A DNA stretch of 43,389 nt from Chromatiaceae bacterium (GTDB taxonomy: Bacteria; Pseudomonadota; Gammaproteobacteria; Chromatiales; Chromatiaceae): assembly GCA_028277905.1 (NCBI GenBank), contig JANQFI010000194.1:1-43389 (forward strand), read 5' to 3'. Below are positions 1-43,389 of the stretch, piece after piece (position 1 is the stretch's first letter; each line of letters opens with the position of its first letter). The translations under genes and the position numbers were made by a program. A model generated the notes under the pieces. That model was given only the letters and a program-made list of their open reading frames with translations. It was not told the origin of the DNA and did not search any database.

Positions 1-1
1 A

Positions 2-3000
2 GCTTCAATGAGGCCGCGGCGCAATGGCCGCGGAAATCAGGCGTCCCCGGCGAAGTAGTCGCCGAGCGCCTAGCTTCAATGAGGCCGCGGCGCAATGGCC
101 GCGGAAATACAGTCACAAATTTATTACGCCACGCCTCTCCCCCCGCTTCAATGAGGCCGCGGCGCAATGGCCGCGGAAATGGACCTTTCGTCGCGGCGCT
201 GGAACCGCAGCCTCTAGCTTCAATGAGGCCGCGGCGCAATGGCCGCGGAAATTGGAGCTGGTGCGCGGCATCCCGCGGGTGCCGCCGCAGCTTCAATGAG
301 GCCGCGGCGCAATGGCCGCGGAAATATGTGCACGAGGCCGCCGAGCAGCTCGGCTTCCGCGCTTCAATGAGGCCGCGGCGCAATGGCCGCGGAAATATAT
401 GGAACCTTATGGTCAGGTGTAGCTCTGATTGAGCTTCAATGAGGCCGCGGCGCAATGGCCGGGGAAATATTGTGCCACTGGCGGATTTCGGGGAACACAG
501 AGAAGGCTTCAATGAGGCCGCGGCGCAATGGCCGCGGAAATATACTTATCGTAGAATTCTGCAACAGCGCCAGCATGCTTCAATGAGGCCGCGGCGCAAT
601 GGCCGCGGAAATCTACGACCGCGTGTTGTGGCGCACGACGTATCAGGAGCTTCAATGAGGCCGCGGCGCAATGGCCGCGGAAATCAGGCGGAGCATATAA
701 GGAGGCGCGTGCGCGCGTAGGCTTCAATGAGGCCGCGGCGCAATGGCCGCGGAAATTGGGGTGCAAACGGTGGGAGAGTGAGGGCTATCCACTGCTTCAA
801 TGAGGCCGCGGCGCAATGGCCGCGGAAATAGGTCGAGACCGAGACCGAGACCGAGACCGGGATAGACTAGCTTCAATGAGGCCGCGGCGCAATGGCCGCG
901 GAAATCCCGGGGGATCGCTATCTCCAACCCCCGTCCAGGGGGCTTCAATGAGGCCGCGGCGCAATGGCCGCGGAAATAGGCTGCCGCCAAGGCCGGGCGA
1001 GACCTCCCGACTCAGCTTCAATGAGGCCGCGGCGCAATGGCCGCGGAAATGCGCCTTGGCACTCCCCAGCCTAGGAGACACAAAATGCTTCAATGAGGCC
1101 GCGGCGCAATGGCCGCGGAAATCGTTGAGTGCCCGCGCCTTGGCACTCCCTAACCAGGGCTTCAATGAGGCCGCGGCGCAATGGCCGCGGAAATTGCGAG
1201 TTCCAGCGCAGCTACACTCTCGGAAAACTGCTTCAATGAGGCCGCGGCGCAATGGCCGCGGAAATCTATTGTCACCGCCAGGCCATGACCTACCGCCTCC
1301 CGCTTCAATGAGGCCGCGGCGCAATGGCCGCGGAAATTCCCTTCCACAATCAACCACCTGCTCTACTTCGCCACGCTTCAATGAGGCCGCGGCGCAATGG
1401 CCGCGGAAATAGGATGACCTGCCTGATGTAGCCTTCCTTGGCTTCGGGCTTCAATGAGGCCGCGGCGCAGTGGCCGCGGAAATAGGCGCGTATCCATCCA
1501 TCCCAGCACCGTGGGTGTTGCTTCAATGAGGCCGCGGCGCAATGGCCGCGGAAATAGATGCGGCAGAAATTCAGCGCCACAGGCTGTGGTGCTTCAATGA
1601 GGCCGCGGCGCAATGGCCGCGGAAATCTTCAACGAACGCCAACTAACAGAGCTGGTCCAGGCGCTTCAATGAGGCCGCGGCGCAATGGCCGCGGAAATTC
1701 TACGGAATGGGGCGAAGGTTTTTGGGCACCTCGTTGCTTCAATGAGGCCGCGGCGCAATGGCCGCGGAAATATCGACGGCTCAACCCGACACTGAGCCCG
1801 CACTGCCGCTTCAATGAGGCCGCGGCGCAATGGCCGCGGAAATCCGGCGACGGGTAGGAGGTGAGAAATGAATAGCGGCGCTTCAATGAGGCCGCGGCGC
1901 AATGGCCGCGGAAATACACAGACGTTCAAGCAATTACGGCTGCTCGTCTTGGCTTCAATGAGGCCGCGGCGCAATGGCCGCGGAAATCCAGGCAAGTGCT
2001 TGTTTTGCAAGGGAGCCGAGGAAAGCTTCAATGAGGCCGCGGCGCAATGGCCGCGGAAATGGCTCAGCTTGCTCGCTGCGCGTCGGCTCGGCAATCGCTT
2101 CAATGAGGCCGCGGCGCAATGGCCGCGGAAATCACGGAAGTATGTAGGCACCTCGGCATTGAGATCGAGCTTCAATGAGGCCGCGGCGCAATGGCCGCGG
2201 AAATAAGGCGCCTGAGAAAGGGCAGAACGTTACCGCTGAGCTTCAATGAGGCCGCGGCGCAATGGCCGCGGAAATCTCTCACCCGCTGCCATACATGTGA
2301 AAAAACATCACGCTTCAATGAGGCCGCGGCGCAATGGCCGCGGAAATACGCTCGCGGAGAAACTGTTCGTGGCTGTTCGTGGAGCTTCAATGAGGCCGCG
2401 GCGCAATGGCCGCGGAAATCCTCCTCTTCCCAGGAGTCCGCGAACTCGCGGACCTGCTTCAATGAGGCCGCGGCGCAATGGCCGCGGAAATTGTCTCTAC
2501 ATATCCACCAGCTCCGAGCATCGACTTGCTTCAATGAGGCCGCGGCGCAATGGCCGCGGAAATCCCCACGGTTCTACGAACAAAAGGAACGTGGGTTCCT
2601 GCTTCAATGAGGCCGCGGCGCAATGGCCGCGGAAATAGCGCAGGTGCGAAACGCCATGGTGGCCGCGTTTGCGCTTCAATGAGGCCGCGGCGCAATGGCC
2701 GCGGAAATGCCGATCTTGGGATCGACAGCGTGCGGGTCCAGACGATGCTTCAATGAGGCCGCGGCGCAATGGCCGCGGAAATATCCGTGCAGCTAACACT
2801 AGCTAGCAGATTTCCTCACGCTTCAATGAGGCCGCGGCGCAATGGCCGCGGAAATTGTGAGGAAACCCACGAACTAACATGTGTTCCTGTGGCTTCAATG
2901 AGGCCGCGGCGCAATGGCCGCGGAAATCGTGGTGGTGGGGGGTGGTCATAGTCTTCTCCTGCCCTGCTTCAATGAGGCCGCGGCGCAATGGCCGCGGAAA

Positions 3001-6000
3001 TCGGCGCGGACCCAGGAAGAACAGCAGATTGCCGATGCGCTTCAATGAGGCCGCGGCGCAATGGCCGCGGAAATGCATGCGTTCCAGCATGGGCGGGCAA
3101 GGTTGGCTGAAGCTTCAATGAGGCCGCGGCGCAATGGCCGCGGAAATATCGCATTGCGCGATATGTTGTGGCGCGCGGAGGTTGCTTCAATGAGGCCGCG
3201 GCGCAATGGCCGCGGAAATCCAGGAGGGAGGCGATCGGGTCGTCGCCGCCCCGGTGCTTCAATGAGGCCGCGGCGCAATGGCCGCGGAAATTAGCCGACG
3301 ACATTCCTGACGAGCGGGCCGAGCCGGCTTCAATGAGGCCGCGGCGCAATGGCCGCGGAAATGCAGCGCATCGCTAAATACTCAGCTTAGACCCACTAGC
3401 TTCAATGAGGCCGCGGCGCAATGGCCGCGGAAATTTCTGGCTTGTCCTATCCCATGTCGCGGTTGCCCGCGCTTCAATGAGGCCGCGGCGCAATGGCCGC
3501 GGAAATGGCTGAGCTACGCCGAGTCAAAACTTGGACCGCCATGCTTCAATGAGGCCGCGGCGCAATGGCCGCGGAAATGGGGATGCCGGGTCGCCCGTGC
3601 AAGCTAACAACAGGCTTCAATGAGGCCGCGGCGCAATGGCCGCGGAAATCTGAAGCCGCCGCCGGAACCGTCGCTGAAGCCGCCGCTGCTTCAATGAGGC
3701 CGCGGCGCAATGGCCGCGGAAATCACCATCATCCTTTTTTCGCGAGCGTCTACTACCAGTGCTTCAATGAGGCCGCGGCGCAATGGCCGCGGAAATAACG
3801 CTGAAAGCTGGTGCGACGGTGTACAACACCAGGCTTCAATGAGGCCGCGGCGCAATGGCCGCGGAAATTTGCATAATTGATGTTTTTTCGCGCGGTCGGC
3901 AAGTGCTTCAATGAGGCCGCGGCGCAATGGCCGCGGAAATCGGTGGGACAAGGAGAAACGACGATTCTTCTATCAGGCTTCAATGAGGCCGCGGCGCAAT
4001 GGCCGCGGAAATGTGCAGGGGCCAGACCCACGTTACAAAAAAGGCACGGCTTCAATGAGGCCGCGGCGCAATGGCCGCGGAAATCGCGAGGCGCTTGTGG
4101 GGATGGACGCCCCAGCTAGGGCTTCAATGAGGCCGCGGCGCAATGGCCGCGGAAATGAAGCAGTGACTACGTACAAACGATCCAAAACACTGCTTCAATG
4201 AGGCCGCGGCGCAATGGCCGCGGAAATGGTCTCGGGGCGCTGTTGCGTTGGAATACGGAGCAGCTTCAATGAGGCCGCGGCGCAATGGCCGCGGAAATGC
4301 AGTTGCCCGAGATGTTCGCGCACGAAATTCCCAACGCTTCAATGAGGCCGCGGCGCAATGGCCGCGGAAATCGCTTCCTCTTCCGTGAGGAAGATGGCTG
4401 GGCGGCTGCTTCAATGAGGCCGCGGCGCAATGGCCGCGGAAATCTGACTTTAGTCGGCGACTCGACTCCCATCGACTCGCTTCAATGAGGCCGCGGCGCA
4501 ATGGCCGCGGAAATTTGCCCTTGGGGAGCTTTCAGCACGCTCACAAGTCCGCTTCAATGAGGCCGCGGCGCAATGGCCGCGGAAATTCACGCCCTTCGAC
4601 GATGCACGACAGGCCTTGTGGTAGCTTCAATGAGGCCGCGGCGCAATGGCCGCGGAAATGTGGGCAGGTACCCGCATGATAATCTCCGTGAAAATGCTTC
4701 AATGAGGCCGCGGCGCAATGGCCGCGGAAATGCATGCATTCATTCACGGGCGCGCGACGCTCGCGGAGGCTTCAATGAGGCCGCGGCGCAATGGCCGCGG
4801 AAATTCTGAGGATCGTGCGCACCGGCCCTCTCACACAGACGCTTCAATGAGGCCGCGGCGCAATGGCCGCGGAAATCAGCTTGGTTGTCGGTTCAGCCTG
4901 TGCAGCACTCGCTAGGCTTCAATGAGGCCGCGGCGCAATGGCCGCGGAAATAAAGGGGTAATCGATCGCCGCTTGTGCAGCGGCAAAGGCTTCAATGAGG
5001 CCGCGGCGCAATGGCCGCGGAAATCGCAAAAGCGATAAGGAAAGCGCCCGAAAAAGGGCAGCTTCAATGAGGCCGCGGCGCAATGGCCGCGGAAATTCAA
5101 CCGCGGTTACTGGCCGATGCGAGAAACAGGTTAGGCTTCAATGAGGCCGCGGCGCAATGGCCGCGGAAATGTCAAGGGCATTGGTCCCGTTAAGCGGGCG
5201 TCATGGGCTTCAATGAGGCCGCGGCGCAATGGCCGCGGAAATGCATGCATTCATTCACGGGCGCGCAACGTTGGCTGAAGCTTCAATGAGGCCGCGGCGC
5301 AATGGCCGCGGAAATATCGAGCTACCATCCCTTGCGCTCTCAATGGCGCCGCTTCAATGAGGCCGCGGCGCAATGGCCGCGGAAATGTTGAACAAGGGCA
5401 TCAGGATCTCATCAGCCTCTCGCGGCTTCAATGAGGCCGCGGCGCAATGGCCGCGGAAATTACAACGGGATGCAGTACTGCACCCTGCGAGGGACCGCTT
5501 CAATGAGGCCGCGGCGCAATGGCCGCGGAAATGGAGCTGCTGGTCGAGATTGCGGCCTGGCCAGGCACCGCTTCAATGAGGCCGCGGCGCAATGGCCGCG
5601 GAAATGATATTGGGGTGGACTCACCCCCGCGGATCGTTATGCTTCAATGAGGCCGCGGCGCAATGGCCGCGGAAATCACCAAGAAGGCGGCCGTTGCAGC
5701 GGCCGTCGGTTTGCTTCAATGAGGCCGCGGCGCAATGGCCGCGGAAATGTTGTAAGAGAACCCCTATGCAAAACAAGCACTTGGCTTCAATGAGGCCGCG
5801 GCGCAATGGCCGCGGAAATGGGCATTGCCGAAAGGTGCTGCGAGGCATCGCAGCACGCTTCAATGAGGCCGCGGCGCAATGGCCGCGGAAATGGGTAGCA
5901 CAGTCCGTGCGGCACGCAGCGGACAAGGCTTCAATGAGGCCGCGGCGCAATGGCCGCGGAAATCCGCCGTCAGTGTGGCTTCACCACAACCTGTGGCGCT

Positions 6001-9000
6001 GCTTCAATGAGGCCGCGGCGCAATGGCCGCGGAAATAGCGAGGAATCCCGTGGGGTGCCGACGGTGGGACAAAGCTTCAATGAGGCCGCGGCGCAATGGC
6101 CGCGGAAATCGAGGCAGAACTGATTGAACTGGAGTTTGAGGAGAGAGCTTCAATGAGGCCGCGGCGCAATGGCCGCGGAAATGAGAAAACCATGTACGTC
6201 AGTGCTAGTACCCCAGACGCTTCAATGAGGCCGCGGCGCAATGGCCGCGGAAATCTCGGACTGTCCGAGATTCCCTTCTCAACCGGTGGAGCTTCAATGA
6301 GGCCGCGGCGCAATGGCCGCGGAAATCCTTTGGGCTCGGCGGATCCTAAGAGGTCTCGCCAAGGCTTCAATGAGGCCGCGGCGCAATGGCCGCGGAAATC
6401 TACGACCGCGTGTTGTGGCGCACGACGTATTAGGAGCTTCAATGAGGCCGCGGCGCAATGGCCGCGGAAATGCGCCTTGGCACTCCCTAACTTAGGAGAC
6501 GCAAGATGGCTTCAATGAGGCCGCGGCGCAATGGCCGCGGAAATGTCGAGGTTACCCAGCGCCGTGGCTAGAGCGCAAACGCTTCAATGAGGCCGCGGCG
6601 CAATGGCCGCGGAAATCAACCGGCAGCGCCCACCTCAACAAGATGAGGTTCCCGCTTCAATGAGGCCGCGGCGCAATGGCCGCGGAAATCGTCTCGTCAT
6701 CATAGCCGCGCTCATCGCCCATCAGGCTTCAATGAGGCCGCGGCGCAATGGCCGCGGAAATGCTGGGATACCTTAGCTGATGTCCCTCCGAACGGAGAGC
6801 TTCAATGAGGCCGCGGCGCAATGGCCGCGGAAATGCACCCGCTGGCTGGGCTAGGCGGCTGAGCCGCTGCGCTTCAATGAGGCCGCGGCGCAATGGCCGC
6901 GGAAATCCGCTACATGGGGCCATGTCTACCCCACTGAGTTCCGCTTCAATGAGGCCGCGGCGCAATGGCCGCGGAAATCCAGGAGGCCACCACTATGACC
7001 ACATCCCTGACTTCGCTTCAATGAGGCCGCGGCGCAATGGCCGCGGAAATCACCGAGCCCAAGCCGATGCTAGTCGCCCACAACATGCTTCAATGAGGCC
7101 GCGGCGCAATGGCCGCGGAAATCCGGCGACGGGTAGGAGGTGAGGAATGAATAGCGGCGCTTCAATGAGGCCGCGGCGCAATGGCCGCGGAAATAGCGCG
7201 CGGCCTATGGGCGAACCACCCATGATCTGCGCTTCAATGAGGCCGCGGCGCAATGGCCGCGGAAATCGGATCTCAGCCTGGTGTTCTGGCCGGCGGCCTT
7301 CCGGCTTCAATGAGGCCGCGGCGCAATGGCCGCGGAAATGACGGAACGGAGGTAGTGCCATGCCCACGCAGTTGCGCTTCAATGAGGCCGCGGCGCAATG
7401 GCCGCGGAAATAGGCCCGCGATGAGTGCCCGCGCCTTGGCACTCCTGCTTCAATGAGGCCGCGGCGCAATGGCCGCGGAAATCCCCCAGCCCTGACATCT
7501 TCACATCTTGCCTATTGGCTTCAATGAGGCCGCGGCGCAATGGCCGCGGAAATTGCTCGATGCCCGAGTTGGTTGACCTGGTGTGGGCCAGCTTCAATGA
7601 GGCCGCGGCGCAATGGCCGCGGAAATTGTTGTCGGTGGAAGGTCCACGCATTCGTCAGTGCTGCTTCAATGAGGCCGCGGCGCAATGGCCGCGGAAATCC
7701 AATCCACCTAGCGCGGTAATCTTGAGTCAGTCCAGAGCTTCAATGAGGCCGCGGCGCAATGGCCGCGGAAATGTGAGGACCAGGGGCTCAGGCATCGTTG
7801 ATCGCCGCGCTTCAATGAGGCCGCGGCGCAATGGCCGCGGAAATACCTGGACCAACCCGCCTCATCGTCGGCGGGCTGGTGCTTCAATGAGGCCGCGGCG
7901 CAATGGCCGCGGAAATTGGGTAGAAGTAGAGAACGCAAACGGGTACACCGCATGGCTTCAATGAGGCCGCGGCGCAATGGCCGCGGAAATACCGAGAACT
8001 GCTCCAGCTCCAAGGCAAACCGTCGCTGCTTCAATGAGGCCGCGGCGCAATGGCCGCGGAAATCTCCCCTCTATGTAAGTAGCGAATCGCCGCCACCCGG
8101 CTTCAATGAGGCCGCGGCGCAATGGCCGCGGAAATCTCGACGTCTTCGGATGGACCGAAGAGACACCTGAGCTTCAATGAGGCCGCGGCGCAATGGCCGC
8201 GGAAATGGAGCTTTTCTCTCTTATACATATACAAGTAAGTATGCTTCAATGAGGCCGCGGCGCAATGGCCGCGGAAATCGGGCACTTTTGTTATTAAGGA
8301 TAATCGTCGTGGTCGCTTCAATGAGGCCGCGGCGCAATGGCCGCGGAAATCGGTCTACGACGACACATTCCGAGAGCACCACATTTCGCTTCAATGAGGC
8401 CGCGGCGCAATGGCCGCGGAAATGCAAGGCATGAAGATGTCAGGGCTGGGGGATGGACGCTTCAATGAGGCCGCGGCGCAATGGCCGCGGAAATAACGGC
8501 AGCGTCACCAGCGGGATCTGGTTGATGTTGCTTCAATGAGGCCGCGGCGCAATGGCCGCGGAAATAGCGAGGAGCCCGTCTGGGTGTAAACGGTGGGAAC
8601 GCTTCAATGAGGCCGCGGCGCAATGGCCGCGGAAATTATCCAACTGGAGTTCCATATTGCGTCTCCTAAGTCGCTTCAATGAGGCCGCGGCGCAATGGCC
8701 GCGGAAATCCTCACCAAGGACGGGGAGGCGGCGTGGGCTTGGCTGCTTCAATGAGGCCGCGGCGCAATGGCCGCGGAAATGCCACCGAGACGGTGGATGT
8801 TAGGCTCCGGCTCCGGCGCTTCAATGAGGCCGCGGCGCAATGGCCGCGGAAATACAAGCCCCGTTCGGAGTGACAATAAAAATGGAAGTGCTTCAATGAG
8901 GCCGCGGCGCAATGGCCGCGGAAATGCCAGGGTGCACGTTGCCGAGGTCTCGCCGCCCCTCAGCTTCAATGAGGCCGCGGCGCAATGGCCGCGGAAATGC

Positions 9001-11017
9001 CGACACGCTCCGGCGAGAGCGATAGATAGGTGATGCTTCAATGAGGCCGCGGCGCAATGGCCGCGGAAATCGGCACCAGCTTGAGCGGCTGCCGCTCCTC
9101 GTCGGTGCTTCAATGAGGCCGCGGCGCAATGGCCGCGGAAATCACCGGGTCGTGGCCGCCACTGCCGCCGTCGTAGTGCTTCAATGAGGCCGCGGCGCAA
9201 TGGCCGCGGAAATCCGGCGGGCCACGGTCATGGCTCGGCGGCAGGACCGGCTTCAATGAGGCCGCGGCGCAATGGCCGCGGAAATCGCGGCGTCACGCCG
9301 ACCACCCCCTATCGGTTCCGCGAGCTTCAATGAGGCCGCGGCGCAATGGCCGCGGAAATACCCTTGAGCTGTTAGCGCGTTTTTGCCCAAAAAGTGCTTC
9401 AATGAGGCCGCGGCGCAATGGCCGCGGAAATGCCGCGTTGCACGACGCTCCCGGCTGGACGGAGACCTGCTTCAATGAGGCCGCGGCGCAATGGCCGCGG
9501 AAATCGTGCTGCTCCACGTGGCCGCGGTCGCGCAGGTAGTGCTTCAATGAGGCCGCGGCGCAATGGCCGCGGAAATGGGAAAGCGGCACGCGTGCCGCTG
9601 CCGCCGCTGCTTGCTTCAATGAGGCCGCGGCGCAATGGCCGCGGAAATACCGCACCAATTGCAGTCTCGGCTTCGGTCATGTTGCTTCAATGAGGCCGCG
9701 GCGCAATGGCCGCGGAAATGATTTGGTCCGAGTGCCGCGGGGCCTCCTCGATCTCGCTTCAATGAGGCCGCGGCGCAATGGCCGCGGAAATGCCGGCGTC
9801 GCCGGCGTCGATCAGCGCGCGCGGGTCGCTTCAATGAGGCCGCGGCGCAATGGCCGCGGAAATGCAGGTCATCGACCCGGAGACCGTCGATGTCGGCCAG
9901 CTTCAATGAGGCCGCGGCGCAATGGCCGCGGAAATCCGGCGGCAGTGCACCAGTGAATACAAGCTGGAGCCGCTTCAATGAGGCCGCGGCGCAATGGCCG
10001 CGGAAATCGCTCGTGCGCTTGCTCGCGCCCTCGCGGCACCAGGGCTTCAATGAGGCCGCGGCGCAATGGCCGCGGAAATGGCCCGCACGCCAACCGCACG
10101 CTGTTTGACCGGCTGCTTCAATGAGGCCGCGGCGCAATGGCCGCGGAAATGCAGATACCATAGGGTACAATGCCGTTATCTACACCGCTTCAATGAGGCC
10201 GCGGCGCAATGGCCGCGGAAATTGGTGCAATTGGGTGCAACGGTGAACCTCGGCAACTAGCTTCAATGAGGCCGCGGCGCAATGGCCGCGGAAATGATCT
10301 ATGAGGAGCATGGCCACAGTGTCGAGTTCGTGCTTCAATGAGGCCGCGGCGCAATGGCCGCGGAAATCAAGCTTGGCCTGGCCACCCACGCCAAGCAGCT
10401 CATGGCTTCAATGAGGCCGCGGCGCAATGGCCGCGGAAATGGCAACAAGTTCTACGAGCTTGCCAGCGGCAAAAGCGCTTCAATGAGGCCGCGGCGCAAT
10501 GGCCGCGGAAATGATGGACCGGTGCATCGCCGCCCGCGCCGGCGGGCTGCTTCAATGAGGCTGCGGCGCAATGGCCGCGGAAATAGTATTCGTGTGCGCT
10601 GTACACCGGTTCCATCGACGGGCTTCAATGAGGCCGCGGCGCAATGGCCGCGGAAATCCCGGCGGAAGCACCGTCGTACAGGTTGACCTTCTCGCTTCAA
10701 TGAGGCCGCGGCGCAATGGCCGCGGAAATGAACGATTTTGCCCTTCGGTCCATTCCGGTAGATTGGCTTCAATGAGGCCGCGGCGCAATGGCCGCGGAAA
10801 TGCATCGGCGACCGAGCGGCCGAGTACAGCCCGTTGGCTTCAATGAGGCCGCGGCGCAATGGCCGCGGAAATCGAAGTGCTGGAGCGCAACGGCTACGCC
10901 AAGCGCGGGCTTCAATGAGGCCGCGGCGCAATGGCCGCGGAAATCGATGATGTAGGAGTCCGCGCTGCCGGTCAGCTCCAAGCTTCAATGAGGCCGCGGC
11001 GCAATGGCCGCGGAAAT
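2..11017 (-). CRISPR. Type I-G CRISPR array, 153 repeats / 152 spacers in window
   Basis: A 36-bp repeat recurs every 71-76 bp. On the + strand it begins GCTTCAATGA and ends GCGGAAAT. I counted 153 copies by walking the sequence, the first at 2-37 and the last at 10982-11017, so there are 152 spacers, mostly 35-37 bp and the longest 40 bp at 830-869. Only three repeats differ, each by one base: C30G in the copy at 433, A23G at 1448 and C14T at 10549. Each repeat can fold a 7-bp stem (CCGCGGC/GCCGCGG) with a 6-nt loop. Read on the minus strand it ends ATTGAAGC, the usual form of an 8-nt crRNA 5' handle, so transcription is right to left from the leader beside cas2. The oldest spacers are at the left and the array continues beyond base 1. 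ORF-track entries here are translations of the repeat and are not genes. The count could be off by one. Confidence 0.98.
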
Positions 11018-11276
11018 AGTTGGCGCGCTGCGCCGTGCGCGAGAGGGGTTTCCCGGCTTTTTGCGAGGGGTGAAGATACAGATGCGCATGGCGCGGGCCA
11101 TCTTGCTAGATGCTGGCAACATCGTAGCACAAATGTTGGATTGTTAAAGATCTGTGTTTTGCGAGGCCTCACAGGGAATGGGGCGGCACTGGAGCCCTCG
11201 CAGCGGGGCGGCGGACTTATGACTGGAGACGGGGCACTAGCAGTAGGAAGTATAGTGCGACCGTGCGCGTTACAGG
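11018..11276 (-). promoter_or_regulatory. CRISPR leader
   Basis: This is the 259-bp non-coding interval between the stop of cas2 and the first repeat on the leader side. The repeat orientation (3' end ATTGAAGC on the minus strand) places the leader here, and it contains the most AT-rich stretch nearby (11115-11160). New spacers would be added at 11017/11018. No repeat-like remnant is visible inside it. Confidence 0.8.
11121..11147 (-). promoter_or_regulatory. Candidate pre-crRNA promoter in the leader
   Basis: Read on the minus strand, TTAACA (like -35 TTGACA) is followed 15 bases later by TACGAT (like -10 TATAAT). Transcription would start roughly 95-100 nt before the first repeat. The spacing is short for sigma70, so this is only the best candidate seen. 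A second -10-like TATACT lies at 11249-11254 without a good -35. Confidence 0.3.
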
Positions 11277-11570
11277 CTAGACGATGATCGGGGCTTGCTC
11301 AATGGGGGTGAATTCCGCCTTGCCGAGACTGACGACGTTAGGGGTCACGTGGTCGGCGTTACCAAAGTCGAGGAGCAGCACATGGTCCTCGGCGTGGTGG
11401 ATGATGCCGTCGAGGAGGCTGACGAGCTCGGCGTGCTGTTGGCGCGTGAGGCGGCACTGGAACACGGAGAGTTGGAGCCATTCGCCGTAGCCTTTCATGA
11501 GCTTGAAGATGCGCCGCCAGCGGCGCTGGTCGGAGATGTCGTAGGCGACGATATAGAGTCGTTGGTCCAT
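11277..11570 (-). CDS. cas2: CRISPR-associated endonuclease Cas2
   Basis: The 97-residue product has the usual Cas2 length and the ferredoxin-like start YIVAYDIS, with the conserved aspartate at residue 11. Further Cas2-like features are FKLMKGYGEWLQLSVFQCRL and a short basic second strand. Cas2 forms the central dimer of the Cas1-Cas2 integrase that inserts new spacers at the leader end. It is the last gene of the cas operon, next to the leader, and is separated from cas4-cas1 by 215 bp in which I see no other gene. A weak AGG lies about 8 nt before the ATG. Some Cas2 proteins show nuclease activity, but the integrase role is structural. Confidence 0.95.
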   Translation of the reverse strand: MDQRLYIVAYDISDQRRWRRIFKLMKGYGEWLQLSVFQCRLTRQQHAELVSLLDGIIHHAEDHVLLLDFGNADHVTPNVVSLGKAEFTPIEQAPIIV

Positions 11571-11785
11571 GATGATGCCTGGCGAGTTGTCCGTGTCGCA
11601 TCAGAACTTGGGCCTGGGGTCTCCGCTACACCTGGATCGACAACGCAATCGGAGCACGGCTTGGACGCTGGGTCGGGGCCTATGTGGCCTATGGCCTTGA
11701 GCACGCTGGTCCGCGAAGGACATTGGTGTCCTGACGATCTTCGAGATCGGGTTCAGCATGACGGATAACTTGCAGCAGCATCCAC

Positions 11786-13537
11786 TCAGCGTGGGGTGAA
11801 CTGCGGGAAGTGGTCCAACTCGTCGTCCAGGTGCCGTGCGAACAGTCTTGCCTGCACTTGAAGCAGGCGCCGGTAGCTGAGCCTGTAGCCGAGCAGTGGG
11901 TGTGTGACCTCCTGGCTCAGGCGGCGCTCGAAGGTGGCGATGAAGCGCTTGCGCCCGTCGGGGTGGAGGGCGACGCTGCCGGCGGCTTGGATGAAGTCGG
12001 TCGGGCGCACTTCGCCGTTGTTGATCGCCTGGAGGACGACAGAGTCCGCGAGCAGGGGGCGGTAGGGCTCCATCATGTCCAACGACAGGGCAGGGCGGCC
12101 ATACCTAGGCTGGTGGTAGTAGCCGAGGTAGGGGTCCAGGCCGATGGCGGACAGGATATTGGTCCAAGTGCGCGTCAGCAGACCGTATGCATAGGAAAGC
12201 AGGGCGTTGACCGGGTCCGTTGGCGGGCGCCGGTTGCGCTTGCGAAAATCGAACGTCAGCGAAGCGCTGTCGCCCGGCGCGCGGATGAGGTTGGCAAATT
12301 GTCCGAAGTAGCGGGCCGCGGCGCTGCCTTCGATGCCGAGCAATGCGCCCAGATCGCCGGCCTTCTGCGCGCGGCGGATGTCGCTGTTGAGGTCTTCCAG
12401 CAGTGCAGGCGGGGCGCCGCCGTCGGCCTTCCAGTTGCGGCGCAGCAGGGTGCGCGCGTTCTTGATCTTGGCCTCGACCAGGGTCTTGGCGAGCCGCAGG
12501 CAGAAGGCCTGGTCGTCGGCGGCCCGAAACTGCGCCCGCCGTAGCTCGATGTTCTTGTGCCCGGTGCCGATGGTATGGCCCATGAGCCAGCCCCCATGGC
12601 TGTGCCAACTGATGGGGATGTTGCGCGACATCAGCTCCTGCATGGCCGGTGTGGTGACGTAGACGTTCCCGAATAGGGCGAGCTGCGAGACGTCGATGAG
12701 GCGTACCTCCTGCACCTTTTTGTCGTCGATGAAGATCTCGAGCCGCTCGCCAGATTTGCTCACCTTGGCGTGCCAGGCCTGCACATAGAGGGGCAGGGCG
12801 GTATCGAGCCCGACGGCAAGCGGGCGGGGTGCAATGTCGGCACCGCGGAAGAAGGCGGTCTCGTCCGGCAGACAGATGCCGACGAGCGAGCAACGGGGAC
12901 ACTTGGGGCTGTCTTCCAGCGGCGGCGGGATCTGCCCTCCGGCCGCCACGAAGCGCAGCCCATCGATGGTCTGCTTGGTCAGCGCGTGCAGCTCGTCGTC
13001 AAGGGTGACGCGCACGCGCTCGCGGCTACCGGCGTAGTAGATGACGCCTTCGGTGCAGGTGTAGCCGTGCTCGGCGAGGATGACGCCCTGGACGCAGAGC
13101 TGCACCCGCTCAGGGTCGTAGGCGCCGCGAGGCACGTGGGGGCGCTTGCCGCGCTTGTAGTCCACGGGCGTCACGGTGTTGCCGCTGCCCTCGATCAGGT
13201 CCATGCGGGCGATCAGCCCCAGACGGTTCGACGACAACTGGATGGAACGGGCGTGTATCTTCTCCGCGCCCTCGTCCTTGGCGGTCTCGCCTTTGGCTCT
13301 GTCCTTCTCCGGCGGCGGCAGCTTGCCGCCGGGCCGGTCGACGCGACGGTGCACCCAACGGCCCTCGACAGTGTCCGCGGAGTCGTCCCATTCGCCCTGG
13401 ACCCATTCCAGGTAGGCCAGGCGCGGACAGTAGCAGTACTCGTTGATCATCCGTGCCGGCAGCAATGGCACGTCGTTGTGGAGCTCGGGAAAGGGGAGCT
13501 CGAGATCCTGTTGGCCGGTTGTGGATGCGTCGCCCAT
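11786..13537 (-). CDS. cas4-cas1: Cas4-Cas1 fusion (spacer acquisition)
   Basis: The 583-residue protein joins a Cas4 nuclease to the Cas1 integrase, the arrangement typical of type I-G. The Cas4 half (about 1-230) has iron-sulfur cysteines at about C35 or C37 and C213, C216, C222. It also has the RecB-type motifs RMDLIEG (D113), PVDYKRGK (D126, K128) and a following Q146. The Cas1 half (about 240-583) has the three metal ligands expected: E403 in GIEGSAAARYF, H475 in GYYHQPRYG, and D487/E490 in SLDMMEPYRP. Cas4 trims prespacers and selects for the PAM, and Cas1 integrates them with Cas2. The ATG at 13537 is preceded by GGGAGA about 7 nt upstream. Of the fusion's two neighbours, csb2 lies 190 bp upstream and cas2 215 bp downstream, so the acquisition genes are looser than the tightly packed effector genes. 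Confidence 0.95.
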   Translation of the reverse strand: MGDASTTGQQDLELPFPELHNDVPLLPARMINEYCYCPRLAYLEWVQGEWDDSADTVEGRWVHRRVDRPGGKLPPPEKDRAKGETAKDEGAEKIHARSIQLSSNRLGLIARMDLIEGSGNTVTPVDYKRGKRPHVPRGAYDPERVQLCVQGVILAEHGYTCTEGVIYYAGSRERVRVTLDDELHALTKQTIDGLRFVAAGGQIPPPLEDSPKCPRCSLVGICLPDETAFFRGADIAPRPLAVGLDTALPLYVQAWHAKVSKSGERLEIFIDDKKVQEVRLIDVSQLALFGNVYVTTPAMQELMSRNIPISWHSHGGWLMGHTIGTGHKNIELRRAQFRAADDQAFCLRLAKTLVEAKIKNARTLLRRNWKADGGAPPALLEDLNSDIRRAQKAGDLGALLGIEGSAAARYFGQFANLIRAPGDSASLTFDFRKRNRRPPTDPVNALLSYAYGLLTRTWTNILSAIGLDPYLGYYHQPRYGRPALSLDMMEPYRPLLADSVVLQAINNGEVRPTDFIQAAGSVALHPDGRKRFIATFERRLSQEVTHPLLGYRLSYRRLLQVQARLFARHLDDELDHFPQFTPR

Positions 13538-13628
13538 GAATCATCTCCCAATGCCTTGATGTCGGGTCAGTCCTCGGGGCAGCTTGGCGGACGCCTTCCT
13601 CGCCGGTACCCCGTCGTGTACAAGATGG

Positions 13629-13634
13629 AGTATA
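13629..13634 (-). promoter_or_regulatory. Possible -10 element for an internal cas4-cas1/cas2 promoter
   Basis: TATACT on the minus strand lies about 90 nt before the cas4-cas1 start, in the 190-bp gap after csb2. This is the only sizeable gap among the effector and acquisition genes apart from the one before cas2. No convincing -35 hexamer is present, so the call is weak. Confidence 0.25.
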
Positions 13635-13727
13635 GCTAGGATTTTGGGCAAAGCGAGACGGGGCACACGTGCCTGGATGCGGCGCGCATGATGGAAGACC
13701 CTGCGGCATTTTGCTACGCCATCCTGG

Positions 13728-15431
13728 CTACCTGTCTTCGTCTACGGCCCTGAACAGGCCGAGTCCGAAGTGGCTGCCGTAGCCGAGGCAGATCGGCCCC
13801 TGTACAGGCTTGGCGAAGCGCAGTCGCAGCGGAGAGCCGAAGTTCACCGGAGGTGCGGGGCCGTTGCCCCGCACTCGTATGAAATGCCTTAGACGATTCA
13901 GTTCGACGTCAGCCGCGGCGGGCTGTTCACCTGAACCGGATTCTCCTGGCGCGAGCAGCCGGATATCGGCAACATGCCCAAGATGGGCCATCGGCTCAAT
14001 GCCCACGTCTGTAGCGCATCGCCGGACCATGAGCTCCGCCCGGATCTGCCCATCGAGACTATTCTTGCCGCGCGGTTTCAGGTAGCGTGGAGCAACGAAC
14101 GGCGTCCAACTCACCCATTCACGAGCGCCCTCGCTCGGGCCGAGCAGCGCGCCGACCCGTCGGCCCAGCTCATCTGGCAGGCGGCGAAGGTCCTCAAGCC
14201 TTCCCGCGGCCTCCAGCGCGACTTTCAGCTCCCCGACGCCGCCTTTCGTGTACGTGCCGCGCACGGCACGGATAGCCTTCTGCGCATCCTGATCCAGCCC
14301 CATGCGCGCCCAGATGAGGATGTGCTCGATGTGACCGTCGCCGTCCAGGTCGAGCGGCAGAATGTGGGCGTGCTCATGTGAGCCGGTTAGAGGCTTGCCA
14401 TTTACGTCGCATCCGGACAGCACCCGTGAATAGCCGGTGAACCGCTTGACGGCCAGTCCCAACTGCTTGTGCAGCATCTCGGCCTGCGGAAGGGTTCGCG
14501 TCACCGGCGGCAGGGCATGGTCGTTGCCGCTGTCGGTTGCCAGCGACAGCAGCATGCATTCTACGGGTGCCACCCGCTGGGACGCGGAGCGCGGGCGTGG
14601 CGAGGACGGTTCTAACAGGTCAACCGGACGCCAGTAGAAGACTCGGCGACTGCCCGGCGGTTGGCTCCAGCCGTACTGGCGCAGCCAGCTGGTGTCCGCT
14701 TGCAGGCAGGCGAGCAGGTCGGGTGGGTAGGGCATCAACGCCTTGGCCTGTTTCTCGCGCAGGGCCTTGGTGAGCCGTTTACTAGGTGGCGGTTGGAGCG
14801 GCGCGAGGGCCGCGGCAACCGCTGTCTCGCGCCAGCGGTCGTAATCCGTGGGCGCTTGAGGAGCCAACACGGCCACCTGCTCCCAACCGGTCCCAGGTGG
14901 TGCCAAATCCTGCTCTGCCACGCAATTCGGCACTGGGATCTCGTCATCGGGCGTGGCTAAGCGGGCTTCGATCCAGCTTTCAGACCGGCCGAGGTAACCT
15001 AGCCGCGCGACGAGCTCTGCCAATAGGGCGCTTTCATCAGTGGTCAGTACAAGATCCCAGATCACAGCGAGGGTGGCATCGTCGAGTCGGGCCCAGGTGT
15101 CAAAAACCAGGCTGGTGCGCTCACGGCCGCGGTCGAGGCTCGCCAGCGGCATGTAGTGGCGCGAATGTGTGCTTAGCCCTTCGGGCAGCCAATAGCTCGG
15201 CAGGGACGCCGACAGCTTGAGTATCAAATCGCGAGTGAGGGCGGGTGGCCGACTGGCCCATGGCGTGTCGAGGCCTGCCTCCCAGTCGAGCGTGTTGTAG
15301 CCTGCTGCGAGCAGCGCTCGCAGCAGGCGCCAGGGTGAGGGCGGCCATTCGACTTGACCTTCGTTGACGTGGTGGTCCGGCGGGGTGGCGTGATAGCGCC
15401 CCGCCGGGAAGCGGACAAGTATTGCGACCAC
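13728..15431 (-). CDS. csb2: Csb2 (GSU0054 family), fused Cas5-Cas6 of type I-G
   Basis: The 567-residue protein starts MVAILVRFPAGRYHATPP and has the family signature EWPPSPWRLLRALLA at about 29-43. Near its end is the glycine-rich loop GYGSHFGLGLF, typical of Cas6-type RAMP proteins. In characterised I-G systems Csb2 combines Cas5 (crRNA 5' end binding and capping of the backbone) with Cas6 (cleavage of the pre-crRNA at the repeat hairpin), and no separate cas6 exists in this locus. The repeat here has a stable 7-bp stem suited to such cleavage. The start codon lies 3 bp after the csb1 stop, so the two are translationally linked. Domain borders are approximate, and I did not identify the catalytic residues. 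Confidence 0.92.
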   Translation of the reverse strand: MVAILVRFPAGRYHATPPDHHVNEGQVEWPPSPWRLLRALLAAGYNTLDWEAGLDTPWASRPPALTRDLILKLSASLPSYWLPEGLSTHSRHYMPLASLDRGRERTSLVFDTWARLDDATLAVIWDLVLTTDESALLAELVARLGYLGRSESWIEARLATPDDEIPVPNCVAEQDLAPPGTGWEQVAVLAPQAPTDYDRWRETAVAAALAPLQPPPSKRLTKALREKQAKALMPYPPDLLACLQADTSWLRQYGWSQPPGSRRVFYWRPVDLLEPSSPRPRSASQRVAPVECMLLSLATDSGNDHALPPVTRTLPQAEMLHKQLGLAVKRFTGYSRVLSGCDVNGKPLTGSHEHAHILPLDLDGDGHIEHILIWARMGLDQDAQKAIRAVRGTYTKGGVGELKVALEAAGRLEDLRRLPDELGRRVGALLGPSEGAREWVSWTPFVAPRYLKPRGKNSLDGQIRAELMVRRCATDVGIEPMAHLGHVADIRLLAPGESGSGEQPAAADVELNRLRHFIRVRGNGPAPPVNFGSPLRLRFAKPVQGPICLGYGSHFGLGLFRAVDEDR

Positions 15432-15434
15432 GGA

Positions 15435-16439
15435 TCAACCCCCGCTTGTGGTGGCCTCGCCGGCGCCTTTGTCTTCGTCGTCGCGCTTGGCCTTGATCTT
15501 GTCTGCGTAGACGGCCGAAGTGACGACCATGTCGTTGCGGCAGGCGCCGATCGCATCGCGCAGGTCGGGCAGAATCTCTGTATGCATGGGTAGCGAGAAG
15601 TCCGCCGGCCTACTGGCGCAGATGACCCTATCCTTGACGGTCAAGTCGCAAGCGGTGCGCAACCGTAAGCCCGCGTCGAGCAGAGCCCGGAGCTTGAACA
15701 GAGCCAGCAGGACCAGCATCCGCTCGACAGACTCGTCAAGACCGAAGCCGCGAATCTGCGCCAGGTCGAGGTTGACGTAGAGCGTCAGGCTTGCGGCCGT
15801 GTATTCATCGCGCGCGAAGGGCACATTGCCGAAACCGATCTTTGTGTCGCCTTGTGGGTTCACGTGATCGTTCTTCACACCCCCGGACGGCGCGACCTCG
15901 ACGCCATCCGCTTCGATGAAGGCAGACAAGCTGCGTGCGACACGGAGTCGTCCTCCAGCGAGCTCTTTCTTGGCGAGAAACACCCCGTGCAGCAGGCTGC
16001 CGACGTCATACTTGAGCAGTACCTCGGCCAGCTTCCGGCGGTTGATCGGTCCCGTCTCCATGACGCCGAGCTCGCTCTGTAACTGGTGGAAGAACACCTT
16101 CTTCGAGTCCTCCAACAGGTACGGGCTATTCAAGCGATGGGACTCGAGGATGGTGTCGGTCAAGAAGCTGCCGTCCTTGCGGTTGATGCGCACGTGGGAG
16201 ATGCCTTCCAGGTCTGTCTTCACATCCTGCCGGGCGTCGTCCCAAATCATAAGCTCCAATCGGTTGGCCATGCTCTGCGCACTCTCGACCAGCAGTGAAT
16301 CGCCGTCTTTGGTGCGGTAGGTTGCGGCACCAAGCGCCGGGAAGCCGGTGGGCTGGAAGCGATGCCCTTGTACGGGCTCGAGCGGAATCGCGAAGAGCAG
16401 CCGATGAGTGGCGCCGAGGCGGTTGAGATCGATAGCCAT
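15435..16439 (-). CDS. csb1: Csb1 (GSU0053 family), Cas7 backbone of type I-G
   Basis: The 334-residue protein contains the family motif ESAQSMANRLE at about 52-62 and the early RFQPTGFPALGAATY stretch. Csb1 is the Cas7-type RAMP that polymerises along the crRNA to form the Cascade backbone. It lies between csx17 and csb2 with only 3 bp on either side, so its dose is tied to its partners. The C-terminal tail (KRDDEDKGAGEATTSGG) is charged and probably disordered. Size and neighbours agree with the family. Confidence 0.93.
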   Translation of the reverse strand: MAIDLNRLGATHRLLFAIPLEPVQGHRFQPTGFPALGAATYRTKDGDSLLVESAQSMANRLELMIWDDARQDVKTDLEGISHVRINRKDGSFLTDTILESHRLNSPYLLEDSKKVFFHQLQSELGVMETGPINRRKLAEVLLKYDVGSLLHGVFLAKKELAGGRLRVARSLSAFIEADGVEVAPSGGVKNDHVNPQGDTKIGFGNVPFARDEYTAASLTLYVNLDLAQIRGFGLDESVERMLVLLALFKLRALLDAGLRLRTACDLTVKDRVICASRPADFSLPMHTEILPDLRDAIGACRNDMVVTSAVYADKIKAKRDDEDKGAGEATTSGG

Positions 16440-16442
16440 GCG

Positions 16443-18737
16443 TCAGTCCTCCGTGGTGGCCTCGTTCCGAGCCGGATCGAGGCGGAAAAGAAAGCGGGTT
16501 GCGGTACGCTCGTCGATCGGAAAGGCAAGCGCTGCGGCCCACCGCCGGGCCGTCGATGCCGGTAGCGCGGCGGCGCGCACCGCGGTGCGAATGCCGCTTG
16601 CGCGCAGGCGCCGCAGTGCGATGTCGACGGCGCTGGCAGCATCGCCAGACGCCAGGCGGCGGAAGACGGCGGGATCGCTGCGTATATCGAGCACATTCGA
16701 TGCTCCGCGACGGGCCGGCGGCAGTAGGGCGAGGCGCACCACGAGCCAGGCGTCGTCGGGGATTTCTCGATCAGGCGGCGGCTCGACGGCTGACGGGGAT
16801 TCTCGCCATTGGCGTCGATCAATGGCCATCAGGGCGCGAGCGAGGGCCAGGGTATAGTCCAGGTCAACGGCGCCCGCGATCAGGGCTGCGAGATCCGCCG
16901 CCTGGGCGGAAACACCGAAGCCGGGTTGGAGGGGCAAACGGCGCTGACCGCGCTGCGCGCCCTCTACGAGGCGTCGTGCTACGAGGGCAATCGCATCGGC
17001 TTCGCCGCCGCGCCCCGCCATGACCACCTCGGGTCCGGTCAGCAGTTGGGTATTGCCCATGGTCCCCGACTGGGCGAAACGGTCGATTTGTCGACGGTCG
17101 AGAGGCAGCCAATGGCGGCGCAGGCTGTTCCACCAGCGCGCATCCGCACCTTCGAACGTGCCCTGTTGAAGCGCGAGCGCCAGGGCAAGGCGCAAGGCCG
17201 GCTTGCCGTCGTCCGCGGCTGCGATCCAATCTGGCCGGAGTGGCGGAATGGGACCAGCCTTGAATCCTGTGCCGGAAACCATGGCGCGCTCGATCGCTGC
17301 CAGCCCGAGGAGCACACGTTGCCAGCGGCACGGCTCGTCGGGATGCTGGCTGAGCGCCAGCAGGACATCACCGAGTTGGCGCTCCGCAATTGTCAACCGG
17401 GCCGGGGCATGTTGCGTCCGGGTCTCGCGTCGGAGCCGCGCGAGCCAAGCGTCCAGATCGTCCAGGCAACTGAGGCTGGCCACCGCCCGGTTCGGTACGC
17501 TGAAGCGTCCCAAGGGTACGGCAAGATTGGATTGTCCGTTGCGCTCGATGTACCCGTAACGCTGGAAAGCTCCGATTCCACGTGCCGTGCCGAGTCTGGC
17601 GATGGCGCGGGCCAGGTCCAGCGGTTCCCGGGCCGAGCGGGCGCCGAGTTGGGCGCGGCCTTCAGCGAGGAGGCGCTTCAACTCGTCGAGTCGCAGCGGA
17701 CGGTCCCAGAGCGGCATCCATTGCTCGCCGCGAGGGCTCTCGTCCGAGTCGGCGGCGCTACCGTAACCGGCCCCACGGGCCGATAGCGTGAAGGGTGCTG
17801 CGGCGCGCACGGCTTGGCTTTCACCCAGTCGCCGGGTCGCGTGTGCAGCAAAAGGAATCACGCCTTCCAGCATCAGGATGAAATCCACCGGGTTGATCAT
17901 GCTGTCGCCTTGAGGGCCATTGGCATTGTTTGCACCGCCAGCGCCAAAGGGCAGGAACTGACCGATCGGTGCCTGGTGCCGATACGCGGTGCTCGGGCGT
18001 GACCAGAGCGCAGCGCGCAGCCATTGCTCGGCGGGCGCACGCGGCACTCCGATGTGGGATTCCAAGTCGAAGATGTCGCCCAGGCGCTGCAGGAAGTTGT
18101 TGGTGAAGTCCAGCTTGCCGTCGGCACCACCTGTGCCGAGCAAGGCCGGATAGGTCGCGTTACCCTCCTCCGTCAGGACCAACGCCACGTCGATCCAATC
18201 CCGGTGTGCGCCGCGCCAGGTGAGCCGTAGGTTCGGAATCAGCTCGGCCTTGAGCTTCTTGAAGTGGCGCTCTGCCGCGGCGAGTCGCGCCTTGTATTCA
18301 GGTGCCTGGCGCAGGGCGTCGCGCTGGGCACGAGAGAGGCCCTTGACCTTGGTCTCATCTTTGATGAGACGGACGGCCTGATCGGCGTCCGCGATGTCCT
18401 CGAGCAGTGTCCGTGCCGCACCGATCCCAGTTCTTAGATTCGCAAAACGCTCTGCCTCGGAGTCCATGATCGGGTCAAGGCCTCGATCCTTGGTCGCGAA
18501 GAAACCCGAGCCACGGTTCCAGGGCGACAACATCGGCGTTGGCGCGTACCGGTGCAGGAAGAACTGCTCCAGCTGTTCGGCATCGAGCGAGGTCGCCAAG
18601 CCGAACCGCTCACTATTCCACCATCCCCGCGCCTCGGGATCAGCCTGCTCTGCAACGAGCCGCAGGACGCCGATGGCCTTCAGGTAGTGGGCAAGGGGCC
18701 TGGGTGCGCAGCCGTCGAAATGGTGAATATGGATCAT
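16443..18737 (-). CDS. csx17: Csx17 (Cas8g), large subunit of type I-G Cascade
   Basis: The 764-residue protein begins with the family signature HHFDGCAPRPLAHYLKAIGV and continues with LRLVAEQADP. It is the large subunit expected in type I-G, where it takes the Cas8 role: PAM recognition, R-loop stabilisation and Cas3 recruitment. I recognise it by the N-terminal motif, length and operon position; no catalytic site is expected. The ATG overlaps the cas3 stop by ATGA (18734-18737), so translation is coupled to whatever reads the end of the long cas3 frame, including its Fic segment. Confidence 0.92.
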   Translation of the reverse strand: MIHIHHFDGCAPRPLAHYLKAIGVLRLVAEQADPEARGWWNSERFGLATSLDAEQLEQFFLHRYAPTPMLSPWNRGSGFFATKDRGLDPIMDSEAERFANLRTGIGAARTLLEDIADADQAVRLIKDETKVKGLSRAQRDALRQAPEYKARLAAAERHFKKLKAELIPNLRLTWRGAHRDWIDVALVLTEEGNATYPALLGTGGADGKLDFTNNFLQRLGDIFDLESHIGVPRAPAEQWLRAALWSRPSTAYRHQAPIGQFLPFGAGGANNANGPQGDSMINPVDFILMLEGVIPFAAHATRRLGESQAVRAAAPFTLSARGAGYGSAADSDESPRGEQWMPLWDRPLRLDELKRLLAEGRAQLGARSAREPLDLARAIARLGTARGIGAFQRYGYIERNGQSNLAVPLGRFSVPNRAVASLSCLDDLDAWLARLRRETRTQHAPARLTIAERQLGDVLLALSQHPDEPCRWQRVLLGLAAIERAMVSGTGFKAGPIPPLRPDWIAAADDGKPALRLALALALQQGTFEGADARWWNSLRRHWLPLDRRQIDRFAQSGTMGNTQLLTGPEVVMAGRGGEADAIALVARRLVEGAQRGQRRLPLQPGFGVSAQAADLAALIAGAVDLDYTLALARALMAIDRRQWRESPSAVEPPPDREIPDDAWLVVRLALLPPARRGASNVLDIRSDPAVFRRLASGDAASAVDIALRRLRASGIRTAVRAAALPASTARRWAAALAFPIDERTATRFLFRLDPARNEATTED

Positions 18738-19291
18738 TGCCGGTCCTCTTCTGCGAAACGCTCGATCCAGATGTCTGCGAGCGGCTCCCAGTCGGTGCGG
18801 TCGGCCGCCTCGAGCGCGGCTAGGTAGCGGTCCGTGTCAGCCCCCGGAGCCGGGGTCGGGTCGATTGCCGGCAACCCGAGCCGCCGGAGCAGCTCGGCGA
18901 GCAGCAACCGTGTCGCGCGTCCATTGAAGTCTGCAAACGGGTGGATGCTGAGGAGGCGCCCTTCGGCGAAGGCGAGCAGCTCCGGGAGACAGGCGTCACC
19001 GGTAGCCGCAACTGCATCGATGCGCGCTTGGAGCTCCCGGCAGTAGTCTCGCATCAAGATCGGAACCTGAAAGCCTGGCGGTGCCTGGTGATGGCTGACT
19101 CGGACGTTGATGCGTCGCCATTGGCCGGCGATGTCCGGGATCAGATCGGCGCAAATCGCAGTATGCAGATCCCGGATGAGCGCTTCGTCCGGGAGACGGT
19201 CCGCATACTCGTCCAGTGCGATGGCCGCTTGCGTACGCTGGACGTTCCGCGCGAGGTGTGGGGCCAGCTCGATGCAGGTCAGTCGTCCAAG
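18734..19291 (-). other. Fic domain (AMP-transferase fold) at the 3' end of the cas3 frame
   Basis: About 185 residues show a complete Fic core. LIRDLHTAICADLIPDIAGQ is followed by a QVPILMRDYCRELQ segment and then HPFADFNGRATRLL at about 1073-1086 of the long frame. The canonical motif is HPFx(D/E)GNGRxxR. All positions match except one glycine, replaced by phenylalanine; the catalytic histidine, the acidic residue and both arginines are kept. Fic proteins usually transfer AMP from ATP to a target protein, and many are toxins held by an antitoxin. I see no in-frame ATG, GTG or TTG near the natural domain start, only CTG at 19282, inside the CTGA overlap with the antitoxin stop. It is therefore made as a Cas3 fusion, or by re-initiation at CTG, or by frameshifting. 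Confidence 0.85.
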
Positions 19292-22159
19292 CGTTGTATC
19301 GATAGACCGAGTGGCGCGAGGAGGCGCTCCAACTCGGCTTCGAGCATCCGTTCGTCCACCGGCTCCCCCTCGAATGCCATGCTCCGGGCGACCATCCGCG
19401 GGATCCGGCTCAGACTGATTCGGCGCTGCCGTTCCGGCGGCAGTTGTCTCCAGCGCCGGATGCACTCTTGCCAATGGGTCTCGGGCATGGGGCTTCTCCA
19501 GTAACGGGTCCAGGGTGTCGAGCCGCGAGGCGCGCTGGTCGGCGGCCCGCAACAGGGCTTCAAGCCAGGCCAGGGTGAATGGGCCGTAGCGCTCGAGTAG
19601 ACCGAGCACTCGGTCGGTCCAGCCGGCGCCGGTGGTCGGGCCGATGCCCGCCGCGGCGGGGCCGAGGTCGATCAGGGTTTCCGGCAGCTCGTGCACGGCG
19701 CCCTGCGCGTCCGCCAACGGCACCGGCGGCAGTCGCTCGCCGTCGCGGATGCCGCGGATGCGGAGCAGCCTGTCCTGGGCGGATTGATCGCCTTTGCCGG
19801 CGTGCCAGGCTAAGCGGAGCTTGCCGTGGTGGGTGCAGACCAAGTAGGCGAGCAGATCGAAATGGTGCGCCGTCAGATCCAGCACCTCCTGTTCCAGCGG
19901 CGAGGGCGGCTTGCGATCGGCGGTCAGCGACGGCTTCGACGGCGCGCCGATCGCGGAGAGCAGTTCCCGCCAGGAACCGAGCAGCGCCCCATGGTCCGGG
20001 TTGTGGCACCGCAGCACGCCGAACAGTGCCAGCGTGCTGGCCAGCTCGTGGCGCAAGCCGGGGCGCCGGCTGCCGTCGGGCATTCGGTACAAGGCTTGGC
20101 GCGACCGCCAAGCGGTGGCGGGCGCCTTGGCGAGGTCGTCCCGAGGGGCCCCCTCCGGGTCGCCGTCGATGGAGCCACGGAAGGCTGGGTGGACTTTGCC
20201 GGCGTCGTGCCAGCGCCCGCCCAGGTCGAACAGGTCGGCAAGACCCGCCACCAGGACCTCCGCGATGGCACGTGCAATCGCGCCGGTCTCTCGCCCGTGG
20301 CTGGCAATGGTCTTCCACGGGTACTCGGACAGGGTCTCATCGTCCAAGGCATCGTCGGCCAGCGCGTCCGCCGGGAGGGAAGGGCCCGAGACCGGCCGTA
20401 CGGGCTTGATGCTCTTCGGATCGAAGCCGCGCGTGGGGTCATAGCCACCGGTGTCGGCGGCGACGAGCACGATATTGCCGGGATACAGGTCGCGCCGGGT
20501 GGCCCACCGCCAGGCGCCGTCCTGCCAGTCCCAGACCCAGGCGCGCTTGCCTTTTGTGAGCCCCTCGGTCTTCTCGCAGAGCCACTGCCGTGCGCGCAGG
20601 AAGGGCACCGGGCAGAGTGCCTCCCGCGTCGGGCGGACACCGGGCTCCGGCGAGCGCCTCGGCTCGACCGCGTGCCAGAAGACGTAGAGGTCGCGCTCTT
20701 CGCCACTGCGGATGAAGCGGCTGATGTCCACATCGGCACCGGACAGGTCGGGCGTCGTATCGAAGAGCTCGTCCAATTCGTGCCGCAGCAGCAGCTGCCG
20801 CGGCTCGAACGGGTACAGCGCAGGAAGGAGCTCCCGGTGCCGCTCCTCGAGCAGGACCAGCGGCAACGGGCCGACATCTGCGCGACCCTCCGGCGCATCG
20901 GCGGCGAGCCTTTCCAGGGCGGTTTGTGCCGCGTCGAGCTCCTCTTGCAGGTAGGGCGCCGGGCTCTTCAGCGGGTCGAAGCGTACGACGGCGACATCGG
21001 CCTTGCCGCCCCAGCGGGCAGATCGCCCGAAGCGTTGGACCAGACTGGCCCAGGGGGCCAACTCGGTGACCAGGAGACCCGCGGAAATGTCGACGCCTGC
21101 CTCGATGATCTGTGTGCTGACGATGATCCGATCGGTACCTGGTGTGCATGCGCTGCGGTGCAGGAAGTCCTCGGTCCAGTTGGCACGCTCGTGGGGACGG
21201 AAGCGGCTGTGTATCAGTCGCAGATCGGTGGCAGCCATGGACTTGTCCTTGGACAGCGCCCTGCTCAGTGCCTGCCACAAATCAACCGCTCGATCTACGG
21301 TATTCAGCACCACCAGCGTCGGACCTGCCGCGCCTCGCCCACCGGCAAGGTGTCGTTCAAGCACCAAGGGTGCCAGCGCCTTCGCGTTCTTTGCCCAAAG
21401 CTGCTCACAGGGCTTAGCCACATCGTCCCAGAGTGGGCCCGTGCGCGCCTCGGGCGCAATCTCGGTTGCGGCGAGACCCGCAACGAGCGCCTGAGTGTCC
21501 GGGCTCTTGGCGAGCCATGCCGTCTGCAAGGTCGCGCTCATCCACCAGGTGACGGAGGGCCGCAGGGTGCGGCCGGCGGCACTATCCTCATCGCGGAAGG
21601 CCTGCAACTGCGCCGAGGTCGCGAGCCCGACGTCCATCAACTGAATCTCGTCCATGACCCATAGGCAGTCCTGGCTCAGCAGGCCGAAGTCCATCGGCCA
21701 GCGGGCGCGGGGCGCCGCGTAGCCGCGGTTCAGCGCTCGGGACAGCAACATGTCCTGCGTGCCGATGATCACGGCGCAGTGCTCGGGGTATTGGTGCCAA
21801 GGTCCGGCCTCGCTGCCGCCCATTAGCGCATGCACGCCGACCTTGCCGGTATGGCCGGCATTTCGGTCCCAAAGCAGATCGAGCCGCTCAAGCGCTGCCG
21901 ACAGCTCTGTTTGCGTCTGCTCCACCAGCACGCGCATGGGCAGGCACCAGATCAGTCGTCGCGGCCAGCCATTGTCGTTGCGCAGCAGCCGATGCCAGAT
22001 CCAGGCGGCGGCCACGCCATAGGTCTTGCCGAAGCCCGTGGGAATGCGGGCGGTGCGGTTGATACACTCTGGCTCATCCGCGAGTGATCGTTGCCAGTCC
22101 CGCGGTTCATGGCCGCCCGATAAGGTCCGAAAGGCATGGTCGTAACGCATCGGCTGCAT
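18734..22159 (-). CDS. cas3: Cas3 helicase-HD nuclease with C-terminal Fic domain
   Basis: The open frame is 1141 residues. The helicase comes first: Walker A IPTGFGKT at about 39-46, DEIQ box at 170-173, motif III SATL at 208-211, and motif VI QRFGRSAR at about 375-382. The HD nuclease follows, as is usual in type I-G: H621 in ASHGRE, RWHDAGK at 649-655 and CTHHGK at 775-780. Similarity to Cas3 ends near residue 890. Residues about 890-956 have low complexity and GC3 of only about 52%, and overlap a better coding frame (see 19279-19488). Residues about 957-1141 are a Fic domain. Cas3 unwinds and degrades the target after Cascade binding. The ATG at 22159 sits right after GAGG; the next in-frame ATG at 22150 has better spacing (9 nt). 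The upstream HIRAN gene ends 22 nt before. Confidence 0.93.
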   Translation of the reverse strand: MQPMRYDHAFRTLSGGHEPRDWQRSLADEPECINRTARIPTGFGKTYGVAAAWIWHRLLRNDNGWPRRLIWCLPMRVLVEQTQTELSAALERLDLLWDRNAGHTGKVGVHALMGGSEAGPWHQYPEHCAVIIGTQDMLLSRALNRGYAAPRARWPMDFGLLSQDCLWVMDEIQLMDVGLATSAQLQAFRDEDSAAGRTLRPSVTWWMSATLQTAWLAKSPDTQALVAGLAATEIAPEARTGPLWDDVAKPCEQLWAKNAKALAPLVLERHLAGGRGAAGPTLVVLNTVDRAVDLWQALSRALSKDKSMAATDLRLIHSRFRPHERANWTEDFLHRSACTPGTDRIIVSTQIIEAGVDISAGLLVTELAPWASLVQRFGRSARWGGKADVAVVRFDPLKSPAPYLQEELDAAQTALERLAADAPEGRADVGPLPLVLLEERHRELLPALYPFEPRQLLLRHELDELFDTTPDLSGADVDISRFIRSGEERDLYVFWHAVEPRRSPEPGVRPTREALCPVPFLRARQWLCEKTEGLTKGKRAWVWDWQDGAWRWATRRDLYPGNIVLVAADTGGYDPTRGFDPKSIKPVRPVSGPSLPADALADDALDDETLSEYPWKTIASHGRETGAIARAIAEVLVAGLADLFDLGGRWHDAGKVHPAFRGSIDGDPEGAPRDDLAKAPATAWRSRQALYRMPDGSRRPGLRHELASTLALFGVLRCHNPDHGALLGSWRELLSAIGAPSKPSLTADRKPPSPLEQEVLDLTAHHFDLLAYLVCTHHGKLRLAWHAGKGDQSAQDRLLRIRGIRDGERLPPVPLADAQGAVHELPETLIDLGPAAAGIGPTTGAGWTDRVLGLLERYGPFTLAWLEALLRAADQRASRLDTLDPLLEKPHARDPLARVHPALETTAAGTAAPNQSEPDPADGRPEHGIRGGAGGRTDARSRVGAPPRATRSIDTTLGRLTCIELAPHLARNVQRTQAAIALDEYADRLPDEALIRDLHTAICADLIPDIAGQWRRINVRVSHHQAPPGFQVPILMRDYCRELQARIDAVAATGDACLPELLAFAEGRLLSIHPFADFNGRATRLLLAELLRRLGLPAIDPTPAPGADTDRYLAALEAADRTDWEPLADIWIERFAEEDRQ
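19279..19488 (-). CDS. Candidate Fic antitoxin (VbhA-like) nested in the cas3 3' region
   Basis: This is a 69-residue ORF in a different frame from cas3, and part of the longer track ORF 19279-19563. Its ATG has GGAG 7 nt upstream. By my reading of the codons, GC3 is about 72%, against about 52% for the cas3 frame over the same bases, so this is the likelier coding frame. At residues 36-41 it has S-M-A-F-E-G, matching the (S/T)xxxE(G/N) motif with which class I Fic antitoxins block the ATP pocket. A charged helical stretch (EAELERLL) follows, as in VbhA (about 62 residues). The stop TGA (19281-19279) overlaps a CTG of the Fic frame as CTGA. Antitoxin upstream of and touching the Fic toxin is the standard order. 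Function is inferred from motif and position only. Confidence 0.7.
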   Translation of the reverse strand: MPETHWQECIRRWRQLPPERQRRISLSRIPRMVARSMAFEGEPVDERMLEAELERLLAPLGLSIQRLDD

Positions 22160-22181
22160 CCTCGCTTCGAATGTGCGCGTT

Positions 22182-22628
22182 TCAAGTCAATCCGGTTCTT
22201 TGCGGTGTTTCGGCGGATCCTGCGTCCAGGAAGACCTCCAGCTCGATCCGGCCCCAGGGGTCGGGTACATGGTGCAGCGCGCGGATGCGTGCGCTGAGTG
22301 GCTGCTCGCGGTCCATGAGCTGGGCAATGGCTGCGTTGTCCCGGCGGGGGATATACCCGAGCTTGTGTCCGCGCCAGTCGACCCGGACCGCGCGACAGTC
22401 GTAGGGGTTCTGTCGCTCTCGGGTGAGCCGCACTGCCTGCCCGACTGCCAGCCGTGGCCAAAGCGTCGGTCCATCATGGTACTGATAACCTGCGAGCGGC
22501 ACCTGTTGCAGCAGCACAGGTGCTCGGCGTATCGGGCGAGGTCGCGCCGAGGCAATCGCCGGGATGCTCGCGCCGGTCAGCACGCCGATGCCGGCCAGGG
22601 TGCGGGCGAGGAAGCATCGTCTCTGCAT
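22182..22628 (-). CDS. HIRAN-domain protein with Tat-like signal, first gene of the cas operon
   Basis: The 148-residue product starts at the ATG at 22628, which has GGAG 6 nt upstream; the longer track ORF has no such site. Residues 1-27 look like a twin-arginine export signal (QRRCFLARTLAG, then a hydrophobic run ending AIASA). Residues about 43-135 form a HIRAN domain: VPLAGYQY, LAVGQAVRLTRERQNPYD, GHKLGYIPRRDN. HIRAN domains bind single-stranded DNA ends in Rad5/HLTF, and stand-alone bacterial HIRAN proteins are common but poorly understood. The gene lies 22 nt upstream of cas3 on the same strand, so it is probably the first cistron of the operon. Export is hard to square with a DNA role inside the cell. 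HIRAN is clear to me; the signal and any CRISPR role are inference. Confidence 0.8.
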   Translation of the reverse strand: MQRRCFLARTLAGIGVLTGASIPAIASARPRPIRRAPVLLQQVPLAGYQYHDGPTLWPRLAVGQAVRLTRERQNPYDCRAVRVDWRGHKLGYIPRRDNAAIAQLMDREQPLSARIRALHHVPDPWGRIELEVFLDAGSAETPQRTGLT

Positions 22629-22677
22629 GCTGAGCTCCGGGCAGTTCTGTTGATGAGTCGCCATTCTCCACGGGTAT

Positions 22678-22696
22678 CCTGTCAAAGCGTGACAGG
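22678..22696. promoter_or_regulatory. Perfect palindrome CCTGTCA-N5-TGACAGG, candidate operator of the cas operon
   Basis: Two 7-bp arms are separated by AAGCG, centred about 60 bp before the HIRAN start codon. On the minus strand the inner arm contains TTGACA, a perfect -35 hexamer, although no good -10 follows at 16-18 bp. A dyad overlapping a -35 is a typical repressor site. The nearby WYL regulator is the obvious candidate ligand, by analogy with BrxR/CapW at other defence loci. Not tested. Confidence 0.45.
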
Positions 22697-22948
22697 AAGA
22701 ACCTACAGGCAACAGGCTCGCGCTTGGACATGGCGGAAGGCGGACTCCCTGCCGCTGCGGCGATGCGGTGATTCCGAGACCCTTCTTGATCCGATGCTTG
22801 GCCGCGATGCCCGGGAGCACAGGCCGCCACGGCGAAACCTAGCGGCTTTGCGCAGGGATTCGGGAGCGGCCTCCGCGCTTAGACACTATTGCACTGGCAC
22901 GCTTGCACCGCATTCTTGCTGCCGGCGACTGTGGCTACCATGGACCCG

Positions 22949-23010
22949 TCGGGATCGAAATCGGGATCGCGGTCGATGTCGATGCCGAACCCGATTGCGA
23001 TTGCGATCGG
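22949..23010. repeat. Degenerate GATCGG-type hexamer repeat
   Basis: A run of units such as GGGATCGAAATCGGGATCG is followed by related TCGATG and GATTGC units. Translated in one frame it gives strings like DIDRDPDFDPD. A very similar tract lies at 37831-37910 inside dctQ, so this is a dispersed simple repeat of the genome. No function is evident. Confidence 0.6.
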
Positions 23011-23046
23011 AAGAAGGCCATGCATCGCATTTCGGCGCAGCCGTAC

Positions 23047-23209
23047 TAAGGCGATTTCTGTCAACAAACATACCGCCTGGCTTGTCTTTTCGCCCGCCTT
23101 CTGCGTCGCGGCAGCGTGCACAGAGCTCGACTATGCGCCCGCTGCCGCTCCTTGAAGGCGAGCGAAAATCCTGCGCCATTCGGTATGTTTGTTTCTGGCA
23201 ATCGCCTAA
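23047..23209. repeat. Palindromic 163-bp interspersed element, copy A
   Basis: This full-length copy starts TAAGGCGATTTCTG and ends GGCAATCGCCTAA. The imperfect terminal inverted repeats of about 55 bp surround a central hairpin whose arms include GCGGCAGCG and CGCTGCCGC. No ORF of note is inside, which is the structure of a MITE or large REP-like element. It lies just downstream of the WYL regulator, whose stop codon TAG (23206-23208) falls in its last four bases, and upstream of the cas operon promoter region. The central hairpin could end transcription from the WYL gene before the cas genes. Confidence 0.85.
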
Positions 23210-24201
23210 CAGGAAGGCTGCCCGACATAGAGGTGCAGCGCCGCACGCAGCCGTTCCAAGACGGCCGCACGCAACTCCGCCGGCGCCACTACCTCGCAGT
23301 CGGCCCCGTACTTCAGGATCTCGAGCAGCAGCTCTTCGGGGTGGGAGTAGGGCACGCTGAGCTGGTAGCGGCCGTCGGGCAGCCAGCTGCCTTGTTGCTT
23401 CTCGTGCCAATGCTCTTCGGCGACCCATTGCGCGCGCTCGGAGCTGACGCGTAGGACCGCGGTATGGGCGGGGGTGCCCGTGTAGCTGCCGTAGGCTTCG
23501 TCGCAGTGGGCGGCGATGTCTTCCGGCGTCAGCTCGATGGCGGCCTCGTCCAGCAGGTCGGTGCTCTGCACGCGCTCGACGGCGAAGCGGCGTAGCCCTT
23601 GGGCGCGGTGGCACCAGGCGTCGAGGTACCAGTTGCCGCGCTGCCAGGTGAAGCGCTGTGGGGAGATGTCGCGGCTAGGCTCGTCGGGGGTGCTGGAGCG
23701 GCTGCGCGGCGTGTAGCGGATACGCAGGCGGCGGCACTCGAACAACCCTTGGGCGAGGGTCGCGAAGGTCTCGGGGGCGCATTCGCGCATACCGGGTGCT
23801 TGCAGGCGGATGCGCTGGGGGAGGTCCTTGATTGTGATACCGCGCTGGGCGAGGATCCGCTCGATGCGCTCGGCGATGGGTGCGGTCTGTGCCGTGATCA
23901 GGCTGGGCTGGAGCTGGCGCAGCAGCTCGCGCGCGGCGAGGAGTGCGTGGAGCTCGGTGGTGGTGAACCAGAGTCCGGGGACCTCGTCGGCGGCATCGGC
24001 CACTGGGCCCGCCAGGTACCAACCGCCGCGGCGGCGGTCGAAAGCGAGTGGGGCGCCAAAGTCGTCGCGATAGCTGTGCAGTATGCGCCGGGCGGTAGAC
24101 TCGGAGCATTCCATGCGGTCCATGAGCTGGCGCAGCGTGATGGGAGTACGCCGCCCGCTGAGGATTCGCTTGAGCTGGGTGATGCGGTGCAGTTTGTCCA
24201 T
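23206..24201 (-). CDS. WYL-domain transcriptional regulator (HTH-11/WYL)
   Basis: The 331-residue protein starts at the ATG at 24201, giving MDKLHRITQLKRIL. The longer track ORF adds 84 residues of basic, low-complexity sequence and is rejected. An N-terminal winged helix-turn-helix (about 1-60; TLRQLMDRMECSESTARRIL) is followed by a WYL domain at about 150-220, containing GNWYLDAWCH and FAVERV, and a WCX-like C-terminal region. WYL regulators sense ligands, often nucleic acid species, and many control phage-defence genes (BrxR, CapW). It lies about 580 bp upstream of the first cas-operon gene on the same strand, with one palindromic element between. Control of the cas operon is a reasonable inference. 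The extreme C-terminus (GQPSC) ends in a stop codon formed by the element. Confidence 0.88.
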   Translation of the reverse strand: MDKLHRITQLKRILSGRRTPITLRQLMDRMECSESTARRILHSYRDDFGAPLAFDRRRGGWYLAGPVADAADEVPGLWFTTTELHALLAARELLRQLQPSLITAQTAPIAERIERILAQRGITIKDLPQRIRLQAPGMRECAPETFATLAQGLFECRRLRIRYTPRSRSSTPDEPSRDISPQRFTWQRGNWYLDAWCHRAQGLRRFAVERVQSTDLLDEAAIELTPEDIAAHCDEAYGSYTGTPAHTAVLRVSSERAQWVAEEHWHEKQQGSWLPDGRYQLSVPYSHPEELLLEILKYGADCEVVAPAELRAAVLERLRAALHLYVGQPSC

Positions 24202-24458
24202 GGGGCTGATCGGTCCTTGGTCCGGGAGTGCCTGCACCGGATTATGCCGAATCGACCGGGATGGCGACGTTTTGTGTGTCCCCCAGGCTCCGAGCGGCGG
24301 GCGCTTGTCCACCCTGGGCCGCGCGGGGGCAATTCTCGGTTGGCGGTTGTGGGGTCGGGTCGCTACACTTTCGGCCTTCGGGTTTGTCCCGACCCTGCCG
24401 GGCCGGCGCTGCCGGTTCCGCTTTCCTCCTGCTGTACTCCGCTTTCGAGACAATTTCC

Positions 24459-25127
24459 ATGGCGAACGACACGAACGTGACCTGGCATGAGCACCAGGTG
24501 ACTCGGGGGGCGCGTGAGCGCCTGAATGGCCACAAGGGCTGTGTGCTCTGGTTTACGGGGCTGTCCGGCTCCGGCAAGAGCACGGTGGCCAATACGCTGG
24601 ATCACCTGTTGTGGGGCTATGGCTGCCACAGCGCGGTGCTGGACGGGGACAACGTGCGCCATGGGCTGAATGCGGGCCCAGGGCTCTTGCGGCAGGCGCA
24701 CGGGGACGATTTCGCCGCGCGCTTCGGGCTCGGTTTCTCGGCGGTGGACCGGGAGGAGAACATCCGCCGTATCGGCGCGGTGGCTGGGCTGTTCTGTCAG
24801 GCGGGGGTAATCGCGCTGACGGCCTTCATCAGTCCCTACCGGGTGGACCGGGACCGGGTGCGGCGGACCCTCCCGGATGGGGAGTTCATCGAGGTGTTCG
24901 TGGACACGCCCTTGGAGATCTGCGAGCAGCGCGATCCGAAGGGGCTGTACAAGAAGGCCCGGGCCGGGGAGATCAAGCAGTTTACGGGCATCGACGACCC
25001 GTACGAAGCGCCGGAGGCACCGGAGCTGGTGCTGCATTCTTGGGATCAGACGCCGGAGGAGTTGGCGCACCAGGTGATCGACTATCTGGCGGAGCGGGAG
25101 ATCATTCCGCGGCCGCAGCAGCGCTGA
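24459..25127 (+). CDS. cysC: Adenylylsulfate (APS) kinase
   Basis: The 222-residue protein phosphorylates adenosine 5'-phosphosulfate to PAPS in sulfate activation. It has the P-loop GLSGSGKST near residue 34, [11 protein letters not shown], and a typical core continuing [13 protein letters not shown] and [25 protein letters not shown]. It carries an insertion of roughly 16 residues ([18 protein letters not shown]) after the [10 protein letters not shown] motif relative to short CysC proteins; a subgroup of APS kinases has this. The ATG at 24459 is chosen because homology begins just after it; the upstream extension in the track is not protein-like. It is divergent from the WYL regulator, with a 257-bp shared promoter region. 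No cysD or cysN is adjacent. Confidence 0.93.
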
Positions 25128-25221
25128 TGGGGAACCTGGCCGGCGGCGGTTGATGCGCCTCCGTCGGGCAGTTGGACATGATTCGGACGGAAATCGACGT
25201 CGAGAATTGACAGAAATCGCT

Positions 25222-25384
25222 TTAGGCGATTGCCGGAAACAAACAGACCGAATGGCGCAGGATTTTCGCTCGCCTTCAAGGCGCGGCAGCGGGCGCAGAG
25301 TCGAGCTCTGTGCCCGCTGCCGCGACGCAGAAGGCGGGCGACAAGACAAGCCAGACGGTATGTTTGTTGACAGAAATCGCCTTA
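25222..25384. repeat. Palindromic 163-bp interspersed element, copy B
   Basis: This full-length copy starts TTAGGCGATTGCCGG and ends GACAGAAATCGCCTTA. It lies between the convergent cysC and bioA genes, and the bioA stop TAA (complement of 25382-25384) is its last three bases. Directly before it, at about 25207-25221, is a solo fragment reading TTGACAGAAATCGCTT, the remains of another copy's end, so the site has taken more than one insertion. The strong central hairpin could act as a terminator for both flanking genes. Confidence 0.85.
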
Positions 25385-26713
25385 GCTGGCGGCGATGCGC
25401 CCACTGCCGAGCCCGGCGACGACGTCGCGGGTGACCCTGCAGAGCAGCTCGAGCTGGGTGCTGCTGATGACGTAGGGCGGCATCAGATAGATCAGTCGGC
25501 CGAAGGGCCGCACCCAGACGCCGTGCTCGACGAAGCGCCGCTGCACCGCGCGCATGGGCACTGGGGCGTCCAGCTCGACGACGCCGATGGCACCGAGCAC
25601 GCGCACGTCGGTGACGCCGGGGAGCGCACGGCAGGGGGCGAGCCCCGCTTGCAGGCCGGCCTCAATGGCCGCCACCTCTCCTGCCCAGTCCCGTGACAGC
25701 AGCAGGTCGATGCTGGCGTTGGCAATGGCGCAGGCGAGCGGGTTGCCCATGAAGGTGGGGCCGTGCATGAAGGCACCTGGACTGCCGGCGGAGATGGTGC
25801 TGGCGACGTCGGCGGTGGCGAGCGCCGCGGCACCGGTGAGATAGCCACCGGTGAGGGCTTTGCCGACCGTCATGATGTCCGGGGCGATGCCGGCATGCTC
25901 GCAGGCGAAGAGCCGCCCGGTGCGCCCGAAGCCGGTGGCGATCTCATCCAGGATCAGCAGCAGCCCGTGGCGGTTGCAGAGCCGGCGCACGCGGGCGAGG
26001 TAGTCGGCGGAATAGAAGCGCATGCCGCCGGCGCCCTGGACGATCGGCTCCAGAATCACGGCCGCCAGCTCGTGCTCGTGATGGTGCATGAGCGAGGCAA
26101 GCTCGGCGATGTCGGCATTGGTACAGGGGCTGCCGAAGGGTGTTGCCGGCGCGGCGGCAAAGATCTGCTTGGGCAGCACCCGTTCGAACAGCCTGTGCAT
26201 GCCGGTGATCGGGTCGCAGACGGACATGGCGTGGAAGGTGTCGCCATGGTACCCGCTGCGCAGGGTGAGAAAGCGGACGCGCGCGGGGCGGCCGGCGGCT
26301 TGGTGGTATTGCAGGGCCATCTTCATGGCCACCTCGACGGACACCGAGCCCGAGTCGCATAGGAACACCTGCTGGAGCGGCGCCGGCGTCAGTCGCACCA
26401 GGCGCTCCACCAGGCCGACCGCCGGCTCGTGGGTCAGCCCGCCGAACATGACGTGGGCCATGCGGCTGAGCTGGTCGGTGGCGGCGGCGTTGAGCACGGG
26501 GTGGTCGTAGCCGTGGATGGCGCACCACCAGGAGGACATGCCGTCCACGAGGCGGCGGCCGTCCATGAGCTCGATCTCGCAGCCGGATGCTCCGCGCACC
26601 GGGTAGACCGGGTCGCGGTTGCTGGTGGTGGTGTAGGGGTGCCAGGCGTGGGCGGCGTCGAGGGCGAGCAGTCGCTCGGGGTCCATCGGCTGTGCACCGG
26701 TGGGGAGCGTCAT
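25382..26713 (-). CDS. bioA: Adenosylmethionine-8-amino-7-oxononanoate aminotransferase
   Basis: The 443-residue class III aminotransferase makes 7,8-diaminopelargonate from KAPA using SAM as amino donor, the antepenultimate step of biotin synthesis. Signature segments are AWHPYTT near the N-terminus, [44 protein letters not shown] and the PLP-lysine region [11 protein letters not shown]. The ATG overlaps the stop of the small upstream gene by ATGA (26710-26713), implying coupled translation. The natural C-terminus appears to end at SGRIAAS, where the palindromic element supplies TAA. Other bio genes are not in the window. Confidence 0.95.
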
Positions 26714-27066
26714 CCGAGCACCTCGAGCAGGCGGACCAGGGCCTTCAGGTCGGGCTCTTCGTCGAGCGCGCCCTCCCAGAAGCGGTAGTGACGCACCGAG
26801 GGGCCATCGCCGACGGTGAGCTCGGCGACGAATCCGGTGGCGTCATCGGGGGCGGAATGCTCGCGCGGCTCGCCGAGCGCCGCCAATGCATTGGCGAGCT
26901 GCTTGGATTGCGTGCGGTCCAGCTTGCCATGGGTCGGCTTGTGGCTGGTGTAGTCGCCATAGTCGATGGTGAAGGCGCCGTCGTCGGTGATATCGATGTG
27001 CAGCATGTAATCGTCCTGGCCGACGCAACGGTAGCGGATGCGGGGGATGGGTACGGGCTTGGACAT
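26710..27066 (-). CDS. Small protein of unknown function, coupled to bioA
   Basis: The 118-residue product starts at the ATG at 27066 with GGAG 8 nt upstream, beginning [12 protein letters not shown]. The track extends it by 96 residues, but that part is translated from the palindromic element and is rejected. No family is recognised. The protein is acidic and soluble, with strand-rich segments such as [20 protein letters not shown] and [17 protein letters not shown], and no signal or membrane segment. It overlaps bioA by ATGA and so belongs to the same transcript, though nothing links it to biotin. Confidence 0.75.
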
Positions 27067-27117
27067 GACGGGGGCTCCGGTCTGCTTTGCTGGCAAAGGC
27101 TTCTTGGTTGACTTGGC

Positions 27118-27314
27118 CGCGAAATCCTGCGCCATTCGGTCTGCCTTGCTCCGGCAATCGCCTTGAGGCGATTGCCGGAGATCTTCATCCCAGATTGCGC
27201 CGGATTCTCGTCTGCCTGCAAGGGGTGCCAACAGGCGCATGGTCGCGCTGGGCAAGTGTTGGCGGGACCCAGCGGGCGGGCGAAAAGACAAGCACGCCGG
27301 CATGAAGATCGACA
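27118..27314. repeat. Two broken palindromic elements, head to head (copy E)
   Basis: One right-end fragment (27118-27164; CCTGCGCCATTCGGTCTG and GGCAATCGCCTT) meets a diverged, nearly complete second copy beginning AGGCGATTGCCGGA at 27166. The junction CCGGCAATCGCCT-TG-AGGCGATTGCCGG (27151-27178) is a perfect 13-bp inverted repeat. The rest of the gap to 27532 is a GC-rich stretch in which I see no gene. The array of fragments lies upstream of the unknown gene and bioA, so it may hold or insulate their promoter. Confidence 0.7.
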
Positions 27315-27532
27315 GCCCAACCCGTCGCACCAGCCAGGCCTTGCCTCGGACCAAGGCGTCATGACTTCAGTGCACCGCACACAACTTGCCCCATCTGCAA
27401 GCCCTTGGTGCCCTCACGGATTCGAGGTGGATGCCGGCGGCGCCACGCATGTCGGCGCCAGGACGCCGCTCCCATGGGGCGGGCGGCCGGCGTCGCGCGA
27501 GGGAAGCCGCTCCGACGCGCGCGGAGCGCCGG

Positions 27533-28426
27533 TCAGTCCCTCGCCGCCAGTCGCTCTCGACCGGCGCGGTCACGGGAGAACTGGTATGCGGTGCGTCCGC
27601 TGCGCGAGCCGCGGCGTAGCGCCCACTGCAGTGCCGCGCGCTCGACCTCGGCGCCGTCGACCCGCGCGGCGCCGAGACGCGCCAGCCAGTGCCGGCAGAG
27701 GGTCAGGTACTGTCCCTGGGTGAACGGCTGAAAGGATAGCCAGAGCCCGAAGCGGTCGGAGAGCGAGATCTTCTCCTCGATGCTCTCGCCGTGGTGGATC
27801 TCGCCGTCCACCACCCGCGCCTCGCGGTTCTCGCGCTGGAGCTCGGGCAGCAGGTGGCGGCGGTTGGAGGTCGCGTAGATGAGCAAGTTGTCGGGTGGCG
27901 CGCTGATGGAGCCGTCGAGCGCCGCCTTCAGGGCCTTGTAGCTGCCTTCCCCGGCCTCGAAGGAGAGGTCGTCGCAATAGAGAATGAAGCGCTCGTCGCG
28001 GCCATCCAAGAGCGCGAGGATGCGCGGCAGGTCGCAGAGCTCGTCCTTGTCCACCTCGATGAGCCGCAAGCCCAGCGTCCGGTAACTGTTGAATAGTGCC
28101 TTGACCAGCGTCGACTTACCGGTGCCACGGGCGCCGGAGAGCAGTACGTTGTTGGCGCCGGCGCCGGCGAGAAACTGACGGGTGTTGCGGTCGATCTCCG
28201 CGCGCTGGGCATCGACGCAGCAGAGGTCCGAAAGCTGAACGGCATGGGGGTGATGCACCGGCTCGAGCCAGCCACGCTCGCCCGGGCCGCTAGTGCTGCG
28301 CCGCCAGCGCCAGGCATGGGCGCTCCAGTCGGGCGCGGCGGGCGGGGGCAGGTGGTGCTCGATCCTGTCGAGCAGGTCCTCGGCACGGTGGAGCAGACCG
28401 TGCAGGCGGTCATCGAGATCAGGCAT
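27533..28426 (-). CDS. DUF815-family AAA ATPase
   Basis: The 297-residue protein has Walker A GARGTGKST at about 98-106, Walker B FILYCDDLSF at about 146-155, and the sensor-like segment LLIYATSNRRHLLP. These match the widespread DUF815 ATP-binding proteins, which have no assigned role. The N-terminal 80 residues are a family-typical helical and proline-rich lead. Its start overlaps the end of the GGDEF/EAL gene by 8 bp, so both are read together; no functional link is known to me. The C-terminus (GRTAYQFSRDRAGRERLAARD) is basic. Confidence 0.9.
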   Translation of the reverse strand: MPDLDDRLHGLLHRAEDLLDRIEHHLPPPAAPDWSAHAWRWRRSTSGPGERGWLEPVHHPHAVQLSDLCCVDAQRAEIDRNTRQFLAGAGANNVLLSGARGTGKSTLVKALFNSYRTLGLRLIEVDKDELCDLPRILALLDGRDERFILYCDDLSFEAGEGSYKALKAALDGSISAPPDNLLIYATSNRRHLLPELQRENREARVVDGEIHHGESIEEKISLSDRFGLWLSFQPFTQGQYLTLCRHWLARLGAARVDGAEVERAALQWALRRGSRSGRTAYQFSRDRAGRERLAARD

Positions 28427-31052
28427 GGGTGGAATCGGACGTGGCGACGCCGGGTATGCCGTCCCTGAGCTTGGGGTCGTCGTTGACGACCGGCGACGGC
28501 GGGCCGATGGCGAAGCCTTGGGCGAAGTCTACGTTGAGGGCGCGCAGCTGGTTGATGATGGAGTCGTGCTCGGCCCACTCGGCGATGGTCTTCAGGCCCA
28601 GCACATGGGCCACTTGGTTGATGGACGCCACCAGCGCATAGTCGACCGGGTCCTCGTGCATGTTGCGCACGAAGCTGCCGTCGATTTTCAGGTATTGAAC
28701 CGGTAGCTCGCGCAGGTAGGCATAGGACGACAGCCCGCTGCCGAAGTCGTCCAGCGCAAAGCTGCAGCCGAGCGCCGTCAGCGCGCCGATGAAGCCGCGC
28801 GCCTGCACGACGCTGCGGAAGGCGGAGGTCTCGGTGACCTCGAAGCAGATGCTGGCCGGCGGGATGTCGTGCGACTCCAGTTGGCGCTTGACGTAGGGCA
28901 GGAAGCCTTCATCGCTGACCGAGGTGCCGGAGATGTTGATGGCGAAGAGGAAGTGCTCCGGATGCTCCAGGTGCCATCGGCGCAGGCGCTCACGCTGGGT
29001 GCTGAAGAGCTGCTGGATCACCCAGCGGTCCACCGCGGGCATGAGAATGTAGCGCTCGGCGGCGGCGATGAAGGTGCTCGGCGTCACGGGTCGTCCCTGC
29101 TCGTCGAGCATGCGCACGAGGACTTCGTAGTGGGTTGCCTGCGCGCCGGCCTGGGCGGCGATCCCCGTACCCCCGAGCGGAATGATGGGCTGGGCATAGA
29201 GACAGAATCGCCCGGCGCTCAGCGCCCGAGAGATGGCCGAGACCAGGTGCATCTCGCCGTGGTGGCGAGCCAGCGAGACATCGCTGTCGCGGTACACGTG
29301 CACGCGGTCGCGGCCCTCGCGCTTGGCCATGTGGCAGGCGACGTCGGCCTTGGCCAGCTCCATCTCGGGGCTTTCGTGCTCGGGCAGGAAGGCGGTCACG
29401 CCGATACTGATGGCGACGTCATAGGAGCGCTCGCGCCATGTGAACAGGAAGTTGCGCACCGTCTGCATCAGGTCCTCGCAGATGGCCAGCACTTCGCCCT
29501 CGGTGCGCTCGGCGAGCAGGGCACCGAACTCGTCGCCGCCGAGCCGTGCAACCAGCATTGCCGTCTCCAGCTTCACCTCGATGATCTTCGCGAGCTGGCC
29601 GATCAGCGCATCGCCGGCGGCGTGTCCGACGGTGTTGTTGATGACCTTGAAGTGGTCGATGTCGATGTAGCACAAGGCATATGGCGTCTCGCTGCCCACG
29701 GCCTCCGCCAACAGCCGCGCCATACGCCGCTCGAACTCGGTCCGGTTGAGCAGGCCGGTGATGACATCGCGCTGCTCCAGGAAGGCCATCTGCTCCGCCT
29801 GGTGGTGCTGCTCGGTGAGGTCCTGCACCAGCAGCAGCCGGCGCGGACCGTCGTCCAGCAGCAGCCGACGCTCGGCGATGCGTGCCGGAAAGGGGTCGGC
29901 ACCGCCACGCAGCGCCTGGGTGTCATAGACGCCGGGCAGCGCGTGCTCGGCTGGCGCCAGCGAGTGCTCCATGACGGCGAGGTCTGGCAGCAGGGTCGTT
30001 GGCTTGGCACCCACGACGTCGGTCTCCAGGCGGCCGAACATCACCTCTGCCACCGGGTTCATCAGCTCGATGCGGCCCGCTGTGTCGAGCATCACGATGC
30101 CGTCGGTGGCGCTGTCCAGGATCGCTTCCAGCTTGCGCTGGTAGGCACCGAGGCGTTGCTGCTCGCGCAGCAGGTCCGCCTCGCGCCGGCAGCTCCCGCG
30201 CCACAGGCGCTGGCCGGCAACCGCAAGCAGCACGACGAGTAGCGGAATCGGCAGCAATGCCGGTACAGCGAGGGCAAGGGGAGCCTGCACCGCAACCGCC
30301 CAGCCTGCCGCCGACGGGTGCGGCACGGGTACCTGTGCCGCCCCCTCTGAGGCTGGCGCTGAGGCTGGCGTCCCCGCCGCGACGGGCGCAGGCCCTAGGC
30401 CGGGCGCTCGCACCGGCAGTGCCTCCGCGGCCGCGCCATGGGTCGCTTGCGCTGCGGACGCGTCCGGCAGGGGCAAGGGCCAGCCCCGTCCCGCGCGGAT
30501 GAGCCAGACCTTGGCATGGCTGGTCGTCACGGGCGTGCAGACCTCCCCACAGGACAGGCGCAGTTCCAATACCGCGGAATCGAGAAGCAGCCGGTGCGCC
30601 AGCACCGGTGCCGTGGCGCCCTCCAGCAGCAGGGTTTCGGGTCCTTCCGCCGCATCGGCGGCCCGGCGCAGGTCCATGGGGCGGAGGTCCAGGAGCCCAG
30701 GCAGCCGTGCGCGCAGCACTGCCGCGGCGCTGGCGCGCCATGCCTCGGAGCCGGGCACGCCGGGCAGGGCGGCGAGCCCAGCGCGCTGCGCGTCCAGCAC
30801 GCGGCGCAGGCGGGCGTCTGCACGGTCGAGGGCGAGCGCCAGCGCCGCTGCAATACCGCGCGCGCTGCGCTCGGCTTCAAGCTTGCGCTCCAGCGTCGCG
30901 ATGCGCAGAGCCTCGACAACCCCGAGTCCGCAGATGCCAAGCATCAGTGTGCCGATGAAGAGCAGCCAGACGCGCAGCCGGCGGCGCTCCGGCGCGCCGC
31001 TGCCGGTGGCCATATCGGCTGGGCGCTCCGGGCCGGCGTGATCGCGATGCAT
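28419..31052 (-). CDS. Membrane sensor with PAS, GGDEF and EAL domains (c-di-GMP turnover)
   Basis: The 877-residue protein has a membrane helix at about 27-48, a periplasmic region of about 200 residues, and a second helix at about 255-275. A PAS domain follows at about 305-415 (ILDSATDGIVMLDTAGRIE), then GGDEF at about 425-590 and EAL at about 605-860. The cyclase motif is intact (RLGGDEFGALL, near residue 505). The EAL motif reads YEVLVRM near residue 643. The later catalytic segments DDFGSGLSSYAYL and KIDGSFVRN are present, so phosphodiesterase activity is plausible. The protein would adjust c-di-GMP in response to a periplasmic or PAS-bound signal. The ettA gene lies upstream with a 112-bp gap. 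The periplasmic part shows no known sensor domain to me. Confidence 0.93.
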   Translation of the reverse strand: MHRDHAGPERPADMATGSGAPERRRLRVWLLFIGTLMLGICGLGVVEALRIATLERKLEAERSARGIAAALALALDRADARLRRVLDAQRAGLAALPGVPGSEAWRASAAAVLRARLPGLLDLRPMDLRRAADAAEGPETLLLEGATAPVLAHRLLLDSAVLELRLSCGEVCTPVTTSHAKVWLIRAGRGWPLPLPDASAAQATHGAAAEALPVRAPGLGPAPVAAGTPASAPASEGAAQVPVPHPSAAGWAVAVQAPLALAVPALLPIPLLVVLLAVAGQRLWRGSCRREADLLREQQRLGAYQRKLEAILDSATDGIVMLDTAGRIELMNPVAEVMFGRLETDVVGAKPTTLLPDLAVMEHSLAPAEHALPGVYDTQALRGGADPFPARIAERRLLLDDGPRRLLLVQDLTEQHHQAEQMAFLEQRDVITGLLNRTEFERRMARLLAEAVGSETPYALCYIDIDHFKVINNTVGHAAGDALIGQLAKIIEVKLETAMLVARLGGDEFGALLAERTEGEVLAICEDLMQTVRNFLFTWRERSYDVAISIGVTAFLPEHESPEMELAKADVACHMAKREGRDRVHVYRDSDVSLARHHGEMHLVSAISRALSAGRFCLYAQPIIPLGGTGIAAQAGAQATHYEVLVRMLDEQGRPVTPSTFIAAAERYILMPAVDRWVIQQLFSTQRERLRRWHLEHPEHFLFAINISGTSVSDEGFLPYVKRQLESHDIPPASICFEVTETSAFRSVVQARGFIGALTALGCSFALDDFGSGLSSYAYLRELPVQYLKIDGSFVRNMHEDPVDYALVASINQVAHVLGLKTIAEWAEHDSIINQLRALNVDFAQGFAIGPPSPVVNDDPKLRDGIPGVATSDSTHA

Positions 31053-31116
31053 CTGTCGTGGCTCTTAAGGTAGCTGTTCCGGCGTGTCCCGACGCAGGCG
31101 CGGCGCAATCGGGTGC

Positions 31117-31170
31117 GCCCGATCAGGCGTCCCGGATCAGCCGTGCCCGATCAGGTACATCGGATCATCC
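31117..31170. repeat. Short CCGATCAGG-type tandem repeat
   Basis: Three to four imperfect units containing CCGATCAGG or CGGATCA lie between the ettA stop and the GGDEF/EAL start. They resemble the GATCGG repeats elsewhere in the window in containing GATC. No function is evident. Confidence 0.35.
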
Positions 31171-32838
31171 GTTCAGGGCCCGGAAGCGCAGCCGATGGGG
31201 CTGGTCGGCCGCGTCGCCGAGTCGGCGGCGGCGGTCGGCCTCGTAGTCGGCGTAGTTGCCCTCGAGCCAGGTCGCCTCCGAGTCGCCCTCGAAGGCGAGG
31301 ATGTGCGTGGCGATCCGGTCCAGAAACCAGCGGTCGTGGCTGATGACAGCCACGCAGCCGGGGAAGCTGAGGACGGCCTCCTCCAGCGCGCGCAGGGTCT
31401 CCACGTCGAGATCATTGGTGGGCTCGTCGAGCAGCAGCAGGTTGCAGCCGCGCTTCAACAGCTTGGCCAGGTGCACGCGGTTGCGCTCTCCGCCGGACAG
31501 ATCGCCGATGCGCTTCTGCTGGTCTCTGCCCTTGAAGTTGAAGCGGCTGACATAGGCGCGCGAGGGCATCTCGAACTTGCCGACGATGATGTTGTCGGCA
31601 CCGCCGGAGATCTCCTCCCAGACGGTCATGCCGTTGTCAAGCGCGTCGCGGCTCTGGTCGACATAGCCGATGTCGACGGTCTCGCCGATGCGCAGCTCCC
31701 CTGCATCCGGCTGCTCCTGCCCAGTGATGATGCGAAACAGCGTGGTCTTGCCGGCACCATTGGGGCCGATAATGCCGACGATACCGCCCTTGGGGAGGTT
31801 GAAGGACAGGTCCTGGTACAGCAGCCGCGCGCCGTAGGCCTTGCGCAGGCCGCTGGCCTCGACCACGAGATCGCCCAAGCGCTCCCCGGGCGGGATGTAG
31901 ATGGCGTTGGTCTCATTGCGGCGTTGGAAGTCCTGCGACTGCAGCTCGTCGAAGCGTGCCAGGCGCGCCTTGCTCTTGGCGTGCCGGCCTTTGGGGCTCG
32001 AGCGCACCCACTGGAGCTCATGCTTCATGGCCTTGATGCGGGCCTGCTCGGTCCTCTCCTCCTGCTCCAGGCGCTGCTCCTTCTGCTCCAGCCAGCTGGA
32101 GTAGTTGCCTTGCCAGGGGATGCCGTGGCCGCGGTCCAGCTCCAGGATCCAGCCGGCGACATTGTCCAGGAAATACCGATCGTGGGTCACGGCGACGACG
32201 GTGCCGGGGTAAGCGTGCAGGAAGCGCTCCAGCCAGGCGACGGATTCGGCGTCCAGGTGGTTGGTGGGCTCGTCGAGCAACAACATGTCGGGCTTGGAGA
32301 GCAAGAGCCGGCATAGGGCCACGCGGCGGCGCTCGCCGCCGGAGAGCTTGGTCACCTCGGCGTCCCAGGGCGGCAGGCGCAGCGCATCGGCGGCCACGTC
32401 CAGGGTGCGGTCCAGGTTGTGGCCGTCGGTGGCCTCGATGAGGTTCTCGAGCTCCCCCTGCTCCTTGGCCAGGGCGTCGAAGTCCGCGTCCGGCTCGGCG
32501 TAGGCGGCGTAGACGGCATCCAGGCGCTCGAGCGCCTGCTTGATGTGGGCGACGGCCTCCACGACGTTGGCGCGCACGTCCTTCCCCGGGTCCAGTTGCG
32601 GCTCTTGCGGCAGGTAGCCGATGTTGATGCCAGGTTGTGGGCGGGCCTCGCCGTCGATCTCGGTGTCGAGACCGGCCATGATCTTGAGCAGCGTGGACTT
32701 GCCGGCGCCGTTCAGGCCTAGCACGCCGATCTTGGCGCCGGGGAAGAAGGACAAGGAGATGTCCCGCAGAATGAGCCGCTTCGGCGGCACGACCTTGCCG
32801 ACGCGATTCATGGTGTAGATGTATTGCGCCATAGTCAA
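31165..32838 (-). CDS. ettA: Energy-dependent translational throttle protein EttA (ABC-F)
   Basis: The 557-residue cytosolic ABC-F ATPase has two nucleotide-binding domains and no membrane segment. It binds the ribosomal E site and gates the first elongation step according to ATP level. Domain 1 has Walker [10 protein letters not shown] and signature [15 protein letters not shown]. The long charged linker ([17 protein letters not shown]) is the P-site interaction motif. Domain 2 has GPNGAGKTT and [15 protein letters not shown]. The start [20 protein letters not shown] and the length are typical of EttA and separate it from other ABC-F proteins. It is divergent from mobB across a 274-bp gap in which I see nothing. 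Confidence 0.96.
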
Positions 32839-33112
32839 AACTTGCCGTGACTGTTGCCGTGGATATGGCCGCGCATATCGCGGGGCTATGGGGCTCGTGG
32901 CTGGGTTGGCGGTGCTATCTGGCCTGGCGTCAGGGCGAAGTGCGGACCGCGGCCCGGATCGCGATGCTCCGCGCGCGGCGTCCTAAGGCGGGGCAATAGC
33001 GCCGGCGCGGCCCAGGCACAGCCGGAATTTTGCGGGTTGGACAGACAAATGTCCAAGCAGCGCAGTCGCCATATCGCCGCCGCTCGGCGTGTCGAGCGGC
33101 CCGGAGGAGATC

Positions 33113-34225
33113 ATGACCAGACGATTCGTCCCGCTGGTGGGTTTTGTCGCCCCCAGCGGCAGCGGCAAGACGACGCTGCTGCGCAAGCTGGTGCCGCTGC
33201 TGCGCGAGCGCGGGCTGCGTGTCGGTTACCTCAAGCGCTCCCACCACCGGCTCGACCTGGACCAGCCCGGCAAGGACAGTCACGACCTGGCCGAGGCGGG
33301 CGCCGAGCAGGTGCTCTTGGCCGCCGCCAATGGCCGGTGCTTCATGGACTATGCACCGCGCCGCGGCGAGGACGGCCCACCCCAGCTGGTGGAGCTGGCC
33401 GCGCGCTTCGACGCCGAACGGCTCGACCTGGTGCTGGTCGAGGGCTTCCACCGGGAGCCCTACCCGAAGATCGAGGTCTATCGCGCCGCGAGCGGCGAGG
33501 CGCCGCTGTATCCGGATGATCCGGACATCATCGCCGTGGCCACCGACAGCCAACTGCCGGCGGACGCCCTGCCAGTGCGCCTGCCCATCGCCGACCCCGC
33601 CGCCATCGCCGATTACCTTCAGGAAGGGCTCGCAAACGGACGCTTCAGCCGCGAGGACCCGCGCGACGAGCTGTTGCGCCGCTGCCGGGAGCTGCGCCAT
33701 GCCGGCGCCGAGCCCCGCGCCGGCTGGCTCTCCATCCGCGCCGGTGAGCACTGCTGGCTGGCGCGTATCGCGCTTGCCGGCGACGACCCGGACGCCGATG
33801 CCATGCTTGTTCCTAGGGTCGCGCCCACTCCCGACGAAGGCCTGGCCGAGGCCGCGGACATCGCCGACATCGAGGCGGCCGTCCACTGCCACATCTACGC
33901 GGCGCAGCCGGCGGCCCGGGCCATCATCGGCGCGCGCATGCCCTACACGGCGGCGGTGGGCTTTCAGGGCCGCAGCTTCCAGCCGCTGGACCCGGACGGG
34001 GCGGTGCTGCTCGGCCCTGTGCCGGCACTTGGCCTGGACCTGGACAAGCTCGCCGCCGAGGCGCCGGCGGCGGTCGCCGAGCGGCTCGTGGAGGCACCCG
34101 CCTGTATCCTGGCGGGGCAGGGTGCCTATGCCTGGGGCCGGGACCTCAGGCAGGCGCTGGAGCGCGCGGCACTGCTGGAGCGCGCGGCGGAGATCTACGC
34201 GCTGGGGCGGCAGACATCGGTGTAA
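33113..34225 (+). CDS. mobB: MobB fused to a class II aldolase/adducin-like domain
   Basis: The 370-residue protein starts at the ATG at 33113 with GGAG 6 nt upstream. Residues 1 to about 165 are MobB, a GTP-binding helper of molybdenum-cofactor guanylylation: P-loop APSGSGKTT at about 11-19, YLKRSHHRLDLDQPGKDSH, and LVLVEGFHREPYPKIEVYR. Residues about 180-370 match the class II aldolase/adducin fold, with VHCHIYAAQPAARAIIGAR carrying the HxH pair. The third zinc histidine, usually in an NHG or GHG motif, is replaced (LAGQGAYAWG), so aldolase activity is doubtful. No other mob or moa genes are near. The stop TAA is the first three bases of palindromic element C. Confidence 0.88.
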   Translation: MTRRFVPLVGFVAPSGSGKTTLLRKLVPLLRERGLRVGYLKRSHHRLDLDQPGKDSHDLAEAGAEQVLLAAANGRCFMDYAPRRGEDGPPQLVELAARFDAERLDLVLVEGFHREPYPKIEVYRAASGEAPLYPDDPDIIAVATDSQLPADALPVRLPIADPAAIADYLQEGLANGRFSREDPRDELLRRCRELRHAGAEPRAGWLSIRAGEHCWLARIALAGDDPDADAMLVPRVAPTPDEGLAEAADIADIEAAVHCHIYAAQPAARAIIGARMPYTAAVGFQGRSFQPLDPDGAVLLGPVPALGLDLDKLAAEAPAAVAERLVEAPACILAGQGAYAWGRDLRQALERAALLERAAEIYALGRQTSV

Positions 34226-34385
34226 GGCGATTTCTGTCAACAAACAGACCGCCTGGCTTGTCTTTTCGCCCGCCTGCTGCGTCGCGGCAGCGGGCACGGA
34301 GCTCGACTCTGCGCCCGCTGCCGCGCCTTGACGGCGAGCGAACATCCTGCGCCATTCGGTCTGTTTGTTTCCGGCAATCGCCTAA
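34223..34385. repeat. Palindromic 163-bp interspersed element, copy C
   Basis: This full-length copy starts TAAGGCGATTTCTGTC and ends GGCAATCGCCTAA, in the same orientation as copy A. It lies between the convergent mobB and methyltransferase genes, and its first three bases are the mobB stop codon. The central inverted repeat (GCGGCAGCGGGC ... GCCCGCTGCCGC) is strong enough to act as a bidirectional terminator. Confidence 0.87.
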
Positions 34386-34496
34386 GTGGGTCCGGCCGGT
34401 TGGGCAGGTCGCGGCGGTCGCTGGGTGCACTTCGCTGATCCACCCTAGATCCGCTGCGTTTCAGTTGTTCTTGAATGGTTCCGAGGCGCGGTGGGC

Positions 34497-35357
34497 CTAC
34501 TGCTCGGCGCTGATGTAGCAGATCCAGCCGGCATCGGCTGCGGCCTGCTCGGCGGGCTCGAAGCGGCCGTCCGGCTCGCCCTCGGTGTCCCAGCCCTGCC
34601 AATAGACGGTGACATGCCCGAAGCCGGCCTCCGCCAGCAGCTCGCGGATCTCGGGCAAGGTCCAGAGCCGCCAGCGGTAGCTGAAGGCGCGCTGCAGCTC
34701 CGAGCCGTCCGGGAAGGCGAAGTGGATGTGGCAGTCCATGGCGCCGTCGATCGGGTTGTAGCTGGCCTGCTCCCACCGGTAGGTGAAGCTGCCGGCATGG
34801 TCCTCGACCATGCGCTCCTCGACGATCTCGCGGAAGGCGTCGTAGCCGCCGTAGGCGTCCAGAAAAAGCACGCCATCGGCGGCGAGTGCGCGGCGAACTG
34901 TGCGGAAATAGTCCCGCAATTGTCCGCGCTCCCGAAACAGCCAATAGCTGAAGTTCATGGCCGCCACCAGATCCAGATGGCCGGCGGCCGGAGGGGTCCG
35001 CACATCGGCTTGCCACAGCCGGACGCGGCGTCGCTGATCGGCGGCCAGCGCCGGCAGGTTGTGCCTCTGCGCCCAAGCCAGCACGGTCGGGTCCAGGTCC
35101 AGGCCCAGAGCGGTGTTGTCGGGGTGGCGGCGCACCCACTCGCAACACACAGCCGCGCTGCCGCAGAAGTCCTCCCTGAGGTGGCGCGCGTCGCGGTGGC
35201 GCAGCTCGCGGTAACGGCCGGTGAGGAAATCGACCTCCGCCTCCGGGCACTGCACGGACCGCTCGTAGAGACGCCGTGGATCGGCCCGCTCGGCCAGGGA
35301 GCGCGGCACACCGCCGCGCAAGGGGTCAGAGCAAGCTGGGAGCAGGTCTCGGGGCAT
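34497..35357 (-). CDS. Class I SAM-dependent methyltransferase
   Basis: The 286-residue protein has the Rossmann-type SAM site in REDFCGSAAVCCEWVRRHP (motif I form DFCGxA), an acidic end of strand 2 (ALGLDLDP), and a motif near LVAAMNFSYWLFRER. This belongs to a group of soluble class I methyltransferases whose substrate is unknown to me. The ATG at 35357 gives MPRDLLPACSDP; the family core begins around residue 28, so a shorter start is possible. It is a single gene, convergent with mobB and divergent from tRNA-Ser. Confidence 0.85.
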   Translation of the reverse strand: MPRDLLPACSDPLRGGVPRSLAERADPRRLYERSVQCPEAEVDFLTGRYRELRHRDARHLREDFCGSAAVCCEWVRRHPDNTALGLDLDPTVLAWAQRHNLPALAADQRRRVRLWQADVRTPPAAGHLDLVAAMNFSYWLFRERGQLRDYFRTVRRALAADGVLFLDAYGGYDAFREIVEERMVEDHAGSFTYRWEQASYNPIDGAMDCHIHFAFPDGSELQRAFSYRWRLWTLPEIRELLAEAGFGHVTVYWQGWDTEGEPDGRFEPAEQAAADAGWICYISAEQ

Positions 35358-35450
35358 GGAGCAGTTTGAAAAGACTGGGCCGATGGCCTATTCTAACCAC
35401 TCGGCGGTTGCGTCTCCCCGCGCGGCGCCATAGGCGTCGCCCGCACTCGC

Positions 35451-35541
35451 GGAGAGGTGTCCGAGTGGCTTAAGGAGCACGCCTGGAAAGTGTGTATAGG
35501 TTAATAGCCTATCGTGGGTTCGAATCCCACCCTCTCCGCCA
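35451..35541 (+). tRNA. tRNA-Ser (anticodon GGA)
   Basis: The acceptor stem GGAGAGG pairs with CCTCTCC, followed by the discriminator G and an encoded CCA. The anticodon stem CACGC/GTGTG closes the loop CTGGAAA with anticodon GGA, reading UCC and UCU. A long variable arm (ATAGGTTAATAGCCTAT region) marks a class II tRNA, and the T arm has GGGTTCGAATCCC. Total 91 nt including CCA. No integrase or duplicated 3' end is seen nearby, so there is no sign of it serving as an attachment site. Confidence 0.97.
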
Positions 35542-35672
35542 TCCATGCCCAGCCCGCCCGCACTGGCGCTCGCCTCCTCTCGGCATGCCTGTCCCCTCGG
35601 CGTCCCTCCCCTAGGTATCTCTGACCTAATCTGGCCCCTGCCCGCGGCGGCCGGAGGGTGCGCCGGCCGGTC

Positions 35673-35835
35673 TTAGGCGATTGCCGGAGCAGGACATGCC
35701 GAATGGCGTAGGATGATCTGCGCCTTCAAGGAGCGGGAGCGGGCGCATGGCCAGACGATGTACCCGCTGTCCCCAGGCAGAAGGCAGGCGAAAGAAGAAG
35801 CCAGGCGGTCTGTTTTTCTGACAGAAATCGCCTTA
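35673..35835. repeat. Palindromic 163-bp interspersed element, copy D
   Basis: This copy starts TTAGGCGATTGCCGG and ends GACAGAAATCGCCTTA. Its middle is more diverged than in A-C (the central hairpin has several mismatches), suggesting an older insertion. It lies in the 565-bp gap between tRNA-Ser and dctP. The remainder of that gap, 35836-36106, shows no gene and is presumably the dctP promoter region. Confidence 0.8.
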
Positions 35836-36106
35836 AATGGCAGGGTCAACCGAGGTCTCACCTGCGCGACCCTTGGATCCGGGCTCCGTGCATCGCATTG
35901 CTCGTCCCTGCGCAGGCCGGCCTGACCGACCTCAATGCCGCACCCGAGGGCAGAAGCCGTCTGTTGCGCTGCGTCATTTCCAAACCCCGCATGTCACTGC
36001 GACTCCGCTTGCGTTGCAGTATGCTCGCCAGTCGGGCTGGACCCCTGGGGGGCGACCGAGAGTCCGATTCACGACAACGACCTGACACCAGAATCGCGGA
36101 GGCGCT

Positions 36107-37099
36107 ATGCAACGCATCCTCGCCCTGGCGGCCGCCGGGCTCGCCGCCTTGACGCTCTATGCCCTTGCACTGGCCGACGAGCCGGTGGTGATCAAGTTCT
36201 CCCACGTGGTGGCAGAGAACACCCCCAAGGGCCAGATGGCCAACAAATTCAAGGAATTGGTGGAAGAGAAGACCGGTGGCGCCGTGGTCGTCGAGGTCTA
36301 CCCGAACTCGCAGCTGTTCGGCGACGATAAGGTGCTGGAGGCCATGCTGCTCGGCGACGTGCACATGGCGGCACCCGCGCTCTCGAAGTTCAGCCGCTAC
36401 ACCGACGTGCTGGCGCTCTATGACCTGCCGTTCCTGTTCGAGGACATGGATGCCGTGGATCGCTTCCAGCAGAGCGAGCAGGGCCAGGCGATGCTGAGCT
36501 CGGTCAGCAAGAAGGGGCTGATCGGGCTGGGTTATCTGCACAACGGCATGAAGCAGCTCAGCTCCAGCAAGCCGCTGCGAGTGCCGGAGGATGCCAAGGG
36601 GCTCAAGTTCCGCATCATGTCGTCCGAGGTGCTGGAGGCACAGTTCGAGGCCATTGACGCCGCACCGCTGAAGAAGCCCTTCTCCGAGGTATTCACGCTC
36701 TTGCAGACCAGGGCCATTGACGGCCAGGAGAACAGTTGGTCCAACATCTATTCAAAGAAGTTCTTCGAGGTGCAACCCTACATCACCGAGTCCAACCACG
36801 GCCTGTTGGACTACATGGTGGTGACCTCGAAGGAGCTCTGGATGGGTCTGAGCGATGAGCAGCGTGCGCAGATCAAGGAGGCGCTGGACGAGTCACTGGC
36901 CTTCGGCAACGAGGTCGCGGCACAGAAGGCGATCGAGGACAAGCAGAAGATCGCCGAGAGCGGACGCAGCGAGATCATCGAGCTGACGCCCGCGCAGCGC
37001 GCCCAATGGGTGGAAGTGATGAGGCCGGTCTGGAAGCAGTTCGAGATGGAGATCGGTCCCGAGCTGATCGAGGCGGCTTACCAGGCAAATGAGGGTTGA
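36107..37099 (+). CDS. dctP: TRAP transporter substrate-binding protein, DctP family
   Basis: The 330-residue periplasmic protein has a signal peptide (LAALTLYALALA, cut before DEPVV). DctP features include VIKFSHVVAENTPKG, the arginine-containing LKFRIMSSEVLEAQF segment where the substrate carboxylate is usually held, and FTLLQTRAIDGQENSWSNIY. It captures an organic acid or compatible solute and hands it to the DctQM membrane part. The start ATG has GGAGG about 4-8 nt before it. It is first in the dctPQM-uspA operon. The substrate cannot be told from sequence: C4-dicarboxylate or ectoine-like are the main options. Confidence 0.93.
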   Translation: MQRILALAAAGLAALTLYALALADEPVVIKFSHVVAENTPKGQMANKFKELVEEKTGGAVVVEVYPNSQLFGDDKVLEAMLLGDVHMAAPALSKFSRYTDVLALYDLPFLFEDMDAVDRFQQSEQGQAMLSSVSKKGLIGLGYLHNGMKQLSSSKPLRVPEDAKGLKFRIMSSEVLEAQFEAIDAAPLKKPFSEVFTLLQTRAIDGQENSWSNIYSKKFFEVQPYITESNHGLLDYMVVTSKELWMGLSDEQRAQIKEALDESLAFGNEVAAQKAIEDKQKIAESGRSEIIELTPAQRAQWVEVMRPVWKQFEMEIGPELIEAAYQANEG

Positions 37100-37285
37100 T
37101 CGGCGGGCGGAAGAAGGGTTTCAAGCGTATCGCCAACAGCATGCCCGATTGATTTTGGCCGCTGACCGTCAGCTTATCCAATCATGGCTTTGGGGGCGGC
37201 ATCGTTGCCCGCGTTGCTCGCTGCGCCTTGCGTGAAACCCTTCGACATCCAGCGCCAGCCAGACAGCTCCAGAAGAGGAGCCAAG

Positions 37286-37975
37286 ATGATGGGCCGCATC
37301 GTCGACAAGGCCGAGGAGGCGGTCATCTCGCTGCTGTTGGTGGCGATGACGCTCTTGGTATTCTGGGAGGTGATCCTGCGCTTCGGCTTCGGGACGGGGG
37401 TGAGCTGGGGTCAGGAGGCGACGCTGCACCTGTCCGCGTGGCTGGTGCTGTTCGGCGCGTCCTACGGGCTCAAGACCGGGGCGCATATCGGTGTGGATGC
37501 CTTCGTGCGGCTGTTCCGGCCCTTGGGGCAGCGTATCCTGACGGGCATCGCCGTGCTCCTGTCGCTGGCGTATTGCGGACTCTTCATCTACGGCTCCTGG
37601 GTGTATCTCGAGAAGATGCACATGATCGGCATCGAGCTGGAGGATATTCCCGTCCAGACCTGGATCGCCCACAGCATCTTGCTCGTCGGACTGGTGCTGC
37701 TGAGCTTACGGCTGCTGGGTCTGCTGTGGCGGGTGATCCGGGGCAGGGCGACCGGCTTCCAGCACCTGGACGAGGTCGAGGAGAGCATGCACCTCGCCCG
37801 CGAGCTGCGTATGGAGCGCGCGCCGAATGCATCGCCATCGGGATCGGGATCGAGATCGGGATCGAATTCGGGATCGACATCGAGCGCGAAATCGGCATCG
37901 AATTCTGGATGGATAGCGCAGCGAGTGCCTGAGCAGCGCGGCCCAAGTGCGCCTTCTGGCGGCGACGAGCCATGA
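37286..37975 (+). CDS. dctQ: TRAP transporter small membrane subunit, DctQ
   Basis: The 229-residue protein has four membrane helices, among them AVISLLLVAMTLLVFWEVILRF and ILTGIAVLLSLAYCGLFIYG, and the conserved WGQEATLHLSAWLVLFGASYG. The ATG at 37286 follows GGAG by 5 nt, and a second ATG sits next to it. The last 50 or so residues are unusual: a serine-glycine tail (SGSGSRSGSNSGSTSS) encoded by a GATCGG-type nucleotide repeat, so the repeat has been taken into the coding frame. The stop overlaps the dctM start (ATGA at 37972-37975). The 186-bp gap after dctP holds nothing recognisable. Confidence 0.92.
   Translation: MMGRIVDKAEEAVISLLLVAMTLLVFWEVILRFGFGTGVSWGQEATLHLSAWLVLFGASYGLKTGAHIGVDAFVRLFRPLGQRILTGIAVLLSLAYCGLFIYGSWVYLEKMHMIGIELEDIPVQTWIAHSILLVGLVLLSLRLLGLLWRVIRGRATGFQHLDEVEESMHLARELRMERAPNASPSGSGSRSGSNSGSTSSAKSASNSGWIAQRVPEQRGPSAPSGGDEP
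37831..37910. repeat. GATCGG-type hexamer repeat inside dctQ
   Basis: About a dozen imperfect units (ATCGGGATCGGGATCGAGAT and similar) lie within the 3' part of dctQ and encode its Ser/Gly tail. The same kind of tract is found at 22949-23010 in a non-coding region. The repeat has kept the dctQ frame open. No function is known to me. Confidence 0.7.
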
Positions 37976-39372
37976 CGACCGCGACGCTGTTCCTGCTGCT
38001 GTTCGGCTGCATGCTGCTAGGCATGCCGATCGCGCTCGCGCTCGGCTTCTCCAGTATCGTCACCATCCTGCTCTTCTCCAACGACTCGCTGGCGTCGATC
38101 GCGCTCAAGCTGTTCGAGGCCCTGTCGGCGCACTACACGCTGCTGGCCATCCCCTTCTTCATCCTGTCCTCGCAGTTCCTGTCCACCGGCGGTGTCGCCA
38201 AGCGGCTGATCCGATTCGCCGTCGGCGTCGTCGGGCACATCAAGGGCGGGCTCGCGATGGCCTCCGTGCTGGCCTGCATGCTGTTCGCGGCGGTGTCCGG
38301 CTCGTCACCGGCGACGGTCGCCGCCATCGGTACCATCGTCATTGCCGGCATGGTGAAGTCCGGTTATCCGAAGGCTTTCGCGTCCGGCGTCATCACCAAT
38401 GCCGGCACGCTGGGCATCCTGATCCCGCCCTCCATCGTGATGCTGGTGTACGCGGCGGCGACGGAAGTGTCCGCGGCGCGCATGTTCATGGCGGGCTTCA
38501 TCCCCGGCATCATGATGGGCGGGTTGTTGATGATCGCCATCTATATCGTCGCCCGGATCAAGAAGCTGCCCTCACAGCCCTGGCCTGGATTCCGCGAGGT
38601 GGCCGCCGCTGGGTTCAGCGCCTCCGGCGGCATCCTGCTCATCGCCATCGTGCTGGGCTCCATCTATGGCGGCATCGCGAGCCCGACCGAGGCGGCCGCT
38701 GTGTCGGCGGTCTATGCCTTCCTGGTGGCCGTGATCGGCTACCGGGACATAGGCCCGCTGAAGGCGACGCCTTGGCACCGGGCAGGGGAGGGTGCCGGGG
38801 CGATGCTGGTGCGCAACAGCTGGCAGATCCCACTGGCCCTGGTGCGGAGCCTCGGCAACCCGGAGGTCCGCAAGACCGTGGTCGATGCCGCCAAGATCAG
38901 CATCATGCTGCTCTTCATCATCGCCAACGCGATGCTGTTCGCGCACGTGCTCACCACCGAGCGCATCCCACACCAGATCGCCGAGACCATCGTCGCTTAT
39001 GGGCTCACGCCCTGGATGTTCCTGATCGTCGTAAACCTGCTGCTGCTCGCGGCGGGCAACTTCATGGAGCCGTCGGCGATTCTGTTGATCATGGCGCCGA
39101 TCCTGTTCCCCATCGCCACCCAGCTTGGCATCGATCCGATCCATCTCGGCATCATCATGGTCGTGAACATGGAGATCGGCATGCTCACCCCACCCGTGGG
39201 CTTGAACCTATTCGTGACGGCCGGCATCACCGGCGAGTCCATCGGCTGGGTCATCAAGGCGGTGCTGCCCTGGATGCTGCTGCTGTTGCTCTTCCTGATC
39301 CTGATCACCTACATTCCGCAGATCTCGCTGTTTCTGCCGGAGTATCTCGACAAGCTGCAGGGGTACCAGTGA
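37972..39372 (+). CDS. dctM: TRAP transporter large membrane subunit, DctM
   Basis: The 466-residue permease has about 12 hydrophobic segments and is the ion-coupled transport channel of the TRAP system. Family segments include LFGCMLLGMPIALALGFSS, FAAVSGSSPATVAAIGTI, ITNAGTLGILIPPSIVMLVYA and MEIGMLTPPVGLNLFVTAG. It uses a Na+ or proton gradient. Coupled by overlap to dctQ. The + strand track ORF 37947-39410 is a frame shadow of this gene. Confidence 0.96.
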   Translation: MTTATLFLLLFGCMLLGMPIALALGFSSIVTILLFSNDSLASIALKLFEALSAHYTLLAIPFFILSSQFLSTGGVAKRLIRFAVGVVGHIKGGLAMASVLACMLFAAVSGSSPATVAAIGTIVIAGMVKSGYPKAFASGVITNAGTLGILIPPSIVMLVYAAATEVSAARMFMAGFIPGIMMGGLLMIAIYIVARIKKLPSQPWPGFREVAAAGFSASGGILLIAIVLGSIYGGIASPTEAAAVSAVYAFLVAVIGYRDIGPLKATPWHRAGEGAGAMLVRNSWQIPLALVRSLGNPEVRKTVVDAAKISIMLLFIIANAMLFAHVLTTERIPHQIAETIVAYGLTPWMFLIVVNLLLLAAGNFMEPSAILLIMAPILFPIATQLGIDPIHLGIIMVVNMEIGMLTPPVGLNLFVTAGITGESIGWVIKAVLPWMLLLLLFLILITYIPQISLFLPEYLDKLQGYQ

Positions 39373-39373
39373 T

Positions 39374-39901
39374 ATGGCTAAACAGGTCGCCAAGGCACCA
39401 CCGCCCATGACGGCGCAGCAGATCAAGACCATCCTCTATGCGACGGACCTAGGCGACCACATGCGCCCCGTGTTTCGTCTCGCCATTCACCTTGCGCAGG
39501 CGCACGATGCACGCATCATCATGCTGCACGTGATGGAGCCGCTGACCGGCACCGGACAGACGGTGATCGACATCTATCTGTCGGAGAAGGAACGCCAGCA
39601 GGTGCAGGACGACGGCATGCGCAGGGTGCTAGATACCATGCGAGAGCGAATCGCCCGGTTCTATAAGGAGGAACTGGGCGAGCCCCCGGAGGAGTCCACA
39701 CTGGTATCCGACGTGGTCGTGCGCACCGGCCGTCCTGGCGACGAGATTCCGTTCCAGGCCGAGGACAAGGGCGCCGACCTCGTGGTCATGGGCACCTGCT
39801 CACACGGGCTGCTCGGCCGCGGGTTGGTAGGCTCGACGGCGGTGCGCGTCATTCAGGCCTGCCGAGTGCCTGTGGTCGTGGTGCCGAACTGCCAGGGCTG
39901 A
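39374..39901 (+). CDS. Universal stress protein (UspA family), TRAP-associated
   Basis: The 175-residue protein begins one base after the dctM stop. It has the UspA fold markers ILYATDLGDHMRPVFRLAI and the nucleotide-binding end VVMGTCSHGLLGRGLVGSTA (G-x2-G-x9-G(S) type). A UspA protein as fourth gene after a TRAP transporter is the layout of teaABCD of Halomonas, where TeaD lowers transport activity and binds ATP. A similar modulating role here is inference. The ribosome site AGGGG lies inside the dctM end. Confidence 0.92.
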   Translation: MAKQVAKAPPPMTAQQIKTILYATDLGDHMRPVFRLAIHLAQAHDARIIMLHVMEPLTGTGQTVIDIYLSEKERQQVQDDGMRRVLDTMRERIARFYKEELGEPPEESTLVSDVVVRTGRPGDEIPFQAEDKGADLVVMGTCSHGLLGRGLVGSTAVRVIQACRVPVVVVPNCQG

Positions 39902-40225
39902 TTGGAGGCCCTTGCAGGACGCCCCGAGCTCGAAGCTGGTTCTGGGTCGCCGACATGTTCGAGCGGGCACCGGCCGTCGGGCTGGCGTCGTCAACGAGAA
40001 TATTGACGCCCACGACTCGATCGCCGAGCAGGCTATGCCCTGTCGCCCCGCAGGCAACTGGACCACGGCCACATCCGGGTACCTAGCCGCAAAATGGTGC
40101 CGCGCCCGCAGCCTTGTTGCCCTCAATGACGGCATCGAGCCGGGAAATCGCTCCGCGATCGAGGCCACGCGCCCCTGCTTGTAGGCCAGCAGCCGCGCTA
40201 GGCCGGCTCGGAATGCCGCTGCGCC
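39902..40225. other. 324-bp gap, possibly remains of a gene
   Basis: No intact gene with a ribosome site is visible between uspA and the small secreted protein. On the minus strand the frame of that protein stays open past its TAG for most of the gap, giving segments such as FRAGLARLLAYKQGRVASIAE. Another frame gives GDRVVGVNILVDDASPTAGA. This could be a decayed 3' end, but high GC leaves frames open by chance. Confidence 0.25.
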
Positions 40226-40594
40226 CTAGAGTCCCGCGGCCGTCAAGGTCTGCAGGTCGGCGTGGCTTGCGATGGACTTGGCACTGCAGACCCGGAGCAC
40301 CTCGTCGTCGTCCAAACCCACGAGGGGTGCGCCTGAGGCCATGTCGAGTACAGAGTGCGGCGCCGCCAGCAGCCGGCTCGACGCGTTCTTGGCTGCGATG
40401 CGGGTACCACCACGCTCCGTGCGTTTCTGGAGCACGGCGCCGAAGCGATCGTCTGTATCCCCGGTCCCGTGCTCCAGCGCCGCACTCGGAGCCGCAGACG
40501 AGGGTGCCGCCAAACCCAGGAGAACCGCCAGAACCAAGGCAAACAGGGTAGGGGGGATCGGCGCAGCGCATCCGCCATTCGGGCGATCGGTCAT
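40226..40594 (-). CDS. Small secreted or lipid-anchored protein of unknown function
   Basis: The 122-residue product starts at the ATG at 40594. A hydrophobic segment (FALVLAVLLGLAAPSSA) at about 16-33 looks like a signal peptide. The mature part of about 88 residues is basic and has no family I recognise. No clear ribosome site is seen. It lies downstream of the ABC transporter fusion on the same strand. Because its frame remains open beyond the stop, it may be the front part of a longer, broken gene. Confidence 0.5.
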   Translation of the reverse strand: MTDRPNGGCAAPIPPTLFALVLAVLLGLAAPSSAAPSAALEHGTGDTDDRFGAVLQKRTERGGTRIAAKNASSRLLAAPHSVLDMASGAPLVGLDDDEVLRVCSAKSIASHADLQTLTAAGL

Positions 40595-40671
40595 GAAGCG
40601 AGATACCCTGCAGGGCGCCGGCGTGGATGCATCCGGCCGGCAGCGTGCACGGGAAGGGGTTACGCGCCCGC

Positions 40672-42192
40672 TCAGGCTCGCCTTAGCCCACGCGGCACCA
40701 GCCGCTGCTCGGCCTGCTCGAAGCCCCACTGCACCGCCAGCGCGAACAGTGCGGCCGGGATGGCACCCTCTAGGATCAGTGCGGTATCGTCCAACCGGAT
40801 GCCGGTCAGGATCGGCTGGCCGTAGCCACCGGCACCGATGAGTGCCCCCAGGGTGGCGGCGCCGACATTGATCACCGCGGCGGTCTTGATGCCGGCCAGG
40901 ATCATCGGCAGCGCCAACGGCAGCTCGATGCGCCAGAGCCGTGCCCGCGGCGGCAGCCCGATGGCCTCCGCAGCCTCCTGTAGCGCCGGTGCGATGCCGG
41001 TGATGCCGGCGTGGGTATTGCGCACGATCGGCAGCAGGCTGTAGACGAACAGCGCCACCAATGCCGAGCCGGTGCCGATGCCGAAGAACGGGATCATGAA
41101 CACGAGCAGCGCGAGTGCAGGGATGGTCTGGGCGATACCCACCAGGGCGATCACCGCCTGCCCCAACCGGGGCCGGTGGGCGGCGAGGATCCCGAGCGGA
41201 ACGGCCATCAGCACCGCCGCCGACAGCGACAGGCCCACCAGCAGGGCATGGACGGCGGTATACCTGGCGAGCCGCGCCGCCAGGCCCTCCGCCAGGACCT
41301 CAAGGTCGATGTCGCGCTTGTCGGCGAGCAGTTGCGCTGCCGCTGCGACCTCCGACTCGCCGCCGATCTGCACCGCAGCGTTGAGCGCCGTCATCCGGGC
41401 GCCGTCGATGAGACCGATGCTGCGCCCTAGGGCATCGACGGCCTCAGGCACGCGCTCGGCGAGGTCGGCCCGGTACAGCAACAGCGCGTCATAGCGGCGG
41501 AAGAAGCCCTGGTCGTCGGCCAGGGTCACGAGGTCGTAGTAGGCGATCTCCGCGTCTGTCGTGTAAAGCTCGGTGACGTCCGCACCGCCGGTGGCCAGCG
41601 CGCGGTAGGCCAACTCGTGCGCCACGCCGAGCACGTCCTGTTGCGGTAGACCGTAGGCGGCCTGCAACGCCGGCCAGCCATCGTCGCGCTCCATGAACTC
41701 GTTGGCGAAGCGCAGGCGCAGCTTTGGATGCCGGCGCAGGTCGGAGACGCTCGCGATGTCCAACTCCGCCGCCCGCGGCTTGGTCATGCCGAGCGCATAG
41801 TTGTTCTCGAAGCCGATAGAGCCGCCTAGAACGATGCCGTCCCGGCGCAGGCGCTCGGCGAGCCGGTGCCGTTGCTCGACCGGATCGGCGACCTCGTATA
41901 GCGCCGTATCCCGCAGCAGCTCATGGATCAGGGTGCCGGAGTACTCGACATAGGCGTCGATGTCGCCGCTCGCCAGTGCGTTGTAGACGAGGCGCGTGCC
42001 GCCAAGGGCGCGCCGGTGGCGCACCGGCAGCCCCGCGTCCGCGATCAGCCCGGCCAGCACCTCGCCCAGGATGACCGACTCGGTGAACTTCTTGCTGCCG
42101 ATCCGAACCTGCTCATCTGCGCGCTGGCAGCCGGCGAGGATCAGCGCCGCAAGGATCACCAACAGGATTGCGCGCGGTACCAAGGGCGACAT
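40672..42192 (-). CDS. Quaternary-amine ABC importer: substrate-binding protein fused to permease
   Basis: The 506-residue protein starts at the ATG at 42192; the upstream 55 residues of the track ORF are not protein-like. A lipoprotein signal ends in the lipobox LAGC. A substrate-binding domain of the OpuAC/OsmX type follows at about 25-295 (RIGSKKFTESVILGEVLAGL, ALGGTRLVYNALASGDIDAYVEYSGT). A permease domain lies at about 300-506 (VGIAQTIPALALLVFMIPFFGIGTG, and the EAA-like loop EAAEAIGLPPRARLWRIELPLALP). It would import glycine betaine, choline or related compatible solutes with the ATPase encoded upstream. The order is binding domain first, then permease. Confidence 0.92.
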   Translation of the reverse strand: MSPLVPRAILLVILAALILAGCQRADEQVRIGSKKFTESVILGEVLAGLIADAGLPVRHRRALGGTRLVYNALASGDIDAYVEYSGTLIHELLRDTALYEVADPVEQRHRLAERLRRDGIVLGGSIGFENNYALGMTKPRAAELDIASVSDLRRHPKLRLRFANEFMERDDGWPALQAAYGLPQQDVLGVAHELAYRALATGGADVTELYTTDAEIAYYDLVTLADDQGFFRRYDALLLYRADLAERVPEAVDALGRSIGLIDGARMTALNAAVQIGGESEVAAAAQLLADKRDIDLEVLAEGLAARLARYTAVHALLVGLSLSAAVLMAVPLGILAAHRPRLGQAVIALVGIAQTIPALALLVFMIPFFGIGTGSALVALFVYSLLPIVRNTHAGITGIAPALQEAAEAIGLPPRARLWRIELPLALPMILAGIKTAAVINVGAATLGALIGAGGYGQPILTGIRLDDTALILEGAIPAALFALAVQWGFEQAEQRLVPRGLRRA

Positions 42193-42317
42193 AGGGTGTG
42201 CGGAGCAGGGCGCCTGCGGCGCACGGGGTAGGGGGCTTGCTCGTACCAGGTCCCGGCCGCGCACCGGCACATCGCGGCGGGGACGCCGGTCCCACAACCC
42301 CCAGGAGCCTGGCTCGG

Positions 42318-43115
42318 TCATGTGCGGCCAACCACGGCATGGCTGTTGGCTACCCATGTCGCCGGCGTTGCCAGGTGCTCCAAATGGCCGCGCTGTGCCT
42401 GCACGAAGCGCTCGACAAAGGGCTCTGCGGGCCGTTGCAGCATGTCTCCAAGCGCGCCCGATTGGACCAGGCGACCGGCGCGCATCAGCACGATGCGGTC
42501 CGATAGATAGGCTGCCTCGGCGAGGTCATGGGTCACCAGCACCACGGTCTTGTGCAGGCTCGCGAAGATCTCCTTGAGCTGCTCTTGCAGCTCGCTGCGC
42601 ACCATCGGGTCCAGCGCCCCCAGGGGCTCGTCCAGCAGCAGCACCTCCGGATCCAGCATCAGCGCTCGCATGAGGCCGACCCGCTGATTCTGCCCGCCCG
42701 ACAGCTCCCTTGGATAGCGCTCCAACCCATCGAGCGGAAAATGCGTCAGCGCCGCCAGCTCGTCCACCCGCGCCGCGATGCGCTCCCGCGGCCACCGCAG
42801 ATGCTCCGCCATCAGTGCAACATTGCCGCGGGCGGTCAGGTGGGGGAAAAGCCCCCCTTGCTGGATCACATAGCCCATGCGCGGCCGCGTCTCCGGCAGC
42901 CGCGCCGGCGTCAATGGCTCGCTGTCGAACAGCACCTCGCCGGTGTCGGGTTTCACGAGGCCGATCAGTGTGCGCAACAGGGTCGACTTGCCGCAGCCCG
43001 AGGGGCCGATCAGCGCCGTGGTGGTGCCCTGCGTGATCGACAGCGACAGCCCATCCAACGCCGGCCGCCCGCCGTAGAGCTTGGTGATTCGCCGGAGCTC
43101 GAACAGGGTGTGCAT
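42318..43115 (-). CDS. ABC importer ATP-binding protein, OpuCA/OsmV type
   Basis: The 265-residue ATPase has Walker A GPSGCGKST, the Q-loop (YVIQQGGLFPHLT), signature ELSGGQNQRVGLMRALM, Walker B VLLLDEP and the switch histidine in LVTHDLAEA. It powers the downstream binding-protein/permease fusion, with a 125-bp gap between them. It lacks the C-terminal CBS pair found in some OpuA/OpuC ATPases: the protein ends soon after the ABC domain (FVERFVQAQRGHLEHLATPA). The start at 43115 gives MHTLFELRRITKLYGG, typical for the family. Confidence 0.93.
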   Translation of the reverse strand: MHTLFELRRITKLYGGRPALDGLSLSITQGTTTALIGPSGCGKSTLLRTLIGLVKPDTGEVLFDSEPLTPARLPETRPRMGYVIQQGGLFPHLTARGNVALMAEHLRWPRERIAARVDELAALTHFPLDGLERYPRELSGGQNQRVGLMRALMLDPEVLLLDEPLGALDPMVRSELQEQLKEIFASLHKTVVLVTHDLAEAAYLSDRIVLMRAGRLVQSGALGDMLQRPAEPFVERFVQAQRGHLEHLATPATWVANSHAVVGRT

Positions 43116-43265
43116 CCGATTTGGCGCTTCGGGCTTGCCGCTTGGGGATCCTGTCTTCGCCGGTCGTGCCCCTCATGCACCAGGGCAGAGATTGCGAGAC
43201 CCTTTCCGGTCGTTGTCGTCGCATTCGTAATCCTAAACGACCTAGACGAGGCTCGGTTACCGGCC

Positions 43266-43389
43266 TTAGGCGATTGCCGGAAACAAACACACCGAATGGC
43301 GCAGGATTCTCGTCCGCCTTCGCGAAGCGGCAGCGCGTGCATAGTCGTTCTCTGTGTGCGTTGCCGCGACAACGAAGGTGGGCGAGAAG
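43266..43389. repeat. Palindromic interspersed element, copy F, cut by window end
   Basis: The copy starts TTAGGCGATTGCCGG and continues through AACAAACACACCGAATGGCG and a central GCGGCAGCG region before the window ends. It lies upstream of the ABC ATPase gene. About 40 bp of the expected 163 bp are missing. Confidence 0.8.

What the first reader, a model, noticed from the sequence alone, without database searches (positions are those of the whole stretch)
19279..19488. Nested antitoxin-like ORF with S-M-A-F-E-G motif between Cas3 and Fic
Seen: a 69-codon ORF in another frame starts with GGAG-N7-ATG inside the cas3 end and stops exactly where Fic begins. Hand-read GC3 is about 72%, against about 52% in the cas3 frame. 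Known: (S/T)xxxE(G/N) is the inhibitory motif of Fic antitoxins (VbhA, YhfG type), whose gene normally precedes and touches fic. Inference: the cas operon carries a full Fic toxin-antitoxin module with the antitoxin overprinted on cas3.
Basis: partly seen in the sequence, partly recalled or inferred. Interest (0 to 1): 0.92.

Follow-up and report, generated by a model that had tools for sequence, protein, structure and literature searches.

The report
Antitoxin gene hidden inside Cas3–Fic fusion
In a bacterial CRISPR immune system, the DNA-shredding protein Cas3 is joined in one chain to a Fic toxin-like enzyme, and the DNA for the connecting stretch is read a second time in another frame to make what looks like the toxin's own antidote; the same arrangement recurs in about 25 related loci, so it is real and not chance.

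Summary
ORF 19488-19279 (-) is 69 codons, ATG, GGAG-N7 ribosome site, stop TGA. It encodes a conserved small protein (SMAFEGEPV) found directly upstream of related Fic proteins in over 50 loci from several phyla. Base composition and substitution pattern mark it as the coding frame of that segment.

Main correction: cas3 and fic are not separate genes. They form one 1141-codon ORF of a type I-G CRISPR operon. The antitoxin is overprinted not on Cas3 proper but on the linker between the Cas3 and Fic domains: AlphaFold predicts disorder at residues 889-950; the antitoxin covers codons 891-959. The same layout occurs in 25 Cas3-Fic loci: same relative frame in all, no stop in the linker frame (5.8 open expected), and no standard start codon just before the Fic domain in those checked. 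Two loci extend the fusion to Cas3-Fic-Cas8g.

A model of a natural antitoxin-Fic fusion matches self-inhibited Fic proteins (human FICD) end to end, placing the SxxxE helix at the inhibitory-helix position. Best reading: a class-I-like Fic toxin tethered to Cas3, inhibited by an antitoxin from the same mRNA. Toxicity, inhibition and trigger are untested. I found no published description in the open-access library.

The parts
19279..19488 (-). Overprinted antitoxin ORF, 69 aa, MPETHWQECIRRWRQLPPERQRRISLSRIPRMVARSMAFEGEPVDERMLEAELERLLAPLGLSIQRLDD; S36, E40
   Evidence: conserved in 55 loci; coding frame of this segment
19489..19501 (-). Ribosome-binding site of the antitoxin, CTGGAGAAGCCCC upstream of ATG (GGAG-N7-ATG)
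   Evidence: a core of 4 or more bases (GGAG/AGGA type) precedes the antitoxin ATG in most of the fused loci
18734..22159 (-). Cas3g-Fic fusion, one ORF of 1141 aa
   Evidence: TIGR02621 704 bits, cut-off 400; PF02661 37.8 bits, cut-off 24; alignment of 16 fusions
19490..22159 (-). Cas3 part (helicase + C-terminal HD), residues 1-890; last predicted helix ends at 878
19310..19495 (-). Disordered inter-domain linker in the Cas3-Fic frame (residues 889-950), the stretch overprinted by the antitoxin
   Evidence: the only long stretch with pLDDT < 50; stop-free in 25 of 25 loci
18737..19315 (-). Fic domain, residues 949-1141; motif HPFADFNGRATR (H1073, R1081, R1084)
16443..18737 (-). cas8g (csx17); its ATG overlaps the end of cas3-fic
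   Evidence: TIGR04113 565 bits
15435..16439 (-). csb1/cas7g
13728..15431 (-). csb2 (cas5-cas6)
   Evidence: TIGR02165 142.5 bits
11786..13537 (-). cas4g-cas1g fusion
   Evidence: NF049935 807 bits
11277..11570 (-). cas2
   Evidence: PF09827 3.4e-18
2..11017 (.). CRISPR array, about 153 repeats (36-nt consensus GCTTCAATGAGGCCGCGGCGCAATGGCCGCGGAAAT), runs to the contig edge

Best explanation
The ORF is a genuine FicA-type antitoxin. It is translated from its own ribosome site inside the cas3-fic message, in the frame shifted by one base from Cas3-Fic, over the segment that in the other frame encodes only a flexible linker. The Fic domain is made solely as the C-terminal part of Cas3. The antitoxin binds the Fic domain in trans, and the E40 helix blocks the ATP site by pairing with the second motif arginine (R1084), keeping Cas3-bound Fic silent. 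Because both come from one mRNA, they are made together and neither can be lost alone. Most likely use (inferred, about 50%): a tethered fail-safe. If the antitoxin is degraded or not replenished during infection, or is displaced when Cas3 engages target, Fic modifies a cell or phage protein and stops growth. Shown here: conserved antitoxin frame, conserved open fusion, linker disorder, fold match. Inferred: translation, binding, inhibition, toxicity, trigger.
For: Conservation of the ORF and S-M-A-F-E in 55 loci, with ATG starts in nearly all. Changes fall mostly at antitoxin third positions: 18 of 30 between window and L028, 45% over all pairs of 17 fused loci; antitoxin-frame aa identity 0.88 vs 0.51 in the other frame for window/L028. 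GC-by-codon-position pattern switches to the antitoxin frame exactly here. In 25 Cas3-Fic loci the relative frame is always the same and the linker frame has no stop, against 5.8 expected open after synonymous shuffling; 12 representatives under 75% nt identity give a product of 10^-8.8; the third frame, as control, is open in 4 of 21 against about 5.8 expected. No ATG/GTG/TTG from 32 codons before to 3 after the conserved TR of Fic in 21 of 21 fused-type loci, whereas 14 stand-alone Fic genes start 9-13 codons before it. Cas3-Fic model: only long disordered stretch 889-950. Antitoxin-Fic natural fusion model (pLDDT 90, pTM 0.87) aligns at 1-250 with FICD 196-432, Z 21.7, and its Fic part with VbhT and EcFicT. 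In L121 the Fic domain is truncated and the antitoxin motif has decayed S to N.
Against: No expression, binding or toxicity data. The Fic motif has F where the published canonical AMPylase motif HxFx[D/E]GNGRxxR (PMC5033356) has G, in nearly all relatives, so AMPylation is not certain. The antitoxin matches no Pfam, NCBIfam, PADLOC or PDB sequence family. The residue-level pairing E40-R1084 was not measured; only the aligned range was available. The position after E is R, Q or S in some relatives. Openness of the linker could be partly inherited.
Confidence: 0.82

Rival explanations
1. Same parts, different purpose: an addiction module that punishes loss or silencing of the cas locus (in the manner of CRISPR-guarding toxin-antitoxin pairs), with no role in the response to infection.
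For: The tight overlap makes cas3, fic and antitoxin inseparable. The same antitoxin-Fic pair exists without cas genes in Verrucomicrobiota and Actinomycetota, also on conjugative Rhodococcus plasmids, as expected of a mobile addiction pair.
Against: Covalent tethering of the toxin to Cas3, twice extended to Cas8g, is not needed for addiction. Decayed Fic domains persist next to intact-looking cas genes (L121, L129), so the locus is not strictly held by the toxin.
Confidence: 0.3
2. Fic is not a toxin but a regulator: it modifies Cas3, Cas8g or another effector subunit, and the antitoxin sets when this happens. The unusual F in HPFxDFNGR reflects a changed reaction.
For: HPFxDFNGRxxR instead of the canonical GNGR in nearly all relatives (canonical motif from PMC5033356); fusion to Cas3 and to Cas8g puts the enzyme inside the effector complex.
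Against: The same motif occurs in stand-alone Fic proteins without any cas genes, so the F is not a CRISPR-specific change; a free antitoxin suits a harmful enzyme better.
Confidence: 0.15
3. No fusion protein of importance: Fic is translated on its own by re-initiation at the CTG that overlaps the antitoxin stop (CTGA), and the open linker frame is a by-product.
For: The antitoxin stop overlaps a Fic-frame CTG in the window and many relatives.
Against: The overlap is not conserved: the stop lies at +13, +25, +31 or +49 in other fused loci. Fic residues before the CTG (TR..T.LG) are conserved and form predicted strands. No stop in the linker frame in 25 of 25 loci.
Confidence: 0.1
4. The 69-codon ORF is a chance reading frame in GC-rich DNA.
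For: Alternative-frame ORFs of this length are common in this window.
Against: Conservation, codon-position pattern, GC pattern and occurrence as a separate, annotated gene beside Fic on Rhodococcus plasmids.
Confidence: 0.01

Closest known systems
Class I Fic toxin-antitoxin modules (VbhTA of Bartonella, EcFicTA/YhfG of E. coli, Fic-1-AntF of Pseudomonas)
   Same: Small protein encoded directly before Fic, [S/T]xxxE[G/N] motif at the end of a helix; Fic part aligns with VbhT, EcFicT and Fic-1 (Z 16.8-18.8).
   Different: Antitoxin nested in another frame inside the toxin's own ORF; toxin is a domain of Cas3; antitoxin matches no known antitoxin model; motif HPFxDFNGR instead of GNGR.
Class II Fic proteins (FICD/HYPE, SoFic)
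   Same: Rare natural antitoxin-Fic fusions in this family (L078, L055) have this layout; the L078 model matches FICD over its full length.
   Different: In the window the inhibitory helix is on a separate protein.
Mobile mystery protein B (TIGR02613) and PADLOC PDC-S04
   Same: Fic part scores 31 bits to TIGR02613 and 57.5 bits to PDC-S04. From memory, TIGR02613's own note mentions a CRISPR-associated region in Geobacter sulfurreducens.
   Different: Below TIGR02613's cut-off of 124.4; there the partner is a helix-turn-helix protein (from memory) and fic is a separate gene.
Type I-G (formerly I-U) CRISPR-Cas, e.g. Thioalkalivibrio sulfidiphilus (PMC9638904)
   Same: Same operon: cas3g, cas8g, cas7g/csb1, csb2, cas4g-cas1g, cas2; in Tsu Cas3 is a stable subunit bound through Cas8g.
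   Different: That paper mentions two toxin-antitoxin pairs between csb2 and cas4-1 but no Fic or Cas3 fusion.

Membership tests
Type I-G CRISPR-Cas | Cas3g, Cas8g/Csx17, Csb1/Cas7g, Csb2 and Cas4-Cas1 fusion above curated cut-offs, in one operon with an array | tested here: met
Fic domain family (PF02661) | Score over the Pfam gathering cut-off | tested here: met
   37.8 bits, cut-off 24
Canonical Fic AMPylase | Motif HxFx[D/E]GNGRxxR | tested here: inconclusive
   HPFADFNGRATR; every residue but the first G of GNGR is kept, that one is F in nearly all relatives
Class I Fic toxin-antitoxin module | Inhibition motif [S/T]xxxE[G/N] on a small separate protein | tested here: met
   SMAFEG, S36 and E40; S, M, E invariant in A2 (35 sequences)
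Class I Fic toxin-antitoxin module | Antitoxin gene immediately upstream of fic | tested here: met
   directly upstream of the Fic domain, but nested in the fusion ORF
Class I Fic toxin-antitoxin module | Antitoxin segment occupies the inhibitory-helix position on the Fic fold | tested here: met
   L078 natural fusion, residues 1-250 vs FICD 196-432, Z 21.7, rmsd 2.5, 212 aligned; by range only, residue pairs not seen
Class I Fic toxin-antitoxin module | Antitoxin binds and inhibits; Fic toxic without it | not testable with these tools
   needs expression and binding assays
Named antitoxin families (VbhA, YhfG) by sequence model | Match to a Pfam or NCBIfam model | tested here: not met
   no credible match among 35 members
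Overprinted gene pair | Both frames kept by selection: one conserved in residues, the other at least open | tested here: met
   antitoxin frame conserved; linker frame open in 25 of 25 but its residues no better conserved than the unused third frame (0.438 vs 0.432)

The most novel reading that the evidence does not exclude
A CRISPR effector nuclease carries a covalently tethered Fic toxin whose antidote is encoded by the same bases as the tether, so that interference and a growth-stopping backup are built from one mRNA and cannot be separated by mutation; target engagement or loss of antitoxin supply would switch the cell from DNA cutting to arrest.
Probability: 0.45. Interest if true: 0.93.

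Novelty: new variant of a known kind. Interest (0 to 1): 0.82.

Why it matters
It links adaptive immunity to a Fic toxin in a single polypeptide and gives a clear, bacterial, non-phage example of a functional gene hidden in another gene's linker. It makes the question of whether type I CRISPR systems carry a built-in growth-arrest arm directly testable in a system (type I-G) that can already be reconstituted. It also shows that small antitoxins can be missed by annotation: the fusion is a single Cas3 model hit, and the relative on Rhodococcus plasmids is listed only as a hypothetical protein.

Tried and rejected
Chance ORF: rejected by conservation and codon pattern, although length alone would not have sufficed. 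Two separate genes cas3 and fic: rejected, one ORF in 25 loci. Assembly or frameshift artefact in this one MAG: rejected, same layout in isolates Thiocapsa marina 5811 and T. roseopersicina DSM 217 and in many MAGs. Sequence search for known antitoxin families or PDB relatives of the antitoxin: nothing credible; profile A5 against PDB: nothing, because antitoxin rows dominated the profile. First attempt at a mixed alignment (A3) put antitoxin rows on the Fic domain and was discarded. Test for residue-level selection on the linker frame: identity 0.438, no better than the unused third frame 0.432, so no claim beyond openness. Antitoxin on plasmids with the window sequence: no match, but relatives lie beside Fic on Rhodococcus plasmids. 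Literature: no paper in the open library on Cas3-Fic or a nested antitoxin; subscription papers and preprints were not searchable.
Full report
Observation. On the minus strand the ORF 19488-19279 has ATG, 69 codons and TGA, with GGAG seven bases before the ATG. Its frame is shifted by one base from an ORF that runs without a break from 22159 to 18734. That long ORF is 1141 codons: Cas3g helicase and C-terminal HD (TIGR02621 704 bits, cut-off 400) followed by a Fic domain (PF02661 37.8 bits, cut-off 24). Downstream lie cas8g, csb1, csb2, cas4-cas1, cas2 and an array of about 153 repeats, a complete type I-G locus. So there is no separate fic gene, and the nested ORF lies in the fusion.

Is the nested ORF a gene? 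ORF length is not evidence in this GC-rich window. Conservation is. In the congener G005 (the same contig as L028, Thiohalocapsa) it is 78% identical. One scan of GTDB contigs with the Fic domain returned 73 loci, about 57 of them close relatives; 55 loci in my set have the small ORF with S-M-[AVR]-[FML]-E directly before Fic (my search pattern required S and E, so their invariance there is partly by construction, but W13, M37 and V44 are invariant in the 35-row alignment too). Between the window and L028, 18 of 30 substitutions are at antitoxin third positions, and the antitoxin frame is 88% identical in residues against 51% for the other frame; over all pairs of 17 fused loci 45% are third-position changes. 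GC by codon position shows the coding pattern in the antitoxin frame here (0.70/0.47/0.77) and not in the Cas3-Fic frame (GC3 0.48). On a Rhodococcus ruber plasmid the relatives are two separate annotated genes, a 63-residue hypothetical protein with SMAMEGEPVS and a Fic family protein.

Is the fusion real? I counted 25 loci where a Cas3 reading frame leads into the antitoxin segment and Fic (in three of them, L024, L121 and L129, Fic is broken or truncated). The antitoxin always has the same frame offset, and the Cas3-Fic frame has no stop over the overprinted part. Shuffling synonymous antitoxin codons with local codon usage predicts only 5.8 open frames; for 12 representatives under 75% nucleotide identity the product is 10^-8.8. 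Caveats: loci share ancestry, and loci were gathered by Cas3 adjacency and open frame, although I found no locus with cas3 directly upstream and a broken frame (L063 has cas3 about 690 nt away and unfused). The unused third frame behaves as expected by chance (4 open of 21, about 5.8 expected). In all 21 fused-type loci examined there is no ATG, GTG or TTG from 32 codons before to 3 codons after the conserved TR at the start of the Fic domain, whereas 14 stand-alone Fic genes start 9-13 codons before it (one of the 21, L072, has an open frame of 853 codons upstream without a detectable Cas3 match). The residues of the linker frame are not conserved beyond what the unused frame shows (0.438 vs 0.432), so selection there is for an open, not a specific, linker. 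AlphaFold of the window's whole Cas3-Fic (pLDDT 78.8) has one long disordered stretch, 889-950; the antitoxin spans codons 891-959. The antitoxin is thus written where the fusion protein needs nothing but length.

Two loci in different genomes go further: Cas3, Fic and Cas8g in one ORF, 1838 aa in L035 and 1885 aa in L122. Some modules are decaying: L121 has a truncated Fic and the antitoxin motif reads NMALEG, L129 has a frameshifted Fic, L024 an in-frame stop. In eight Verrucomicrobiota-type loci without the fusion, a Fic-frame ATG lies seven bases before the antitoxin ATG, so Fic could be made there with an N-terminal extension that overprints the antitoxin too.

How it probably works. In L078 and L055 antitoxin and Fic are in one frame. 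The L078 model (pLDDT 90, pTM 0.87) aligns over residues 1-250 with human FICD 196-432 (Z 21.7, rmsd 2.5, 212 residues), and its Fic part with VbhT, EcFicT and Fic-1. The motif helix (15-37) therefore falls in the range of FICD's inhibitory helix, whose glutamate is E234 (from memory); the tools gave ranges, not residue pairs. Published work on class I Fic proteins states that the inhibitory helix carries [S/T]xxxE[G/N] and that its glutamate pairs with the second motif arginine (PMC5033356). Applied here: E40 to R1084. That is inference. Whether Fic is an AMPylase is open, because the motif is HPFxDFNGRxxR, not GNGR. The PADLOC candidate defence family PDC-S04 matches the Fic part (3.4e-16), a hint of a defence role.

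Purpose. In type I-G, Cas3 is a stable effector subunit bound through Cas8g (PMC9638904), so the Fic domain rides on the effector. A tethered fail-safe, released when antitoxin supply stops or on target engagement, is my first choice (about half); addiction and regulation are the rivals. Nothing here separates them.

Evolution. On a Fic tree the fusion label needs six changes; fused forms dominate one Pseudomonadota-centred clade and occur in MAGs labelled Desulfocapsa and Edaphobacter, with stand-alone forms mainly in Verrucomicrobiota and Actinomycetota. In a sample of 369 genomes of the window's class about 20 carry Cas3g, and 9 of these loci show the antitoxin.

Novelty. Fic toxin-antitoxin pairs and type I-G are known; the Cas3-Fic fusion with its antitoxin in the linker was not found in the open library. 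That library lacks most subscription papers and all preprints.

Noticed in passing
L035:3325-8838 (+) and L122 minus strand (G230:C297): Cas3, Fic and Cas8g form a single ORF of 1838 and 1885 codons in two different genomes, with the antitoxin still overprinted between Cas3 and Fic.
   Followed up: partly
L056, L059, L060, L061, L062, L063, L064, L068 (upstream of fic): A Fic-frame ATG lies 7 nt before the antitoxin ATG and the frame is open through it, as if Fic were made with an extension that overprints the antitoxin, without fusion to Cas3. In L061 and L062 the chance of an open frame is under 1%.
   Followed up: partly
L078:5839-6588, L055:5761-6498: Antitoxin and Fic in one frame, a natural class-II-like fusion. 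L078 differs from its close relative L080 by a frame change; a sequencing error was not excluded.
   Followed up: partly
G000:C640 (L127): The window's genome holds a second I-G type Cas3, without a Fic motif in the part held, running to the contig end.
   Followed up: no
window 2-11017: Very long CRISPR array, about 153 repeats with nearly identical repeat units, cut by the contig edge.
   Followed up: no
L121 (G351) and L129 (G112): Decaying modules: truncated Fic with antitoxin motif changed to NMALEG, and a frameshifted Fic with intact antitoxin.
   Followed up: partly
L072: Fic frame open for 853 codons upstream with no detectable match to the window Cas3; nature unresolved.
   Followed up: no
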